54,842 nt of DNA from Propioniciclava flava (GTDB lineage Bacteria > Actinomycetota > Actinomycetes > Propionibacteriales > Propionibacteriaceae): positions 1 through 54,842 of the forward strand of contig NZ_PPCV01000013.1 of the NCBI RefSeq assembly GCF_004126535.1, written 5' to 3'. Within the stretch, counting starts at the first letter, position 1. Each line of letters opens with the position of its first letter. Made by a program: the position numbers and the translations under genes. The notes under the pieces were generated by a model. The model did no database searches. It saw only the letters and a list, made by a program, of their open reading frames with translations, and was not told where the DNA came from. This document shows positions 1 through 54,842 of the stretch, one piece after another.

Positions 1-114
1 TACAACCACCACCGCCGGCACTCCTCGCTCGGCTACCTAACCCCAGCCGAGTACGCTCGGCAGTGCACCCATCAAATGGAAACCGACGACTCACAGAACG
101 TCCGGACCGAATGA
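1..114 (+). CDS. IS3-family transposase OrfB, C-terminal fragment
   Basis: Only the last 37 codons are present (frame 1, stop TGA at 112-114). The peptide begins YNHHRRHSSLGYLTPAEY, the conserved end of the rve-type DDE integrase domain of IS3-family OrfB. The catalytic DDE residues lie upstream of the window. The stop falls within the terminal inverted repeat, as is common in this family. The truncation is by the window edge, so it says nothing about whether the element is active. Confidence 0.85.
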   Translation, partial: YNHHRRHSSLGYLTPAEYARQCTHQMETDDSQNVRTE

Positions 115-127
115 AGGGGGCGGCTCA
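1..127 (+). mobile_element. Right end of an IS3-family insertion sequence
   Basis: The window opens inside an IS3-family element. The transposase tail ends at 114, and the complement of 103-127 reads TGAGCCGCCCCCTTCATTC onward, the TG-starting, C-rich terminal inverted repeat usual for this family. The element therefore ends at about 127, directly before a recombinase fragment that has lost its N-terminus. The left end and any target-site duplication lie outside the window. Confidence 0.75.
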
Positions 128-1104
128 CGGGCTTGGTCGCAGTCGAGGACCCGATCGACATGACCAGTCCTCAGGGCCGTGCGTTCGCGGTCATGCTCGC
201 GGTGTTCGGCGAGATGGAGGCCGAAGCCATTCGCGCCAGGGTACGAGCAGCTCGAGCGCAGATACTGAAGGACGGCCGCTGGCCCGGTGGGGGTATCCCC
301 TACGGATATCAGTCGGTGCCGAACCCCAACGGTCCTGGCCGCGTGCTCGCGCAGGACCAGGAGCGCATCGGGTGGCTCGCTGGGGCTGTTGCCAAGGCGC
401 TGAGCGGCGAGACGGTGAACGCGATCGCGGCTTGGCTCACTGACAGCGAAGCGCCGCTTCCCGCGCGCCGCACCGAGCGGACATCGGGCAGCGGATCGTG
501 GAACAGACAGACCGTAGACGGCCTCCTGCGGAACCCCGTCCTGGCGGGAATGACCCCGCACAACCCCGGCCGCGCCAAGAGCGCCAAGCGGGTTGACCCG
601 TTCGCTGTGCTCCTCGACGAACGAGGGCAGCCGGTGATCAGCCGGGCGCTTGCCATCATTACGACCGAGGAATTCGCGACCCTGCAGCGGCTGTTAGCCG
701 CCCGGACCGTGCCCCAAGCCCGCAAGAAGGCCGAGCGCCAGTCCACGAGCGCGTTCCTGTCTCGTGTGGCCCGGTGCGACGAGTGCGCGGTGTACCTCTG
801 CCGAGGCACCAACCAGAAACGGCCCGTGCTCTACTGCCCGAAGTGCCGTCAGACGATCGGACGCACCGCACTCGACGCGTACCTGATCGAACGTCTTCTC
901 ATCGAGCGCGCCGACCAGCTGGTCGGCGACCTCGACGTAGCGGAGGCATGGGCGCGTGCTGGACATGACGACATGGCACGCCGCGCAGTGCTCGTTTCGC
1001 AACTGGACAGGCTGGCCATCCGCCGTGGAGTGGTTGGGCGCTACTTCGACGAGGAGCGAGTTCTTCTCACCTGGTCCTCATGTCGGCAGCATCCGCGCGC
1101 CTGA
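128..1104 (+). pseudogene. Large serine recombinase, N-terminus removed by the IS3 element
   Basis: The frame is open from the IS boundary and resumes inside the resolvase domain (VAVEDPIDMTSPQGRAF, then GEMEAEAIRARVRAARAQI). This matches the end of the catalytic domain and start of helix E in site-specific serine recombinases. It continues through a recombinase domain (IPYGY; NRQTVDGLLRNPVLAG) and a CxxC...CxxC zinc ribbon (CDEC, CPKC). The N-terminal portion with the catalytic serine (roughly 100 residues) is missing, so the product should be inactive. It ends 10-40 bases before the DISARM operon and was plausibly the integrase that brought it in. The last residues look atypical and may also be decayed. 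Confidence 0.85.
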
Positions 1105-1143
1105 CGATGATCAATGTCGGCGGTCTGCGGCAGACTGGGGCCC

Positions 1144-4100
1144 ATGGCAGAGAGCACGGACGCGCCCATCCCAGCGGAGACGGGCTACGCGCTCAGCTTC
1201 CCGGCAGACGGCGCATCTTCCAGCGTGCGCGAGAACCTCGTTGACATCTTGGAACGCGAGTTGCTGGGGCCAATCCACGGCGAGGAGGAGCTGCTGCCAT
1301 TTAGCCCGAAGCAGATGTACCTTGTCGGGTTGATCGCGCCGGTCAAACTCACGAGCACAGACGAGTCAGGGCTCGACCAGGATGAGGCGGAGGACCTGGC
1401 GGAGGTGCGTCTCGACGAGGACGCTATGACCGAAGGGCGCGGCGTTCCGACGGTTTCGGCCGACGAGAGCGAGGCAGATGCCGAAGACGACGACGTTGAG
1501 GACCGCGCGCCCAAACAGGGGTTGATGATCCCCGCCTCGATGGGGCTGCGTTTCCAGGTGCCCAGCGACCTCGCCTCGTTCGACGTCACGGCCTCGTGGG
1601 GCACCTACGAGACGGTTGAGACCGATGAGGTGTCGAAGGCCGGACGGCCCATCCGGAAGTACCAGCGCACCCCAGTCGAGGCGAAGCGGACGATCACGCT
1701 CGCAGCGCTGTCCCCCGGTCACACCGAGACAGTGGTACTCCGCGACTCAATCTGTCTGAGGATCGACCGCTACGACGACGCCGAGTACGGGCGGCTGCTC
1801 ATCGAGATTGCGCTGTGCAACGACCGCGAGACGCCGCTTCCTATTCCGTCGAACATGTGGATGTTCCAGACGAAACTTCTCATCGACGCCGGTGGCACTG
1901 AGGCATTTCTACCGGTCAGGGACGTGCTGGCGCAGGATTGGCCTGAACACGATGACGAGGTGCGACGGCTCGACCTCCAGTACAAGGACAGGTTGGAGTT
2001 TGCGATTGGTCGCACGTGTTCGGCCGACTGGGTCGTGCGCAAGGGTTCGCGTCGAGCGACGTCGGTATCGACGACATGGTTGCCGAAGGCCGAAACCCCA
2101 CAGACCAGGGCCGGCGAGGTCGAAGGTGTGACGCTGTCGATGAAGACGCTGGCCTCCGCTGGGCGAGACGAGTTGAGCGCCGGGCTTTCCCCCTTGGTCG
2201 CTGGCTATGGGGAGTGGCTCGACGGGCAGGAACGCGCGGCAGCGCAGCTTCCCGAGCACTTGCGGGAAACCGCCGATGTGGTGCTGTGGGAGGCAAGGCA
2301 GGCGCACCAACGTCTCGTTGACGGCCTGGAGTTCGTGAGCTTCGACGCAACAGGGCTGCAGTGCTTCCAGTTCATGAACCGAGTCATGCGCGATCAGCGC
2401 CTCGCCTCGCAGGTTGCCGAAGCGCGGAAGTCCGACGCGGCACTGTCGATCACACAGGCACGGCAGGCCCTCGAAGCGGCAGAGGCTGACGGAAAGCCCA
2501 TCGCGTCGTGGCGTCCGTTCCAGCTCGCATTCATTCTCATGCAGCTTGGATCGCTGACCGACCCGACGGCCGCACTCCGCAGCGCGGAACACCAGGCCCG
2601 AGTCGAACTGCTGTTCTTTCCGACCGGTGGTGGTAAGACTGAGGCATACCTGGGCCTAGCCGCTTACACGTTCGCGATCCGCCGACGGCAGGCGGTCGTG
2701 CAATCGACCGAAGGCCCGCTGAACGGCAGCGATGGAGTGTCGGTGCTGATGCGCTACACGCTGCGCCTCCTGACGGCGCAGCAGTTTCAGCGCGCGACTG
2801 CACTCGTCTGTGCCGCCGAACTCGCCCGCCGCGAGGACGAGACAATTTGGGGAACCGAACCGTTTCGCATCGGCCTCTGGGTCGGCACCGACGTCAGCCC
2901 GAAGCGATTCGAGGAAGCCGACGAGCAGCTCAAGAAGGTCAACGATGGTGCGTCGCACCGCCTAACGGTCCTTCAGATTCAGCGATGCCCGTGGTGCGGG
3001 ACCGAAATCACCCCAGCGAACGTGAAGGGTGATGCGACCAGTCGCCGAGTGTTGGTGCACTGCGGCGACGACCTGGGCCGGTGTCCATTCTCGAAGGGAG
3101 GCGGCGTTCCCGAGGGACTTCCAGTGCTCACCGTCGACGAGGAGATCTATCGGCTCACCCCGGCATTCGTCATCGCGACCGTCGACAAGTTTGCCCGGCT
3201 CGCGCGCGAGGGCGAGGCCGCCTCGCTGTTTGGGTTCGTCAGCAGGCGCTGCGGGCGGCACGGTTACGTGCATCCCGACTACGCCGGTTGCACCGTGCAG
3301 TCGCACCCGGCCAGTAACCGCCACCCCGCCGCAACAGTCATGCCTGTCGGGCGCTTGCGCCCGCCAGACCTGATCATCCAGGACGAGCTCCACCTCATTA
3401 CTGGGGCGCTCGGCACCGCCGTCGGTCTGTTCGAGGTCGCTGTCGAGACGCTGTGTTCGTGGGAGACGCCGGAGGGCAATCCCGTCAAGCCGCTGATCGT
3501 CGCTTCGACGGCCACCGTGCGTAACGCGGTAGAGCAGGTGCGGCAGCTCTACGGGCGAAAGGTGGAGATCTTCCCGCCCCAGGTGCTCGACGTGACCGAC
3601 ACATTCTTTTCCCGCGAGGTGGAAGTCTCCAAGCAGGCGCCCGGTCGTCGCTACATCGGGGTCAGCGCGCCGGGCGTGCGTCTGTCCAGTGCCGAGATTC
3701 GCCTCGCCGAGGTACTGCTGCTCGGGGGGCAGCTTCTGTTCGACCGCACTGGCAGCGAAGCAGACCCGTACATGACGCTCGTCGGGTATTTCAACGCCAC
3801 ACGAGAGCTGGCAGGCATGCGCCGCTACGTCGATGACGATGTCAGCACGCGGGTCGGCAACCCGCGTCGCGATTCGGGATTCCCACGGCGGTATGGCACC
3901 GGGTTTGGAAGCCTCAATGTAGCGGAGCTGACGTCCCGGATCTCAGGTGCCGATATCGGCAAGACCCTCGACCAGCTCGGGCTCGAGTTCGACCCCGGAT
4001 ATGACACGACCGCGGCGTTCCAGGCGCGCATCGCGTTGCGCCGAAAGGACAAGCCTGTAGCCAGGCGCGACGGGGATGCTCCCTTCGATGTCGTTCTCGC

Positions 4101-4857
4101 CACGTCGATGCTCCAGGTGGGTGTGGACGTACAGCGCCTCGGCCTCATGCTCGTGGTGGGCCAGCCGAAGAACACAGCCGAGTACATCCAGGCCTCCTCG
4201 CGCGTGGGGCGTGACACAGCACGCCCTGGCCTGGTCGTGTCGCTGGGGAACTGGGCACGGCCACGTGACCTTGCCCACTTCGAGCAGTTCCGGCATTACC
4301 ATGACACCTTCTACAAACAGGTTGAGGCACTCTCGGTCACGCCATTCTCGGCAACCTCACTGGAGCGCGGCATAGATGGGCTATTGGTCAGCGCCGCGCG
4401 CGTCGCCCAAGCGGCTACTGCGGATGGCCTCTCGTCCGAGCGTGAGGCGGGCAGAATCGTCTCTCAGCATCCTGCAGTCGCGGGAATCATTGACCGGCTG
4501 AAGGCTCGGATCCTCGCCGCGTCCCAAGACGAAAGTCTCACGAAGAAGGCCAGCGACCTCCTGGCCAATAGGGTTGACCGGTGGGCGAGCCGGGCCGGAT
4601 ACGCCAGGGAGCGGCACCAGACGCTCGTTTACGAACGTACCGGCGAGGGCGAGAAATACCTGCCGCTCATCATCAGCCCCGAGAATCATCGCGCCAGCGT
4701 CGGCAGCACCAGTGAAGCGCCGTTCGTCATCGCAAACTCGATGCGGGAAGTTCAGCCAGAGATCAACATCCTGGTCTCGCCGCTACCAGACCGACTCTTT
4801 GCCAGAAATCCCGTGGGAGTTATCGACTGGGAACTGCCCACCGGAGAGGACTACTGA
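1144..4857 (+). CDS. drmA: DISARM helicase DrmA
   Basis: Superfamily II helicase of about 1237 residues, the large subunit of the DISARM anti-phage core. Visible motifs are Walker A FFPTGGGKTEAYLG near residue 493, the DEAH-type box IQDELHLI near 747, STAT near 795, and motifs V/VI (ATSMLQVGVDVQRLG, QASSRVGRD) near 980-1020. Cysteine pairs near 620-650 (CPWCG) suggest a zinc-binding insert. The N-terminal region (VRENLVDILERELLGP) and an acidic stretch resemble known DrmA. An in-frame ATG at 1114 would add ten residues; neither start has a clear Shine-Dalgarno, and 1144 gives the more usual N-terminus. The stop overlaps drmB as TGATG, so the genes are translationally coupled. Assignment rests on domain content plus the A-B-C gene order. 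Confidence 0.9.
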   Translation: MAESTDAPIPAETGYALSFPADGASSSVRENLVDILERELLGPIHGEEELLPFSPKQMYLVGLIAPVKLTSTDESGLDQDEAEDLAEVRLDEDAMTEGRGVPTVSADESEADAEDDDVEDRAPKQGLMIPASMGLRFQVPSDLASFDVTASWGTYETVETDEVSKAGRPIRKYQRTPVEAKRTITLAALSPGHTETVVLRDSICLRIDRYDDAEYGRLLIEIALCNDRETPLPIPSNMWMFQTKLLIDAGGTEAFLPVRDVLAQDWPEHDDEVRRLDLQYKDRLEFAIGRTCSADWVVRKGSRRATSVSTTWLPKAETPQTRAGEVEGVTLSMKTLASAGRDELSAGLSPLVAGYGEWLDGQERAAAQLPEHLRETADVVLWEARQAHQRLVDGLEFVSFDATGLQCFQFMNRVMRDQRLASQVAEARKSDAALSITQARQALEAAEADGKPIASWRPFQLAFILMQLGSLTDPTAALRSAEHQARVELLFFPTGGGKTEAYLGLAAYTFAIRRRQAVVQSTEGPLNGSDGVSVLMRYTLRLLTAQQFQRATALVCAAELARREDETIWGTEPFRIGLWVGTDVSPKRFEEADEQLKKVNDGASHRLTVLQIQRCPWCGTEITPANVKGDATSRRVLVHCGDDLGRCPFSKGGGVPEGLPVLTVDEEIYRLTPAFVIATVDKFARLAREGEAASLFGFVSRRCGRHGYVHPDYAGCTVQSHPASNRHPAATVMPVGRLRPPDLIIQDELHLITGALGTAVGLFEVAVETLCSWETPEGNPVKPLIVASTATVRNAVEQVRQLYGRKVEIFPPQVLDVTDTFFSREVEVSKQAPGRRYIGVSAPGVRLSSAEIRLAEVLLLGGQLLFDRTGSEADPYMTLVGYFNATRELAGMRRYVDDDVSTRVGNPRRDSGFPRRYGTGFGSLNVAELTSRISGADIGKTLDQLGLEFDPGYDTTAAFQARIALRRKDKPVARRDGDAPFDVVLATSMLQVGVDVQRLGLMLVVGQPKNTAEYIQASSRVGRDTARPGLVVSLGNWARPRDLAHFEQFRHYHDTFYKQVEALSVTPFSATSLERGIDGLLVSAARVAQAATADGLSSEREAGRIVSQHPAVAGIIDRLKARILAASQDESLTKKASDLLANRVDRWASRAGYARERHQTLVYERTGEGEKYLPLIISPENHRASVGSTSEAPFVIANSMREVQPEINILVSPLPDRLFARNPVGVIDWELPTGEDY

Positions 4858-6884
4858 TGCCTGACACCGCCGCCACTCCACTGGCCGACAGTAACGACAC
4901 TCTCGATCCCCTTGGAGACGCAGACAAAGGCCTTGTGAAAAACCGAGCCAAGGTCGGGTCCGCTCGCCCTTCATCGCTCCTGTACACGTACGGTCCTGGG
5001 GCGATCATGGACCTGCCAAGCTTTTCCGTTATGCCAGCCGGCCTCGATGATTGGGAGCCGATCTGGCGGCGACGCGAGGTCGTTCCGACGATCCTCGAGC
5101 CACGCTTGCTCAACGTTGTTCGTATGCACCTCGGACCGCAGGTCGACGCGCTCCGACCGTTCCCGTGGCAGCCCAAGAGAGGTTCACTGTCGACCGAGGG
5201 CTCAGACCTCGGACTTCCTGCACGCGTGTTCCCGCAGTGGTTCCGATGCACGGGCTGCGACTACCTCGGCCCGCTTCCCCGGTTCACGTATTCGAACACT
5301 CACCCGTTCCGTCCGGACCTGGCCCAGTTCACTCACAAACCCTGTCCTGGCCGTGGGGGACGAGGACGCCGTGAAGGCGCCCCGGCTGTTCCCGCACCGC
5401 ATTTGCTGACCTGCACTAACGGGCATCTCGACGAGTTTCCCTACGCGCTCTGGGTCCACCGGGGGCGCAAGTGCCCCAATGCTGAGAACCCCGACCTTAA
5501 GATGCGTGACGCCAACGTCGGCAAGAGCGTCGGTGCAACGATCATCTGCCAATCGTGCAACGCTACGCGCGGCATGGCGGAAGCCCAAGGGGCGCAGGGG
5601 CGGCTCAAGCTGCCCCAAACCTGCCGTGGGCGCCACCCTCACCTCGGCGCGTTCTTCCCTGACTGCCCGGCGCAGCCCGCTCTCATCATGGTGGGTGCCT
5701 CGAACCTGTGGTTCCCGTCGACGCAGAGCATCATCGTCATGCCGCGGTCGGACGCCGAACAGAAGGAAGCGCTCGCCGACCACCTCCGCGTAGAGCTCGG
5801 CATTGAACAAATACGGCAGTTCGCTGACCAGATCCCCGTCATCCGCGCCCTCGCAGGGGCCCGCAGCATCGATATCACCGGGGTCACCGACGAGGACATT
5901 TCTGCCGCCGTTGCGGACGTGCTAGCACCGCCGGAGTCCGAGGAGGCCCGCGAGGAGCGACGAGCCAACTGGGACCCGATTGAACTGCTCATCCCCGAAT
6001 GGCGCTACCTCCAGAAGCCAGCGCTGTTCCCAGGCCAGCAGAACGACATGGGGCTCATGGTCACTGAGATGAGCCGTGGCACCGAGCTGCACCCACGGAT
6101 CAAGCGCGTCGTCGGCGTCAATCGGATGAAGCGCGTCAACGCCGTCCTTGGGTTCACACGGCTAGACGAGATGGACCGTGTCAACGATGTCGCATCCCGC
6201 CTAGTCGAACTCACCTGCAATGGAAAGCCCTCCTGGGTGCCCGCCACCGAAGACCGCGGCGAAGGAATCTTCCTACAACTCGATCTTGACGCCGTTGCGC
6301 AGTGGGAACGACGTGTCGAGGCCAGCGCAATCTGGAATGGTCACCGAGAAGCCCACCGCAGAAACTTCGCCCGTCGCTTCTCCGAGACTGCCGCAGCCAT
6401 TAACCCTGACACCCGCCTGCCGGGGCCGCGATACTGGCTCGTCCATACCCTGTCGCACATCCTCATTCGCGAGATGGCGATGTACTCCGGCTATGGGGCC
6501 GCCAGCCTGACCGAGCGTATCTACGCATGGCGGGAGGCGCCGGGGCGCGAGGCCGCAGCAGGACTGCTGCTCTGCACGACCGCCTCCGATAGCGAGGGCA
6601 CGCTCGGCGGCCTAGTGGCTCTCTCCGAGCCGGAGAAGCTTCAAAGCATCGTGCTCTCGGCGGTTCGTCGGGCATCCCGTTGTTCTTCTGACCCGGTCTG
6701 CGCCCAACGCACTCCTTCGGACCCCGAAGACTTCCTGCACGGTGCGGCCTGCCACACCTGCTGCTTTGCCTCCGAGACCTCGTGCGAGAAAGCAAACCGG
6801 TTCCTCGACCGACGGTTCCTGCTAGACCTTCCGACCGCAAACGGCCCGGCCGTGCCAGGGTTCTTCGGCAGCTATGGGCGCTAG
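4857..6884 (+). CDS. drmB: DISARM protein DrmB (DUF1998)
   Basis: A 675-residue DUF1998 protein, the DISARM core partner reported to form a complex with the DrmA helicase on DNA. The C-terminal signature is clear: VHTLSHILIREMAMYSGYGA near residue 531, then SDSEGTLGGLV, CSSDPVC and GAACHTCCF...SCEKANRFLDR at 625-650, a Cys-rich probable metal site. Further Cys pairs (CTGCDYLG near 137, CQSCNATRG near 231) indicate more zinc sites. It starts at the ATG inside the drmA stop overlap and overlaps drmC by 11 bases. Intact, no frameshift. Confidence 0.9.
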   Translation: MPDTAATPLADSNDTLDPLGDADKGLVKNRAKVGSARPSSLLYTYGPGAIMDLPSFSVMPAGLDDWEPIWRRREVVPTILEPRLLNVVRMHLGPQVDALRPFPWQPKRGSLSTEGSDLGLPARVFPQWFRCTGCDYLGPLPRFTYSNTHPFRPDLAQFTHKPCPGRGGRGRREGAPAVPAPHLLTCTNGHLDEFPYALWVHRGRKCPNAENPDLKMRDANVGKSVGATIICQSCNATRGMAEAQGAQGRLKLPQTCRGRHPHLGAFFPDCPAQPALIMVGASNLWFPSTQSIIVMPRSDAEQKEALADHLRVELGIEQIRQFADQIPVIRALAGARSIDITGVTDEDISAAVADVLAPPESEEAREERRANWDPIELLIPEWRYLQKPALFPGQQNDMGLMVTEMSRGTELHPRIKRVVGVNRMKRVNAVLGFTRLDEMDRVNDVASRLVELTCNGKPSWVPATEDRGEGIFLQLDLDAVAQWERRVEASAIWNGHREAHRRNFARRFSETAAAINPDTRLPGPRYWLVHTLSHILIREMAMYSGYGAASLTERIYAWREAPGREAAAGLLLCTTASDSEGTLGGLVALSEPEKLQSIVLSAVRRASRCSSDPVCAQRTPSDPEDFLHGAACHTCCFASETSCEKANRFLDRRFLLDLPTANGPAVPGFFGSYGR

Positions 6885-7578
6885 CATCTTCGCCGAGCTT
6901 GGTAGCTTCCTCACCGCAACCGAGGCGGAGCGGCTCGCCCTGCAGTTCGCAACCGGCACGCCCGTGAGCATCGCTGTGCGCGAAGTTGCGATGAGCCGAC
7001 GTGAGCAAGTGAAGGGACTGCTCGCTGCGTCTGGGATTGGTCCCGGCGACCGCGAACATGCAGTCAGCGTGTTGCAGGCGATCGCCGGGGCAAAAACGGT
7101 CCTGCGCGAGCTGACCCCGGTATGGACGATGCCCGGCAACGAAGCCAACATTGGCCACCTGACCAGCGAGTTCCATCGCATCGTGGGAGCTGCAAGGCAG
7201 TCTGTCACTGCGGCCACCTACAATTTCCGAGACACATCGCAGATGTGGATGGCGCTGAAGGCGGCTTCCGAACAGTCCGGTGTCGTCGTCACTGTCTATG
7301 TCGATGCCGCCGTCGCTGACGCTGTGATGGTCAAGGCGCAGATCCCACGGGCGACGGTGTACCGCTCAGCGATCCTGTCAAACGGCAAGCAGGTTGTCAG
7401 CCATGCGAAGTTCATCGTGGTCGACCACGAGCTACTCCTCATTACCAGCGCGAACTTCAGCTATTCCGCCGAGAATCGTAACGTCGAGTTCGGCATCCTC
7501 GTCCGGGACACTGCCCTCGCCACGTCCGTGGAAGCGGCGATGACAAGCAAGCACGGGGCCCTCTACGAGCTCGTCTAG
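6874..7578 (+). CDS. drmC: DISARM protein DrmC (phospholipase D-like)
   Basis: A 234-residue PLD-superfamily protein, third member of the DISARM core. One HKD motif is visible, HAKFIVVD near residue 177, followed by SANFSYSAENRNVEFGILV. The upstream half carries the typical PLD strand pattern (AARQSVTAATYNF near 107), but I see no second HKD, so activity would need a dimer, as in single-motif PLD nucleases. It overlaps the end of drmB by 11 bases. No methyltransferase follows: the next feature is tRNA-Ser, about 200 bases downstream. The catalytic role in DISARM is not firmly established. Confidence 0.88.
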   Translation: MGASIFAELGSFLTATEAERLALQFATGTPVSIAVREVAMSRREQVKGLLAASGIGPGDREHAVSVLQAIAGAKTVLRELTPVWTMPGNEANIGHLTSEFHRIVGAARQSVTAATYNFRDTSQMWMALKAASEQSGVVVTVYVDAAVADAVMVKAQIPRATVYRSAILSNGKQVVSHAKFIVVDHELLLITSANFSYSAENRNVEFGILVRDTALATSVEAAMTSKHGALYELV

Positions 7579-7776
7579 CGTTCGTGCCCACACTGACCGA
7601 GCCCCGGCCTGTGCGGATCAGTGAGACTCGATCGTTGAGTTGCTCTCTGCGAGATGCCGGGGACTATCGAGGTCACGGTATTTCCGGGCTGGTGGAACAA
7701 AAACTCTGCGGTGAGCCCGAACCCCCTGTCGAGTGGGACTCTCAGAAGGATGCCCCAACAAGCGTCGAACTCCAGT

Positions 7777-7864
7777 TGGCGGAGGATACGAGATTCGAAC
7801 TCGTGAGGGCGTGAACCCAACCCGGTTTCCAACCGAGCGCCATAGGCCTCTAGGCGAATCCTCC
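7777..7864 (-). tRNA. tRNA-Ser(GGA)
   Basis: Read on the minus strand the gene begins GGAGGATTCGCC and ends ATCCTCC-G-CCA. That gives a 7-bp acceptor stem, discriminator G and an encoded CCA. The anticodon loop TTGGAAA contains GGA, and the long variable arm and T-loop TTCGAATC fit a class II serine tRNA of 88 nt. Its 3' end points at the DISARM segment, the usual geometry for a genomic-island attachment site. Confidence 0.95.
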
Positions 7865-7960
7865 GCGGGGTAGCTTAGCTGAGGACGGGTGGCGTGGACC
7901 AATCGGGGTGCCGGTTGCTGAGGTGCGGGGCGTCGCAGGCGCCCGCTACACTGGACGACG

Positions 7961-8046
7961 GGTCCCCGCGCGGTGGTACCTCGCCCAACTCCCCCAGGGC
8001 CGGAAGGCAGCAAGGGTAAGTGAGCTCTTCCAGGTGCGCGGGGGCC
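7961..8046 (+). ncRNA. ffs: Signal recognition particle RNA (small bacterial type)
   Basis: The hallmark tetraloop region CAGGGCCGGAAGGCAGCA sits at the apex of a long hairpin. The outer strands GGTCCCCGCGC (7961-7971) and GCGCGGGGGCC (8036-8046) pair almost perfectly. The length of about 86 nt fits the Alu-less 4.5S-type SRP RNA, and the gene lies immediately before dnaX, a common bacterial arrangement. A -10-like TACACT at 7947-7952 precedes it; I see no convincing -35. Confidence 0.9.
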
Positions 8047-8096
8047 TCTTGCTTGCCCGCCGCGAATCGTCTGGGCCACCAAGTAGGGTGCTGCGT

Positions 8097-11000
8097 GTGG
8101 CAGACGACGACGCTTTGGGGCTCTTCGACGAGGACGATCTCGGCGAGTCCGCCGACGCGCGTTTGGAGTACGAGCAAGACGGCCCCGACCTGTTCGGGCT
8201 GGAGCCCGACGAGTTGATTCTGCCCACCGAGCCGACGCCCCTCGACGATCCCGAGATGGAGATCGAACTCGACTCCATGGACGAGATCCCGATCGATGCC
8301 GAGGACGAGCCTGAGGTCGAGGCCACGATGCCCGACCCGCTCATCGAGCAAGCCATCGGCAGCTCTGTCGAGGACGCCGCTGGTCCGCACGACGACGATG
8401 CGGCGGTCACCGCACCCGCGGAGTTCTCTGGGCCGAGCCCCGAGGCGTCCGCGGTGCAGTCGATCCCGCCGGCCCCCGAGGCGCCCCTGGCGCTGTACCG
8501 GCGCTACCGTCCCGAGACGTTCGATCAGGTCATCGGGCAAGACCACGTCACCGAACCCCTCAAGCGGGCCTTGGTCAACAACCGGGTCAGTCACGCGTAC
8601 CTGTTCAGCGGCCCGCGTGGCTGTGGCAAGACGACGTCGGCGCGCATCCTTGCCCGCTGCCTCAACTGCGAGCAGGGCCCCACCCCGACGCCGTGCGGGG
8701 TGTGCCAAAGCTGCCGTGACCTGGCGCGCGGCGGTTCGGGGAGCATCGACGTCATCGAGATCGACGCGGCCTCCCACGGCGGCGTCGATGAGGCGCGTGA
8801 CCTGCGCGAGCGGGCCTTCTTCGCGCCCGTCCATAGCCGCTACAAGATCTACATCATCGATGAGGCGCACATGGTCACCAATGCGGGGTTCAACGCCCTG
8901 CTGAAGGTGGTCGAGGAGCCGCCGCCCCACGTCAAGTTCATCTTCGCGACGACCGAGCCCGAGAAGGTCATCGGCACCATCCGCTCCCGGACGCACCACT
9001 ACCCCTTCCGGCTCGTCCCGCCGCGCACCATGGCCGCGTACCTCGCGGAACTGTGCAAGGCCGAGGGCGTGCAGGTCGACCAGGCCGTACTACCGCTGGT
9101 GGTCCGCGCCGGGGCAGGGTCGGTCCGCGACTCGCTGTCGGTCCTCGACCAGCTTCTGGGTGGCGCCGCCGAGGCGGGCGTCAGCTACACCCAGGCCGCC
9201 AGCCTGCTCGGCTACACCCCCGAGAGCCTCCTCGACGAGATCATGGACGCCTTCGCCGCAGGGGATGCCCAAGGCGTGTTCGCCTGCATCGACAAGGTGA
9301 TCGAAGTCGGCCAGGATCCGCGGCGCTTCGCCGAAGACCTGCTGCGTCGCCTGCGAGATCTGATCATCGTCGCCGCCGTCCCCGACGCCCTCGAAACCGG
9401 GTTGGTAGACGTGGCGGGCGACCAGGCCGAACGGCTCACCACGCAGGCCTCCGGCATGGGCTCGGGTGAACTCACGCGCGCCGCCGAGGTGATCGCCCAA
9501 GGCCTCACCGACATGCGCGGCACCACCGCGCCGCGGCTGCACCTGGAACTGATGTGCGCCCGCGTCCTGCTGCCCGGGGCTGACGTTGCGGGCCGCGGCA
9601 TCCACGCCCGACTCGACCGCCTTGAACGTCGGCTCCAGATGGACCCCCTTCCTGAGGCGGAGACCCCAGGCGCGCACCGAACCGGCCGCCGGCCGCGTCC
9701 CGAGGCGTCCACCGCGTCGGCGCCTGCCCACGAGCCCGCATCAGCGGCCCGCGGGGGGCAACCGAGCCGGGGCACGGACACGGCGGCGCCCCCCGCGGGC
9801 AGTAGCGAGCCACGTCCGCCTGCAGCGGATCCGGGCGAGGAGCCCGCGCGTCCACGCAGGCAGCCTGCGGGACCCGAGGCCGATCGGCCGGGCAGCTCCG
9901 GCCAGGCGACCGCCGCGGAGCATGTCGACGCTCCGACCGGGCCGGACGCGGGCGTCGCCGATTCGCGTGAGGGTCTCGTAGGCCCGACGGATGCTGGCTC
10001 ACGCGACGTGGCCTCGGGCGAGTCTGCCGGTCACGGGGATACCCGCAGAGGCGAGGCGGGTCCTGACGGTTCCGGGAGCAGCGCAGGCGAGGCCGATCGT
10101 GCCGCTCCCGCGGATGCGACCACTCCTGATGCGCGACCCGCGGGCCCGAACGACAGCGGCCCGGGGGACAGCGGCCTGGGCGATAGTGCGCGGCCTGAGC
10201 TGGGTCGTGCGCAGCCGGCGGCGGGCGCCGGGCGCGGCAGCGCCCCGGAACCCCCGTACGACCCGTACTCCGACGACGAGCCCCCGTTCGACCCCTACGA
10301 CGAGCAGGACGCCGGACGCAATCACGCAGGTGCGGGACGCCCGTCGGGCCGCCCCGGAGGGTCGGTGGCCGGGCAGGAGCGGCCGCCGCAGGGTGGGGCT
10401 CCCGGCGCCGCGACCCAGGAAGGACGCCGCGGACGCCGCCCCCAGGCCCCCGCGACCCCGACGCCCGCGCCCGAGGTGCAGCCGGTCGAGAGTTGGTCGA
10501 TCAACGCGGCGCCGACGCCGACCACCCCGCAGCAGCCCCGAGAGGCCGCGCCAGCCGGAGCGAACGAGCCCGAGGCGGCGCCGGTCACGGCGGGGCTGGG
10601 CACGGCCGATCTGCGAGCGCGCTGGCCCGAGGTTCTGGACGCGGTGCGCAGCCGCCGCCGGGTCACCTGGATCATCCTGCGGGAGAACGCCCAAGTGCAC
10701 ACGTTCGCCGACGGCGTCCTCACCCTCGCGCTGAACAACCCCGGCGCCCTGGAGAGCTTCGCCCGAGGAGGGAGCGACCAGATCGTCCGCGAGGCGGTGC
10801 TCCACGTACTCGGCGTCGCGCCCACCGTGAAGGTGATTGCAGGCGGCGGAGGTGATGACGGCCCGGTTGACAGACCCGCGGCGCCCCCGGCGCCCGCTCA
10901 GGAACGCCGGTCGGCGCCCGAAGCGACCCACCAGCACGCCGAGCGAGCCCGCGCGAACATCGAGCCGACCCGCGTCGGGCCCACAGACGAGCCGGAGCCG

Positions 11001-11114
11001 CTCGAGTCGCTCGACGACCCCGACATCGACGACCAGGCGCTCGGTTCAGCCGAGTTGATCGCCAAGGTGCTCGGCGGCCAGCTCATCGCAGACGAGGACC
11101 CCGACCAAGTCTGA
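8097..11114 (+). CDS. dnaX: DNA polymerase III subunit gamma/tau
   Basis: Clamp-loader ATPase of the replicative polymerase. The AAA+ domain begins at LALYRRYRPETFDQVIGQ near residue 133. It contains Walker A GPRGCGKTT (about 172), a four-Cys zinc module (CLNC...CGVCQSC, about 188-204), DEAH (about 256) and sensor TTEPEKV. A collar domain follows, then about 300 residues rich in Pro, Ala, Gly and Asp, and a C-terminal domain (LRARWPEVLDAVRSRRRVTW, about 834). The reading frame also spans the SRP RNA, which cannot be coding, so I start at GTG 8097. This leaves an unusual acidic extension of about 130 residues before the ATPase. GTG 8454 would remove nearly all of it. Confidence 0.92.
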   Translation: MADDDALGLFDEDDLGESADARLEYEQDGPDLFGLEPDELILPTEPTPLDDPEMEIELDSMDEIPIDAEDEPEVEATMPDPLIEQAIGSSVEDAAGPHDDDAAVTAPAEFSGPSPEASAVQSIPPAPEAPLALYRRYRPETFDQVIGQDHVTEPLKRALVNNRVSHAYLFSGPRGCGKTTSARILARCLNCEQGPTPTPCGVCQSCRDLARGGSGSIDVIEIDAASHGGVDEARDLRERAFFAPVHSRYKIYIIDEAHMVTNAGFNALLKVVEEPPPHVKFIFATTEPEKVIGTIRSRTHHYPFRLVPPRTMAAYLAELCKAEGVQVDQAVLPLVVRAGAGSVRDSLSVLDQLLGGAAEAGVSYTQAASLLGYTPESLLDEIMDAFAAGDAQGVFACIDKVIEVGQDPRRFAEDLLRRLRDLIIVAAVPDALETGLVDVAGDQAERLTTQASGMGSGELTRAAEVIAQGLTDMRGTTAPRLHLELMCARVLLPGADVAGRGIHARLDRLERRLQMDPLPEAETPGAHRTGRRPRPEASTASAPAHEPASAARGGQPSRGTDTAAPPAGSSEPRPPAADPGEEPARPRRQPAGPEADRPGSSGQATAAEHVDAPTGPDAGVADSREGLVGPTDAGSRDVASGESAGHGDTRRGEAGPDGSGSSAGEADRAAPADATTPDARPAGPNDSGPGDSGLGDSARPELGRAQPAAGAGRGSAPEPPYDPYSDDEPPFDPYDEQDAGRNHAGAGRPSGRPGGSVAGQERPPQGGAPGAATQEGRRGRRPQAPATPTPAPEVQPVESWSINAAPTPTTPQQPREAAPAGANEPEAAPVTAGLGTADLRARWPEVLDAVRSRRRVTWIILRENAQVHTFADGVLTLALNNPGALESFARGGSDQIVREAVLHVLGVAPTVKVIAGGGGDDGPVDRPAAPPAPAQERRSAPEATHQHAERARANIEPTRVGPTDEPEPLESLDDPDIDDQALGSAELIAKVLGGQLIADEDPDQV

Positions 11115-11293
11115 GCCGGTCCCGACCGCGGCGCATCAGGGGCACCTGCCGCGCCTGCGGGCGGGGCGGTCGGCTCGGCGCACCTCACCCGGCACGCCCC
11201 CGGGCAGGCTCCCAGGGCGGCTCCACGAGGATGTCCAGCAGGGCCCGCGGGGCGCCCCACGCGTGCGCCGATCACGCGCCGATCGCGCGCCGC

Positions 11294-11998
11294 TCAGGGG
11301 CGGTGCTCGTGCTCCAGTACGAGGATCGCCAACTGGACGCGGTTGCTCACGTGCAGCTTCGCGAACAAGCTCGCCAGGTGCGTCTTCACCGTGGCGCCGC
11401 TGAGGTACAGCGCCGCCGCGATCTCCGCGTTCGTCAGGCCCTGGGCGACGAAGCGACCGACCTCCCATTCCCGCTCGGTGACCGACGGCGGACGCGTGAC
11501 CGACCCGCCCGCCACCCGCGGTGCTTCCCCCACGGGGGTCGCCGGGACGCCGTGCTGCTCCGGTTCCCGGGTCGCCAAAGACATCAGCCGGGTGAGCGCC
11601 CCCGGCGAGACCCGCGAGCGGCCCTCAGCCGCGTCCTGGACCGCCCCCAACACGAGGTCGGGGGCGGCGTCCTTCAACAGGAACGAGAGCGCACCGGCAC
11701 GCAGCGCGTCCACCAAGAACGCGTCAGTGTCGAAGGCGGTCAGCACGACGATGCGGGCGCGGGTTCCCGCGGCGACGAGGGCACGCGTCGCATCGATTCC
11801 GCTCATCTTGGGCATGCGGATGTCCATGAGCACCACGTCGGGGTCGAGCCGCTGGACGGCCTCGATGGCGGCCCGCCCGTCGGACGCCTCGCCGACCACC
11901 TCGATGCCGTCCACTCCGTCGATCATGAGACGGATTCCCGCCCGCATGAGCGCCTCATCGTCGACGATGAGCACGGCGACCCGTGGCGTCACTCCCAT
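11294..11998 (-). CDS. NarL/LuxR-family response regulator
   Basis: A 234-residue DNA-binding response regulator. The receiver domain shows the acidic pair VDDE near residue 14, the phosphoacceptor in VVLMDIRMPK near 58, the Thr of VVLTAF and the Lys of LLKDAAPD. The C-terminal LuxR-type helix-turn-helix reads TEREWEVGRFVAQGLTNAEI then LYLSGATVKTHLASLFAKL. Its start overlaps the 3' end of the histidine kinase gene by 10 bases, so the two form a coupled operon. The target is unknown; the divergent CPBP protease gene across the intergenic region is a candidate. Confidence 0.93.
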   Translation of the reverse strand: MGVTPRVAVLIVDDEALMRAGIRLMIDGVDGIEVVGEASDGRAAIEAVQRLDPDVVLMDIRMPKMSGIDATRALVAAGTRARIVVLTAFDTDAFLVDALRAGALSFLLKDAAPDLVLGAVQDAAEGRSRVSPGALTRLMSLATREPEQHGVPATPVGEAPRVAGGSVTRPPSVTEREWEVGRFVAQGLTNAEIAAALYLSGATVKTHLASLFAKLHVSNRVQLAILVLEHEHRP

Positions 11999-13236
11999 GG
12001 CAGCGCCACCTCCACTCTGAAATGGCGATCCGGCGTCGTCCCGGACCAGGACGTGCCCCCGAGCAGCGAGGCGCGCTCGGCCACGCCCGTGAGTCCATGC
12101 CCGGTGCTGATCACCTGCTGAGGCGGACGCGTTGGCAGGCAGTTCTCGGCGCGGAGCACCACCTGATCGCGCTCACGGGCGATCAGGATCGTGACGGCCT
12201 CGCCCGGCGCGTGCTTGGCCGCATTCATGAACGCTTCCTCGAGGATGCGGCTCAGCGTCACGGCCCGCGCCGGGAAGCAGGCCACCTCCTCAGGGGTGAT
12301 CCCACGCCAGGTGAGGTTCACGTCCTGACCCGCGAGGCGGGCGGCCTCCACGAGCGCCTCGATGGACGCCGAAGTGGGGAGCGGGACGGCCTCGCCCAGA
12401 TCGGCGGGATCACGCAGCGCCGTCAGCGCCTCGCGGAGCATGCCGCCCGCGGTGGCTGCCGCGTCGCGGATGGTCTGTGCGGTGCTGCGGATCTGTTCGG
12501 GAGGCAGATCGTCCCGGCTGGCGAGTGCGCCCGCGTGGATGGCGACGACGGACAGTTGGTGGGAAATGCCGTCGTGCATGTCGCGGGCGAGGGCCCGGCG
12601 TTCCTCGGCGCGTGCGCGCTGCACGTCGATCTCCCGGCTGCGAGCGAGCGCAGCGTTGGTGCGTTCGGCCGCCGCTGCCTGCTCGCGAAGCGCCGTCACC
12701 AAGGCCGCCCGCGTGCCACGGACCCGCCCCCACAGCAGCGGTCCTGCCGCCATCACGGCCGCGACCAAGGCGACCGCCAGCGGGCTCCCGGCCAACCCCG
12801 TCTGGGTGGACCCCGCCACCGCGTCCTGCCAAGACGACATCGCCGCCATGCCGAAGGCCATCGTCACTGTCAGCGAAGCGTCGAGCGTCAGGGAACGGCG
12901 CTCGCCGAGCCGGACGAGGGCGACGATGGCCGCAGGCATCGCGAACGAGCTGACCACCCCGGCCAGGACCAGCGCCACGTTGCCCACGATGGAACGGCGG
13001 AGGGGGCCCACCGCGATGGACGCCGCGATGCCCACGAGGAGGTCTGCGACCAGGAAGGGGGCCAGGACGGCGATCTGGGCCTCCTCGGATTCGTCGAGGG
13101 TGAGCCCGAACAACACCACGTAGGCGAGTGCCCCGACGACGAAGCACACTGCCGAGACCAGCAGCGCCCATAACTGGGGGTGGCGCGCGGCGAGGGGGCG
13201 CGACGAGGACGCCGACAGGGCAGGGGACTGCAGCAC
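11989..13236 (-). CDS. Sensor histidine kinase (HisKA_3 type)
   Basis: A 415-residue membrane kinase partnered with the overlapping response regulator. Several N-terminal hydrophobic segments (for example LWALLVSAVCFVVGALAYVV) form the sensor. A coiled linker leads to the phosphoacceptor box ALARDMHDGISHQLSVVAIH, with His near residue 220. An HATPase_c domain follows with the N-box ILEEAFMNAAKHA and G-box GHGLTGVAERASLLGG. This is the short kinase class that pairs with NarL-type regulators. The start is GTG at 13236. The extracellular loops are short, so the signal may be membrane-derived; no ligand can be inferred. Confidence 0.92.
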   Translation of the reverse strand: MLQSPALSASSSRPLAARHPQLWALLVSAVCFVVGALAYVVLFGLTLDESEEAQIAVLAPFLVADLLVGIAASIAVGPLRRSIVGNVALVLAGVVSSFAMPAAIVALVRLGERRSLTLDASLTVTMAFGMAAMSSWQDAVAGSTQTGLAGSPLAVALVAAVMAAGPLLWGRVRGTRAALVTALREQAAAAERTNAALARSREIDVQRARAEERRALARDMHDGISHQLSVVAIHAGALASRDDLPPEQIRSTAQTIRDAAATAGGMLREALTALRDPADLGEAVPLPTSASIEALVEAARLAGQDVNLTWRGITPEEVACFPARAVTLSRILEEAFMNAAKHAPGEAVTILIARERDQVVLRAENCLPTRPPQQVISTGHGLTGVAERASLLGGTSWSGTTPDRHFRVEVALPWE

Positions 13237-13357
13237 CTACGTCATCCTAGGTTCGGGCCGCGCCCAGGGGATCACCCAAACGGGTGAGGGGAATGCTCGG
13301 CGAAGTCCACCCGCATGGGCGATCCGGGACAGACGCTGGCCCGCAAGGCTGGACGAC

Positions 13358-14338
13358 ATGATGACGAACACCTCGACGGACCACGCGCCCACCCCGGCCA
13401 GACCGTCCTCCTCCGGCGCCTCGGTCCTTCGCCCGTTGGCCTACCACCGCCTCCTGCTGTCTCCGGCCCAGGGCACCCGCTGGTGGCGTCCGCTGGCCGT
13501 TGTCGGGGCCACGGTGGGCCTCTACCTCGCGTTCGTGCTTCCGCTGCTCATCCTCACGGTGGTCGCGATGGAGGGGACCTTCGGGGACCGCTGGATCCCG
13601 ACCCCTGAGCTCAGCGACCCGTCGAACCCGGCCGACATGGTCGTGGGACTCGGCATGATCGCGCTCATGGTGCCGGCCGCGGCCCTGGGGATGCGCTGGG
13701 CTGGGCGCGCCCCCGGGATCCTGCACTCGGTGCGGCGGCGCGTGCGGTGGGAGCTTCTCCTGCGTGCCGGCGTGGTCCTCCTGCCGCTGTATGCGCTCGT
13801 CAACACGGCACAGTTCCTGGTCGCGCCGCCCGCGGACCTGGCTTGGCCGACGGTGAACGCGCACACCCTCCTCTTGTACGTCCTCTTCGTCCTCCTGGTT
13901 CCGCTGCAGTGCGCGGGGGAGGAGTACGTCTTCCGGGGCCTGCCGCTGCAGGTGTTCGGGACGTGGCTGCGCTCGCCCCTGTGGGGCATCCTCATCCCGG
14001 TGCCGTTCTTCGTGCTCGCGCACGGCTACGACTGGGTGGGACAGATGGACATCGCGGTGTTCGCCGTCTGCTTGGGGGCACTGACGTGGAAGAGCGGTGG
14101 GCTGGAGTGCGCCATCGTCTTGCACACCGCCAACAACCTGACGCTGTTCCTGCTCACGACGTTCAGCGCGTCTTCAACGCTGGAGCAGGGGGCCGTCGAT
14201 CCGATCCTGTTGCTGATCAGTCTGCCCGTGACGCTCGGCAGCACCGCCTGGCTCTGGTGGTGGGTGTCGCGTCGCTACGGCGTGCGCGCGCTCGAGCCGG
14301 TGGTGGAGGTCGCCCGACGCGGCGCCACGTCTGAGTAG
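13358..14338 (+). CDS. CPBP-family intramembrane metalloprotease
   Basis: A 326-residue multi-pass membrane protein of the CAAX protease/bacteriocin-processing (ABI, Rce1-like) family. Motif 1 EEYVFRG sits near residue 187, motif 2 is probably FFVLAHGYDW near 219, and the last motif is HTANN near 256. These supply the glutamates and histidines of the metal site. I count about eight hydrophobic segments. A doublet ATG marks the start. It is divergent from the two-component operon and shares its upstream region. Substrate unknown; family members process prenylated proteins or peptides or confer bacteriocin immunity. Confidence 0.85.
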   Translation: MMTNTSTDHAPTPARPSSSGASVLRPLAYHRLLLSPAQGTRWWRPLAVVGATVGLYLAFVLPLLILTVVAMEGTFGDRWIPTPELSDPSNPADMVVGLGMIALMVPAAALGMRWAGRAPGILHSVRRRVRWELLLRAGVVLLPLYALVNTAQFLVAPPADLAWPTVNAHTLLLYVLFVLLVPLQCAGEEYVFRGLPLQVFGTWLRSPLWGILIPVPFFVLAHGYDWVGQMDIAVFAVCLGALTWKSGGLECAIVLHTANNLTLFLLTTFSASSTLEQGAVDPILLLISLPVTLGSTAWLWWWVSRRYGVRALEPVVEVARRGATSE

Positions 14339-14361
14339 CGGCTATCCCTCCCCTCATTAAT

Positions 14362-14371
14362 GTGATATCAC
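14362..14371. promoter_or_regulatory. Palindrome GTGATATCAC upstream of the SPFH gene
   Basis: A perfect 10-bp palindrome in an AT-rich island (ATTAATGTGATATCACTTAG) within otherwise GC-rich DNA. It lies 28 bases before the start codon of the SPFH gene. The position suits an operator over or beside a promoter, but no binding protein is identified. The co-transcribed ribbon-helix-helix protein is one candidate. Confidence 0.4.
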
Positions 14372-14398
14372 TTAGCTATCAGATTCTAAGGAGGCGTC

Positions 14399-15373
14399 AT
14401 GACACAGGGGACTGTGGTGCAGGAGGAGCCCTCGGTGGGCGGTCAGGCTGCCGGGCGGCCGGTGGGGCATGAGGGTACGCGCGTCACGATTGAGGAACGA
14501 ACCGCGTGGTCCATGTCTGGAGCGGCGGCGCTGCTGCTCGCTCTCGTGCTCCTCGCGGGGTTCGGCTGGGGGATCGGCGGCGCGATCGCCGCGGACTCTG
14601 CTGGAACGCCGGTGAACGGGTGGGGTGTCGTGGGCGGAGTGGTGTCGCTGCTGGTGGGCATGCTGGTGGTGTCGTCGTTAACGATCGTCGCGCCCGGCGA
14701 CACCAAGGTGACCCAGTTTTTCGGCCGCTACCTCGGCACCGTGCGCAAGCAAGGCCTGCTGATGACCGTGCCGCTGACGACCAAGAAGAAGGTGTCGGTC
14801 AAGGTCCGCAACTTCGAGACCAACGAAATCAAGGTCAATGACGCCGACGGCAACCCCATCACCATCGCCGCCATCGTCGTGTGGCAGGTCGCGGACACCG
14901 CGAAGTCGGTCTTTGCAGTCGAGCAGTACGAGGACTTCGTGACCGTCCAGGCCGAATCTGCCCTGCGGCATGTCGCTTCCTCCCACCCGTACGACTTCGC
15001 CGAGCCGGGGGAGGAAAGCCTGCGCGGTTCGACAGATCTGGTGTCGCGGGAGTTGGCCGAAGAGGTCGCTGCGCGCATCAAGATCGCGGGGCTGGAAGTC
15101 GTCGAGACACGGATCTCCTCCCTGGCCTACGCCCCCGAGATCGCCCACGCCATGCTTCAGCGTCAACAAGCCTCGGCCGTTCTCGCGGCGCGCGGCAAGA
15201 TCGTCGAAGGCGCCGTCGGCATGGTCGAACAAGCCCTCGCTCGCCTGGAGGAGGACGAGGTCGTCACGCTGGACGATGAGCGCAAGGCAGCCATGGTCTC
15301 CAACCTGTTGGTCGTGCTGTGCTCGGATTCCCGGTCCACGCCGGTGATCAACACCGGGACGCTGTACGGGTGA
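14399..15373 (+). CDS. SPFH/Band 7 (prohibitin-like) membrane protein
   Basis: A 324-residue flotillin/stomatin-like protein. Two N-terminal membrane segments (about residues 39-62 and 77-97) precede the SPFH domain, which opens APGDTKVTQFFGRYLGTVR. The domain continues through VKVRNFETNEIKVNDADGN and IAAIVVWQV to an Ala/Glu-rich coil (LEVVETRISSLAYAPEIA). Such proteins form oligomeric scaffolds in membrane microdomains. An ideal Shine-Dalgarno AAGGAGG lies 5 bases before ATG. Two bases separate its stop from the next gene, a ribbon-helix-helix protein, a pairing often seen in Actinobacteria. Confidence 0.9.
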   Translation: MTQGTVVQEEPSVGGQAAGRPVGHEGTRVTIEERTAWSMSGAAALLLALVLLAGFGWGIGGAIAADSAGTPVNGWGVVGGVVSLLVGMLVVSSLTIVAPGDTKVTQFFGRYLGTVRKQGLLMTVPLTTKKKVSVKVRNFETNEIKVNDADGNPITIAAIVVWQVADTAKSVFAVEQYEDFVTVQAESALRHVASSHPYDFAEPGEESLRGSTDLVSRELAEEVAARIKIAGLEVVETRISSLAYAPEIAHAMLQRQQASAVLAARGKIVEGAVGMVEQALARLEEDEVVTLDDERKAAMVSNLLVVLCSDSRSTPVINTGTLYG

Positions 15374-15375
15374 CG

Positions 15376-15624
15376 ATGTCCGAGCCGAACGATGTGACGC
15401 CCGAGGCGTCCGCGTCCCGGCCCGCGGGGCGGCGGGAGCGCAAGTCGCTCCTGCTGCGCCTCGACCCCGCCGTCCACGAGGGCCTGGCCAAGTGGGCGGC
15501 CGACGACCTGCGCAGCCTCAACGCCCACATCGAGGTGTTGCTGCGCGAGGCGCTGAAGAAGGCGGGACGCGACGTCAAGGCGGCGCCGATCCGCAAGCCC
15601 GGCCGGCCACCGGCCGGCGAGTGA
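15376..15624 (+). CDS. Arc-like ribbon-helix-helix protein
   Basis: An 82-residue basic protein. KSLLLRLDPAVHEGLAKWAADDLRSLNAHIEVLLREALKK has the strand-helix-helix pattern of Arc/MetJ DNA-binding proteins, with a Lys/Arg/Pro-rich tail. ATG 15376 lies two bases after the SPFH stop, which argues for one transcript and linked function. It could regulate its own operon through the palindrome at 14362; that is inference. No toxin partner is adjacent. Confidence 0.82.
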   Translation: MSEPNDVTPEASASRPAGRRERKSLLLRLDPAVHEGLAKWAADDLRSLNAHIEVLLREALKKAGRDVKAAPIRKPGRPPAGE

Positions 15625-15802
15625 TACCCCTCCCGCGCAGCCCTTCCTGGGACGCCGCCCACCCGTCCTCGGACGCCGCCGCCCCCCGGCGTCCGAGGGT
15701 GGGCGCATCCGGACGCTGTCAGGACGCCGCCGCATCGGGCCGCCGCCCGGGGAAGTGTCGGGCGCATCGCCTAGGATGGCCGTGACGAAAGGGAGGTCTG
15801 GC

Positions 15803-16126
15803 ATGTCCATGTTCGGCACTGAGGGCGGCGGCTTCGACATCAACGCGCTGCTCGCCCAGGCGCAACAGATGCAGCAGCAGATGGCCTCCGCGCAGGCCGA
15901 ACTGGCCGCGACGACCGTCGAGGGCACCGCCGGTGGCGACCTCGTGCGCGTCACCATGACCGGCGAGGGCGACGTGACGCAGGTCGTCATCGCTCCGGCC
16001 GCCATCGATCCCGAGGATCCCGAGACCCTGGGCGACCTTGTCGTCGCCGCCCTGCGGGACGCGTCCAACCAGGTCAAGTCGCTGGCCGCCGCGTCCATGC
16101 CGCAGATCCCGAACCTGCCCTTCTGA
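15803..16126 (+). CDS. ybaB: YbaB/EbfC nucleoid-associated protein
   Basis: A 107-residue YbaB/EbfC protein: [20 protein letters not shown] forms the helical arm, followed by [20 protein letters not shown] and [20 protein letters not shown]. Family members are dimeric DNA-binding proteins. ATG 15803 follows GGGAGG at a normal distance; upstream in-frame starts lack such a site. It lies 11 bases before recR, the standard bacterial arrangement. Here dnaX is separated from the pair by about 4.7 kb of inserted genes. Confidence 0.93.
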
Positions 16127-16137
16127 GCGGAGCGACG

Positions 16138-16737
16138 TTGTACGAGGGTCCCATCCAGACGCTGATCGACGAGCTGGGTCGGCTTCCGGGGATCGGCCCC
16201 AAGAGCGCCCAGCGCATCGCGTTCCACCTGCTCAACTCGGATCGCGACGAGGTCGAACGCCTCGCCACCGCGCTGCGCGAGGTCGTCGACAAGGTGAAGT
16301 TCTGCGACATCTGCTTCAACGTGTCCGAGGACACGACCTGCCGGGTCTGCCGCGATCCGCGCCGCGACCAGGCGAGCATCTGCGTCGTCGAGGAGTCCAA
16401 GGACGTCGCCGCGATCGAGCGCACCCGCGAGTTCCGCGGGCTCTACCACGTGCTCGGCGGGGCGATCAGCCCCATCGACCACGTGGGCCCCGAGGATCTG
16501 CACATCGCCGAACTACTGCGTCGCCTTTCCTCCCCGGTGGTCACCGAGGTCATCCTCGCCACCGACCCCAACCTTGAGGGCGAGGCGACCGCCACGTACC
16601 TCACGCGGCTGCTCGGCCCCACCGGCATCACCGTGTCGCGGCTGGCGTCCGGCCTGCCCGTCGGCGGCGATCTGGAGTTCGCCGACGAGATCACCCTCGG
16701 TCGCGCCTTCTCCGGGCGCCGCGCCGTCGGCGTCTAG
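16138..16737 (+). CDS. recR: Recombination protein RecR
   Basis: A 199-residue RecR, which acts with RecF and RecO in loading RecA at gaps. The helix-hairpin-helix [20 protein letters not shown] is near the N-terminus. The four-Cys zinc finger [19 protein letters not shown] lies near 57-75. The Toprim domain runs from ICVVEE with [14 protein letters not shown] and [15 protein letters not shown]. The start codon is TTG 16138, giving the expected N-terminus [17 protein letters not shown]. Directly downstream of ybaB. Confidence 0.96.
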
Positions 16738-16775
16738 GAACCACCACCCCCACCCACTCGCCAAGGAGCTGCTCC

Positions 16776-17591
16776 GTGCCCATCCGCCTGATCGCCACCG
16801 ACATGGACGGGACCCTCCTGCGCAGCGACCACCGCACCATCAGCCCCCGGACGCGGGAGGCGTTCGCCGGCGCCCGCGAGGCCGGCATCGACGTGCTCGC
16901 CATCTCCGGACGCCAGCCCTACTCGATCGGCGCGATCGTCGCCGACTCGCCCCTGGACGGCGCCGTGGTCGGCAGCAACGGCTCCGTCGCCATGGATCTG
17001 CTCACCCGCGAGGTGCTGTTCGAGGAGACGCTGACGGTCGAGGCGCAGCGCGCGATCGTCGAGGGGATCCTCGCCGAGTTCCCGCACGCCAAGGTGTCGT
17101 CGTCGCGGGAGGCGGGCAACACCTACGTCACCCAGCACGGCTACGCGGGGCTGGAGGATCCGGGCGCCGAGATCGCCCGCTGGGAGGTTTCGCACCGCCG
17201 GGCCGATCTGGACGAGGTGCTCGCGGAGCCGTCGGTGAAGCTGGCCATCCTCGACCCGGGCGTGCCCGCGGAGTCCCTGCTGGCGCTGGCGCGCAGCCTC
17301 GACGTGCCGGGCGCCTTCCCGACGACGTCGGGCGCGCCGTTCCTGGAGATCGGCAAGGCGGGGGTCTCGAAGGCGACGGCGCTGGCGCGGTTCGCCGAGG
17401 CGCGCGGTTACGCCCCGGAGGAGGTCGTCGCGTTCGGCGACAACAACAACGACGTCGAGATGCTGCGCTGGGCCGGGCTGGGCGTGGCGATGGGCAACGC
17501 CGTCCCGGCGGCGCTCGCGGCCGCCGACCAGGTGACGTCCCACCACGACGAGGACGGCGTCGCGAAGGTCATCGAGCGCCTGCTCGCCTGA
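16776..17591 (+). CDS. HAD-superfamily hydrolase, Cof type
   Basis: A 271-residue Cof/YbiV-type phosphatase. The nucleophile motif ATDMDGTLL is at the N-terminus. AISGRQPYS, a Lys in GKAGVSKATAL and VVAFGDNNNDVEML complete the HAD motifs, with a C2-type cap between. Such enzymes dephosphorylate sugar phosphates or cofactors; specificity cannot be read. GTG start at 16776 with AAGGAG nine bases upstream. A 22-bp repeat array begins two bases after its stop codon. Confidence 0.92.
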   Translation: MPIRLIATDMDGTLLRSDHRTISPRTREAFAGAREAGIDVLAISGRQPYSIGAIVADSPLDGAVVGSNGSVAMDLLTREVLFEETLTVEAQRAIVEGILAEFPHAKVSSSREAGNTYVTQHGYAGLEDPGAEIARWEVSHRRADLDEVLAEPSVKLAILDPGVPAESLLALARSLDVPGAFPTTSGAPFLEIGKAGVSKATALARFAEARGYAPEEVVAFGDNNNDVEMLRWAGLGVAMGNAVPAALAAADQVTSHHDEDGVAKVIERLLA

Positions 17592-17592
17592 C

Positions 17593-17880
17593 CCGCCGGC
17601 GACTTCGACTCCCGCCGCCGACCACTTCGGGTTAGCCCGTCGAGGACTTCCCGTTACCCCGTCGAGGACTTCGGCTCCCCCCGTCGAGGACTTCGCGTTA
17701 CCGCGCCCATGACTTCGAGTAAACGCGCCGAGGACTTCGGCTGAGCGCGCCGAGGACTTCGGCACAGCGCGGCGAGGACTTCGGCCCAACCCGCCCAGGA
17801 CTTCGGCCCAACCCGCCGAGGACTTCTGGTTTCGCTGTCGAGGACCTTCGCCCACCCGTCGAAGGCCTTCCGTTGGTTCG
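17593..17880 (+). repeat. Tandem 22-bp repeat array, 13 units
   Basis: The core GACTTC or a one- or two-base variant recurs at 17601, 17623, 17645, 17667, 17689, 17711, 17733, 17755, 17777, 17799, 17821, 17843 and 17865: 13 units at exactly 22 bp. Each unit reads CCGYCGAG + GACTTCGGC + about five variable bases. Core bases are strongly kept while the spacer drifts. The array starts two bases after the HAD stop codon, and 22 is not a multiple of three, so a translated protein repeat is unlikely. Reverse-oriented units recur at 19080-19190. Confidence 0.93.
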
Positions 17881-18048
17881 CCGCGAGCTGTCCGGTGAAG
17901 CGGTCGGCTCTCCCCGACTCCGCACCCGGGCAGACGCCCGAGCACCCGGCGAGCGCGCGGACGGCGTCCGAACGGCAGATCCTGCGACGGACCGCACGAA
18001 CGGCCACCCCGGCGGGCGCGCGCGGTCGCGGAGTCCTAGGCTGGGACC

Positions 18049-19014
18049 ATGCATGCCGTTTACGTCGAGCAAGCCGACCCCACCGACCCCCTCGCCGCCC
18101 TGCGGATCGGCGAGCGCCCCGACCCCACCGTCCCCGAGGGCTGGGCGAGGGTGAAGGTCGAGGCCGCCGCGATCAACCACCACGACGTCTGGTCGCTGCG
18201 CGGCGTCGGGCTGCCCGCCGACCGGATGCCGATGATCCTCGGCACGGACGCGTCGGGGCTCGCGGAGGACGGCCGTCCCGTGATCGTTCACTCCGTCATC
18301 TCGACGCCCGGCTGGATCGGGGACGAGACCTACGACCCCAAGCGCAGCCTGCTCTCGGAGCTGCACCAGGGCACCCAGGCCGAGTACGTCACCGTCCCGG
18401 CGTCCAACCTGGTGGCCCGGCCGGCGTTCCTCAGCCCCGAGGAGGCGGCCTGCCTGCCCACCGCATGGCTGACCGCGTACCGCATGCTGACCCACGACTC
18501 GGGCCTTTCGGGCCCCGGCACCGTGCTGGTGCAGGGGGCGTCCGGCGGCGTCGCGTCGGCCGCGATCGCGCTGGGCAAGGCGCTCGGCCACCGCGTCTGG
18601 GCGACGGCCCGCACCGAGGCCAAGCGTGAGTTCGCCCTGGAGCAGGGCGCGGACGCCGCCTACGAGACGGGCTCGCGCCTGCCCGAGCGCGTGGACGCCG
18701 TCATCGAGACGGTCGGCGAGGCGACGTGGTCGCACTCGCTGAAGTCGCTGCGTCCGGGCGGAACCGTGGTGGTGTGCGGGGCGACGTCCGGCCCCAACCC
18801 GTCCGCCGATCTCAACCGCGTCTTCTTCCTGCAGTTGCGTGTCATCGGCTCGACCATGGGCACCCGTCAGGAGCTCGGCGAGCTGATCGAGCTGCTGGGC
18901 CGCACTGGGCTGCGTCCGCGCGTCGATCGGGTCCTCCCCCTGGACGCCGCCCGCGACGGTTACGCCGCGGTGCTGGAGGGCGAGATGCTCGGCAAGGTCG
19001 TCCTGCGTCCCTGA
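18049..19014 (+). CDS. MDR-superfamily NAD(P)H quinone/zinc-type oxidoreductase
   Basis: A 321-residue medium-chain dehydrogenase/reductase. The N-terminal GroES-like fold (VEAAAINHHDVWSLRGVGLP, then LGTDASGLAED) is followed by the Rossmann motif VQGASGGVASAAIALGKAL. EQGADAAYET and VVVCGATSG follow. The structural-zinc cysteine cluster of alcohol dehydrogenases is absent, which favours the quinone oxidoreductase-like branch. Substrate unknown. It is bracketed by two oppositely oriented 22-bp repeat arrays, one starting 456 bases before it and one about 65 bases after it. Confidence 0.85.
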   Translation: MHAVYVEQADPTDPLAALRIGERPDPTVPEGWARVKVEAAAINHHDVWSLRGVGLPADRMPMILGTDASGLAEDGRPVIVHSVISTPGWIGDETYDPKRSLLSELHQGTQAEYVTVPASNLVARPAFLSPEEAACLPTAWLTAYRMLTHDSGLSGPGTVLVQGASGGVASAAIALGKALGHRVWATARTEAKREFALEQGADAAYETGSRLPERVDAVIETVGEATWSHSLKSLRPGGTVVVCGATSGPNPSADLNRVFFLQLRVIGSTMGTRQELGELIELLGRTGLRPRVDRVLPLDAARDGYAAVLEGEMLGKVVLRP

Positions 19015-19079
19015 ACGTGCCCGATGCCGACCGGTGTGCCCGGACGCCGACGAGTGCGGCCCGGGCCGGATCAGTCGGT

Positions 19080-19190
19080 CCCGGCGCAAGTCCTCGACGG
19101 GCAGAGCCGAAGTCCTCGGCGCGGTAACTCGAAGTCCTCGGCGGGGTAAGCCGAAGTCCTCGGCGGGGTAAGCCGAAGTCATCGGCGGGG
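19080..19190 (-). repeat. Tandem 22-bp repeat array, 5 units, reverse orientation
   Basis: The complement of the same core (GAAGTC and variants) recurs at 19087, 19109, 19131, 19153 and 19175, again exactly 22 bp apart. On the minus strand each unit reads CCGCCGAGGACTTCGGC plus spacer. The first unit contains the TGA stop of the lycopene cyclase gene (CCCGCCGATGACTTC), so the array begins at that stop and reads in the same direction as the gene. It lies between two convergent genes. Confidence 0.92.
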
Positions 19191-20384
19191 GTGGCCCCGG
19201 AGCGTGGCGCGGGCCAGGGCCCACTGGGCGCGCGGGGGCATGCGGGCGAACATGCCCCACATCGCGGCCAGCACCGGGGCGAGCGCCGAGTCCCTCGACA
19301 GGTAGGCCGCCTGGCTGCGCGGCGGCAGCCCTCCGAACGCCTCGAACAGCGCCCCGGTCCCCGTGACGTCGAGGCCGAGCAGCGCCCGCAGCCCGGCCGC
19401 GCGCGCCACGTCGGCCGGACGCCGCGGGTCGACCTCGTCGGGCGTCTCCCCGCGCGCCAGCGCACGCGACAGCCGGTCGGCCACCGCGAACGAGTGCGCC
19501 ACCGAGTAGCCCGTCACCACGTGGCCGCCGCGCCCGGCGACCCCGGCCGCCAGCGTGCCCGGCAGGGGCGCCCGGTCGCGCCCCAGCATCGGGATCGAGA
19601 CGATCTCGCGCTCCAGCGGCGCGGCGATCGCCCGCTCCGGGACGCCCCGCCGGGTCAGCCGCGTCCGGAGCCGGGCCTTCAGCTCCGCGATCGGCAGGCC
19701 CGGTGCCGCGGCCAGGCAGGTCTCCTCCAGCAGCACGCGGTCCTCGCCGAGGGCGATGGCGTACAGGAACGTCGGCACGCGGTCGAACGCGGTGCCTCCA
19801 TTCTCGACGGTGTCGGGCGACACGACGGCCACGCCCCGAGTGGTGCCGGCCTCGGCGTCCGATCCCCGGCCCGGCGGGCGGTGCCAGTCGGTGCGCCAGT
19901 CCATCAGGAGGCCGGGGGCGCCGTCGAGCGCCGGGGCGGCGTCCTCGGCCCGCACGACGATCCCGAACGCCGTCTGGTGCGGTGACGGGTCGCCGGGCAG
20001 GACGCCGGACGGCCGGGCACCGCGGGCGTCCACCACCACGCGCGCCTGGGCGCGCAGCGCGAGCACGCCGCCGTCGTCGAGGCGTTCGCGCCGCACGGTC
20101 GCCGCGGAGAGGTCGTAGTGGTCGTGGACCGCCTTGTTGTCCAGCACCACGTAGCTCCGCTCCAGCGGGTGGGCGTCCTGCGCCACGATCCACGGGGACG
20201 CGGTGGCGTGCCGCACCACCGAGGGCGGCAGGGAGCCGAGCTCGTCGGCCCACAGGCCGTAGGTCGGCGTCCAGATCGCCGCGGGGCGCGGGTCGAACGC
20301 CACCACGTCCAGGCCGGCGGCGGCGCAGCGGCTCGCGAGGGAGCGGCCCGCCGGGCCCAGGCCCACCACGGCGACGTCGAACAT
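19179..20384 (-). CDS. crtY: Lycopene cyclase (FAD-dependent, CrtY/CrtL type)
   Basis: A 401-residue flavin-dependent lycopene beta-cyclase, making beta-carotene from lycopene. The FAD-binding motif VVGLGPAGRSLASRCAAAG is at the N-terminus. WTPTYGLWADEL corresponds to the plant/cyanobacterial CrtL motif, and LLMDWRTDW and LYAIALGEDRVLLEETCLA are further cyclase signatures. The chosen ATG at 20384 starts directly at MFDVAVVGLG and has GAGGAGGGG upstream; an earlier in-frame start would run toward crtB. It is divergent from phytoene synthase with 61 bases between. The stop codon is embedded in a 22-bp repeat. Confidence 0.88.
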   Translation of the reverse strand: MFDVAVVGLGPAGRSLASRCAAAGLDVVAFDPRPAAIWTPTYGLWADELGSLPPSVVRHATASPWIVAQDAHPLERSYVVLDNKAVHDHYDLSAATVRRERLDDGGVLALRAQARVVVDARGARPSGVLPGDPSPHQTAFGIVVRAEDAAPALDGAPGLLMDWRTDWHRPPGRGSDAEAGTTRGVAVVSPDTVENGGTAFDRVPTFLYAIALGEDRVLLEETCLAAAPGLPIAELKARLRTRLTRRGVPERAIAAPLEREIVSIPMLGRDRAPLPGTLAAGVAGRGGHVVTGYSVAHSFAVADRLSRALARGETPDEVDPRRPADVARAAGLRALLGLDVTGTGALFEAFGGLPPRSQAAYLSRDSALAPVLAAMWGMFARMPPRAQWALARATLRGHPRR

Positions 20385-20433
20385 GGCGCCCCTCCTCGTA
20401 GCCGGTCCTCGCCATCGTGCCATGGCCAGGCAG

Positions 20434-20446
20434 TACGCTGGCGCAA
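20434..20446 (+). promoter_or_regulatory. -10 element for a leaderless crtB transcript
   Basis: TACGCT at 20434-20439 ends six bases before the crtB ATG. That would place transcription initiation at or next to the A of the start codon, giving a leaderless mRNA of the kind common in Actinobacteria. There is no Shine-Dalgarno at this start. No recognisable -35 was found. Confidence 0.4.
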
Positions 20447-21378
20447 TGCCCCGCCCCGCCGCGTCAGGATCGCGCCCCGCCGCGTCCGACCCGCGCCTCG
20501 CCGAGGGCTACCGGCGCTGCGCGGAGCTGACGCGGCGCCACGGCACCACGTACTACTGGGGCACCATGCTTCTCCCGCGGCGCCAGCGTCGCGACGTGTA
20601 CGCGGTCTACGCGCTGTGCCGCCTGGCCGACGACATCGTCGATGAGCCCGACACCGTCGACAGCGCGCTGCCGACCCACCCCGACCCGGCGATCCGGCTG
20701 GCGCGGTTCCGCGACGGCTTCTTCGCCGCCCTGGACGCCGGCGGTAGCGACGACACGGTGATGGCGGCGATCGTCGAGAGCATCACCCGGCGCGGCACCG
20801 ACCGCGAGTGCTTCGAGCGGTTCTTCGGCGCCATGGAGCTCGACCTGACGCGCACCACCTGGGCGAGCTGGGAGGAGCTCCGCGACGGCTACATGGAGGG
20901 ATCGGCCGCCGTCATCGGGGAGTTGATGATGCCGGTGCTGGAGCCGCTCACCCCGCGCGCGGTCGGGCCGGCGCGCAGCCTGGGGCTGGCGTTCCAGCTC
21001 ACCAACTTCCTGCGCGACGTCGGCGAGGACCTGGACCGCGGCCGCGTCTACCTGCCCCAGGACGACCTCGCCCGGTTCGGCGCCGACCCGCACGAGCGGC
21101 GCGTCACCCCGCAGTGGCGGGCGCTGATGACCCACCAGATCGAGCGCAACCGCGCCCTCTACCGCGACGCCCTGCCCGGGGTGCGGATGCTGCCGGCCCC
21201 GGGGGCGCGCTGCGTCATGAGCGCGCTGCGCATGTACTCCCTGATCCTGAACCGCATCGAGGACGCCGACCACGACGTCTTCACGACCCGGCACCGCGTG
21301 TCGCCGCGCACCAAGGCCGGCATCGTCGCCGACGTGCTCGCCCGCGGCCCCTACCGGACGCCGTCGCGCCTGCGCTGA
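20446..21378 (+). CDS. crtB: Phytoene synthase
   Basis: A 310-residue squalene/phytoene synthase condensing two GGPP into phytoene. The first Asp-rich motif CRLADDIVDEPD lies near residue 60 and the second FQLTNFLRDVGEDLDRGRVY near 185. GTTYYWGTMLLP at the N-terminus is typical of bacterial CrtB. I start at ATG 20446 because the frame upstream runs into the divergent cyclase gene and a -10 element sits just before it. It is transcribed alone on this strand, facing the 3' end of the P450 gene. Confidence 0.93.
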   Translation: MPRPAASGSRPAASDPRLAEGYRRCAELTRRHGTTYYWGTMLLPRRQRRDVYAVYALCRLADDIVDEPDTVDSALPTHPDPAIRLARFRDGFFAALDAGGSDDTVMAAIVESITRRGTDRECFERFFGAMELDLTRTTWASWEELRDGYMEGSAAVIGELMMPVLEPLTPRAVGPARSLGLAFQLTNFLRDVGEDLDRGRVYLPQDDLARFGADPHERRVTPQWRALMTHQIERNRALYRDALPGVRMLPAPGARCVMSALRMYSLILNRIEDADHDVFTTRHRVSPRTKAGIVADVLARGPYRTPSRLR

Positions 21379-21388
21379 GCCCACGCGG

Positions 21389-22588
21389 TCAGGATCCGAG
21401 CTCGACCACCATGCCGCGCAGCGAGTAGCCGGCGATGAGGTCGTCCCACCCGATCGACGGCGCCGTGACCAGCCGCGGCGACCGGCCCAGCAGCTCGCGC
21501 AGGAAGACGTCGGTCTCGATGATCGCCAGCGGACGCCCCGGGCAGGCGTGGGCGCCGTCGCCGAAGCTCAGCGCGCTGGCGTGCACCCCGGACGGCAGCG
21601 GGCGGCCCGGGCAGACCGCGAGCGGGTCGGACCCGACGGCGCGCTCGTCGGCGTTGGCCGGGCGCACCGCGACGTCGACCAGGTCGCCGGGCTCGATGGT
21701 GAAGGCGTCCTCGCCGTCGGTCACCGTGATGGGCGCGGTCGCGCGCCGGTACAGGTGCCCCACGACGGGCTCGACCCGCATGATCTCGTGCAGGATCGCG
21801 TGCCGCTCCGCCTCCGGCGCCCCGGCGTAGCGGGCGCGCAGGTCGTCGTCGGTGAGCAGGTACCACGACGCCATCGCGATGAACTCCCGGGTCGTCACCA
21901 TCCCGGCGGTGCCGTAGGTGACGCACTCCACGAGGATGTCGGCGTCGCCGTACCCCTCGGCGATGAGGTGGCTGATCACGTCCTCGCGCCCCGCGCGGCG
22001 CCGCGCCCGGACGGCCGGACGCACGTCGAACAGGTGGAACCGCGCCACCGGCCACAGCCCGCGCCAGGCCGCCGCGCCCCATTGCCGCCGGGTACGGCCC
22101 AGGTCGCGGCGGGCGATGTCGAACGGGGGCTGGCGGAAGAACGAGACGAGCCGGCGGGACATGCGGGCGACGTCGGACTCGGTGAGTCCGACCACGGCCG
22201 CGGTCACCTCGACGGTGTACAGCAGCGCCACCTGCTCAAGGTCGAGGCGTCCGGTGGCGGCGAGCAGCCGCCGGGCGCAGGCCGTCATGTCGCCGACGTA
22301 GCGGCGCTCGACCACGCGCGGGGCGAAGTAGCGGGCCACCTTGGTGCGCTGCTCGTCGTGCAGCGGCCCGTCGGAGATCAGGATGGGGCGCAGCTTCACC
22401 CGCCCCTGCGGGATCGCCTCGGCGGTGAACCCCGCCTGCGTGGTGGCGTGCCGCGCGCGCAGCACCTGCCGCGCCGCCTCCAGCGAGCGGATGCGCCACA
22501 CCGTGCTCACCCCCTCCCCGGTGGACGGCCGCCGCTCGACCCGGACGCCGGCCGGCTCGTCGGCGCGGTGCGAGCGCCGCAGCGTCAT
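21389..22588 (-). CDS. Cytochrome P450 of the carotenoid cluster
   Basis: A 399-residue soluble-type P450. The heme-binding loop is FGDGAHACPGRP (Cys near residue 350) and the ExxR motif EIMR lies near 275. The I-helix reads YGTAGMVTTREF. It keeps the Gly and Thr pair but has Met-Val where the usual acidic residue sits, so proton delivery may differ. Its ATG overlaps the crtU stop as ATGA, so it is translationally coupled to crtU. A P450 has been implicated in hydroxylating isorenieratene in Brevibacterium linens, so 3-hydroxylation of the aromatic ring is the leading guess. Substrate is inferred from context only. Confidence 0.88.
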   Translation of the reverse strand: MTLRRSHRADEPAGVRVERRPSTGEGVSTVWRIRSLEAARQVLRARHATTQAGFTAEAIPQGRVKLRPILISDGPLHDEQRTKVARYFAPRVVERRYVGDMTACARRLLAATGRLDLEQVALLYTVEVTAAVVGLTESDVARMSRRLVSFFRQPPFDIARRDLGRTRRQWGAAAWRGLWPVARFHLFDVRPAVRARRRAGREDVISHLIAEGYGDADILVECVTYGTAGMVTTREFIAMASWYLLTDDDLRARYAGAPEAERHAILHEIMRVEPVVGHLYRRATAPITVTDGEDAFTIEPGDLVDVAVRPANADERAVGSDPLAVCPGRPLPSGVHASALSFGDGAHACPGRPLAIIETDVFLRELLGRSPRLVTAPSIGWDDLIAGYSLRGMVVELGS

Positions 22589-24171
22589 GCGGGGCTCCGC
22601 CGCCGGCGTCCCGCCGGCACGAGGCGTCCGCCCGGGCTGAGCAGCCCGTGCAGCGGGACGGTCCAGATGTCCTCGCCGCGCACCCCCCAGCCGGCCAGCA
22701 GCGTGTTGGCGGCCAGCACGCCGGTGACGGCGGCGCGCTCCATCAGGGCGATCGGCCAGTCGACGCGGAGGGCGTCCCCGGCGAGCACGAGGCCGGGGTA
22801 CGGCGTCTCGACGGTGAGCCGGTCGGCCCACGGCGCGGGGCTCACCAGCCCGCAGTCGTCCTCGATCAGTAGTTCCTCGTGGACGATGCCCAGGGCGGCG
22901 GTCTCGGGCCAGATGCCGTGCAGCGAGGCCAGCAGCCGCGCCCGCGCCTGCTCCGGCGCGAGGCCCGCGGGAAGGGCGTAGCCGTGCAGTTCGACGACGC
23001 TGCCGCCGTGCTCGGCCGACCAGCGCGCCGCGCCGCCCTCGAAGCGCTCCAGCACCGAGACGTTGTCGAGCAGGTCGTAGCCGCTCGTGCCGAGGAAGGC
23101 GGGCCGTTCGGGGCCGACGGGGCCGTCCAGCCACAGCCGCAGCACCGCGAAGGGGGGCGCGTTCTCGGCGCTGGCGGCGCGCCGGTGCCAGTCGTCGCGC
23201 CCGGACGCCGACGCGCCGGGGGACGCGTCGGCGTCCGCCAGCGCGGCCAGCAGCCCCCGCGTGGTGCGCGGGTCGGTGGCCAGCACCACGGCGTCCGCGG
23301 ACAGGGCGGCGGAGTCGGTCTCGACCCGCCACGGCCCGTCTTCCGCGACGGGCGGGACCACCCGCGTGGCGCGCTCGCCCAGCCGCAGCCGGACGCCGCG
23401 ATCGGCGAGGTAGCGACCCAGGGGGGCCCACAGCGCGGTGTCGTAGTCGTCGTCGGGGACGTCGAACAGCAGCCCCTCCGAGGACCCGGTGAAGTAGCAG
23501 TGGAACATCGCCACCAGTTCGGCCGCGCCGAACCGCGTCGGGTCGGCGAAGAACGAGCGCGCGAACACCTCCAGGGCCAGGTGCCGGGCGCCCTCCGGGA
23601 AGCGCAGCCGATCCAGGAACGCCGCGGCGGACTCCCCGTCGTAGCGCTCGTGGCTGGCCGGGTACGACACCGAGATGAGCTCCAGCGCGCTGGGCAGGTG
23701 CACCGAGGCGAGCCCGCTCACCGGGAAGGTGGGGCTGGCCGCGACGAACGCCATCAGGTTGAGCGGCGGCGTCGTGGGCAGCCGGGCGAAGCCGTCGGTC
23801 AGTCCGTCCGAGCGCTGCAGCGGGTAGTCGGCCACGGGGACGAGCCGGGCCAGCGTCGGGTCGGCGCGGCGCAGCAGGGCACGCAGCGTGTAGTACTGCC
23901 GGAAGAAGGCGTGGAAGCCGCGGCTCATCGTGCGGCCGTCCGGGGTGGGCCACGCCCGGACGCGGCCGCCGAGCTGCGGCTGGGCCTCCAGCAGCGTGAC
24001 CCGCACCCCGCGCTCGGCCAGGATCGTCGCCGCGCCCAGGCCCGCGATGCCGCCGCCGACCACGACGACGTGCCGCTCGGCGGCCGGCCGGGCCCTCCCG
24101 GGCCGGGCGGGATGGCGCACGGCGGTGCGGTCGCGCCCCGGGGGGAGCGGCCGGGGGGAACGGGTGCTCAC
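22585..24171 (-). CDS. crtU: Carotene desaturase/methyltransferase CrtU (isorenieratene synthase)
   Basis: A 528-residue FAD-dependent enzyme converting beta-ionone ends to aromatic chi rings, yielding isorenieratene. The dinucleotide motif VVVGGGIAGLGAATIL lies near residue 40. SRGFHAFFRQYYTLRALLRR is the CrtU family hallmark, and the C-terminal GLVLAGDALRVDWPIALMERA is the second FAD motif. Start is GTG 24171 within a GTGA overlap with the crtT stop, preceded by GGAGGGG. The frame is open further upstream but only as a shadow of crtT. The crtT-crtU-P450 chain is one coupled operon. Confidence 0.92.
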   Translation of the reverse strand: MSTRSPRPLPPGRDRTAVRHPARPGRARPAAERHVVVVGGGIAGLGAATILAERGVRVTLLEAQPQLGGRVRAWPTPDGRTMSRGFHAFFRQYYTLRALLRRADPTLARLVPVADYPLQRSDGLTDGFARLPTTPPLNLMAFVAASPTFPVSGLASVHLPSALELISVSYPASHERYDGESAAAFLDRLRFPEGARHLALEVFARSFFADPTRFGAAELVAMFHCYFTGSSEGLLFDVPDDDYDTALWAPLGRYLADRGVRLRLGERATRVVPPVAEDGPWRVETDSAALSADAVVLATDPRTTRGLLAALADADASPGASASGRDDWHRRAASAENAPPFAVLRLWLDGPVGPERPAFLGTSGYDLLDNVSVLERFEGGAARWSAEHGGSVVELHGYALPAGLAPEQARARLLASLHGIWPETAALGIVHEELLIEDDCGLVSPAPWADRLTVETPYPGLVLAGDALRVDWPIALMERAAVTGVLAANTLLAGWGVRGEDIWTVPLHGLLSPGGRLVPAGRRRRSPA

Positions 24172-24962
24172 GGCGTCCCCTCCGGACGCCGCGCCAGCAC
24201 CGTGTGCAGGATGCCGCGCTGCCAGCCGGTGCCGGGATGCCGGCGGATGTCGGTGAGCCCGGCGCGCTCGAGCCGGGCGATCAGCTCGGCGGGTGAGTCG
24301 TTGGCCAGCACGCTGCGCCACAGGTAGCGGTAGATGGCCGGGTTCGCGCGCAGCACCGTGGCCAGCGGCACGACGACGGCCCAGCACACCGCCGTCCAGA
24401 CCGCCTTGGCGCGCGCCGAGTGCCGCACGTGGTAGTCCTGCAGCACCACCCAGCCCCCCGGCCGGACGCGCGCGACCAGCTGGGCCACGGCGGCGTCGCG
24501 GTCGGGCTTGGGGATGTTGCGCAGCAGGTAGGACGCCATCAGGCCGGCCGCGGGCGGCCAGCCCCCGTCGGCGGCGGCGCGCCCGAGTTCCTCGGCGCGG
24601 GCCTGCACGAACGCGACCCGGGGTGGCCACGGCTTGGCGCGGGCCTGGGCGAGCATGCCCGCCGACGCGTCCACCCCGATCACCTCGACGCCGTCGCCCG
24701 CCTCGGCGAGCAGCGCGCGGGTGGAGAGCCCCGACCCGCAGCCCACGTCCAGCAGCATCGGGGCGCCGGGGCGGGGCCCGGCCAGGGCGGCGTCCACGAG
24801 CGCTCGGGCGGCCCGGTGCAGCGCCGCCCCATAACCCGGGTTGAGCATTGTGAGAAGATCATAGCGTGACGCAGCACGATCGAACTCATCGCTCAGGGTC
24901 GACCCGTCGGCCGGGGACGCCTCGCGCTCCGCGCCGTCAGGCTGGTCTGCTGGCCGTCTCAT
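24168..24962 (-). CDS. crtT: SAM-dependent methyltransferase, CrtT-like
   Basis: A 264-residue class I methyltransferase of the UbiE type. FDRAASRYDLLTMLNPGYG, motif I LLDVGCGSGLSTRALL, VIGVDASAGML and the LLRNIPKPDRD segment are visible. The gene sits directly upstream of crtU with a GTGA overlap, the order of the Streptomyces crtY-crtT-crtU operon, so I use the crtT name. The reaction of CrtT is not established as far as I know. ATG 24962 lies just after a TAGGGT -10 element, which supports this start. Confidence 0.8.
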   Translation of the reverse strand: MRRPADQPDGAEREASPADGSTLSDEFDRAASRYDLLTMLNPGYGAALHRAARALVDAALAGPRPGAPMLLDVGCGSGLSTRALLAEAGDGVEVIGVDASAGMLAQARAKPWPPRVAFVQARAEELGRAAADGGWPPAAGLMASYLLRNIPKPDRDAAVAQLVARVRPGGWVVLQDYHVRHSARAKAVWTAVCWAVVVPLATVLRANPAIYRYLWRSVLANDSPAELIARLERAGLTDIRRHPGTGWQRGILHTVLARRPEGTP

Positions 24963-24975
24963 GGAGCCACCCTAC
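24963..24975 (-). promoter_or_regulatory. -10 element for a leaderless crtT-crtU-P450 transcript
   Basis: On the minus strand TAGGGT lies seven bases before the crtT ATG, placing the transcription start at about the start codon. The 77-base gap between crtT and the divergent Idi-CrtE gene would then be a divergent promoter region. No -35 is clear. Confidence 0.4.
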
Positions 24976-25039
24976 GGGGGGCCTTCGGAGGCGGGGCGCT
25001 GCCCGGCGCCCGCCGCCACGCGCCCACGCGGGGCTCCTC

Positions 25040-26749
25040 GTGAGCCGCCGGCGCGATGCCGACGCCCGCGACGCGGCCCGGCTCGGCCCCCCGCCGCGGG
25101 ACGCCGGCGCGCCGCCGGCCCCGGCCGACGACCTGGTCGTGCTGGTCGACGACGACGACCGCCCCCTGGGCGCCGCGCCCCGCCTGGCCGTGCACGACGC
25201 GCACACCCCGCTGCACCGGGCGTTCTCGCTCTACCTGGTCGACGAGCGCGGCGAGGTGCTCATCACGCGCCGGGCGCTGGGCAAGTCGACGTGGCCCGGC
25301 GTGTGGACCAACGCGTGCTGCGGCCATCCGCGCCCGGACGAGCCGCCCGCCGACGCCGTCCGGCGCCGCCTGCGCGAGGAACTCGGCGTCGAGGTCGACG
25401 CGTTGGCCTGCGCGCTGCCCGCGTTCCGCTACCGGGCCGTGGACGCCGGCGGCGTGGTCGAGAACGAGATCTGCCCGGTCTTCGTGGGCCGGATCCGCGG
25501 CGAGCTGCGGCCCGACCCCGACGAGGTCGCCCAGCACGCCTGGGTGCGCTGGGAGGACCTGGTGAAGGCGTGCCGGGCGACGCCGGAGGTGTACAGCCCC
25601 TGGTCGGTGCTCCAGGTGGCCGCCCTGGCCGCGGCCGGCGGCGTCGAGGCGCTGATCCCGCACCAGGAGGCCGAGCCGTCCGCGGAGGCCACGTTCGGCG
25701 CCGTCGACGCGCTGCTGGAGGCCGAGGGTGAGCGCCTGGAGGGGCTGTGGCAGCGCTACGCCCCCCGCGGCGTGGCCGACGTGATCGGCGCCGAACCCGG
25801 CGACCTGCCGACCTGGCTGCGGTCGCTGCGCGCCGCCGGCGGCAAGCGCATCCGGACTCAGATGTGCCACTGGGGCTTCGTCGCCTCGGGGGGCGCCCTG
25901 GACTCCCCGCAGCACGCCCAGGTGGTGCGCTCGGCCGCCGCCCTGGAGACGCTGCACCTGTTCGCGCTGATCCACGACGACGTGATGGACGGCTCGGTGA
26001 CGCGCCGCGGCGTCCCGGCCGCCCACGTGGTGGCCGCCGCGCGGCACCGCCAACTGCAGGCGCACGGCTCCTCGGAGCGGTTCGGCGAGAGCCTGGCGAT
26101 CCTGCTGGGCGACCTGGCCCACTCCGAGGCGGACCGGCTCACCCACACCCTCCCGCTCGAGATGCGCGACTACTGGTACGACCTGTGCCTGGAGCTGATC
26201 GTGGGGCAGCGCGCCGACCTCACCGGCGGCGCCTCGGGCCGCACGGACCGGGCGCACGCCGAGCAGGTGGCGGCGCTGAAGTCGGGCGCCTACTCGATCC
26301 AGCGGCCGCTGCACCTGGGCGCGCTGGCGGGCGGGGCGTCGCCCGAGCAGTCCGGCGCCCTGGAGCGCTTCGGGCACCACCTGGGCCGCGCCTTCGCCTG
26401 GCGCGACGACATGCTCGGGGTGTGGGGCGACAGCGCGCGCACCGGCAAGCCGGTCGGGGACGACCTGCGCGAGGGCAAGGCCACCCTGATCTGGGTGCTG
26501 GGCGTGGAGCGCCTCACTGGGCGGGACGCCGTCGCGATGCGGCGGGTCGGCACGCTGATGTTCGCCGACGACGACGTGCACCGGCTGCAGCGGGCGCTGG
26601 AGGAGGCCGGGGTCCGCGACGAGATGGAGCGGCTCATCGACGCCGAGGTGGAGGCCGCCGAGGCGATCCTCGACGGCTCGCCGCTGACGCCCGCCGGCAT
26701 CGCCGGGCTCCGCGGCGCCGCCCACGACATCGCGTGGCGCTCGACATGA
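25040..26749 (+). CDS. IPP isomerase (Idi type 1)-GGPP synthase fusion protein
   Basis: One uninterrupted frame of about 569 residues encodes two isoprenoid enzymes. Residues 1 to about 210 are a Nudix-fold IPP isomerase: TRRALGKSTWPGVWTNACCG (catalytic Cys near 93) and VVENEICPVFVG (catalytic Glu near 142). Residues about 230-569 are a trans-polyprenyl synthase with KRIRTQMCHW, the first Asp-rich motif LIHDDVMD near 313 and the second AWRDDMLGVWGD near 456. Together they interconvert IPP and DMAPP and build GGPP for crtB. GTG 25040 is preferred; the frame stays open upstream to 24866 but would overlap crtT. The stop overlaps crtI as ATGA. These activities are usually on separate proteins. 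Confidence 0.9.
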   Translation: MSRRRDADARDAARLGPPPRDAGAPPAPADDLVVLVDDDDRPLGAAPRLAVHDAHTPLHRAFSLYLVDERGEVLITRRALGKSTWPGVWTNACCGHPRPDEPPADAVRRRLREELGVEVDALACALPAFRYRAVDAGGVVENEICPVFVGRIRGELRPDPDEVAQHAWVRWEDLVKACRATPEVYSPWSVLQVAALAAAGGVEALIPHQEAEPSAEATFGAVDALLEAEGERLEGLWQRYAPRGVADVIGAEPGDLPTWLRSLRAAGGKRIRTQMCHWGFVASGGALDSPQHAQVVRSAAALETLHLFALIHDDVMDGSVTRRGVPAAHVVAAARHRQLQAHGSSERFGESLAILLGDLAHSEADRLTHTLPLEMRDYWYDLCLELIVGQRADLTGGASGRTDRAHAEQVAALKSGAYSIQRPLHLGALAGGASPEQSGALERFGHHLGRAFAWRDDMLGVWGDSARTGKPVGDDLREGKATLIWVLGVERLTGRDAVAMRRVGTLMFADDDVHRLQRALEEAGVRDEMERLIDAEVEAAEAILDGSPLTPAGIAGLRGAAHDIAWRST

Positions 26750-28227
26750 GCCACGTCGTGGTGATCGGCGCCGGGCTGGCCGGCCTGTCGGCGGCCTGCC
26801 ACCTGGTCGGGGACGGCCACCGGGTGACCGTGGTCGAGAAGGAGCCCGTGCCCGGGGGGCGCTCCGGACGGCTGACCCGCGACGGGTTCACGTTCGACAC
26901 CGGCCCCACGGTGCTCACGATGCCCGCCCTGATCGACCGTCCGCTACGGGCGGCGGGCTCGAGCCTGGCCGAACGGCTCGAGCTCAGCGTCCTGGACCCG
27001 GCCTACCGCGGCTTCTTCGCCGACGGCTCGACCCTCGACGTGCGCCACGGCCACGAGGCGATGCGCGCCGAGATCGCCGCCGAGTGCGGGCCCCGCGACG
27101 CCGCCGCGTTCGACGACTTCGTGGTCTGGCTGCGGGAGCTGTACGAGGTCGAGATGCCGCACTTCATCGACCGCAACTTCGACGGCCCCCTCGACCTGCT
27201 CGCCCGGCCGCGGGCGGCGCTGAGCCTGCTCCGCCTGGGCGCCCTGGGCCGGCTGGGGCCGATGGTGCGGCGGCGCTTCGACGACCCGCGGCTGCACCGG
27301 CTGTTCTCCTTCCAGGCCATGTACGCCGGGCTCGACCCCGAGCGGGCGCTGGCGATCTACGCCGTCATCACCTACATGGACTCGATCGAGGGGGTGTACT
27401 TCCCGCGCGGCGGGATGCGCGCCGTCCCCGACGCCCTGGCCGGGGCCGCGGCCGACGCCGGCGTCGAGTTCCGCTACGGCACGAGCGTGACGAGCCTCGT
27501 CCGGGACGCCGCGGGCGCGGCGCGCGGCGTGGTGCTGGACGACTCCCGCACGCTGGCCGCCGACGCCGTGGTCTGCACGATCGACCTGCCGACCGCATAC
27601 GAGTGGCTGCTGCCGGGGCTGCGTCCGCCGCGGGCCGTCGCCGGCGTCCTGGGCGGGCGCTACTCGCCCTCGGCGGTGGTGTGGCACGTCGGCGTCCGGG
27701 GGGTGCCGCAGCGGTTCGTGCACCACAACATCCACTTCGGGGCCGACTGGGCCGGGGCGTTCGACGACCTGCTGCGACGCGGCACGACGATGGCCGACCC
27801 GTCGCGGCTGGTGACGGTGCACTCCCTGGACGATGCGGACGCCGCCCCCGAGGGCTGCAGCACGCTGTACGTCCTGGAGCCGGTGCCGAACCTCGAGGTG
27901 GGCGGCATCGACTGGTCGCGCAGGCGCGAGCCGATGCGCGCGAGCCTGCACGCGTTCCTGGTGGAGGCGGGCTACCCGTCCGACATCGTGGTCGAGGAAC
28001 TCGTCACGCCCGACGACTGGCTGGCGCAGGGGATGGCCGCCGGGACGCCGTTCGCGCTGGCGCACACGTTCCCCCAGACGGGCCCCTTCCGGGCCCCCAA
28101 CGTCGACCGGCGCGTCCCGCGCCTGGTGTTCGCCGGGTCCGGGACCGTGCCGGGCGTCGGCGTCCCCATGGTGCTGCCGTCGGGGCGGCTGGCGGCCGAA
28201 CGCGTGGCCGAGCTGCTCGGCCGCTGA
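26746..28227 (+). CDS. crtI: Phytoene desaturase (lycopene-forming)
   Basis: A 493-residue CrtI-type FAD desaturase. The N-terminus is VVVIGAGLAGLSAACHLVGD with GGRSGRLTRDGFTFDTGPTV. The C-terminus carries PRLVFAGSGTVPGVGVPMVL, the bacterial phytoene desaturase signature. It is expected to carry out the four desaturations to lycopene, though the exact step number cannot be read from sequence. Its ATG overlaps the Idi-CrtE stop (ATGA), so precursor supply and desaturation are co-translated. Converges on the OmpA-like gene. Confidence 0.92.
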   Translation: MSHVVVIGAGLAGLSAACHLVGDGHRVTVVEKEPVPGGRSGRLTRDGFTFDTGPTVLTMPALIDRPLRAAGSSLAERLELSVLDPAYRGFFADGSTLDVRHGHEAMRAEIAAECGPRDAAAFDDFVVWLRELYEVEMPHFIDRNFDGPLDLLARPRAALSLLRLGALGRLGPMVRRRFDDPRLHRLFSFQAMYAGLDPERALAIYAVITYMDSIEGVYFPRGGMRAVPDALAGAAADAGVEFRYGTSVTSLVRDAAGAARGVVLDDSRTLAADAVVCTIDLPTAYEWLLPGLRPPRAVAGVLGGRYSPSAVVWHVGVRGVPQRFVHHNIHFGADWAGAFDDLLRRGTTMADPSRLVTVHSLDDADAAPEGCSTLYVLEPVPNLEVGGIDWSRRREPMRASLHAFLVEAGYPSDIVVEELVTPDDWLAQGMAAGTPFALAHTFPQTGPFRAPNVDRRVPRLVFAGSGTVPGVGVPMVLPSGRLAAERVAELLGR

Positions 28228-28287
28228 CGCCGCAGGGCGGCGGACGCCGGAGCCGAACCGGGGGCGGGACGGGACGCGCGCGGCCGG

Positions 28288-28899
28288 TCACCCGGCGTAG
28301 CGGATCTCCACCCGTCGGTTCTTCGCCCGTCCCTCGGGGTTGTCCTCGCCGCCCTTCTCGTTCGGCTCGACGGGCTTGGTCGCCGCGAACCCCTCGACCG
28401 TGAGCGCGAGGTCGGGGCGGGCGGCGCGGATCGCCCCGGCCACCGCCTCGGCCCGCTCCTGCGACAGCGCCGCGTTGCGGGCGGCCGAGCCGATCGAGTC
28501 GGTGTGCCCGCCCACCGAGACCTTGGCGCCCTGCGGCACGTCCTGGACGAGCTCGGCGATCTTCGCGGGGCCGGCCTTGGGCAGTTCGGCCTTGTCGAAC
28601 ACGAAGAGGATGTCGGAGCTGAGCGTCACCACCTGTTCCGACCCCTGCGTGGTGCGCTCCTCGACCGGACGCGTCCGGGCCTCGATCGGTGCGGTCTTCG
28701 GGTCGATCGGGAAGATGCTCGCCGCCAGCTCGGCGTCGCTCGGGGTGGGCAGCGGCTCGGCGGCCGCCGGAAGGGCCAGGATCAGCGACGCCGCGAGGGC
28801 CACGGCGCCCGCGCAGGCGCGCCGCATGCGGCGGGCGGCGTGCGCGTCGGCGGCCCGGCCCCGATCGGCGCTCGCCGAGCCGGGGGTCGCGGCGATCAC
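28288..28899 (-). CDS. Secreted OmpA-family protein
   Basis: A 203-residue protein with a hydrophobic secretion signal (residues about 25-48, ending LPAAAEP) and a C-terminal OmpA/MotB peptidoglycan-binding domain. That domain shows ILFVFDKAELPKAGPAKIAE, then VGGHTDSIGSAARNAALSQE and GRAKNRRVEI. The start is GTG 28899, overlapping the stop of the upstream lipoprotein gene as GTGA. An internal ATG near 28827 would give a shorter, more conventional signal peptide. It probably anchors to the cell wall; no porin barrel is present. Confidence 0.85.
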   Translation of the reverse strand: MIAATPGSASADRGRAADAHAARRMRRACAGAVALAASLILALPAAAEPLPTPSDAELAASIFPIDPKTAPIEARTRPVEERTTQGSEQVVTLSSDILFVFDKAELPKAGPAKIAELVQDVPQGAKVSVGGHTDSIGSAARNAALSQERAEAVAGAIRAARPDLALTVEGFAATKPVEPNEKGGEDNPEGRAKNRRVEIRYAG

Positions 28900-29483
28900 G
28901 AGATCGGCGCGCCGGGGACGGCCGGCACGTTGTCGGCGAGCACCGCGTCGATCGTCGTCACGGACTCCGGCGGGGCGGCGAACACCGCGTAGGCGTACAG
29001 CGTCTGACCCGGGCGGAACGTGACCCCCTGGTCGTCGGTCTGGACGGCCGAACCGTCGGCCCGCACCACCTCGTGGAGCGTCAGGTTCGTGGTGTCGACC
29101 AACTGCGGACGCCAGGAACTGTTGCCGAGGTAGTGGTAGAGCATGCGCGGCTCGTCGCTGGCCCCGTCGGCCGCCGTCACCGTGAACGCATAGGACGCGA
29201 GCACGGTCTTTCCGGACCGCTTGAGCCCCAGCAGGTCGACCCTCTTCGTGGCGTTCGGGTCGCCCTCGACCACGGCCGCGGTCGTGGAGGAGGCGATCGG
29301 CTTGGGCGGGTTGGCTGGGTCGATGCCCGCCTTGGACGCCTCCGCCGCGGCGGCCTCGGCGCTCGGGTCGGCGGACGCGGCGGCGGTCGCGCCCGGCGCG
29401 CTGCTGGTGCCGCCGGCCGGCGGGGTGGACGCCTGCTGGGGCCCACCGCCGGAGCAGCCGACCAGCAGGAGGGACGAGGCCAC
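28896..29483 (-). CDS. Lipoprotein, probably lacking its native start
   Basis: The frame encodes a lipobox LLLVGC (Cys codon at 29454-29456), a Ser/Ala/Pro-rich linker, and a domain with KRVDLLGLKRSGKTVLASYA and DDQGVTFRPGQTLYAYAVF. It is coupled to the OmpA-like gene. The in-frame codons upstream of about 29483 (GTG) contain no plausible start and overlap the last membrane segments of an MFS transporter on the other strand. The 5' end has therefore probably been lost at a junction near 29484. GTG 29483 gives a signal too short to work. Function unknown. Confidence 0.55.
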   Translation of the reverse strand: MASSLLLVGCSGGGPQQASTPPAGGTSSAPGATAAASADPSAEAAAAEASKAGIDPANPPKPIASSTTAAVVEGDPNATKRVDLLGLKRSGKTVLASYAFTVTAADGASDEPRMLYHYLGNSSWRPQLVDTTNLTLHEVVRADGSAVQTDDQGVTFRPGQTLYAYAVFAAPPESVTTIDAVLADNVPAVPGAPIS

Positions 29484-29672
29484 GGCCGCGGCCTGGCCCC
29501 GCTCATCGCCACCGCCCTCGTAGGCTGGGCGAGCGGGCAGATCTGGCCCGTGGTCGTCTACGTCGCCGTGATCTGCCTGGTGGGCGCCATCGCCACCGCG
29601 ACCGCCTCCATCCGGCCCGACACCGCCGACGCCGGGCGCCTGCACGAACTCAACGAGGGAGCCACGGCATGA
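29481..29672 (+). pseudogene. MFS transporter, C-terminal remnant
   Basis: The last 60 or so codons of a major facilitator transporter: GLAPLIATALVGWASGQIWP then VVVYVAVICLVGAIATATAS, two membrane segments typical of an MHS-type C-terminus, and a polar tail. Nothing upstream in this frame resembles a transporter; that DNA encodes the opposing lipoprotein. Its stop overlaps the D-aminoacylase ATG (ATGA), so it was once the first gene of that operon. A deletion or rearrangement removed the first ten or so membrane segments. Confidence 0.7.
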
Positions 29673-31018
29673 CCAGGATCCTCCTCAGCGGCGGTCACGT
29701 CGTCGACCCGGACGCCGCCCGCCCCGTGCGCGCCGACGTCCTGGTCGAGGACGGCGTCATCGTCGCCGTGGGGGAGGGCCTGGACGCCGGCGACGCCACC
29801 GTCGTCGACGCCGCCGGACGCTTCGTCCTCCCTGATCGACGCCCACTCCCACACCGAGGGCGCCGTCTTCGACCCCGACGTACAACTCGGCCTGCTGCGC
29901 CAGGGCGTCACCACGGTCACCGGCGGCCAGGACGGCGTCTCCTACGCTCCCGGCGACGGGGAGTACGCCTCGTGGTACTTCGCCGCCATCAACGGCGAGC
30001 ACCCCGACTACGTAGGCCCCCGCGTCGCGGACCTCCTGGCCGGCTACGACGGCCGCGTCCCGGTAAACGTCGCCTACACCGTCCCCGCGGGCACCGTCCG
30101 CCACGAGGTGATGGGCGCGGAGAACCGGCCCGCCACCGAGCACGAGCTCGCCGCGATGGTCGCGCTCGTCGCCGAGGGGCTGGCCGACGGCGCGGTCGGG
30201 GTCTCGACCGGGCTCGACTACACCCCTGGCCTGTTCGCGGACGCCGACGAGATCGCCGCAGTGTGCGCCCCGCTCGCCGGCACCGGCCTGCCGTACGTGT
30301 CCCACATGCGCGGCGGCTACGAGGAGAACGCCCGCGTCGGCGTCGAGGAGGCCGGACGCATCGGCCGGGCAGCCGGCGTCGGCGTCCACCTGTCGCACTT
30401 CCACCCCCGCGCCGACCTGGCCCACGAGCTGATGGAGTGGCTGGACGCCCAGGGCGTCAGCGCCAGCTACGACGCCTACCCCTACACCCGGGGCTGCTCG
30501 ATCATGGGCATGATGCTGCTGCCGCCGGAGCTCAACGCGCTGCCGCCGGCCGAGGCGGTCGCCGTCATCCCGACCCCGAGGGGCGCGACCGCGTCCAGCG
30601 CTCGGTCGAGGACCTGGGGCGCCTGTTCTCCCACCCCGCCCACCTGGGAGGCTCGGACGGCATCTTCATCGGCCAGCACCCGCACCCGCGGGCCCGCGGC
30701 ACGTTCGCGGCCTTCCTGGCCACCTACGTGCGCGAGCACGGCTTCTGGGACTGGCCCACCGCCGTGCGGCACCTCTCGCGGGGCGCCGCCCTGCGGTTCC
30801 GGCTCGGCGAGCGCGGGATGGTGCGGCCCGGCGCCGTCGCCGACCTGATCCTCGTCGACCCGGACGCCGTCGCCGACACCTCCACCTACCCCGAGCCGCT
30901 GGGCCTGGCCGTCGGCATCGACGACGTTCTGGTCGCCGGCGTCCCGGTGCTGGCGGGCGAACGCCTCACCGGCGCCCTGCCCGGCGGCGGCCTCCGCGCC
31001 GCCCCGCCGGCGGCGTGA
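29669..31018 (+). pseudogene. N-acyl-D-amino-acid deacylase (D-aminoacylase) with two frameshifts
   Basis: The family sequence is spread over three frames. The N-terminus MTRILLSGGHVVDPDAARPV runs to about 29824. LIDAHSHTEGAVFDPDVQLG, with the metal-binding HxH, through MLLPPELNALPPAEAVAVI continues in a second frame to about 30568. SVEDLGRLFSHPAHLGGSDG to the end lies in a third frame. At the first junction GTCCTCCCTGATC has lost about five bases relative to the expected Leu-Pro-Gly-Leu-Ile. The enzyme would hydrolyse N-acyl-D-amino acids in the cytoplasm. As read it is not functional; sequencing error is possible. RidA follows in the operon. Confidence 0.8.
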
Positions 31019-31067
31019 CCCGCCGGACCCACCGTTCCGACCCCCGACCCTCCACGAAAGGAACCCC

Positions 31068-31454
31068 ATGACCGACATCATCAAGCAGGCCATCGTCACC
31101 GCCGAGGCGCCCCGGCCGGCGGGGCCGTACAGCCAGGGCATCGTGAGCGGCGACCTGCTGTTCACGGCCGGATTCGGCCCGCAGGACCCGGCCACCGGCG
31201 AGGTGCCCGCGAGCGTCGCCGACCAGACCGGGCAGGTGCTGACCAACATCAAGAACGTGCTCGCGCAGCACAACGTCGGCATGGACGACGTGCTCAAGAC
31301 GACCGTCCACCTGGCCGACCTGGCCGACTTCGCCGAGTTCAACGACGCCTACGCGGAGTTCTTCTCCCAGCCGTACCCGGTGCGCACCACCGTCGGCTCG
31401 CAGCTGGCGAACATCCTCGTCGAGATCGACGTGGTGGCCCGCATCCCGCGCTGA
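31068..31454 (+). CDS. ridA: RidA-family enamine/imine deaminase
   Basis: A 128-residue YjgF/YER057c/UK114 protein: RPAGPYSQGIVSGDLLFTAG, VLTNIKNVLAQHNVGMDDVL, then PVRTTVGSQL and VEIDVVARI, with the conserved Arg of PVRTT. RidA hydrolyses reactive enamine/imine intermediates made by PLP enzymes. AAGGAA precedes the ATG by 6 bases. It follows the D-aminoacylase, an association consistent with D-amino acid breakdown. Unlike its neighbours it is intact. Confidence 0.92.
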   Translation: MTDIIKQAIVTAEAPRPAGPYSQGIVSGDLLFTAGFGPQDPATGEVPASVADQTGQVLTNIKNVLAQHNVGMDDVLKTTVHLADLADFAEFNDAYAEFFSQPYPVRTTVGSQLANILVEIDVVARIPR

Positions 31455-31486
31455 CCCCTCAGCGGCCCGGCCGCCACCGGGCCGGC

Positions 31487-31518
31487 GCCGCGGCGACCCT
31501 GTTCCCGGTCGCCGCGGC
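31487..31518 (+). terminator. Hairpin terminator after ridA
   Basis: GCCGCGGCGACC (31487-31498) and GGTCGCCGCGGC (31507-31518) form a perfect 12-bp stem with an 8-base loop, 33 bases after the ridA stop. There is no U-tract, as is usual in actinobacterial terminators. Confidence 0.6.
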
Positions 31519-31714
31519 GTCGTCGCGACGTGTGGCAGGGTTCGATGGCATTTCCCCCACGGTCGATCCCCGCCCTCCGGGCGTTCCTCCTAGCCACGGA
31601 GGTGGCCCCTCTCGTCGAGCGTTGCGGAAATGCCAGAACCGGAGCGCAGGGCTCCCGGTGGTCGGCAGCGGAGCAGCGAGCGCCCCCACTTGGCCGGGGT
31701 TGAAGCCGCCCGTA

Positions 31715-31902
31715 TCATGGGAGGGTCCGCACGGCTGTGACGGGGCCATCACCCCCGAGCTGCCGGAAGAACGGCCCCGCGAGGGGCTCATTAGAACCGG
31801 CCGCGGCGCACAAGGAAGCGGGACGCCTCGGCGTCCAAGGAGGGTGGTACCGCGGGGCGAGAGCCTCGTCCCTTCGTCCGAACGAGGAACGAAGAGGATG
31901 AG
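31715..31902 (+). promoter_or_regulatory. T-box riboswitch of ileS (very short Stem I, translational type)
   Basis: The T-box sequence AAGGAGGGTGGTACCGCGG lies at 31837-31855. Its bulge TGGT (31845-31848) pairs with the NCCA end of an A-discriminator tRNA such as tRNA-Ile. Upstream, GGGG-CCATCA-CCCC (about 31742-31755) is a small hairpin whose loop carries ATC (31748-31750), an isoleucine codon in the expected specifier position. Downstream, CCCTTCGT can pair with ACGAAGAGG, covering the Shine-Dalgarno before the ileS ATG. That points to control of translation initiation, as described for actinobacterial ileS T-boxes. The 5' boundary is approximate. Confidence 0.9.
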
Positions 31903-34900
31903 ATGACCACCCAACCCGGGTACAACGCCGTCGCGCCGCAGGTAGACCTTCCCGCGATGGAGCATGAGGTGCTCGCCTTCTGGCGCGATCACGGCACATT
32001 CGAGCGCTCCCTGGCCCAGACGGACGGTGCGCCTCGCTGGACCTTCTACGAGGGCCCGCCGACCGCCAACGGCATGCCGGGCACCCACCACATCGAGGCC
32101 CGTTCCTTCAAGGACATCTTCCCCCGGTTCAAGACCATGCAGGGCTTCCACGTCGAGCGGAAGGCGGGCTGGGACTGCCACGGCCTTCCCGTCGAGTTGG
32201 CCGTCGAGAAGGAACTGGGGTTCGCCGGGAAGGCCGACATCGAGGAGTACGGCGTCGAGGCGTTCAACGATCGCTGCCGTGCCTCGGTGACCCGCCACGT
32301 CGACAAGTGGTCCCAACTGACCGAACGGATGGGCTACTGGGTCAACCTGGACGACGCCTACTGGACGATGTCGACCGAGTACGTCGAGTCGGTGTGGTGG
32401 TCGCTGAAGGAGATCCACTCCAAGGGGCTCCTCGTCGAGGATTACCGCGTCGCCCCGTACTGCCCCCGCTGCGGCACGACGCTGTCGGACCACGAACTCG
32501 CGCAGGGCTATGAGGACGTCGTCGATCCGTCGGTGTACGTCCGGTTCCCGCTGACCTCGGGCCCGCTCGCCGGTCAGGTCGACCTGCTGGTGTGGACGAC
32601 GACGCCGTGGACGCTGGTCTCGAACACGGCGGTCGCCGTCCACCCCGACGTCACGTACGTGGTCGCCCGTCATGGCGAGGACGCCCTCCTGGTTGCCGAG
32701 CCGTTGGCGCTGAAGGTGCTGGGGGAGGAATGGACGCTGGGGGAGACGTTCGGCGGACGCGAGTTGGAGCGCTGGACGTACCGGCGTCCCTTCGATCTCG
32801 TCGACTTCCCCGAGACCCCGGGCGGCACCCACTACGTCATCCTCGCCGACTACGTCACCACCGAGGACGGCACCGGTCTGGTCCATCAGGCGCCCGCTTT
32901 CGGTGAGGACGACATGCTCACCTGCCGCGCCTACGGCTTGCCGATGGTGAACCCCATCCGTCCTGACGGCACGTTCGAACCGGAGATCGCCCTGGTGGGC
33001 GGGCAGTTCTTCAAGTCGGCCGACAAGATCTTGCTGGAGGACCTGACCGAGCGGGGCCTGCTGTTCCGCAAGCTCGACTACGAGCACAGCTATCCGCACT
33101 GCTGGCGATGCCACACCCCGCTGCTCTACTACGCCCAGCCGTCGTGGTACATCCGGACGACCGCGATCAAGGAGGAGTTGCTCGCCCAGAACGAGGCGAC
33201 CACGTGGCATCCGGAGACCATCAAGCACGGCCGTTACGGCGACTGGCTGAAGAACAACGTCGACTGGGCGCTGTCGCGCAAGCGCTATTGGGGCACGCCG
33301 CTGCCGATCTGGCGATGCTCGGAGGATCACCAGGTGTGCGTCGGCTCGCGCCAGGAACTTTCCGAGCTCACCGGTCGGGACCTGTCCACGCTGGATCCGC
33401 ACCGCCCGTTCGTCGACGATGTCACGTTCGATTGCCCGACGTGCGGACGCGAATCGCGTCGCGTCCCGGAGGTCATCGACGCCTGGTATGACTCCGGTTC
33501 GATGCCGTTCGCGCAGTGGGGGTACCCGTGGGTGGAGGGCTCGAAGGAGAAGTTTGAGCGGGCGTTCCCGGCTGACTTCATCTCTGAGGCCATCGATCAG
33601 ACGCGCGGCTGGTTCTACTCGCAGATGGCCGTCTCGACGCTGGTGTTTGGCGAGTCCGACTTCCGCACCGTCGTGTGCCTGGGACTGATCCTCGCTGAGG
33701 ACGGCCGCAAGATGTCCAAGCATTTGGGCAACATCTTGGAGCCGATCCCTCTCATGGATCGGCATGGGGCGGACGCGGTGCGCTGGTTCATGCTGGCGGG
33801 CGGTTCGCCGTGGGCGTCACGACGTGTGGGTCACTCGACGATCCAAGAGACCGTCCGCAAGGTGTTGTTGACGTTCTGGAACGCGGTCAGCTTCCAGTCG
33901 CTGTACGCCCGCACCAGCGGCTGGGCTCCTGTCGGGGCTGCCCCTGCCGTCGCGGATCGTCCGGTTATGGACCGGTGGCTGGTCGCCGTCCGCAACCAGC
34001 TCATCGACCAGGTGACGGCCGCGCTGGAGGCCTACGACACCCAGCGTGCCGGTGCTTTGCTCAGCGACTTCGTCGACGACCTGTCGAACTGGTACGTGCG
34101 CCGCTCGCGGCGTCGGTTCTGGGCGGGCGACGAGGCGGCATTGTGGACGCTGCACGAAACGCTGGACGTGGTCGCGCGGCTGATGGCGCCGATGGCGCCG
34201 TTCATCACCGAGCAGGTGTGGCAGGACATGATCGTCCCTGCCGTGCCGGGGGCCCCCGAGTCGGTGCATTTGGCCGCCTGGCCGACGGTGCAGGGCGAGG
34301 GCGTGGACGCCGACCTGATTGAGTCGATGGGCGTCGCTCGACGCCTGGTGGAGCTCGGACGCGGGGCACGGTCGGAGGCACAGGTGAAGACTCGCCAACC
34401 GCTGCGGCGCATCCTGGTGCCGGGGGCGTCCTTCGCGAAGCTGGGGGCCGAACTGGTCGCCGAGATCGCCAACGAGCTCAACGTGGGCGCGGTGGAGTCG
34501 TTCGCGTCCGCGGGCGACGTGGTCGACTACACGGCCAAGGGCAACTTCCGTGCGCTGGGCAAGCGATTCGGCAAGGACACCCCGAAGGTCGCCGCCGCGA
34601 TCGCCGCCGCCGACGCGGCCGCGCTGGCCGCGGAGTTGGAGGAGAAGGGCTCGGCGAGCGTCGACTTCGACGGGGGAACCGTGGTGAGCGCCGAAGAGGT
34701 GCTGATCTCGGAGCGTCCGCGGGCGGGCTGGTCGGTGGTCAACGAGCAGGGCGAGACGGTGGCCCTGGATCTGGAACTGACCCAGGAACTCGTGCGGGCT
34801 GGCTTGGTCCGCGAGGTCATCCGCCTGGTGCAGGAGCAGCGCAAGAGTTCCGGGCTGGAGGTGTCGGACCGCATCGCGCTCACCTGGGCGGCCGAGGGCG

Positions 34901-35040
34901 AACTGGCCGAGGCGTTGCGTGAGGCGTCCGGGTTGGTCGCTGATGAGGTGTTGGCTACGTCGCTGACCGAGGGTGAGCCGTCCGGTGACGTCGCCACAGA
35001 TGAGGGCCTGGGACTGCGCTTCGCGCTGAAAAAGGCCTGA
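31903..35040 (+). CDS. ileS: Isoleucine-tRNA ligase (eukaryote-like type)
   Basis: A 1045-residue class I synthetase. The HIGH-equivalent is GMPGTHH near residue 59 within GPPTANGMPGTHHIEARSF, and KMSKHLGN lies near 604. The editing (CP1) domain has WTTTPWTLVSNTAVAVHPD. The tail, including the helix WYVRRSRRRFW, is that of the longer eukaryote-like IleRS common in Actinobacteria; this type tends to tolerate mupirocin. ATG 31903 follows AAGAGG, the element masked by the T-box leader, so uncharged tRNA-Ile should raise its synthesis. Confidence 0.96.
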   Translation: MTTQPGYNAVAPQVDLPAMEHEVLAFWRDHGTFERSLAQTDGAPRWTFYEGPPTANGMPGTHHIEARSFKDIFPRFKTMQGFHVERKAGWDCHGLPVELAVEKELGFAGKADIEEYGVEAFNDRCRASVTRHVDKWSQLTERMGYWVNLDDAYWTMSTEYVESVWWSLKEIHSKGLLVEDYRVAPYCPRCGTTLSDHELAQGYEDVVDPSVYVRFPLTSGPLAGQVDLLVWTTTPWTLVSNTAVAVHPDVTYVVARHGEDALLVAEPLALKVLGEEWTLGETFGGRELERWTYRRPFDLVDFPETPGGTHYVILADYVTTEDGTGLVHQAPAFGEDDMLTCRAYGLPMVNPIRPDGTFEPEIALVGGQFFKSADKILLEDLTERGLLFRKLDYEHSYPHCWRCHTPLLYYAQPSWYIRTTAIKEELLAQNEATTWHPETIKHGRYGDWLKNNVDWALSRKRYWGTPLPIWRCSEDHQVCVGSRQELSELTGRDLSTLDPHRPFVDDVTFDCPTCGRESRRVPEVIDAWYDSGSMPFAQWGYPWVEGSKEKFERAFPADFISEAIDQTRGWFYSQMAVSTLVFGESDFRTVVCLGLILAEDGRKMSKHLGNILEPIPLMDRHGADAVRWFMLAGGSPWASRRVGHSTIQETVRKVLLTFWNAVSFQSLYARTSGWAPVGAAPAVADRPVMDRWLVAVRNQLIDQVTAALEAYDTQRAGALLSDFVDDLSNWYVRRSRRRFWAGDEAALWTLHETLDVVARLMAPMAPFITEQVWQDMIVPAVPGAPESVHLAAWPTVQGEGVDADLIESMGVARRLVELGRGARSEAQVKTRQPLRRILVPGASFAKLGAELVAEIANELNVGAVESFASAGDVVDYTAKGNFRALGKRFGKDTPKVAAAIAAADAAALAAELEEKGSASVDFDGGTVVSAEEVLISERPRAGWSVVNEQGETVALDLELTQELVRAGLVREVIRLVQEQRKSSGLEVSDRIALTWAAEGELAEALREASGLVADEVLATSLTEGEPSGDVATDEGLGLRFALKKA

Positions 35041-35061
35041 TCCGGGCTGGGTTTCCGCTGA

Positions 35062-35095
35062 GAAGGGGGTCGTCGCGCAAGCGGCGGTCCTCTTC
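35062..35095 (+). terminator. Hairpin terminator after ileS
   Basis: GAAGGGGGTCGTCGC and GCGGCGGTCCTCTTC form a continuous 15-bp stem including four G-U pairs, capped by the tetraloop GCAA, 21 bases after the ileS stop. Confidence 0.6.
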
Positions 35096-35211
35096 TGAAC
35101 TCTGGGCAGGAGAGACCCCGCGCGTGCCCCTGTGGATAAGACACCCCTGCCTAAAAACGAGCACGCAGGCTATGTCACATTGAGGTATCCCCCACCCCGG
35201 AGGCATTTCTG

Positions 35212-35796
35212 ATGGCTTATGTGAAGCGTGTCTGTTCGCTGGTTGTTGGTGTGGCGTGCGTTGCGTGGGCTGGCTGTTCGTCCAGCCCGGTAGTGACCCC
35301 TTCCCCCTCCGCGACGTTGGTGTGTGTTCCAGAAGCCGGTGGTGATCCGGTGGTGTGTGGGCCGATTGAGTTTGAGCAGGCGCAGCGTCGGGATGCGTTG
35401 TATGCGGAGGCTGAGGCGGTGTATCGGCGGTATTGGGCGGAGGTGCAGAGGGTTGAGTTGAGTGCTCATCCTGTTGTGACGCCGGAGCTTGAGGCGGTGA
35501 CGGAGCCTCGGTTTCGGGAGCTTCTTCGACAGGCGTTTGTGCAGGCGGAGGGGAGGCAGCGTGTTAAGGGGGAGGGTTCGGTTGTTTGGGTGAGGCGTGC
35601 TCCTGGGGTGTCTCGGTATGGGTCGGTTGTGGCTGTGGATGCGTGTACGGATGGGCGGAATGCGCGTTACCGGGAGCGGGAGGGTGATGCTGAGCCGGGA
35701 GGGGTCGTTGAGCATCGCTTGTTCTTCACTCGGTTTGGTATTGATGCTGGGTTGCGCATTGTGGGGTCCGAGTTCGTGGACGTCGAGACATGCTGA
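35212..35796 (+). CDS. Putative lipoprotein, paralogue 1
   Basis: A 194-residue secreted lipoprotein: basic N-terminus, hydrophobic VCSLVVGVACVAWAGC with lipobox AGC, then a Ser/Pro linker. The globular part has CVPEAGGDPVVCGPIEFEQA, helix AQRRDALYAEAEAVYRRYW and a terminal Cys (VDVETC). The later Cys residues could form disulfides. GGAGG lies 9 bases before ATG. Its codons use far more third-position T and G than neighbouring genes, suggesting transferred DNA. A close paralogue is at 38386. I do not recognise a named family and infer no function. Confidence 0.75.
   Translation: MAYVKRVCSLVVGVACVAWAGCSSSPVVTPSPSATLVCVPEAGGDPVVCGPIEFEQAQRRDALYAEAEAVYRRYWAEVQRVELSAHPVVTPELEAVTEPRFRELLRQAFVQAEGRQRVKGEGSVVWVRRAPGVSRYGSVVAVDACTDGRNARYREREGDAEPGGVVEHRLFFTRFGIDAGLRIVGSEFVDVETC
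35311..35431 (+). repeat. Duplicated block, copy 1
   Basis: A 121-bp stretch inside lipoprotein 1 matches 38500-38620 in lipoprotein 2 without gaps (constant offset 3189), with four mismatches that I counted. The flanking parts of the two genes diverge much more, so the block was recently duplicated, gene-converted or strongly constrained. Confidence 0.85.
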
Positions 35797-35833
35797 GGCG
35801 TGGGTCCGTGATGCTTGCTGTGGAGTTGACTCC

Positions 35834-36324
35834 CTACCTGGAGGAAGCCCGCTCCGGGTCGTCCCACTCGCTGCCGGGTGTCACGTCAGGAGAGTGAGTC
35901 GCACCCCCGTTCGAGGTGAGAGACGAAACGCGGCGGGGCGAAGCCGCTGCGGGATCGGCAGCACCGACGGCGGATCCTGCCCACGCATCGTCACGCTCAC
36001 CTGTGTCCGCGAACTGGGCAGCGGAGTCGGTCGACAAGGGCGCGTTGGGCTCAGTGTGTGCGACTGGCGCGTCCCAGGGGGTGACGGCCCACAAGCTCGA
36101 TAGCCGCACCAGCAGAGTGCCGGCGACGAGCAGAAACGGACCAAGCATCCAGATAAGAGGCGTGATGAGGCGGAGAATTCCTAGGAACGCCGACGGAGTG
36201 TCCTCGTCGGTGGCGGAGATCCCGGACTGGGGATTGAAAGGTACGCCTGCAGGAGGAAAAGGACTGCGCCCGCAACGAGACAGTTCCAGCCTTCACGCCT
36301 GACTTTTTGTTCCCGACTCGACAT
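35834..36324 (-). pseudogene. Small membrane protein, probably frameshifted
   Basis: From ATG 36324 the minus strand encodes MSSREQKVRREGWNCLVAGA followed by VLFLLQAYLSIP, one hydrophobic segment, then reaches a stop at about 36181. A second frame, open across the same point, encodes GISATDEDTPSAFLGILRLI and TPLIWMLGPFLLVAGTLLV, a second membrane segment with a polar tail to 35834. Joining the two near 36240 gives a plausible two-segment membrane protein of about 160 residues. The alternative is an intact 104-residue protein starting at 36148. Low-confidence reconstruction; function unknown. Confidence 0.35.
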
Positions 36325-36469
36325 GGCGAAAGCCTAAACGCCTCACCCCCGTTAGGGGACGGGAGATGAGAATCCACGGGATTGGCGATGGAGTTCGCTG
36401 ACCGCCCTGTGCGCACAGTCTGCGTGTCAAAGAAGTAGGGGCGTGCACCAGCCGCTGCCCTGGCCAGGA

Positions 36470-36504
36470 CCACCGATCTGGGCTAGTTCCACCCAGATCG
36501 GTGG
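36470..36504 (-). terminator. Hairpin terminator after the YbjQ gene
   Basis: CCACCGATCTGGG (36470-36482) and CCCAGATCGGTGG (36492-36504) are a perfect 13-bp inverted repeat with a 9-base loop. It begins 10 bases beyond the stop of the minus-strand YbjQ gene. Confidence 0.7.
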
Positions 36505-36514
36505 GAGGCGGTCG

Positions 36515-36847
36515 TTACCGCTGCGGGGGCTGGATCGGCTCGACGATCACCGCAGTGCCGTAAGCGCAGAACTCAGTGAAGCTCCCAATCGCACCAGAGT
36601 CGAAACGCATCGCGATGACCGCATTCGCGCCACGCTGCTGGGCTTCGGCCCACATGCGCTCCATGACCTCGAAACGAGACTCGTAGATCACCCTCGTGTA
36701 CTCGGGCATCTCCCCGCCGGCGAGCGCACGGAATCCTGCGGTGAAGTTCTGGCCGAAATTGGCTGAGCGGACGGTAAGCCCCATGACTTCACCAAGCACC
36801 CGCGTGATGCGGTAACCGGGGATGTCGTTGGTTGTGACGGCGAACAT
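36515..36847 (-). CDS. YbjQ/UPF0145 family protein
   Basis: A 110-residue YbjQ-type protein: VTTNDIPGYRITRVLGEVMG, LTVRSANFGQNFTAGFRALA, GGEMPEYTRVIYESRFEVME and AQQRGANAVIAMRFDSGAIG are the conserved family blocks. These proteins form a pentameric fold annotated as putative heavy-metal binding; the function is unproven. I start at MFAVTTNDIPG because homologues begin there; an in-frame start 22 codons upstream exists. Single gene followed by a terminator. Confidence 0.88.
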   Translation of the reverse strand: MFAVTTNDIPGYRITRVLGEVMGLTVRSANFGQNFTAGFRALAGGEMPEYTRVIYESRFEVMERMWAEAQQRGANAVIAMRFDSGAIGSFTEFCAYGTAVIVEPIQPPQR

Positions 36848-37045
36848 GGGGGTCTCGTTTCTCTGAGTGGGCGTTGCCGGGAGGTGTCGTCGTGGCAACA
36901 CCGTCGCCCGCACCTCGTGGGCGACGATATACCGCCGCTGAGGGCGTCGGCTATGACTCCCTCCCAGAGTGCCCCGTGCAGTGCCCCCCTCCGCGAGCGA
37001 GCGCCGTCCGAGGGTGTCGGTGGCATGCGTGCTCAGGTGCGCTCC

Positions 37046-37074
37046 TTGGTTGGCCTTCGCTAGCGGGATAGGGT
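37046..37074 (+). promoter_or_regulatory. Promoter of the Cys-rich leader ORF before DUF4395-thioredoxin
   Basis: TTGGTT (37046-37051), a 17-base spacer and TAGGGT (37069-37074) make a good housekeeping-sigma promoter. Six bases separate the -10 from ATG 37081, so the transcript should start at the ATG and be leaderless. Confidence 0.65.
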
Positions 37075-37080
37075 GATTGC

Positions 37081-37149
37081 ATGTTCAACGCAACTCGGAC
37101 CGCTGGGGTCGCCGACGTGCGCGTGGGCAGCTGTTGTCGCTGTTGCTGA
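37081..37149 (+). CDS. Cysteine-rich leader peptide (putative attenuator)
   Basis: A 22-codon ORF beginning MFNATR and ending VGSCCRCC, with four of the last five sense codons Cys and TGA at 37147-37149. It has no Shine-Dalgarno but sits exactly where transcription from TTGGTT-N17-TAGGGT should begin. Leaderless small ORFs ending in clustered Cys codons act as cysteine-responsive translational attenuators for sulfur-metabolism operons in mycobacteria, by ribosome stalling when Cys-tRNA is scarce. The next gene, 135 bases downstream, is DUF4395, followed by thioredoxin, which fits. A similar ORF precedes cysK at 39491. Confidence 0.7.
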   Translation: MFNATRTAGVADVRVGSCCRCC

Positions 37150-37284
37150 TCGGCCCGACAACGCTCCTTGGTCATTCCCGTGATACTCCCGGGCGCCCAT
37201 CTCTTGCTCCTTGACGGTCGGTGTTCTGCCGTCACCCGCCACGCACGCGTGGCCCCACGATTCCCCGCTGACAGGAACGCTCTC

Positions 37285-37893
37285 ATGCCACGCTCGTCCA
37301 CCGCCTCCGCACAGATCGACCCGCGCAGCCCGCGGTTCGGCGCCATCATCACCTCCGTCCTCCTCGCTGTCGTCCTCGCCCTGGGGCCCGGATCCGTGCC
37401 CGGGTTCGTGGTGCTGATCGTGCAGACGCTCGCCTTCGCCGCCGGTTCGCTCCTCGGCTTGGGCGCCCAGCCCTGGGGCATCCTCTACCGCCGGTTTGTC
37501 CGGCCTCGTCTGGCCCCGCCCGCTGATCTGGAGGACGCCCGCCCGCCGCGCTTCGCTCAAACGGTCGGCCTCGTGTTCGCGCTGGCAGGCGTGGCCGGAT
37601 GGGTGCTCTCCCTGCCGGTGTTGTTCTTTGCCGCGATCGCTTTCGCGTTCATCGCCGCCCTGCTGAACGCTGTGTTCGACTTCTGCCTCGGCTGCGAGGT
37701 GTACCTGCTCGGCAGGCGCATTCTCGGCTCGTCGACCGCACACTGGGGCCGTCGTGACCGGGTTGTGGGTGCTCCTGGGGGCGGTCGTGGTTGCGCTCTC
37801 GTTTGGCCTGTATCGCCATCTCACGGACGGGCGCGCCCGGGCTGTTGCCGTGTCGTCCGTGCCCCACCTCGACGCAACAGGCCTGGGACGTGA
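37285..37893 (+). CDS. DUF4395 membrane protein (3' end uncertain)
   Basis: The conserved part IDPRSPRFGAIITSVLL... GAQPWGILYRRFVRPRLAPP ...LNAVFDFCLGCEVYLLGRR is a complete DUF4395 domain with about four hydrophobic segments and the CLGC motif. It is commonly linked to thioredoxin and sulfur-transfer genes. As read, the frame continues about 50 residues past the domain and overlaps the thioredoxin gene by 140 bases. In another frame the same DNA gives RTLGPS then TGA at 37755, making a GTGA overlap with thioredoxin. A small frameshift near 37700-37740 may therefore have extended the protein. ATG 37285 is chosen at the start of the domain. Confidence 0.75.
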   Translation: MPRSSTASAQIDPRSPRFGAIITSVLLAVVLALGPGSVPGFVVLIVQTLAFAAGSLLGLGAQPWGILYRRFVRPRLAPPADLEDARPPRFAQTVGLVFALAGVAGWVLSLPVLFFAAIAFAFIAALLNAVFDFCLGCEVYLLGRRILGSSTAHWGRRDRVVGAPGGGRGCALVWPVSPSHGRARPGCCRVVRAPPRRNRPGT

Positions 37894-38176
37894 CCTGGGT
37901 GATCAAGCGACGTTCGTACAGTTCTCCTCGACGGTGTGCGCGCCCTGCCGTGCGACCCGCGCGCTCCTCGCCGACGTTACGGCCGCTCGACCGGGCGTCG
38001 TCCACATCGAAGTCGACGCCGAAACCCGCCTCGACCTGGTGGAGAGGTTTGGCATCATGCGCACCCCCACCGTGCTCCTCCTGGATTCCGACGGCCTGGT
38101 CCGGCGACGCATCGTCGGGGCTCCTCGGAAAGCCGAAGTCCTTGATGCGCTCGATGAGGCGATTCACGCCGCCTGA
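37754..38176 (+). CDS. Thioredoxin-family protein, membrane-anchored
   Basis: A 140-residue protein with one N-terminal membrane segment (LWVLLGAVVVALSFGLY) and a thioredoxin fold. Catalytic motif CAPC lies in VQFSSTVCAPCRATRALL near residue 62, and the cis-Pro is in GIMRTPTVLLLDSDG. The domain probably faces outward if the segment is a signal anchor. Start GTG 37754. Its pairing with DUF4395 behind a Cys-rich leader suggests a role in thiol or sulfur metabolism. Confidence 0.88.
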   Translation: MTGLWVLLGAVVVALSFGLYRHLTDGRARAVAVSSVPHLDATGLGRDLGDQATFVQFSSTVCAPCRATRALLADVTAARPGVVHIEVDAETRLDLVERFGIMRTPTVLLLDSDGLVRRRIVGAPRKAEVLDALDEAIHAA

Positions 38177-38279
38177 CCGCCGCCCCTGCCCGACTCCGTG
38201 GAAGGGGTCGCTCTCGGTCTGCGCCCCGGCCCTGATGTGCAGCATCGGCGCGCGAGAGGTGCGCGATCACGGCCTCCCC

Positions 38280-38295
38280 TGAGGAGATCTCCTCA
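38280..38295. promoter_or_regulatory. 16-bp palindrome upstream of lipoprotein 2
   Basis: TGAGGAGATCTCCTCA is a perfect 16-bp palindrome in the intergenic region, 90 bases before the lipoprotein 2 start and about 100 after the thioredoxin stop. It could be an operator dyad or a short hairpin. No related copy precedes lipoprotein 1. Confidence 0.35.
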
Positions 38296-38360
38296 ACGAC
38301 GTTCTTTCGGGTGGGTCGAGACCCCCAGGACGAGTTCAAGGCTCTGCCAAACTGAGGCTT

Positions 38361-38370
38361 CCCCCCCCCC
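38361..38370 (+). repeat. C10 homopolymer beside the lipoprotein 2 ribosome binding site
   Basis: Ten consecutive C bases directly abut AGGAGG, ten bases before ATG 38386. The corresponding position of lipoprotein 1 reads CCCCCACCCC, interrupted by an A, although the surrounding leader (TGAGG...GGAGG) is clearly related. A pure tract is prone to slipped-strand length change. Confidence 0.8.
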
Positions 38371-38385
38371 AGGAGGTAAACCCCC

Positions 38386-38982
38386 ATGGATCCTTTGAAG
38401 TGCGTCGGTTCGCTCATGGTTGGCGTGTGGTGTTCTGCCGTAGTGGGCTGCTCATCAGGAGTGTCATCGGCGCCGCCGGTAGGGAGCCCGTCGCCGTCTG
38501 CGACGTTGGAGTGTGTTCCAGAAGCCGGTGGTGATCCGGTGTCTTGTGGGCCGATTGAGTTTGAGCAGGCGCAGCGTCGGGATGCGTTGTATGCGGAGGC
38601 TGAGGCGGTGTATCGGCGGTTTTGGGTGGAGACCTTGAGGGGGGAGCAGCTTCGGGATCCGAGTGTGACGCCTGAGTTGGAGGCGGTCACGGGCGGGGTT
38701 TTCCGGGGATCGGTCGGTGAGGTGTTGGCCCAGTCGCAGGGGCGTCCGCGTGTGAGTGGTGAGCCTCAGCTTGTGTGGGTGCATCGTCTGCCGGGGCGGA
38801 GTAGGGCTGGTTCTATCGTGGCTTTGAGTGCATGTACTGATGCGCGGGATGCGCGTTTTGCGAATCCTGGTGGTCAACCTACGTCGGGCCTTAGAAGCGA
38901 AAACAGGTTTTACTTTTCGCGTGATGCCGAGGGTGCGCTCCGGATCGTCGATTCAGAGTTCCGTGAGGTCGAATCCTGCTGA
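38386..38982 (+). CDS. Putative lipoprotein, paralogue 2
   Basis: A 198-residue lipoprotein with signal and lipobox (GVWCSAVVGC), a Ser/Pro linker, and CVPEAGGDPVSCGPIEFEQA then AQRRDALYAEAEAVYRRFW shared with paralogue 1. The C-terminal half aligns but is diverged (VWVHRLPGRSRAGSIVALSA; final VESC). It has the same T/G-rich codon use as paralogue 1. Strong AGGAGG with a C10 tract directly before it. It lies 3.2 kb from its twin with the YbjQ and DUF4395-thioredoxin genes between. Function unknown. Confidence 0.75.
   Translation: MDPLKCVGSLMVGVWCSAVVGCSSGVSSAPPVGSPSPSATLECVPEAGGDPVSCGPIEFEQAQRRDALYAEAEAVYRRFWVETLRGEQLRDPSVTPELEAVTGGVFRGSVGEVLAQSQGRPRVSGEPQLVWVHRLPGRSRAGSIVALSACTDARDARFANPGGQPTSGLRSENRFYFSRDAEGALRIVDSEFREVESC
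38500..38620 (+). repeat. Duplicated block, copy 2
   Basis: Partner of 35311-35431: 121 bp, ungapped, four mismatches, same orientation. Confidence 0.85.
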
Positions 38983-39454
38983 GCTAGCGGTGCCCCAGGC
39001 GAGCGTAGGGCGGATGTCGTGGCGTCAGACTCGAGCGAGTTCAGGGGTGAGGCCGGTGCGCCTCCGCTCGGGCGGAAGGTGGCGCACCGGCCTGTTCTCA
39101 ACGAGCCTCAGGGCGTGGCGGCCATCGGCGCGTTGAGGTTTGGGGCCGCAGCGAGTAGGACGTGTCGCCGGTGGTGCCGGCGAACGAACGTCGCGGGTGT
39201 GGGGATGGTTCCAGCAGGCTGGTCACGGCGGGGAATCCTTATGTTGAGTCGTCGGTCCGGGTGCGATCACTCGGGGCGCGACGGAAGAGGTCGAGGGAAC
39301 GTCAGCGCGACATTCGACAACAACCACAGACCACAGTGGACGCGGCGAGGCGCGACACCTGATCTGGACTCATGGCGCCATCCTGGCAGCCGCACGCAAC
39401 TCCGGCCGAGGACCTGTCTCGCATGATGGGATGCGTCCGGGCGCCCGCCACGGT
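38983..39454. other. Intergenic region without a recognisable gene
   Basis: About 470 bases between lipoprotein 2 and the leader region of cysK. Reading frames of up to 135 codons exist on both strands, but none has a recognisable motif, a ribosome binding site or actinobacterial codon bias. I see no RNA gene or terminator-like hairpin. It may hold decayed sequence. Confidence 0.5.
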
Positions 39455-39484
39455 TTGGCGGGTCGGGGCAAGCACGGCTACGTT
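39455..39484 (+). promoter_or_regulatory. Promoter of the Cys-rich leader ORF before cysK
   Basis: TTGGCG (39455-39460), an 18-base spacer and TACGTT (39479-39484). Six bases separate the -10 from GTG 39491, predicting a leaderless transcript, the same layout as at 37046. Confidence 0.6.
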
Positions 39485-39490
39485 GGCGCT

Positions 39491-39571
39491 GTGTTCCGCG
39501 CCGCACGTCATCACAGCAGCCTGTGCTCTGCCGCGCTGACTCCTGTGGCTGCCCGCTGCTGTTGTCGGTAG
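39491..39571 (+). CDS. Cysteine-rich leader peptide of cysK (putative attenuator)
   Basis: A 26-codon ORF starting GTG, beginning MFRAAR and ending ARCCCR, TAG at 39569-39571; three consecutive Cys codons precede the last sense codon. It has no Shine-Dalgarno but lies six bases after a -10 element, so it should be translated from a leaderless mRNA. The next gene is cysteine synthase, 176 bases downstream. In between, GCCTC near 39603 can pair with the GAGGC of the cysK ribosome binding site, a possible sequestering stem released by stalling at the Cys codons. The mechanism is inferred by analogy with mycobacterial poly-Cys leaders. Confidence 0.7.
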   Translation: MFRAARHHSSLCSAALTPVAARCCCR

Positions 39572-39747
39572 TCGCCCCCTCGTGCGCATTGCCTGAGGTT
39601 CCGCCTCGGCACCCCGATTCTCTCCGCGTCCAGCGTTAGGGCCCGGCGTACCTCCTTGTCATATGTCGGACGCCCCGCGCCGAATCGCCGCCCTCCCCGT
39701 GACCGGTTGTGGGCCCCCATCATCGTTTTCACCTGAGAGGCATCCCC

Positions 39748-40697
39748 GTGAGCGAACCACGGATCTTCCATAGCCCGACCGAACTGGTCGGACGCACGCC
39801 GCTGTTACGCCTTCACCGACTGTTCCCGCACGCCGAGGTGCTCGCCAAACTCGAATTCTTCAACCCGCTGGGCAGCGTCAAGGACCGCACGGCCCTCGCG
39901 ATCGTGCGGAACGCCGAGGCGTCCGGGAAGCTGACCCCGGGCGGCATCATCGTTGAGGCCACAAGCGGGAACACAGGAATCGCCCTGGCCTGGATCGGTG
40001 CAGCGCTCGGCTACCGCGTCGTCATCGTGATGCCCGACGACGTATCGGTGGAGCGCCGCGCCCTGCTGCGCGGACTCGGCGTCGACCTGGAACTCACGCC
40101 CGGCGTCGAGGGGATGGTCGGGGCTAACGCGCGTGCCGGGCAGATCGCCGAGGCGACGCCGGGGCGTTCCTGTCCGGGCAGGGTGGCAACGCCGCCAACC
40201 CGAATACCCACCACGCAGGCACCGGACCCGAGATCTGGGCTGACACCGCTGGACGCGTCGACATCCTCGTGGCCACGGTCGGCACCGGCGGGACGCTGAC
40301 GGGGGCGGGCAGCTACCTGCGTGAACACAACCCGAACCTGAAGATCTACGCGGTTGAACCGGCCGAGGCGCCCGTCCTCAACGGTGGTGTGTTCGTCCCG
40401 CACAAGATCCAGGGCATCGCCGGGGGAACCGCACTGCCGCCCGTCATGCGCACCGACCTCATCGACGAGACGATCGACATTCCTGGTGAGGATGCGATTG
40501 CGGTCGCCCGCGAGGTGATGCGCACCGAGGGCGTCGTCGTCGGCATCTCCGCTGGTGCCGCCCTCGCTGCTGCCCGAGTGGTGGCGGCGCGTCCAGAGAA
40601 CGCCGGAAAGGTGATCGTGACCGTGCTGCCGGACTCCGGAGAGCGTTACGTCTCCACCGAACTGTTCGACCATGTTCGAGCGGAGGTGTCGGCATGA
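39748..40697 (+). pseudogene. cysK: Cysteine synthase (CysK/CBS family), single-base frameshift
   Basis: O-acetylserine sulfhydrylase, PLP-dependent. The first part carries LVGRTPLLRLHRLFP, the PLP lysine in NPLGSVKDRTALAIV and TSGNTGIALAWIGAALGYR. Near 40157 the frame shifts: ACGCCGGGGCGTTCC lacks one G relative to the expected Pro-Gly-Ala-Phe. The protein then continues in another frame as AFLSGQGGNAANPNTHHAGT, VATVGTGGTLTGAGSYL and GISAGAALAAA to 40697. All catalytic segments are present, so the gene is whole but for one G in a G-run, where sequencing error is plausible. Start GTG 39748 with GAGAGG upstream. Overlaps the next gene (ATGA). Confidence 0.88.
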
Positions 40698-41674
40698 CCC
40701 CAGCACAGTTCCGCGCGGAGAACGCCGCCTCCGGTGAGTTCGTCCGTCAGCCCAACCGGTTCTCTGGCCGCATCAGCACCGACTCCGACGCCCAACCTGG
40801 GGAAGGACCCGACGCACAGGGTCGTTGGCCCGTGGAGCCGGGACGCTATCGGCTGATCGTGTCGCGGGCTTGCCCCTGGGCGCATCGGGCGATCATCGTC
40901 CGCGGTCTGCTCGGGCTCACCGACGTGATCTCGCTCGGCGTCGTCGACCCGATCCGCGACGAACGCGGCTGGCGGTTCTGGCTGGATGAGGGCCATCGCG
41001 ACCCCGTGCTCGGGATCGAGTTTCTGGAGGAGGCCTAGACCAACACCGCCCCTGACTACGCCGGACGAGTGACCGTGCCCGCGATGATCGACACGGTGAC
41101 GGGGCAGGTTGTCACCAACGACTACCCGCAGATCACGCTTGATCTCTCGACCCAGTGGGCGGCCTACCACCGTCACGGCGCTCCCAGGTTGCTGCCGGAG
41201 CACCCCCAGGAGCGTGCCGAACACGATCGGTTGGTGGACGAGATTTTTGCTGACGTGAACAACGGGGTCTACCGGACCGGGTTCGCCACCTCGCAGGACG
41301 CCTACGACGCAGCGTACGACCGGCTGTTCGCCCGCCTGGACGCCCTTTCTGCACGGTTGGCCACACGCCGGTTCCTTATGGGAGCGCACCTCACTGAGGC
41401 GGACGTGCGGCTGTTCACGACGCTGGTGCGCTTCGACGCCGTCTACCACGGCCACTTCAAGTGCAACCGCAACAAGCTCACCGAGGATCCGGTGCTGTGG
41501 GCTTACGCCCGCGACGTGTTCCAGCAGCCCGGCTTCGGGGACACGGTCGACTTCGACCACATCAAACGCCACTACTACGCCACCCACGAGCAGATCAATC
41601 CGACCCGCATCGTCCCGCGCGGTCCCGACATCGACGGCTGGCTGTCTGATCCGGGCCGCGCCTCTTGGGGGTGA
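40694..41674 (+). pseudogene. Glutathionyl-hydroquinone reductase homologue (GST Omega-like) with in-frame TAG
   Basis: Homologue of YqjG/ECM4. RYRLIVSRACPWAHRAIIVR holds the catalytic CPWAH, then DVISLGVVDPIRDERGW. After TAG the same frame gives APDYAGRVTVPAMIDTVTGQ, VVTNDYPQITLDLSTQW and AHLTEADVRLFTTLVRFDAVY. The stop at 41036-41038 follows FLEEA where the family normally has Tyr, so a TAC-to-TAG change interrupts an otherwise intact 326-codon gene. In Actinobacteria the thiol partner may be mycothiol rather than glutathione. Its ATG overlaps the cysK stop, placing it in the cysK operon behind the Cys-rich leader. Confidence 0.85.
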
Positions 41675-41741
41675 AGTGGGCTTGTGTTGCGGAGGCTCGC
41701 GTGGCCTACTGGAAACAAGAAAAACTTGAAGGAGCAACTAA

Positions 41742-42593
41742 ATGGGCACTATCGCTGTCACGGGAGCCACCGGACACCTCGGCGGCCTGATCATCGACGC
41801 CATCCTCGCCCGTGGGGTCGCCGCCTCCGATGTTCTCGCCATCGTGCGTGACCCCGCCAAGGCTGCCCGCCTGCCCGAAGGCGTCCGCGTCGCAGAGGCC
41901 TCCTATGAGGACCAGGCTGCGCTCACCGCCGCCCTGACCGGTGTGGACACCCTGCTGTTCGTCTCGGGGAGCGAGCCCGGGAAGCGTGCCGCTCAGCACC
42001 GCAACGTCGTCGCCGCCGCGCAAGAAGCGGGCGTCGGATTCATCGCCTACACGAGCCTGCTGGACGCCGACACCTCAGCGCTGTCGCTGGCCGAGGAGCA
42101 CGTGATCACCGAGAAGTTGCTTGCTGACTCCGGGATCGACCACGCCGTACTGCGCAACGGCTGGTACTGGGAGAACTACGCCTCAGCCCTGTCTGGCGCT
42201 GCGGCGTCCGGTGAGTTCCACGGGGCAGCAGGGGAGGGCCTCGTCTCCGGGGCTGCCCGCAAGGACTACGCCGAGGCTGCGGCCGTCGTCGGAACCACGC
42301 CTGGGCATGCGGGCAAGGTGTACGAGCTGGCCGGGGATCCCGCGCTCAGCTACCCGCAGATCGCCGAGGGTATCGCGGAGGTGACGGGGCGTCTCGTCGT
42401 CTACGTCAACCAGTCCGAGGCGGCGTATGCCGACCAACTCGCCAGCCACGGGCTGCCGCAGGAAGTCGCACAGATGCTCGCCGGATGGGACACCGCCATC
42501 GCTGGTGGCGCGCTCTTCTCCACGAGCACGGATCTCGCCGACCTCATCGGACGCCCCAGCACCTCGCTGGTGGAGACGCTGCGCGCGTTGTGA
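41742..42593 (+). CDS. NmrA/QorB-like NAD(P)-binding protein
   Basis: A 283-residue atypical SDR. Rossmann motif TGATGHLGGLIIDAIL at the N-terminus, VLAIVRDPAKAARLPEGVRV, VDTLLFVSGSE, FIAYTSLLDAD and VLRNGWYWENY match quinone oxidoreductase 2 (QorB) and NmrA-like proteins. It has no catalytic YxxxK in SDR spacing. It probably reduces quinones with NADPH or senses redox state. GAAGGAG lies 6 bases before ATG. It follows the hydroquinone reductase homologue, suggesting a quinone or thiol stress group. Confidence 0.87.
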   Translation: MGTIAVTGATGHLGGLIIDAILARGVAASDVLAIVRDPAKAARLPEGVRVAEASYEDQAALTAALTGVDTLLFVSGSEPGKRAAQHRNVVAAAQEAGVGFIAYTSLLDADTSALSLAEEHVITEKLLADSGIDHAVLRNGWYWENYASALSGAAASGEFHGAAGEGLVSGAARKDYAEAAAVVGTTPGHAGKVYELAGDPALSYPQIAEGIAEVTGRLVVYVNQSEAAYADQLASHGLPQEVAQMLAGWDTAIAGGALFSTSTDLADLIGRPSTSLVETLRAL

Positions 42594-42635
42594 GCTGATC
42601 GTTCCGGGCGGTTGGGCTGGCCCGAAGCAGGCAAC

Positions 42636-42668
42636 GGGGCCGCGTCACGGTGATCGTGACGCGGCCCC
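42636..42668. terminator. Bidirectional hairpin terminator
   Basis: GGGGCCGCGTCACG (42636-42649) and CGTGACGCGGCCCC (42655-42668) form a perfect 14-bp stem with a 5-base loop between the convergent NmrA-like and pckG genes. Confidence 0.75.
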
Positions 42669-42738
42669 TGCTGCGTTCGTCGAGGAAGGGACTGCCGCGC
42701 AGTTCTCGCAGCGGGTGATCCGCTCACGCGTTGTGCGC

Positions 42739-44577
42739 TCAGCCTTCGGCGCGGGCAATCCGCTCACGCAACGCGGAGAGTTGGTGGCGCAAGCGTTGCG
42801 GCACCCTGTCACCAAACTGCTCGAAGTACTCCTCGGTCAGGTCCGCCTCCTGGGCCCACGCTTGCGGATCCAAGGCGAAGATCTGATCCAGCGTGGCGTC
42901 GTCGAGATCAAGCCCCTCGATGTTCAGATCGCCGTGCTGGGGCAGTTGGCCGGAGAGGCCGTCGGTCGCGCCCACCTCACCCAGGACGCGCCGAAGCGCC
43001 CATTCGATCGGGCGCACGTTGTCGCCAAAGCCCGGCCACAAGAACCGGCCGTCCTCACCCTTGCGGAACCAGTTCACCTGGAAGATCGCCGGGGCCTTGT
43101 CGCCGAGCACCTCACCCATGTCGAGCCAGTGCTGCCAGTAATCAGCCATGTTGTACCCGCAGAACGGCAACATCGCGAACGGGTCGCGACGCAGGGAACC
43201 CACAGCGCCCTCCGCGGCGGCCGTCTGTTCGGAGGAGACAGTCGCGCCAATGAACACGCCGTGTTCCCAGTCGTAGGCCTGTGAGACCAGCGGCACGTTG
43301 GACGCCCGACGCCCGCCGAACAAGATGATGTCGAGCGGAACGCCCGCGGGATCGTCCCAGTTGTCGGCGATGGTCGCGGCCTGGTCGGCGGCCACGGTGA
43401 AGCGCGAGTTCGGGTGGGCAGCGGGCCGGTCCGAATCCGGCGTCCAATCCGCTCCCGTCCAGTCGAGCAGGTGGGCCGGAGGCTCCTTGGTCAGGCCCTC
43501 CCACCACACGTCGCCGTCGTCGGTGAGCGCCACATTGGTGAAGATCACATCGTGATCGAGCGCGGCGAGCGCGATCGGGTTGGTGGACGCCGACGTGCCG
43601 GGCGCCACCCCGAAGAACCCAGCTTCGGGATTGATTGCGTACAGGCGGCCGTCCTCGCCGGGACGCATCCAGGCAATATCATCGCCGATGGTCTCCACGC
43701 GGTACCCCGGAATGGTCGGCTGCAGCATCGCCAAGTTGGTTTTTCCGCACGCGCTCGGGAAGGCGGCTGCCACGTAGAAGACCTTGTCGTCGGCCTCGCG
43801 CGTGATCTTCAAGATCAGCATGTGTTCGGCGAGGGTGCCCTCCTCGCGTGAGAGCACGGACGCGATGCGCAACGCGAAGCACTTCTTTCCCAGCAGAGCG
43901 TTGCCGCCATATCCCGAACCGTACGACCAGATCTCCCGGGTCTCGGGGAAGTGGGTGATGTACTTCTCCTCGTTCGCGGGCCAGGGCACGTCGGGGCGCG
44001 CATTGCCCTCGGCGTCCACGAGCGGATAGCCGACCGAATGCATGGCCTTCACCCACGGCTGGCCCTGCGCGATCTCGTGCAGCACGTCCGCGCCAACTCG
44101 GGTCATGATGTCCATGCTGATCAGCACGTACGGGCTGTCGGTGATCTCGACGCCGACGCGCGAGATCGGGCTGCCGAGCGGCCCCATCGAGAAGGGGATC
44201 ACGTACATCGTCCGGCCGCGCATGCTGCCCGCGAACAGTCCGTCCAAGGTGTGCTTCATGGCTGTCGGCTCGGCCCAGTTGTTCGTTGGTCCGGCGTCGT
44301 CGGGGTCGACGGAGCAGATGAAGGTGCGCGACTCGACGCGGGCCACGTCCGAGGGCGTCGAACGAGCCAGGTAGGAGCCGGGGCGTTTCTCGGGGTTGAG
44401 GGGGATGAGCGAGCCGGCGTCCACCATCTCCTGGGTGACGCGTGCCTTCTGCTCGGCGGAGCCATCCACCCACTCGATGGCATCGGGCTGGGTGAGGGCA
44501 GCCATCTCGTCGACCCAGGCCACCAGGTCGGCGGGGGCGTTACTCGGAGCGTTGTTGAGGATGGTGTTTACGGTCAT
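42739..44577 (-). CDS. pckG: Phosphoenolpyruvate carboxykinase (GTP)
   Basis: A 612-residue GTP-dependent PEPCK interconverting oxaloacetate and PEP. The kinase P-loop with the hyper-reactive Cys is [16 protein letters not shown] near residue 270. [40 protein letters not shown] and [20 protein letters not shown] are family blocks. ATG 44577 with GGAG upstream. Single gene, closed by the shared hairpin at 42636. Confidence 0.97.
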
Positions 44578-44874
44578 GTCGACTCTCCATTCGGCTCAGG
44601 TCGCCCGTCCTCGTTGACGGATCAGACCTGCCTGATCGCTGCAACCATCGTGCCAAAGTGGCCATTTCTCACCAAATCGAGGTGCGATGTGCGTACACTT
44701 CCGCGCCCACACGTCGAGGGGGTGTGATTTTTGGTCCTCCAGCCCAGAAGTCGCGTCTGAGGGGGCGATGGGGAGGCGTTCTCCCCGGGCCATGCGGGGT
44801 GGGGGACGCGCCCCGACGGAGGCGTCGCTGCGGGACTAGCGCAGCCTCTGTTGCAGCCCTGAAGGGGAGTGCGG

Positions 44875-44903
44875 TTGGCGTCTGGCGCAGAAGGAGGTAT
44901 AGT
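44875..44903 (+). promoter_or_regulatory. Promoter of tRNA-Arg
   Basis: TTGGCG (44875-44880), exactly 17 bases, TATAGT (44898-44903). The tRNA starts 22 bases after the -10. The rest of the 300-base gap between pckG and this promoter holds no recognisable gene. Confidence 0.7.
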
Positions 44904-44924
44904 TATTTCCCGGTCACCGACCTT

Positions 44925-45000
44925 GCGCTCGTGGCTTAACGGATAGAGCAGCTGACTACGGATCAGCAGGTTGGGGGTTCGAATCCCTCCGAGCGCGCCA
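44925..45000 (+). tRNA. tRNA-Arg(ACG)
   Basis: GCGCTCG pairs with CGAGCGC; discriminator G and encoded CCA follow. The anticodon stem-loop CTGACTACGGATCAG shows ACG, read as ICG after deamination. The T-arm GGGGGTTCGAATCCC is canonical. 76 nt. Confidence 0.96.
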
Positions 45001-45001
45001 G

Positions 45002-45038
45002 AGTAAGCCCCGCACCGATCCCCGGTGCGGGGCTTACT
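45002..45038 (+). terminator. Hairpin terminator after tRNA-Arg
   Basis: AGTAAGCCCCGCACC and GGTGCGGGGCTTACT form a perfect 15-bp stem with a 7-base loop immediately after the tRNA. Confidence 0.85.
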
Positions 45039-45169
45039 ACTCATCTGAGGCGTCCGCCCTCGTCGCGCTGGGGACCCTCTCTCTCGAGAGTGTCAAGGGG
45101 CTCTGTTGGCATGAAGGCTCAAATCTGTGGGTGGAGGGATGCTGGCTCCGGAGCCCGCCGGAGGTTCTG

Positions 45170-47849
45170 ATGCTGAGAAAGCTCGTCGTTGCCGTTGCCG
45201 TTGCCTGGCTGACCTGCCTTCTGATGCTCCCCATTTCCCCTGCTGCCGCGCAGCAGACGTCAGCAGCACCGACGCCATCGCTGGCTGCAGACGCTGACGC
45301 GCAGCCCAGTGTCGTCCCGACACCTGCGACGGCGCCGCCATCACCGAGTTCCAGCGTCACCCCGACGCCTTCCGCCACTGCAGCGCGTTCGACGCCTGCG
45401 GCGACAACCGCTGCCGATCCCACTCCCGTTCGGACGCCCGCGGAAACGTCGCGGCCGTCCACGACGGCCGCGCAGAGCCGAGAGTTGGCACCCCTCGCGG
45501 CGGCTAATGTGTGTGCGCCGGGCCGGATTGTGGGCACGTGCGCGGCAATCTCGCGACGATCGACGTTGCCACAGGCGCCATGCAACGGTTGACCAGCCTC
45601 ACGGGTAACCAGTTCCCGGGCATGGCCGGCGCGTCGGGGCAGGCGTTGGCCGACTCCGGGACGGTGTACAGCATGGACGTCAATACCGACGGAACGTTTG
45701 CGGTACTGCCGTGGCAAAGCGTGTCTTCACGTCTCGTCGTGAGTGTGGTGAACCTCGCGACCAACAGCGTGAGCAATACAACGTTTGGCTCCGTGCCGGA
45801 GTCGTCCTTTCGAGGTGGCTGGAACTCCCTCCAGAGCAAGTTCTACTTCACGATCGGTGGCGTCTTGTACGTCTTCGACCCGTCGGCCTCAACTCCGACC
45901 AGCACTGCGATCGGCACGATCGCGAGCGCCACGGGCGAATCCATCCCCAACGGCGGCGACCTGTATTTCGACCGTTCGGGAAACATGTACTTGGTCGCGT
46001 CAAACGCGAGTTCGAGCGCCCTCTACCGGGTAGACGCGGCCCAGATCGCCAGCGGGGGCTTGAAGGCGACCAAGATGGTCGACCTCGTGGGGATCCCCAC
46101 CGGCAGTAACGCCAACGGCGTGGCTTCGCCTCGGACGGCTACCTGTATGTGTCGGTGAGTACGACGGGCGCCTCCCAACTGTTGAAGATCGATCCCGCGT
46201 CCGGTGCACAGATCGGGGCGACGCTGACGCTCAACAGCCCCGATGGTTCCATTCCGCCCAAGGTGGGCGACTTGGGTAACTGCGTCAGCCCGCGAACGTT
46301 GACGGTGGTGAAGAACATCGCCGGACGAGCCACACCCACGGACCAGTTCACGTTGCGCTTGCAGTCGGGGAACAGCACGCAAAGCGCCACCACGTCCGGC
46401 TCCACCCTGGGGCTCCAGACGGCCACGCAACTGGGGCCCTCCCCGGTCGTCCCGGGCAACAGCTACGCGTTGTCGGAGACTCCGGGCAACAGCGGAACCC
46501 GTCTGGGCCGCTACAGCACGACATGGCGCTGCACCGCAGCGGTCACGGGGGCAGAGGTGGCTACCGGGACGGGAACACTCCTCACCCTCATCTTCCCCGG
46601 CGACGCCGTCTCGAACGGCGCCGTGACCTGCACGGTCACGAACACGCCCGCGCCCGCGAGCCTCACGCTGCGTAAACAGTGGGTGTTCTCCGGGCCTGGT
46701 CTGCCGAGCGGCACCATCGCGAACGCTAACCTTGGCGCCGCTTTGCAAGCGGCTGGCTTGGCCGCGGACGCGGTGAGTTCGACCGTATCCGGCGTCACGA
46801 TCAACAACTCGGCGGCGACCAATCCGGGTTGGGACGGTACCGTCTCGGCGTTCCGCTCCGACACGGAAGGCGTCACCGAAACGGTGACGCTGCGCGGCGC
46901 CCTGGCCCAATGCTCGTGGCAACAAGACGCGACGGTCGCGTCGCTCACCTCCGGCGCGGTGACGACGACCACCACGAGCACCAGCCAAACCTTCACGGGG
47001 ACGCTCGTGGCCGGGGCTCAAACCTTGACGGTCACCAACACGGTGGTCTGCACTCGGCTGACCTTGGTCAAGCAGGTCGACAATACGGCCGCTGGGGCGT
47101 CGAGCGATACCCTGCTCCCCGGGGCCTGGGGCGGAAAACTCCACGCGACGCCGCTGGCGGGCGGAAACAGCATGACCGGCCAGTACGTCAATGGGGCCTT
47201 TGTCGGACAGTACGTGCCCGGCGGCACCTACCAGTTGAGTGAGGACGCCGTCGCGGGCTACGCCCAGCAGGCGCTCACCTGCGTCGCGCAACCATCGGGA
47301 ACGCCGGTCGCCGTCACCGCTCAGGGACGCGTGACGCTCACCCCCGGTCAAGACGTGCGGTGCACCTTCGCGAACGCTGCGCAGCCTGGCCAGGTCACGT
47401 GGAGCAAGAAGGCCGAGGGCACGAGCACTGACCTGCTCGCCGGATCGGTGTGGCGCATCGACGGGCCTGGTGGCCAGCAGCTCGCGGTGATCGACTGCAC
47501 CGCATCGCCCTGCACGGGAGCTGATCAGAACCCGGCGGTGGGGGCCTTCACGGTCACCGGGCTGACCTGGGGTTCTTACACGCTGAACGAGACGGTCGCG
47601 CCTCCCGGGTATGTGCGGAGCCTGACCCCGATCCCGTTCACGGTGGGCGCCGGACAGACCCCCGGTGCCGGGGCGTCCGTCGCCTTGGGCACCCTCCTCC
47701 ATAAGAAGACCCCGCCGGTCCTGCTTCCCCTGACGGGCGGGATGGGCACGGACGCCTACCTGGTCGCCGGCGGTGCCCTGCTGGCTTTGGCGATCAGCGT
47801 CGCGGTGGTCGCGAAGCGTTCGACGCGCAAACCTCACGATTCACAGTGA
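45170..47849 (+). pseudogene. Sortase-anchored SpaA-type surface protein, two frameshifts
   Basis: A cell-wall protein of about 890 residues read across three frames. Order: signal peptide LRKLVVAVAVAWLTCLLMLP; Pro/Thr/Ser-rich stalk; propeller-like domain from GNLATIDVATGAM; repeated adhesin domains (LTLRKQWVFSGPGLPSG; LTLVKQVDNTAAGASSDTLL); SpaA-like domain ending WGSYTLNETVAPPGYV; LPLTG motif at 47723-47737, membrane segment and basic tail. The frame changes near 45530 and near 46120. At the second, GGCGTGGCTTCGCC has lost one base before FASDGYLYVSVSTTGASQ. Start ATG 45170 with GGAGG upstream. No sortase or pilin gene lies in the window. Confidence 0.8.
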
Positions 47850-47941
47850 CCGGGGTGGCGTCGACCACCGGCACGCGCAGGGCGGGGGTGACGTGGCTGC
47901 CGGTTTGACCCGTCGGTGGGCCGACCAGTGAACTGGTCCGC

Positions 47942-49204
47942 ATGACCCCGCCCTCGGCACTCCCGCACCTCCAGCGCCGAGGAGACCTCCCCACGATGCG
48001 CCGCCGCGTCGAACTGCTGGCGTTCCTGTTCGCTGTCGTGTCGTTCGCGTTCTGGTTTGGCTTGGTGCTCAACGAGCCCCACAACGCCTTCCGCATCGAC
48101 GTGTTCGTCTATCGGGGCGGGGTGGAAGCGATCCAGGCCGGACGCCCCCTCTACGACCCGGTGTATGGGCCGCCGTACTTCGTGTATCCGCCGTTCGCCG
48201 CTCTCCTGTTTTGGCCGATGGCGTGGCTGAACGACACATTGCTCAGCGCCGCGATGATCACGGTCAACCTGATGCTGGTCATCTGGACGGTTGGCGTCAT
48301 CGCCCGCGAAGCGCGCGGCGCGGGCAGCATTATCACGCGGGGTGCGGCAGCCTGCCTGGGTATCGGGTTCACGTTCCTGCTCGTGCCCCTGGCCGATACT
48401 TTGTGGCTCGGACAGATCAACATCGTCCTCATGGCCCTCGTCGTCGCCGACCTCGTCGCCGCGTCCCGCGGACGCCGTTGGGCGGGCCTGGGCATCGGTA
48501 TCGCGGCCGGTATCAAGCTCACGCCCCTCCTGTTCGTCGTGTTACTGCTGTGGAACCGCCGCTGGCGTGCGGCCGCCGTCGCCTCAGGCACGTTCGCGCT
48601 GACCGTCCTGCTCGGGTTCCTCGTGCTGCCCCGCGACGCCGTCGACTTCTGGACGGTCGCCCTGCGCGACACCCGCCGCATCGCCCCCTCGGAGTGGATC
48701 GTCAATCAGTCCTTCGACGGCGTCATCGCGCGGTTGTGGCCAGGCGCCCCCGCCGGGGTCTGGCTGGTGGGCGCCGTCGTCGTCTGCGCCTGGGCGATCA
48801 TGCTCGCCGGACGCCTCCTGTCCCGACGCCTGCCGGTGCTGGCCGCGGCCGTCGTGGGGACGGCGTCCGCGTTTGCGGCTCCCTTTTCGTGGGAGCATCA
48901 CTGGATCTGGTTGGTGATCATGTGCTGGTGGCCGTTATGCGCGGCCATGGTCGGCTTCGCGAACCGCGATCGTCGATGGCCCTGGTGGGCGCTGGGCGCA
49001 CTGGGGATGATCCTGCTCACGGCCCGCTACGACAACGGCCACGGCCTCGCGATCGGGGTGTTCGCGTTCGGCGGCGCCGATAACGCCTCCTGGTGGACGA
49101 TGGCCTATCCGGCTGGGGCCCTGGCCGTCCTGATCTCTATGACGGTCGCCGAAATCCTCGGGCATCCGCCCCGCACCCCCAGGCTCGTCGCTGAGGAGCG
49201 CTAA
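47942..49204 (+). CDS. GT87-family membrane glycosyltransferase
   Basis: A 420-residue polytopic GT-C enzyme (DUF2029/GT87) with about ten hydrophobic segments. The acidic first loop reads FRIDVFVYRGGVEAIQAGRP, then PPYFVYPPFAALLFWP. The Asp in RIDVFVYRGG matches the catalytic region of polyprenyl-phosphomannose-dependent mannosyltransferases such as PimE. It probably mannosylates lipoglycans or wall polymers outside the membrane; acceptor unknown. ATG 47942 is used; ATG 47996 would remove a polar lead of 18 residues and is equally plausible. Confidence 0.85.
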   Translation: MTPPSALPHLQRRGDLPTMRRRVELLAFLFAVVSFAFWFGLVLNEPHNAFRIDVFVYRGGVEAIQAGRPLYDPVYGPPYFVYPPFAALLFWPMAWLNDTLLSAAMITVNLMLVIWTVGVIAREARGAGSIITRGAAACLGIGFTFLLVPLADTLWLGQINIVLMALVVADLVAASRGRRWAGLGIGIAAGIKLTPLLFVVLLLWNRRWRAAAVASGTFALTVLLGFLVLPRDAVDFWTVALRDTRRIAPSEWIVNQSFDGVIARLWPGAPAGVWLVGAVVVCAWAIMLAGRLLSRRLPVLAAAVVGTASAFAAPFSWEHHWIWLVIMCWWPLCAAMVGFANRDRRWPWWALGALGMILLTARYDNGHGLAIGVFAFGGADNASWWTMAYPAGALAVLISMTVAEILGHPPRTPRLVAEER

Positions 49205-49312
49205 CGCGTCCCGGCGCGCGGACGCGTCGCTCGAGAGCATCCAGGGTGGGACGGCGCGCGCGTCGCTACGTGGATCGCGCACAATAGAGGGTGCCCGACC
49301 ACAAGGAGTCAC

Positions 49313-49783
49313 ATGATCGTCCACACGTACGCACTCACCGCGCCGGTGAGTCCGTCTGCCGTCTGGCGGCACTGGGTGGACGTCGACCAGTGGGCCGACC
49401 ATTTCCCAGGCCTGAGGGCCTCCAAGCTCAACGGTCCGGTTGCCGTCGGTGCGGTCGGCCTGGTGCGTCCCCAGCGAGGGCCACGTTGGTCGTTTCGGAT
49501 CAGTGCTGTCGACCGGGCCAAGAAGCGGTTCGCGATTGAGCGCAAGGTGCTCTTCGGGGTGGTGCGGCTGGAGTTCGCGCTGCAACGGCCCGAAGAACTC
49601 GACGACGCGGACGCCTTCGAGCCGCCCCTGCCTGCGGGGCCGGACACGTGGTCCATGGTGTACACGGTGACCCTGACCGGGCCGCTGGCCGTGGTGTACG
49701 ACCGCGTCGCCGGACGCCCCATCGCCAAGCAATTGCCTGAACTCAGCGCGAGTGTCGCGGCGCAGTCGCCCCTCGACGACTGA
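49313..49783 (+). CDS. SRPBCC-family (polyketide cyclase/START-like) protein
   Basis: A 156-residue single-domain protein: VSPSAVWRHWVDVDQWADHF is the typical first helix of the START-like fold, followed by alternating strands (RWSFRISAVDRAKKRFAIER, TWSMVYTVTLTGPLAVVYDR). These proteins bind hydrophobic ligands; no ligand can be assigned. AAGGAG precedes ATG by 5 bases. Monocistronic as far as I can see. Confidence 0.82.
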   Translation: MIVHTYALTAPVSPSAVWRHWVDVDQWADHFPGLRASKLNGPVAVGAVGLVRPQRGPRWSFRISAVDRAKKRFAIERKVLFGVVRLEFALQRPEELDDADAFEPPLPAGPDTWSMVYTVTLTGPLAVVYDRVAGRPIAKQLPELSASVAAQSPLDD

Positions 49784-49900
49784 TTCCCGCCCTAGCCGTA
49801 GGCGTGCGCGAGGCGGCCCCGGAAGCGTTCTCGCAGGATCGCCGTGGCACGGCCCCGCATCCGAGCGATGAGGTGGACGCGGGACCGCACGTGGCCGCTA

Positions 49901-51010
49901 TCAGGCCGGGTAGGGAGCGAACGGCAGGTCGGGGAAGGCGTGAGACACGCCCGCATTACGCAGCACGCCGCCGTGGACGTTGAGCCCCTTCGCCAGGGCG
50001 GCATCGGAGGCGAGCGCCCCCTCCCAGCCGAGCCCAGCAAGCCGCTTCGCGAACGGCAGCGTCGCGTTGGCGAGGGCCCAGGTGGACGTGTTGGGCACCG
50101 CGCCGGGCATGTTCGCCACGCAGTAGAACAGCGAGTTGTGCACCGTGAACGTGGGGTCATCGTGGGTGGTGGGGCGGCTGTCCTCGAAGCATCCGCCCTG
50201 GTCGATGGCAATATCGACCAGCACCGATCCGGGCTTCATCTCGGCGACCATCTCGTTCGTGACGAGCTTGGGGGCCTTCTCCCCGGGCAGAAGCACCGAG
50301 CCGATCACCAGGTCAGCGTCGCGCAGGTGCTCCCGGACGGCCATCGCCGTCGACATCACCCCGGCCACCCGGTTCTCGTAGCGCCAAAACGTTTGCCGAA
50401 GCTTGCTCAGATCGGTGTCGAGGATCGTCACATCAGCGCCCATCCCCATGGCCACGTTGGCGGCGTTCTGACCGGCCGTGCCACCACCGAGGACGACGAC
50501 CTTCGCGTTCGGGACGCCGCCGACGCCGCCCATGAGGACGCCGCGCCCGCCCGAAGCCTTCAAGAGGGCTTGGGAGCCGACCGCGGGGGCGAGACACCCC
50601 GCCACTTCAGACATGGGGTACAGCAACGGCAGCAGACCGCTGTCCGCCTGCACCGTCTCGTAGGCGATGGCGGTCGTTCCGGCGTCCAGGAGGGCCCGGG
50701 TGAGCGGCTCGTTGGCGGCAAGGTGCAGATAGGTGAACAACACCAGATCCTCACGCAGCAACCCGTACTCGGACGCGATGGGCTCCTTGACCTTCATCAC
50801 CATCTCTCCGGCAGCCCAGGTTTCCTCGGCGGTGGGAAGGATGGTGGCGCCAGCGCGCTGGTAGGCCTCATCGGGTATGGACGAGCCGAGGCCCGCCCCT
50901 GCTTGCACAAACACCTCATGCCCAGCGCGCACCAACTCGTCCACGCTCACGGGCGTGACGGCGACACGAAATTCCTGGGTCTTGATCTCAGTGGGAACGG
51001 CGATCCGCAT
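49901..51010 (-). CDS. ald: Alanine dehydrogenase
   Basis: A 369-residue NAD-dependent enzyme interconverting L-alanine and pyruvate plus ammonia. N-terminal MRIAVPTEIKTQEFRVAVTP, VMKVKEPIASEYGLLREDLV with the substrate Lys, YLHLAAN and AYETVQ, then the Rossmann motif VVLGGGTAGQNAANVA and the signature LPGEKAPKLVTNEMVAEMKP. SVLVDIAIDQGGCFEDSRPT also fits. ATG 51010. Family length normally about 370, so complete. Confidence 0.96.
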   Translation of the reverse strand: MRIAVPTEIKTQEFRVAVTPVSVDELVRAGHEVFVQAGAGLGSSIPDEAYQRAGATILPTAEETWAAGEMVMKVKEPIASEYGLLREDLVLFTYLHLAANEPLTRALLDAGTTAIAYETVQADSGLLPLLYPMSEVAGCLAPAVGSQALLKASGGRGVLMGGVGGVPNAKVVVLGGGTAGQNAANVAMGMGADVTILDTDLSKLRQTFWRYENRVAGVMSTAMAVREHLRDADLVIGSVLLPGEKAPKLVTNEMVAEMKPGSVLVDIAIDQGGCFEDSRPTTHDDPTFTVHNSLFYCVANMPGAVPNTSTWALANATLPFAKRLAGLGWEGALASDAALAKGLNVHGGVLRNAGVSHAFPDLPFAPYPA

Positions 51011-51096
51011 GGCCGCGAGCGTAATGACCGATGAGGTCGCGCAGAATGCGGCCAGACTACGGTCTCGTTACAGCCGAACCGGCTCCGGTCAGGGGT

Positions 51097-51282
51097 TTAA
51101 CCCCCAGACTTGCGGCGGAAGGTGCGCTTGCCGCCCTGTTGCCCGTGCGGGCCCCCGGACGCCTTCGCGCGCGCATCGCCCCCGGTTGCGCTGCCATGCT
51201 GTGCGGCTCGCTTCGCCTCCAAGGCGGCGCGCATCTGCTCCTTGGGATCCGGCGTGGAATCGGCTGTGCCCGGCTCGCTCAT
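51097..51282 (-). CDS. DUF5302 small protein
   Basis: A 61-residue, highly charged protein: DPKEQMRAALEAKRAAQHGS followed by Gly-rich linker and GGKRTFRRKSGG at the end. The Met-Arg-Ala-Ala-Leu-Glu helix and terminal RRKSG match DUF5302, a short actinobacterial family of unknown function. ATG 51282 gives the family-typical length. A longer in-frame extension upstream is a shadow of the Nudix gene. Confidence 0.75.
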   Translation of the reverse strand: MSEPGTADSTPDPKEQMRAALEAKRAAQHGSATGGDARAKASGGPHGQQGGKRTFRRKSGG

Positions 51283-51399
51283 GCGCCCCACTGTCGCACG
51301 TGCGTGCGCGCGCGTCCAGGGCGTTGACGAACCGCCACAAGGCCGCACGGCCGAAACGAAATCGCTGGGACGACTGGGGCGGGGTGGCACGATAGCCCC

Positions 51400-51873
51400 A
51401 TGACCCTCTACAGCGCCGGCATCCTGCCGTACTCCTGTGACGAGGGCGCGCTGCGGGTGTTCATCGTCCATATGGGCGGACCCTTTTGGGGACACCGCGA
51501 CCAGGGCGGTTGGTCCCTGGCGAAAGGCATGTACGTTCCTGGGGACGAACTCCCCGAGGACGCGGCGCGCCGCGAGTTCGCCGAGGAGGTGGGCATCCCG
51601 GCACCTCCAGGGGATCTTCTCGACCTCGGGGAGGTGCGCCTGAGTTCCGGCAAACGGGTGCGCGGCTACGGGGTGGAGGCGTCGCTGGAGTTGGCGTTTG
51701 TGTCCAGCAACACCTTCGAGGTCGAATGGCCGCGCAAATCGGGGCAAGTGCAGACCTTCCCCGAGGTCGACAAGGCGGGATGGTTCGACGTCGATAAGGC
51801 CCGGACGCGGCTCACGCAGGGGCAGGTGCCGTTCCTGGACCGGCTCAAGGATCTCCTGGCGGCTGCCGCCTGA
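51400..51873 (+). CDS. Nudix hydrolase
   Basis: A 157-residue Nudix protein. The box reads GMYVPGDELPEDAARREFAE then EVGI, matching GX5EX7REUXEEXGU except that Asp stands at the first Glu, with Glu next to it. LYSAGILPYSCDEGALRVFI and WSLAKG precede it. This resembles actinobacterial NTP pyrophosphohydrolases/RNA-decapping-like members; substrate undefined. Start ATG 51400, divergent from the DUF5302 gene. Confidence 0.9.
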   Translation: MTLYSAGILPYSCDEGALRVFIVHMGGPFWGHRDQGGWSLAKGMYVPGDELPEDAARREFAEEVGIPAPPGDLLDLGEVRLSSGKRVRGYGVEASLELAFVSSNTFEVEWPRKSGQVQTFPEVDKAGWFDVDKARTRLTQGQVPFLDRLKDLLAAAA

Positions 51874-52004
51874 TCGGGGCGGGTGCGTCCGATGAGTGAC
51901 CTGCGTGAGCGGGCTGGCCGGATCGTCACCGGGGAGGGCTACCCTCGTACACCTATGTTCCTTCACGGCCATCCCCACCGCTCGCGCCCCGCCGGGGCAG
52001 GCCT

Positions 52005-53768
52005 GTGAGCCAATCCGCTTTCGACCGGCTCGGCCCGGCGTTCCCGCAGCGTGCGCCGTGGGGAACGTCGTCCAAGCTGCGCGCCTGGCAGGCGGCAGCG
52101 CTGGAGAAGTACCTCGCCGAGGGCCCCCGCGACTTCCTCGCCGTCGCCACCCCGGGCGCGGGCAAGACGACGTTCGCGTTGCGGGTCGCCGTCGAACTGC
52201 TCCAAGCCCGGATCGTGCGGCGCATCGTCGTCGTGGCCCCCACCGAACACCTGAAGGTGCAGTGGGCCGACGCCGCAGCCAAAGTCGGAATCCAGCTCGA
52301 TCCCGGCACCGGGGGGCGCAAGCGGGGGCGCTCGCGTCAATACGACGGCGTCGCCGTCACCTACGCCGGTGTCGCGGCCGCGATGCTGGCGTACCAGACC
52401 ATGACCACGAACTTCGACACGCTCGTCATCCTCGACGAGGTGCACCACGCCGGCGATGCGCTCGCGTGGGGGGACGCCGTCCGCGAAGCCTTCCAGTACG
52501 CGACGCGGCGCTTGGCCCTGACCGGTACGCCGTTTCGCTCCGACGACAACCCCATCCCGTTCATCAGCTACGTTCCTGCCGAATCGGGGGCGCTGATCTC
52601 GCGCGCCGACTACACCTACGGCTACGCGGACGCGCTGCGCGACCATGTCGTCCGCCCGGTCGTGTTCATGAACTACGGCGGCCCGATGCGCTGGCGCACC
52701 AAGTCGGGGGACCAGATGGAGGCCAACCTCGGCGAGTTGACCACCAAGGACATCACCGCGCAGGCGTGGCGCACCGCACTGGATCCGAAGGGGGAGTGGA
52801 TCGCCGCCGTGCTCGCTGCCGCCGATCGGCGCCTGAGCGAAGTGCGTCGCCACATCCCGGACGCGGGGGCGCTCGTGATCGCGTCCAACCAAACCCACGC
52901 CCGCGCTTATGCCCGCATGCTCGAGTCGATCACCGGGGACAAGCCGACGGTGGTGTTGTCCGACGATGCGGGGGCCAGCAAGCGTATCGAATCCTTCTCG
53001 GCGTCCGAGGAGCGCTGGATGGTGGCGGTGCGCATGGTGTCCGAAGGTGTGGACGTGCCGCGCCTGGCCGTCGGCGTTTACGCGACAGCGACGTCGACGC
53101 CGCTGTTCTTTGCGCAGGCGGTGGGGCGTTTCGTGCGGACGCGGCGCCGCGGCGAGGTGGCGACCGTGTTCCTGCCCACGGTGCCGATCATCTTGGCGCA
53201 CGCGTCCACGCTGGAACGCCAACGCGACCACATCCTCGGCAAGAAACCGGGCGAGGCCGAGGCCGTCGACGTGTGGGAGGAAGCCGAGGCGCTGATCGCG
53301 GCGGCCAACCGCAACGAGGGCGCCTCCGACGAACTCATGGGCAGCTATGAGGCGATCGACTCCTCGGCCACCTTCGATCACGTCTTGTTCGAGTCGGAGC
53401 AGTTCGGGATGCATGCCGTCCCGACCTCGGACGACGAGGCCGACTTCCTGGGTCTGCCGGGCCTGTTGGAACCCGAGCAGATCACCCATCTGCTGCGCGA
53501 ACGCCAGCGCCGTCAGATCACCCGTCATGATCGCGCCCAGCGTCGCGAACGTGTCGCACCCGAGGTGGCGTTGCACCGGGCGCTCGAGGCGCGCCGCAAG
53601 GAACTCAACACGCTGGTGGCGCAGTACGCGCGCGTCCACGGCGTCCCGCACAGCCATGTGCACGCCGACCTGCGACGCCAATGCGGTGGCCCGTCCCTGG
53701 CTCAGGCCACGACCGACCAGGTCGACGCGCGGATCGCGATGATCCGTCAGTGGAACAACCGCCGCTGA
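52005..53768 (+). CDS. DEAD/DEAH-box superfamily II helicase
   Basis: A 587-residue helicase. Walker A VATPGAGKTTFALRVAVELL lies near residue 48, DEVHH near 144, ALTGTPFR (motif III) near 172. The C-terminal domain has SEGVDVPRLAVGVYATATS (motif V) near 346 and FAQAVGRFVRT (motif VI) near 368. A C-terminal helical extension (LLRERQRRQITRHDRAQRR) is basic. This resembles XPB/SSL2-like helicases widespread in Actinobacteria, role unproven. Start GTG 52005. It is unrelated to the DISARM helicase. Confidence 0.9.
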   Translation: MSQSAFDRLGPAFPQRAPWGTSSKLRAWQAAALEKYLAEGPRDFLAVATPGAGKTTFALRVAVELLQARIVRRIVVVAPTEHLKVQWADAAAKVGIQLDPGTGGRKRGRSRQYDGVAVTYAGVAAAMLAYQTMTTNFDTLVILDEVHHAGDALAWGDAVREAFQYATRRLALTGTPFRSDDNPIPFISYVPAESGALISRADYTYGYADALRDHVVRPVVFMNYGGPMRWRTKSGDQMEANLGELTTKDITAQAWRTALDPKGEWIAAVLAAADRRLSEVRRHIPDAGALVIASNQTHARAYARMLESITGDKPTVVLSDDAGASKRIESFSASEERWMVAVRMVSEGVDVPRLAVGVYATATSTPLFFAQAVGRFVRTRRRGEVATVFLPTVPIILAHASTLERQRDHILGKKPGEAEAVDVWEEAEALIAAANRNEGASDELMGSYEAIDSSATFDHVLFESEQFGMHAVPTSDDEADFLGLPGLLEPEQITHLLRERQRRQITRHDRAQRRERVAPEVALHRALEARRKELNTLVAQYARVHGVPHSHVHADLRRQCGGPSLAQATTDQVDARIAMIRQWNNRR

Positions 53769-53952
53769 CGTGGCCTTTCACCCGAGAGGCCGCTGCGCGG
53801 CGTCGATCTCGGGGGATGTCCAGGCGTCCTGCGTTACAGAGATATGTCGACGGATTACACGTGCGTGAAGGCCGCTGAAACATCGTGACGCGGCGCGTGG
53901 CGGGATGCGAGGCTCAGCGCATTCAGTCGATGCGGACGGCCCTAGGCGCACG

Positions 53953-54000
53953 CATCGGGCCGTCCCCTCGGCGTCACCATGGAGGAGGAACGGCCCGATG
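53953..54000 (+). promoter_or_regulatory. Inverted repeat enclosing the permease start codon
   Basis: CATCGGGCCGT (53953-53963) and ACGGCCCGATG (53990-54000) are perfect 11-bp complements. The second arm contains the permease ATG (53998-54000), and the 26-base loop contains the ribosome binding site GGAGGAGG. If formed, the stem would hide the start codon and display the Shine-Dalgarno in the loop. Confidence 0.5.
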
Positions 54001-54717
54001 TCTCTCGACACGCGTGAACAGGCCCCAGGGGGAGCCTTCGATGCCCGGCAAGAGTCCGACGCATACCTGCAGAAGCGCTCGCTGAAGTCGGGATCTGCTG
54101 GTTGGGTACTGCTGGCGGGCCTCGGCGTGAGCTACGTCATCTCGGGAGACTTCTCCGGCTGGAACGGTGGCCTAGCCCAAGGCGGCTTCGGCGGACTGCT
54201 CATCGCCTTCGTGATCATCGCCGTCATGTACGTCTGCATGGTGCTGGGCATGGCCGAGTTGTCCTCCGCGCTCCCGGCCGCGGGCGGCGGCTACACGTTC
54301 GCTCGTGCCGCGCTCGGCACCTGGGGCGGCTTCGCGACCGGGGCGGCCGTCCTCATCGAGTACACGATCGCCCCCGCGGCGATTGCCACCTTCATCGGGG
54401 CCTATGTCGAATCCCTCCACCTCTTCGGGATCACCGACGGCTGGTGGGTCTACCTGGCCGTGTTCGGCCTGTTCATGGGCATTCACCTCACCGGCGCAGG
54501 CGAAGCGCTCAAGACGATGTTCGTCATCACCGCCATCGCCTTGGTGGGTCTCGTCATCTTCGCGATCGCTTCCGTCGGCCTGTTCGACCCTGCCAACCTC
54601 ACCAACATCCCCGTGAACGAGGCCGCCGCAGGCGCATCCCCCTTCCTGCCGTTCGGCACGCTGGGCATCTGGGCAGCCCTGCCCTTCGGGATCTGGTTCT
54701 TCCTCGCGATCGAAGGC
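53998..54717 (+). pseudogene. eat: Ethanolamine permease-like APC transporter, cut by an ISL3-family element
   Basis: The first 240 codons of an APC-superfamily permease: LKSGSAGWVLLAGLGVSYVI, SGDFSGWNGGLAQGGFGGLL, GMAELSSALPAAGGGYTFAR and LIEYTIAPAAIATFIGAYVE closely fit ethanolamine permeases. About six membrane segments are present. At 54717, after FFLAIEGG, the sequence runs into an insertion-sequence end and homology stops. The frame stays open into the IS, so a truncated fusion would be made. ATG 53998 has a strong GGAGGAGG. No ethanolamine lyase genes are in the window. Confidence 0.82.
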
Positions 54718-54842
54718 GGCTCATCGCGAATGAGAGTGTATGAGCGGTCTGAATCCGCCGGCTTCGAGGAGCGATCTGGCGATGTAGTGGCTGAGGTTCC
54801 GGAAGCCGAGGGCGGAACCGCGAAGGTGCTCGAGCCGGCCGT
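54718..54842 (-). mobile_element. End of an ISL3-family insertion sequence
   Basis: The sequence from GGCTCATCGCGAATGAGAGT onward begins with the GGCTC terminal repeat typical of ISL3-family elements and contains the tail of a transposase on the minus strand. The other end lies beyond the window. The element interrupts the permease gene. Confidence 0.7.
54721..54842 (-). CDS. ISL3-family transposase, C-terminal fragment
   Basis: Minus-strand codons read GRLEHLRGSALGFRNLSHYI then ARSLLEAGGFRPLIHSHSR and TGA (complement of 54721-54723). The LRGSALGFRNLxxYIARSLLEAGGF signature is the conserved end of the ISL3 DDE transposase domain. The catalytic residues lie outside the window. Confidence 0.85.
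   Translation of the reverse strand, partial: GRLEHLRGSALGFRNLSHYIARSLLEAGGFRPLIHSHSR

Follow-up and report, generated by a model that had tools for sequence, protein, structure and literature searches.

Why would a single gene be enclosed by two arrays of evenly spaced direct repeats that point towards each other, and what could such arrays do at the ends of genes? The question arises from a stretch of 54,842 bases (the window), which is contig C4 of a Propioniciclava genome of 3,007,896 bases in 26 contigs (G000). A preliminary description of this DNA had reported two arrays of 22-bp units, each starting at the end of a gene and reading in its direction, and could name no described family with these features, which agrees with searches of the open-access literature (PubMed Central, preprints excluded), in which none of the titles listed concerned such repeats. 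The arrays look like an undescribed, Propioniciclava-specific family of gene-end elements.

The two arrays of the window

Both arrays are present where they had been reported, with 13 units on the + strand, 5 on the - strand and a period of 22, far above chance (Table 1). Tandem Repeats Finder returned a period of 22 for 17592-17826 and 19088-19190, and the best 66-bp stretch of the window matched itself at lag 22 in 59 of 66 positions, as compared to at most 36 in 20 Markov-1 simulations. Furthermore, 10 of the 11 copies of GAGGACTTC in the window lie inside the arrays, while 0.29 copies are expected.

Some finer points of the description stood only in part. The core is indeed conserved, but it is wider than the proposed GAGGACTTCGGC, approximately CGCCGAGGACTTCGG, with linkers of about 7 bp instead of about five. 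Similarly, the claimed absence of slippage holds for the first 11 units of the left array but not for unit 12 (17833), which has an extra core base, and unit 13 (17855), which is one base off. The left array does start at a stop codon, that of the HAD gene (17589-17591), whereas the stop codon of the lycopene cyclase gene (TGA, 19181-19179) is itself supplied by the first unit of the right array, with an overlap of about 11 bases between open reading frame and array. In addition, a + strand gene follows downstream of the left array and the right array is located between convergent genes, therefore neither adjoins one gene only.

Table 1. Repeat arrays of the window and the genes around them
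Feature	Position	Strand	Description
HAD-type hydrolase gene	16776..17591	+	Pfam PF08282; stop codon abuts outer end of left array
Left array	17591..17876	+	13 units of 22 bp, A type (CGCCGAGGACTTCGG and linker), last two decayed
Zinc-type oxidoreductase gene	18049..19014	+	Pfam PF00107; lies between left and right array; found at the same place in the relative G093, where arrays are missing
Right array	19081..19190	-	5 units of 22 bp; faces left array
Lycopene cyclase gene	19179..20423	-	Pfam PF05834; start uncertain (20423 or 20384 by two gene calls); stop codon 19179-19181 inside first unit of right array

Within the oxidoreductase gene, 82 bases (18680-18761) match a plasmid record of Streptomyces sp. 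NBC_01483 at 90% identity, and the five other records found match at 64-70%. The matches of the plasmid search span this gene or parts of it, and none is to the arrays alone.

Unit structure and distribution

A two-unit pattern (at most 3 mismatches) has 48 matches in G000, and its reversed control has none. Although positions within the search core are conserved by construction, matches with 0, 1, 2 and 3 mismatches number 17, 15, 10 and 6, and this lack of a pile-up at the cut-off indicates that the conservation of the motif is real and not merely ascertained. The genome holds 11 arrays, on C1 (+, -), C2 (-), C4 (+, -), C5 (+, -, +), C21 (+, -) and C26 (+). On each of C1, C4 and C21 a single gene is enclosed by a + array and a - array in facing order, namely a DUF6582 gene, the oxidoreductase gene and an MBL-fold hydrolase gene, respectively; adjacent pairs do not occur in this genome, and its pairs enclose genes. 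One of the C5 arrays is in frame inside a ROK gene (L024 2090-3268, - strand), which stays open across the array and a second short repeat, with about 60 extra residues. The best ROK match in this gene sets residue 133 against profile position 55, which suggests an insertion of about 60 residues that includes the array.

The unit consists of a conserved 13-15-bp motif and a linker of about 7 bp, which varies between loci while the spacing stays at 22. Several motif types share this 22-bp frame in G082, probably Propioniciclava sinopodophylli KCTC 33808, namely A (CGCCGAGGACTTCG), B (CGCCGAGGGCTTGGG or ..TTGCC), C (CGCCGAGAGCCCCGG), D (CGCCGAGGGCTCC) and E (CGCCGAGGACTC). By eye the A unit is an imperfect palindrome (GCCGA-GGACT-TCGGC), and the B to E units are less palindromic. 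Linkers are often similar inside one array and different between arrays, with 17 kinds in 30 units in G000, 71 in 144 in G082, 12 in 12 in G068, 12 in 19 in the MAG loci and 4 in 8 in G133. Most loci were located via 22-spaced matches, which biases the spacing counts, but the list of 48 exact single cores in G068 is unbiased, and there same-strand neighbours within 60 bp are spaced 22 in 14 of 15 cases and 44 in the other; cores with one mismatch include one neighbour at a spacing of 20. The period variation of neutral minisatellites is thus not what the unbiased list displays.

Other members of the genus carry related 22-bp arrays with diverged cores, most of them in P. sinopodophylli. Dimers of the A type (at most 1 mismatch) occur in 2 of 197 genomes of the family, G000 and G082, and dimers of the B type (2 mismatches) in 5 of 197, all of them Propioniciclava, with none in the control. 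With a looser pattern, 8 of 13 genus genomes yield 22-spaced dimers, as compared to one control match in total (G082 191, G068 56, G000 35, G133 18, G117 8, G110 5, G123 2 and G103 2, where the smallest counts may be chance); runs of N that one scan had returned as arrays in G117 were left out before counting. Neither of the two scanned dimer patterns has a match in the genomes sampled from 28 further genera of this family. At a strict threshold, no 22-bp array was found in 200 kb of G068, in 200 kb of G093, in two 20-kb stretches each of G011, G034, G052 and G103, or in nine readable stretches from other genera (a tenth was all N). A search of the genome collection gave 55 stretches, 40 from P. 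sinopodophylli, nine from one Propioniciclava MAG, one from a Propionibacteriaceae MAG and five strays (Bacillota MAG, Treponema MAG, Bacteroides MAG, Gordonia and Burkholderiales MAG), which were not counted as members; when the linker letters of the A dimer were fixed, this collection gave no match. A phage origin was rejected, as both scanned patterns lack matches in viral contigs.

Repeats of similar length were also seen elsewhere. An uncultured Bacteroides MAG has three 22-spaced units like CGCCGAGGACTTG (L172 1794-1860), which may be chance or contamination, a Treponema MAG has a 22-spaced dimer that continues into a 21-bp array (L170 3301-3474), and a Burkholderiales MAG has a 22-bp tandem repeat of four units (L200 about 319-436). 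Ten 20-kb samples of G093 contain no 22-bp array and, at the strict threshold, seven segments of period 20, located in three samples; its arrays at L242 69-1150, L245 10367-10874 and L247 17230-17562 have a period of exactly 20 and a recurring tail with CAACTGACG. Arrays with a period of 20 or 40, among them a short one of period 20, are also found in G034 (L290 10666-10729 and L291 2678-2865). The period-20 arrays of G093 and G034 are unrelated in sequence to the 22-bp arrays.

Facing order and position at gene ends

Order and position were analysed with our own gene caller and array finder, and arrays within 2 kb of each other were taken as neighbours. A + array followed by a - array is the order in 26 of 28 neighbouring arrays (3/4 in G000, 20/21 in G082 and 3/3 in G068), a count that includes one '--' neighbour of G000 which we read as a single C21 array split by the detector. 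Against an expectation of one quarter this gives P 5e-14, which serves as a guide only, since related arrays are non-independent. Single cores in G068 give the facing order in 5 of 7 cases, and the reverse order does occur; at L255 about 1490-1523 of this genome a - core and a + array stand back to back in reversed order, with their outer ends touching. The two arrays of a facing pair either adjoin back-to-back, which gives a long hairpin, or lie on the two sides of a gene. The 13 pairs of G082 that lie within 120 bp fold better than their shuffles (z -3.5 to -15.7), and this strong folding arises because the two arrays are inverted.

The 56 arrays of G082 are distributed over convergent (18), codirectional (28) and divergent (7) regions, genes (2) and a contig edge (1). 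When arrays are counted against the 19 convergent, 72 codirectional and 40 divergent intergenic regions of at least 60 bp, they are over-represented in the convergent and under-represented in the divergent ones. Moreover, 22 of the 33 arrays with a same-strand upstream gene begin within 12 bp of its stop codon, as compared to 10.2 expected, and none of 20,000 simulations reached as high. The same tendency is not significant in G068 (5/8, P 0.09) or G000 (2/6, P 0.29). Random placement relative to genes is therefore contradicted by the abutment, the convergent excess and the divergent deficit in G082.

The expected bias to 3' ends read in sense thus held for proximity to stop codons in G082 but not for orientation, and the claim that arrays follow the direction of the preceding gene is not supported. 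In codirectional regions sense and antisense arrays number 15 and 13 in G082, 2 and 1 in G000 and 4 and 2 in G068, 21 and 16 in total, and some - arrays come after + genes. The left array on C21 runs antisense to the MBL-fold hydrolase gene, the right one lies in a divergent region, and the pair is at no gene's sense 3' end; one C5 array is inside the ROK gene. Pairing, + then -, is a stronger rule than sense reading at 3' ends. Because a facing pair is symmetric, a gene that abuts its outer end is always read in sense, which explains what had been observed in the window.

Array sites in related genomes

Among the other 12 genus genomes, G093 is the closest at three compared loci, with about 80-90% identity over most aligned pieces. 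The genes enclosed by arrays on C1, C4 and C21 have the same left neighbours in G093, where the arrays are absent.

After the stop codon of a conserved gene ending in ..LLKPQG, G068 has two B units, G082 five B units and G133 three C units. A hairpin stands at the same gene end in G093 (-51.6 kcal/mol), in G000 (-45.6 kcal/mol) and in G011, where it comes with a T run, while G034, G128, G123, G052, G103, G117 and G110 have neither an array nor an outstanding hairpin. The best 50-base windows range from -19.1 to -30.7 in these seven genomes and from -24.8 to -32.3 in the three that bear arrays. After a gene ending in ..FLGSL, G068 has a facing pair of 3 and 2 units, and G082 has two + units and, after the next gene, two - units. 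Together, these comparisons suggest that an array site can be retained even as its number of units, its motif and the location of its partner array change. The picture is mixed for the end of the HAD gene, where the G082 window reaches -31.5 and those of G068, G011 and G123 are weak (the G093 value is unusable, as its alignment stopped 40 residues early); at the GNAT gene end no strong hairpin was found in relatives.

Possible explanations: protein-read elements or selfish repeats

A protein that reads the arrays on DNA would best account for the recurrence of the motif with linker drift, the two-turn phase, the placement at gene ends and the facing order. Tentatively, and with less than even confidence, we take the arrays to be a Propioniciclava family of helically phased, protein-bound gene-end elements, a reading drawn from sequence comparison. 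A putative protein would bind the motif on one DNA face along the array, 22 bp being about two helical turns, and the bound block would stop or insulate transcription arriving from the outer end. A facing pair could then shield the enclosed segment from both sides, and where arrays abut, the transcript might also fold into a long hairpin. In the window, transcripts of the HAD gene would end at the left array and those of the lycopene cyclase gene at the right array, which would leave the oxidoreductase gene isolated. The hairpin of an adjacent pair may add to termination, but it can play no part where arrays are lone or separated by a gene, as they are in the window. Hairpins at gene ends that bear a lone array are weaker than those at array-free ends in G082 (33 vs 57, P 0.009) and G000 (11 vs 46, P 0.015) but not significantly in G068 (n 5, P 0.52), in a comparison where the array DNA itself occupies part of the tested stretch. 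The weaker hairpins in G082 and G000 are expected if arrays replace hairpins. On the other hand, the exactness of the 22-bp spacing could also reflect a lower frequency of indels than of substitutions.

An origin as selfish, REPIN-like repeats that lack a RAYT comes close in likelihood to protein-read arrays, possible rather than probable, and it is compatible with later function. Inverted doublets of the REPIN/BIME kind would have been spread by a putative enzyme, would have survived mainly after stop codons and grown by tandem duplication, which would leave similar linkers within an array, and no cell function would be needed. The back-to-back pairs of G082, which form long hairpins, agree with such an origin, as do the intergenic bias with one in-frame copy in the ROK gene, the presence of many copies in few species and the lack of arrays at the same places in G093, and tandem REP arrays are known elsewhere according to the available text of PMC3116915. 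However, mobilisation by a RAYT was rejected, since Y1_Tnp/RAYT (PF01797) is absent from 13 of 13 genus genomes while controls were positive in 5 of 14. Furthermore, linkers differ between loci, which argues that the arrays are not recent copies of one array, and two array sites are common to G068 and G082.

A wider version of the protein-read model is more speculative, and we regard it as doubtful. The genus would possess a boundary system in which a fast-evolving DNA-binding protein and phased arrays, with facing pairs marking gene ends, do the work of the hairpin terminators of relatives, and species would swap the motif type (A, B or C), perhaps even the period (20 in G093), while keeping the layout.

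Less likely explanations: RNA hairpins, slippage and mobile cassettes

It is distinctly unlikely that the arrays act as RNA-hairpin terminators, in which a facing pair would be a bidirectional hairpin terminator in RNA and the tandem units would provide spare stem halves. Such a role would suit the folding of adjacent pairs far above shuffles, the placement at gene ends, the ordinary hairpins of relatives at the ..LLKPQG site and the one terminator-like match with a T-rich tail in the left array (17801-17821). However, terminator-like matches are close to the shuffled level (2 vs 0.6 and 1 vs 0.6), single arrays are unstructured, with a median z of -0.9 for 11 in G000 and +0.3 for 56 in G082, and G000 has no adjacent pairs. 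Rfam returned no match at gathering score in five array loci, and just two matches, both sub-threshold, in 17400-19400 of the window.

Still less probable are neutral minisatellites, which would have originated by slippage and persisted by chance in intergenic space. Substitutions generally outnumber indels, linkers are often similar within arrays, and unit number differs at the shared ..LLKPQG site (2, 5 and 3), all of which would fit slippage. A period of 22 that is constant over many loci and several species, a related motif at unrelated loci, the facing order and the stop-codon abutment in G082 argue against it. Highly improbable, finally, and largely refuted for C1, C4 and C21, is a mobile gene cassette or transposon with the arrays as its ends, since the facing pairs of G000 do surround one gene at these three places, but the enclosed genes stand beside the same left neighbours in G093, where these arrays are missing.

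Relation to known systems

The usual explanations for families of short intergenic repeats in bacteria are RAYT-driven REPs or neutral slippage. If a protein reads the Propioniciclava arrays, they would represent a gene-end mechanism that works through phased sites in DNA rather than through RNA hairpins, and if none does, they would be a family of repeats able to spread in the absence of the usual enzyme.

Intrinsic terminators of convergent genes are located at gene ends. The arrays resemble them in this position, in the hairpin of abutting pairs and in the hairpins that relatives have at one array site; however, lone arrays are unfolded and appear to lack a regular T tract. In multi-site transposon ends such as those of Tn7 or Mu, sites of about 22 bp are repeated in inverted ends, but the genes enclosed by the Propioniciclava arrays stay in place in G093, where these arrays are missing.

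The arrays can also be compared with REP, BIME and REPIN elements. The available text of two papers on REPs and REPINs describes inverted doublets, tandem REPINs, REP arrays at 72 and 112 bp and an association with RAYT (PMC3116915, PMC3733652). As described there, these elements share with the arrays short intergenic motifs in many copies, hairpin-forming inverted doublets, occasional tandem clusters and several motif groups per genome, while the 22-bp direct arrays flanking the inversion point, the gene-split pairs and the absence of RAYT from the 13 genus genomes set the Propioniciclava arrays apart.

The TAACTGA repeats, intergenic direct repeats of Beggiatoaceae, Cyanobacteria and Bacteroidetes, are the closest parallel described for a family made up of many small sets of direct repeats, and they have been proposed as regulator binding sites (PMC4679880). 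Both families form many small intergenic direct-repeat sets with a patchy distribution, but the TAACTGA repeats are, in the same text, heptamers located mostly right before start codons, with a single indirect repeat, whereas the Propioniciclava arrays have 22-bp units, gene-end positions and facing pairs. The arrays are classed with the short intergenic repeat families, and not as REPs.
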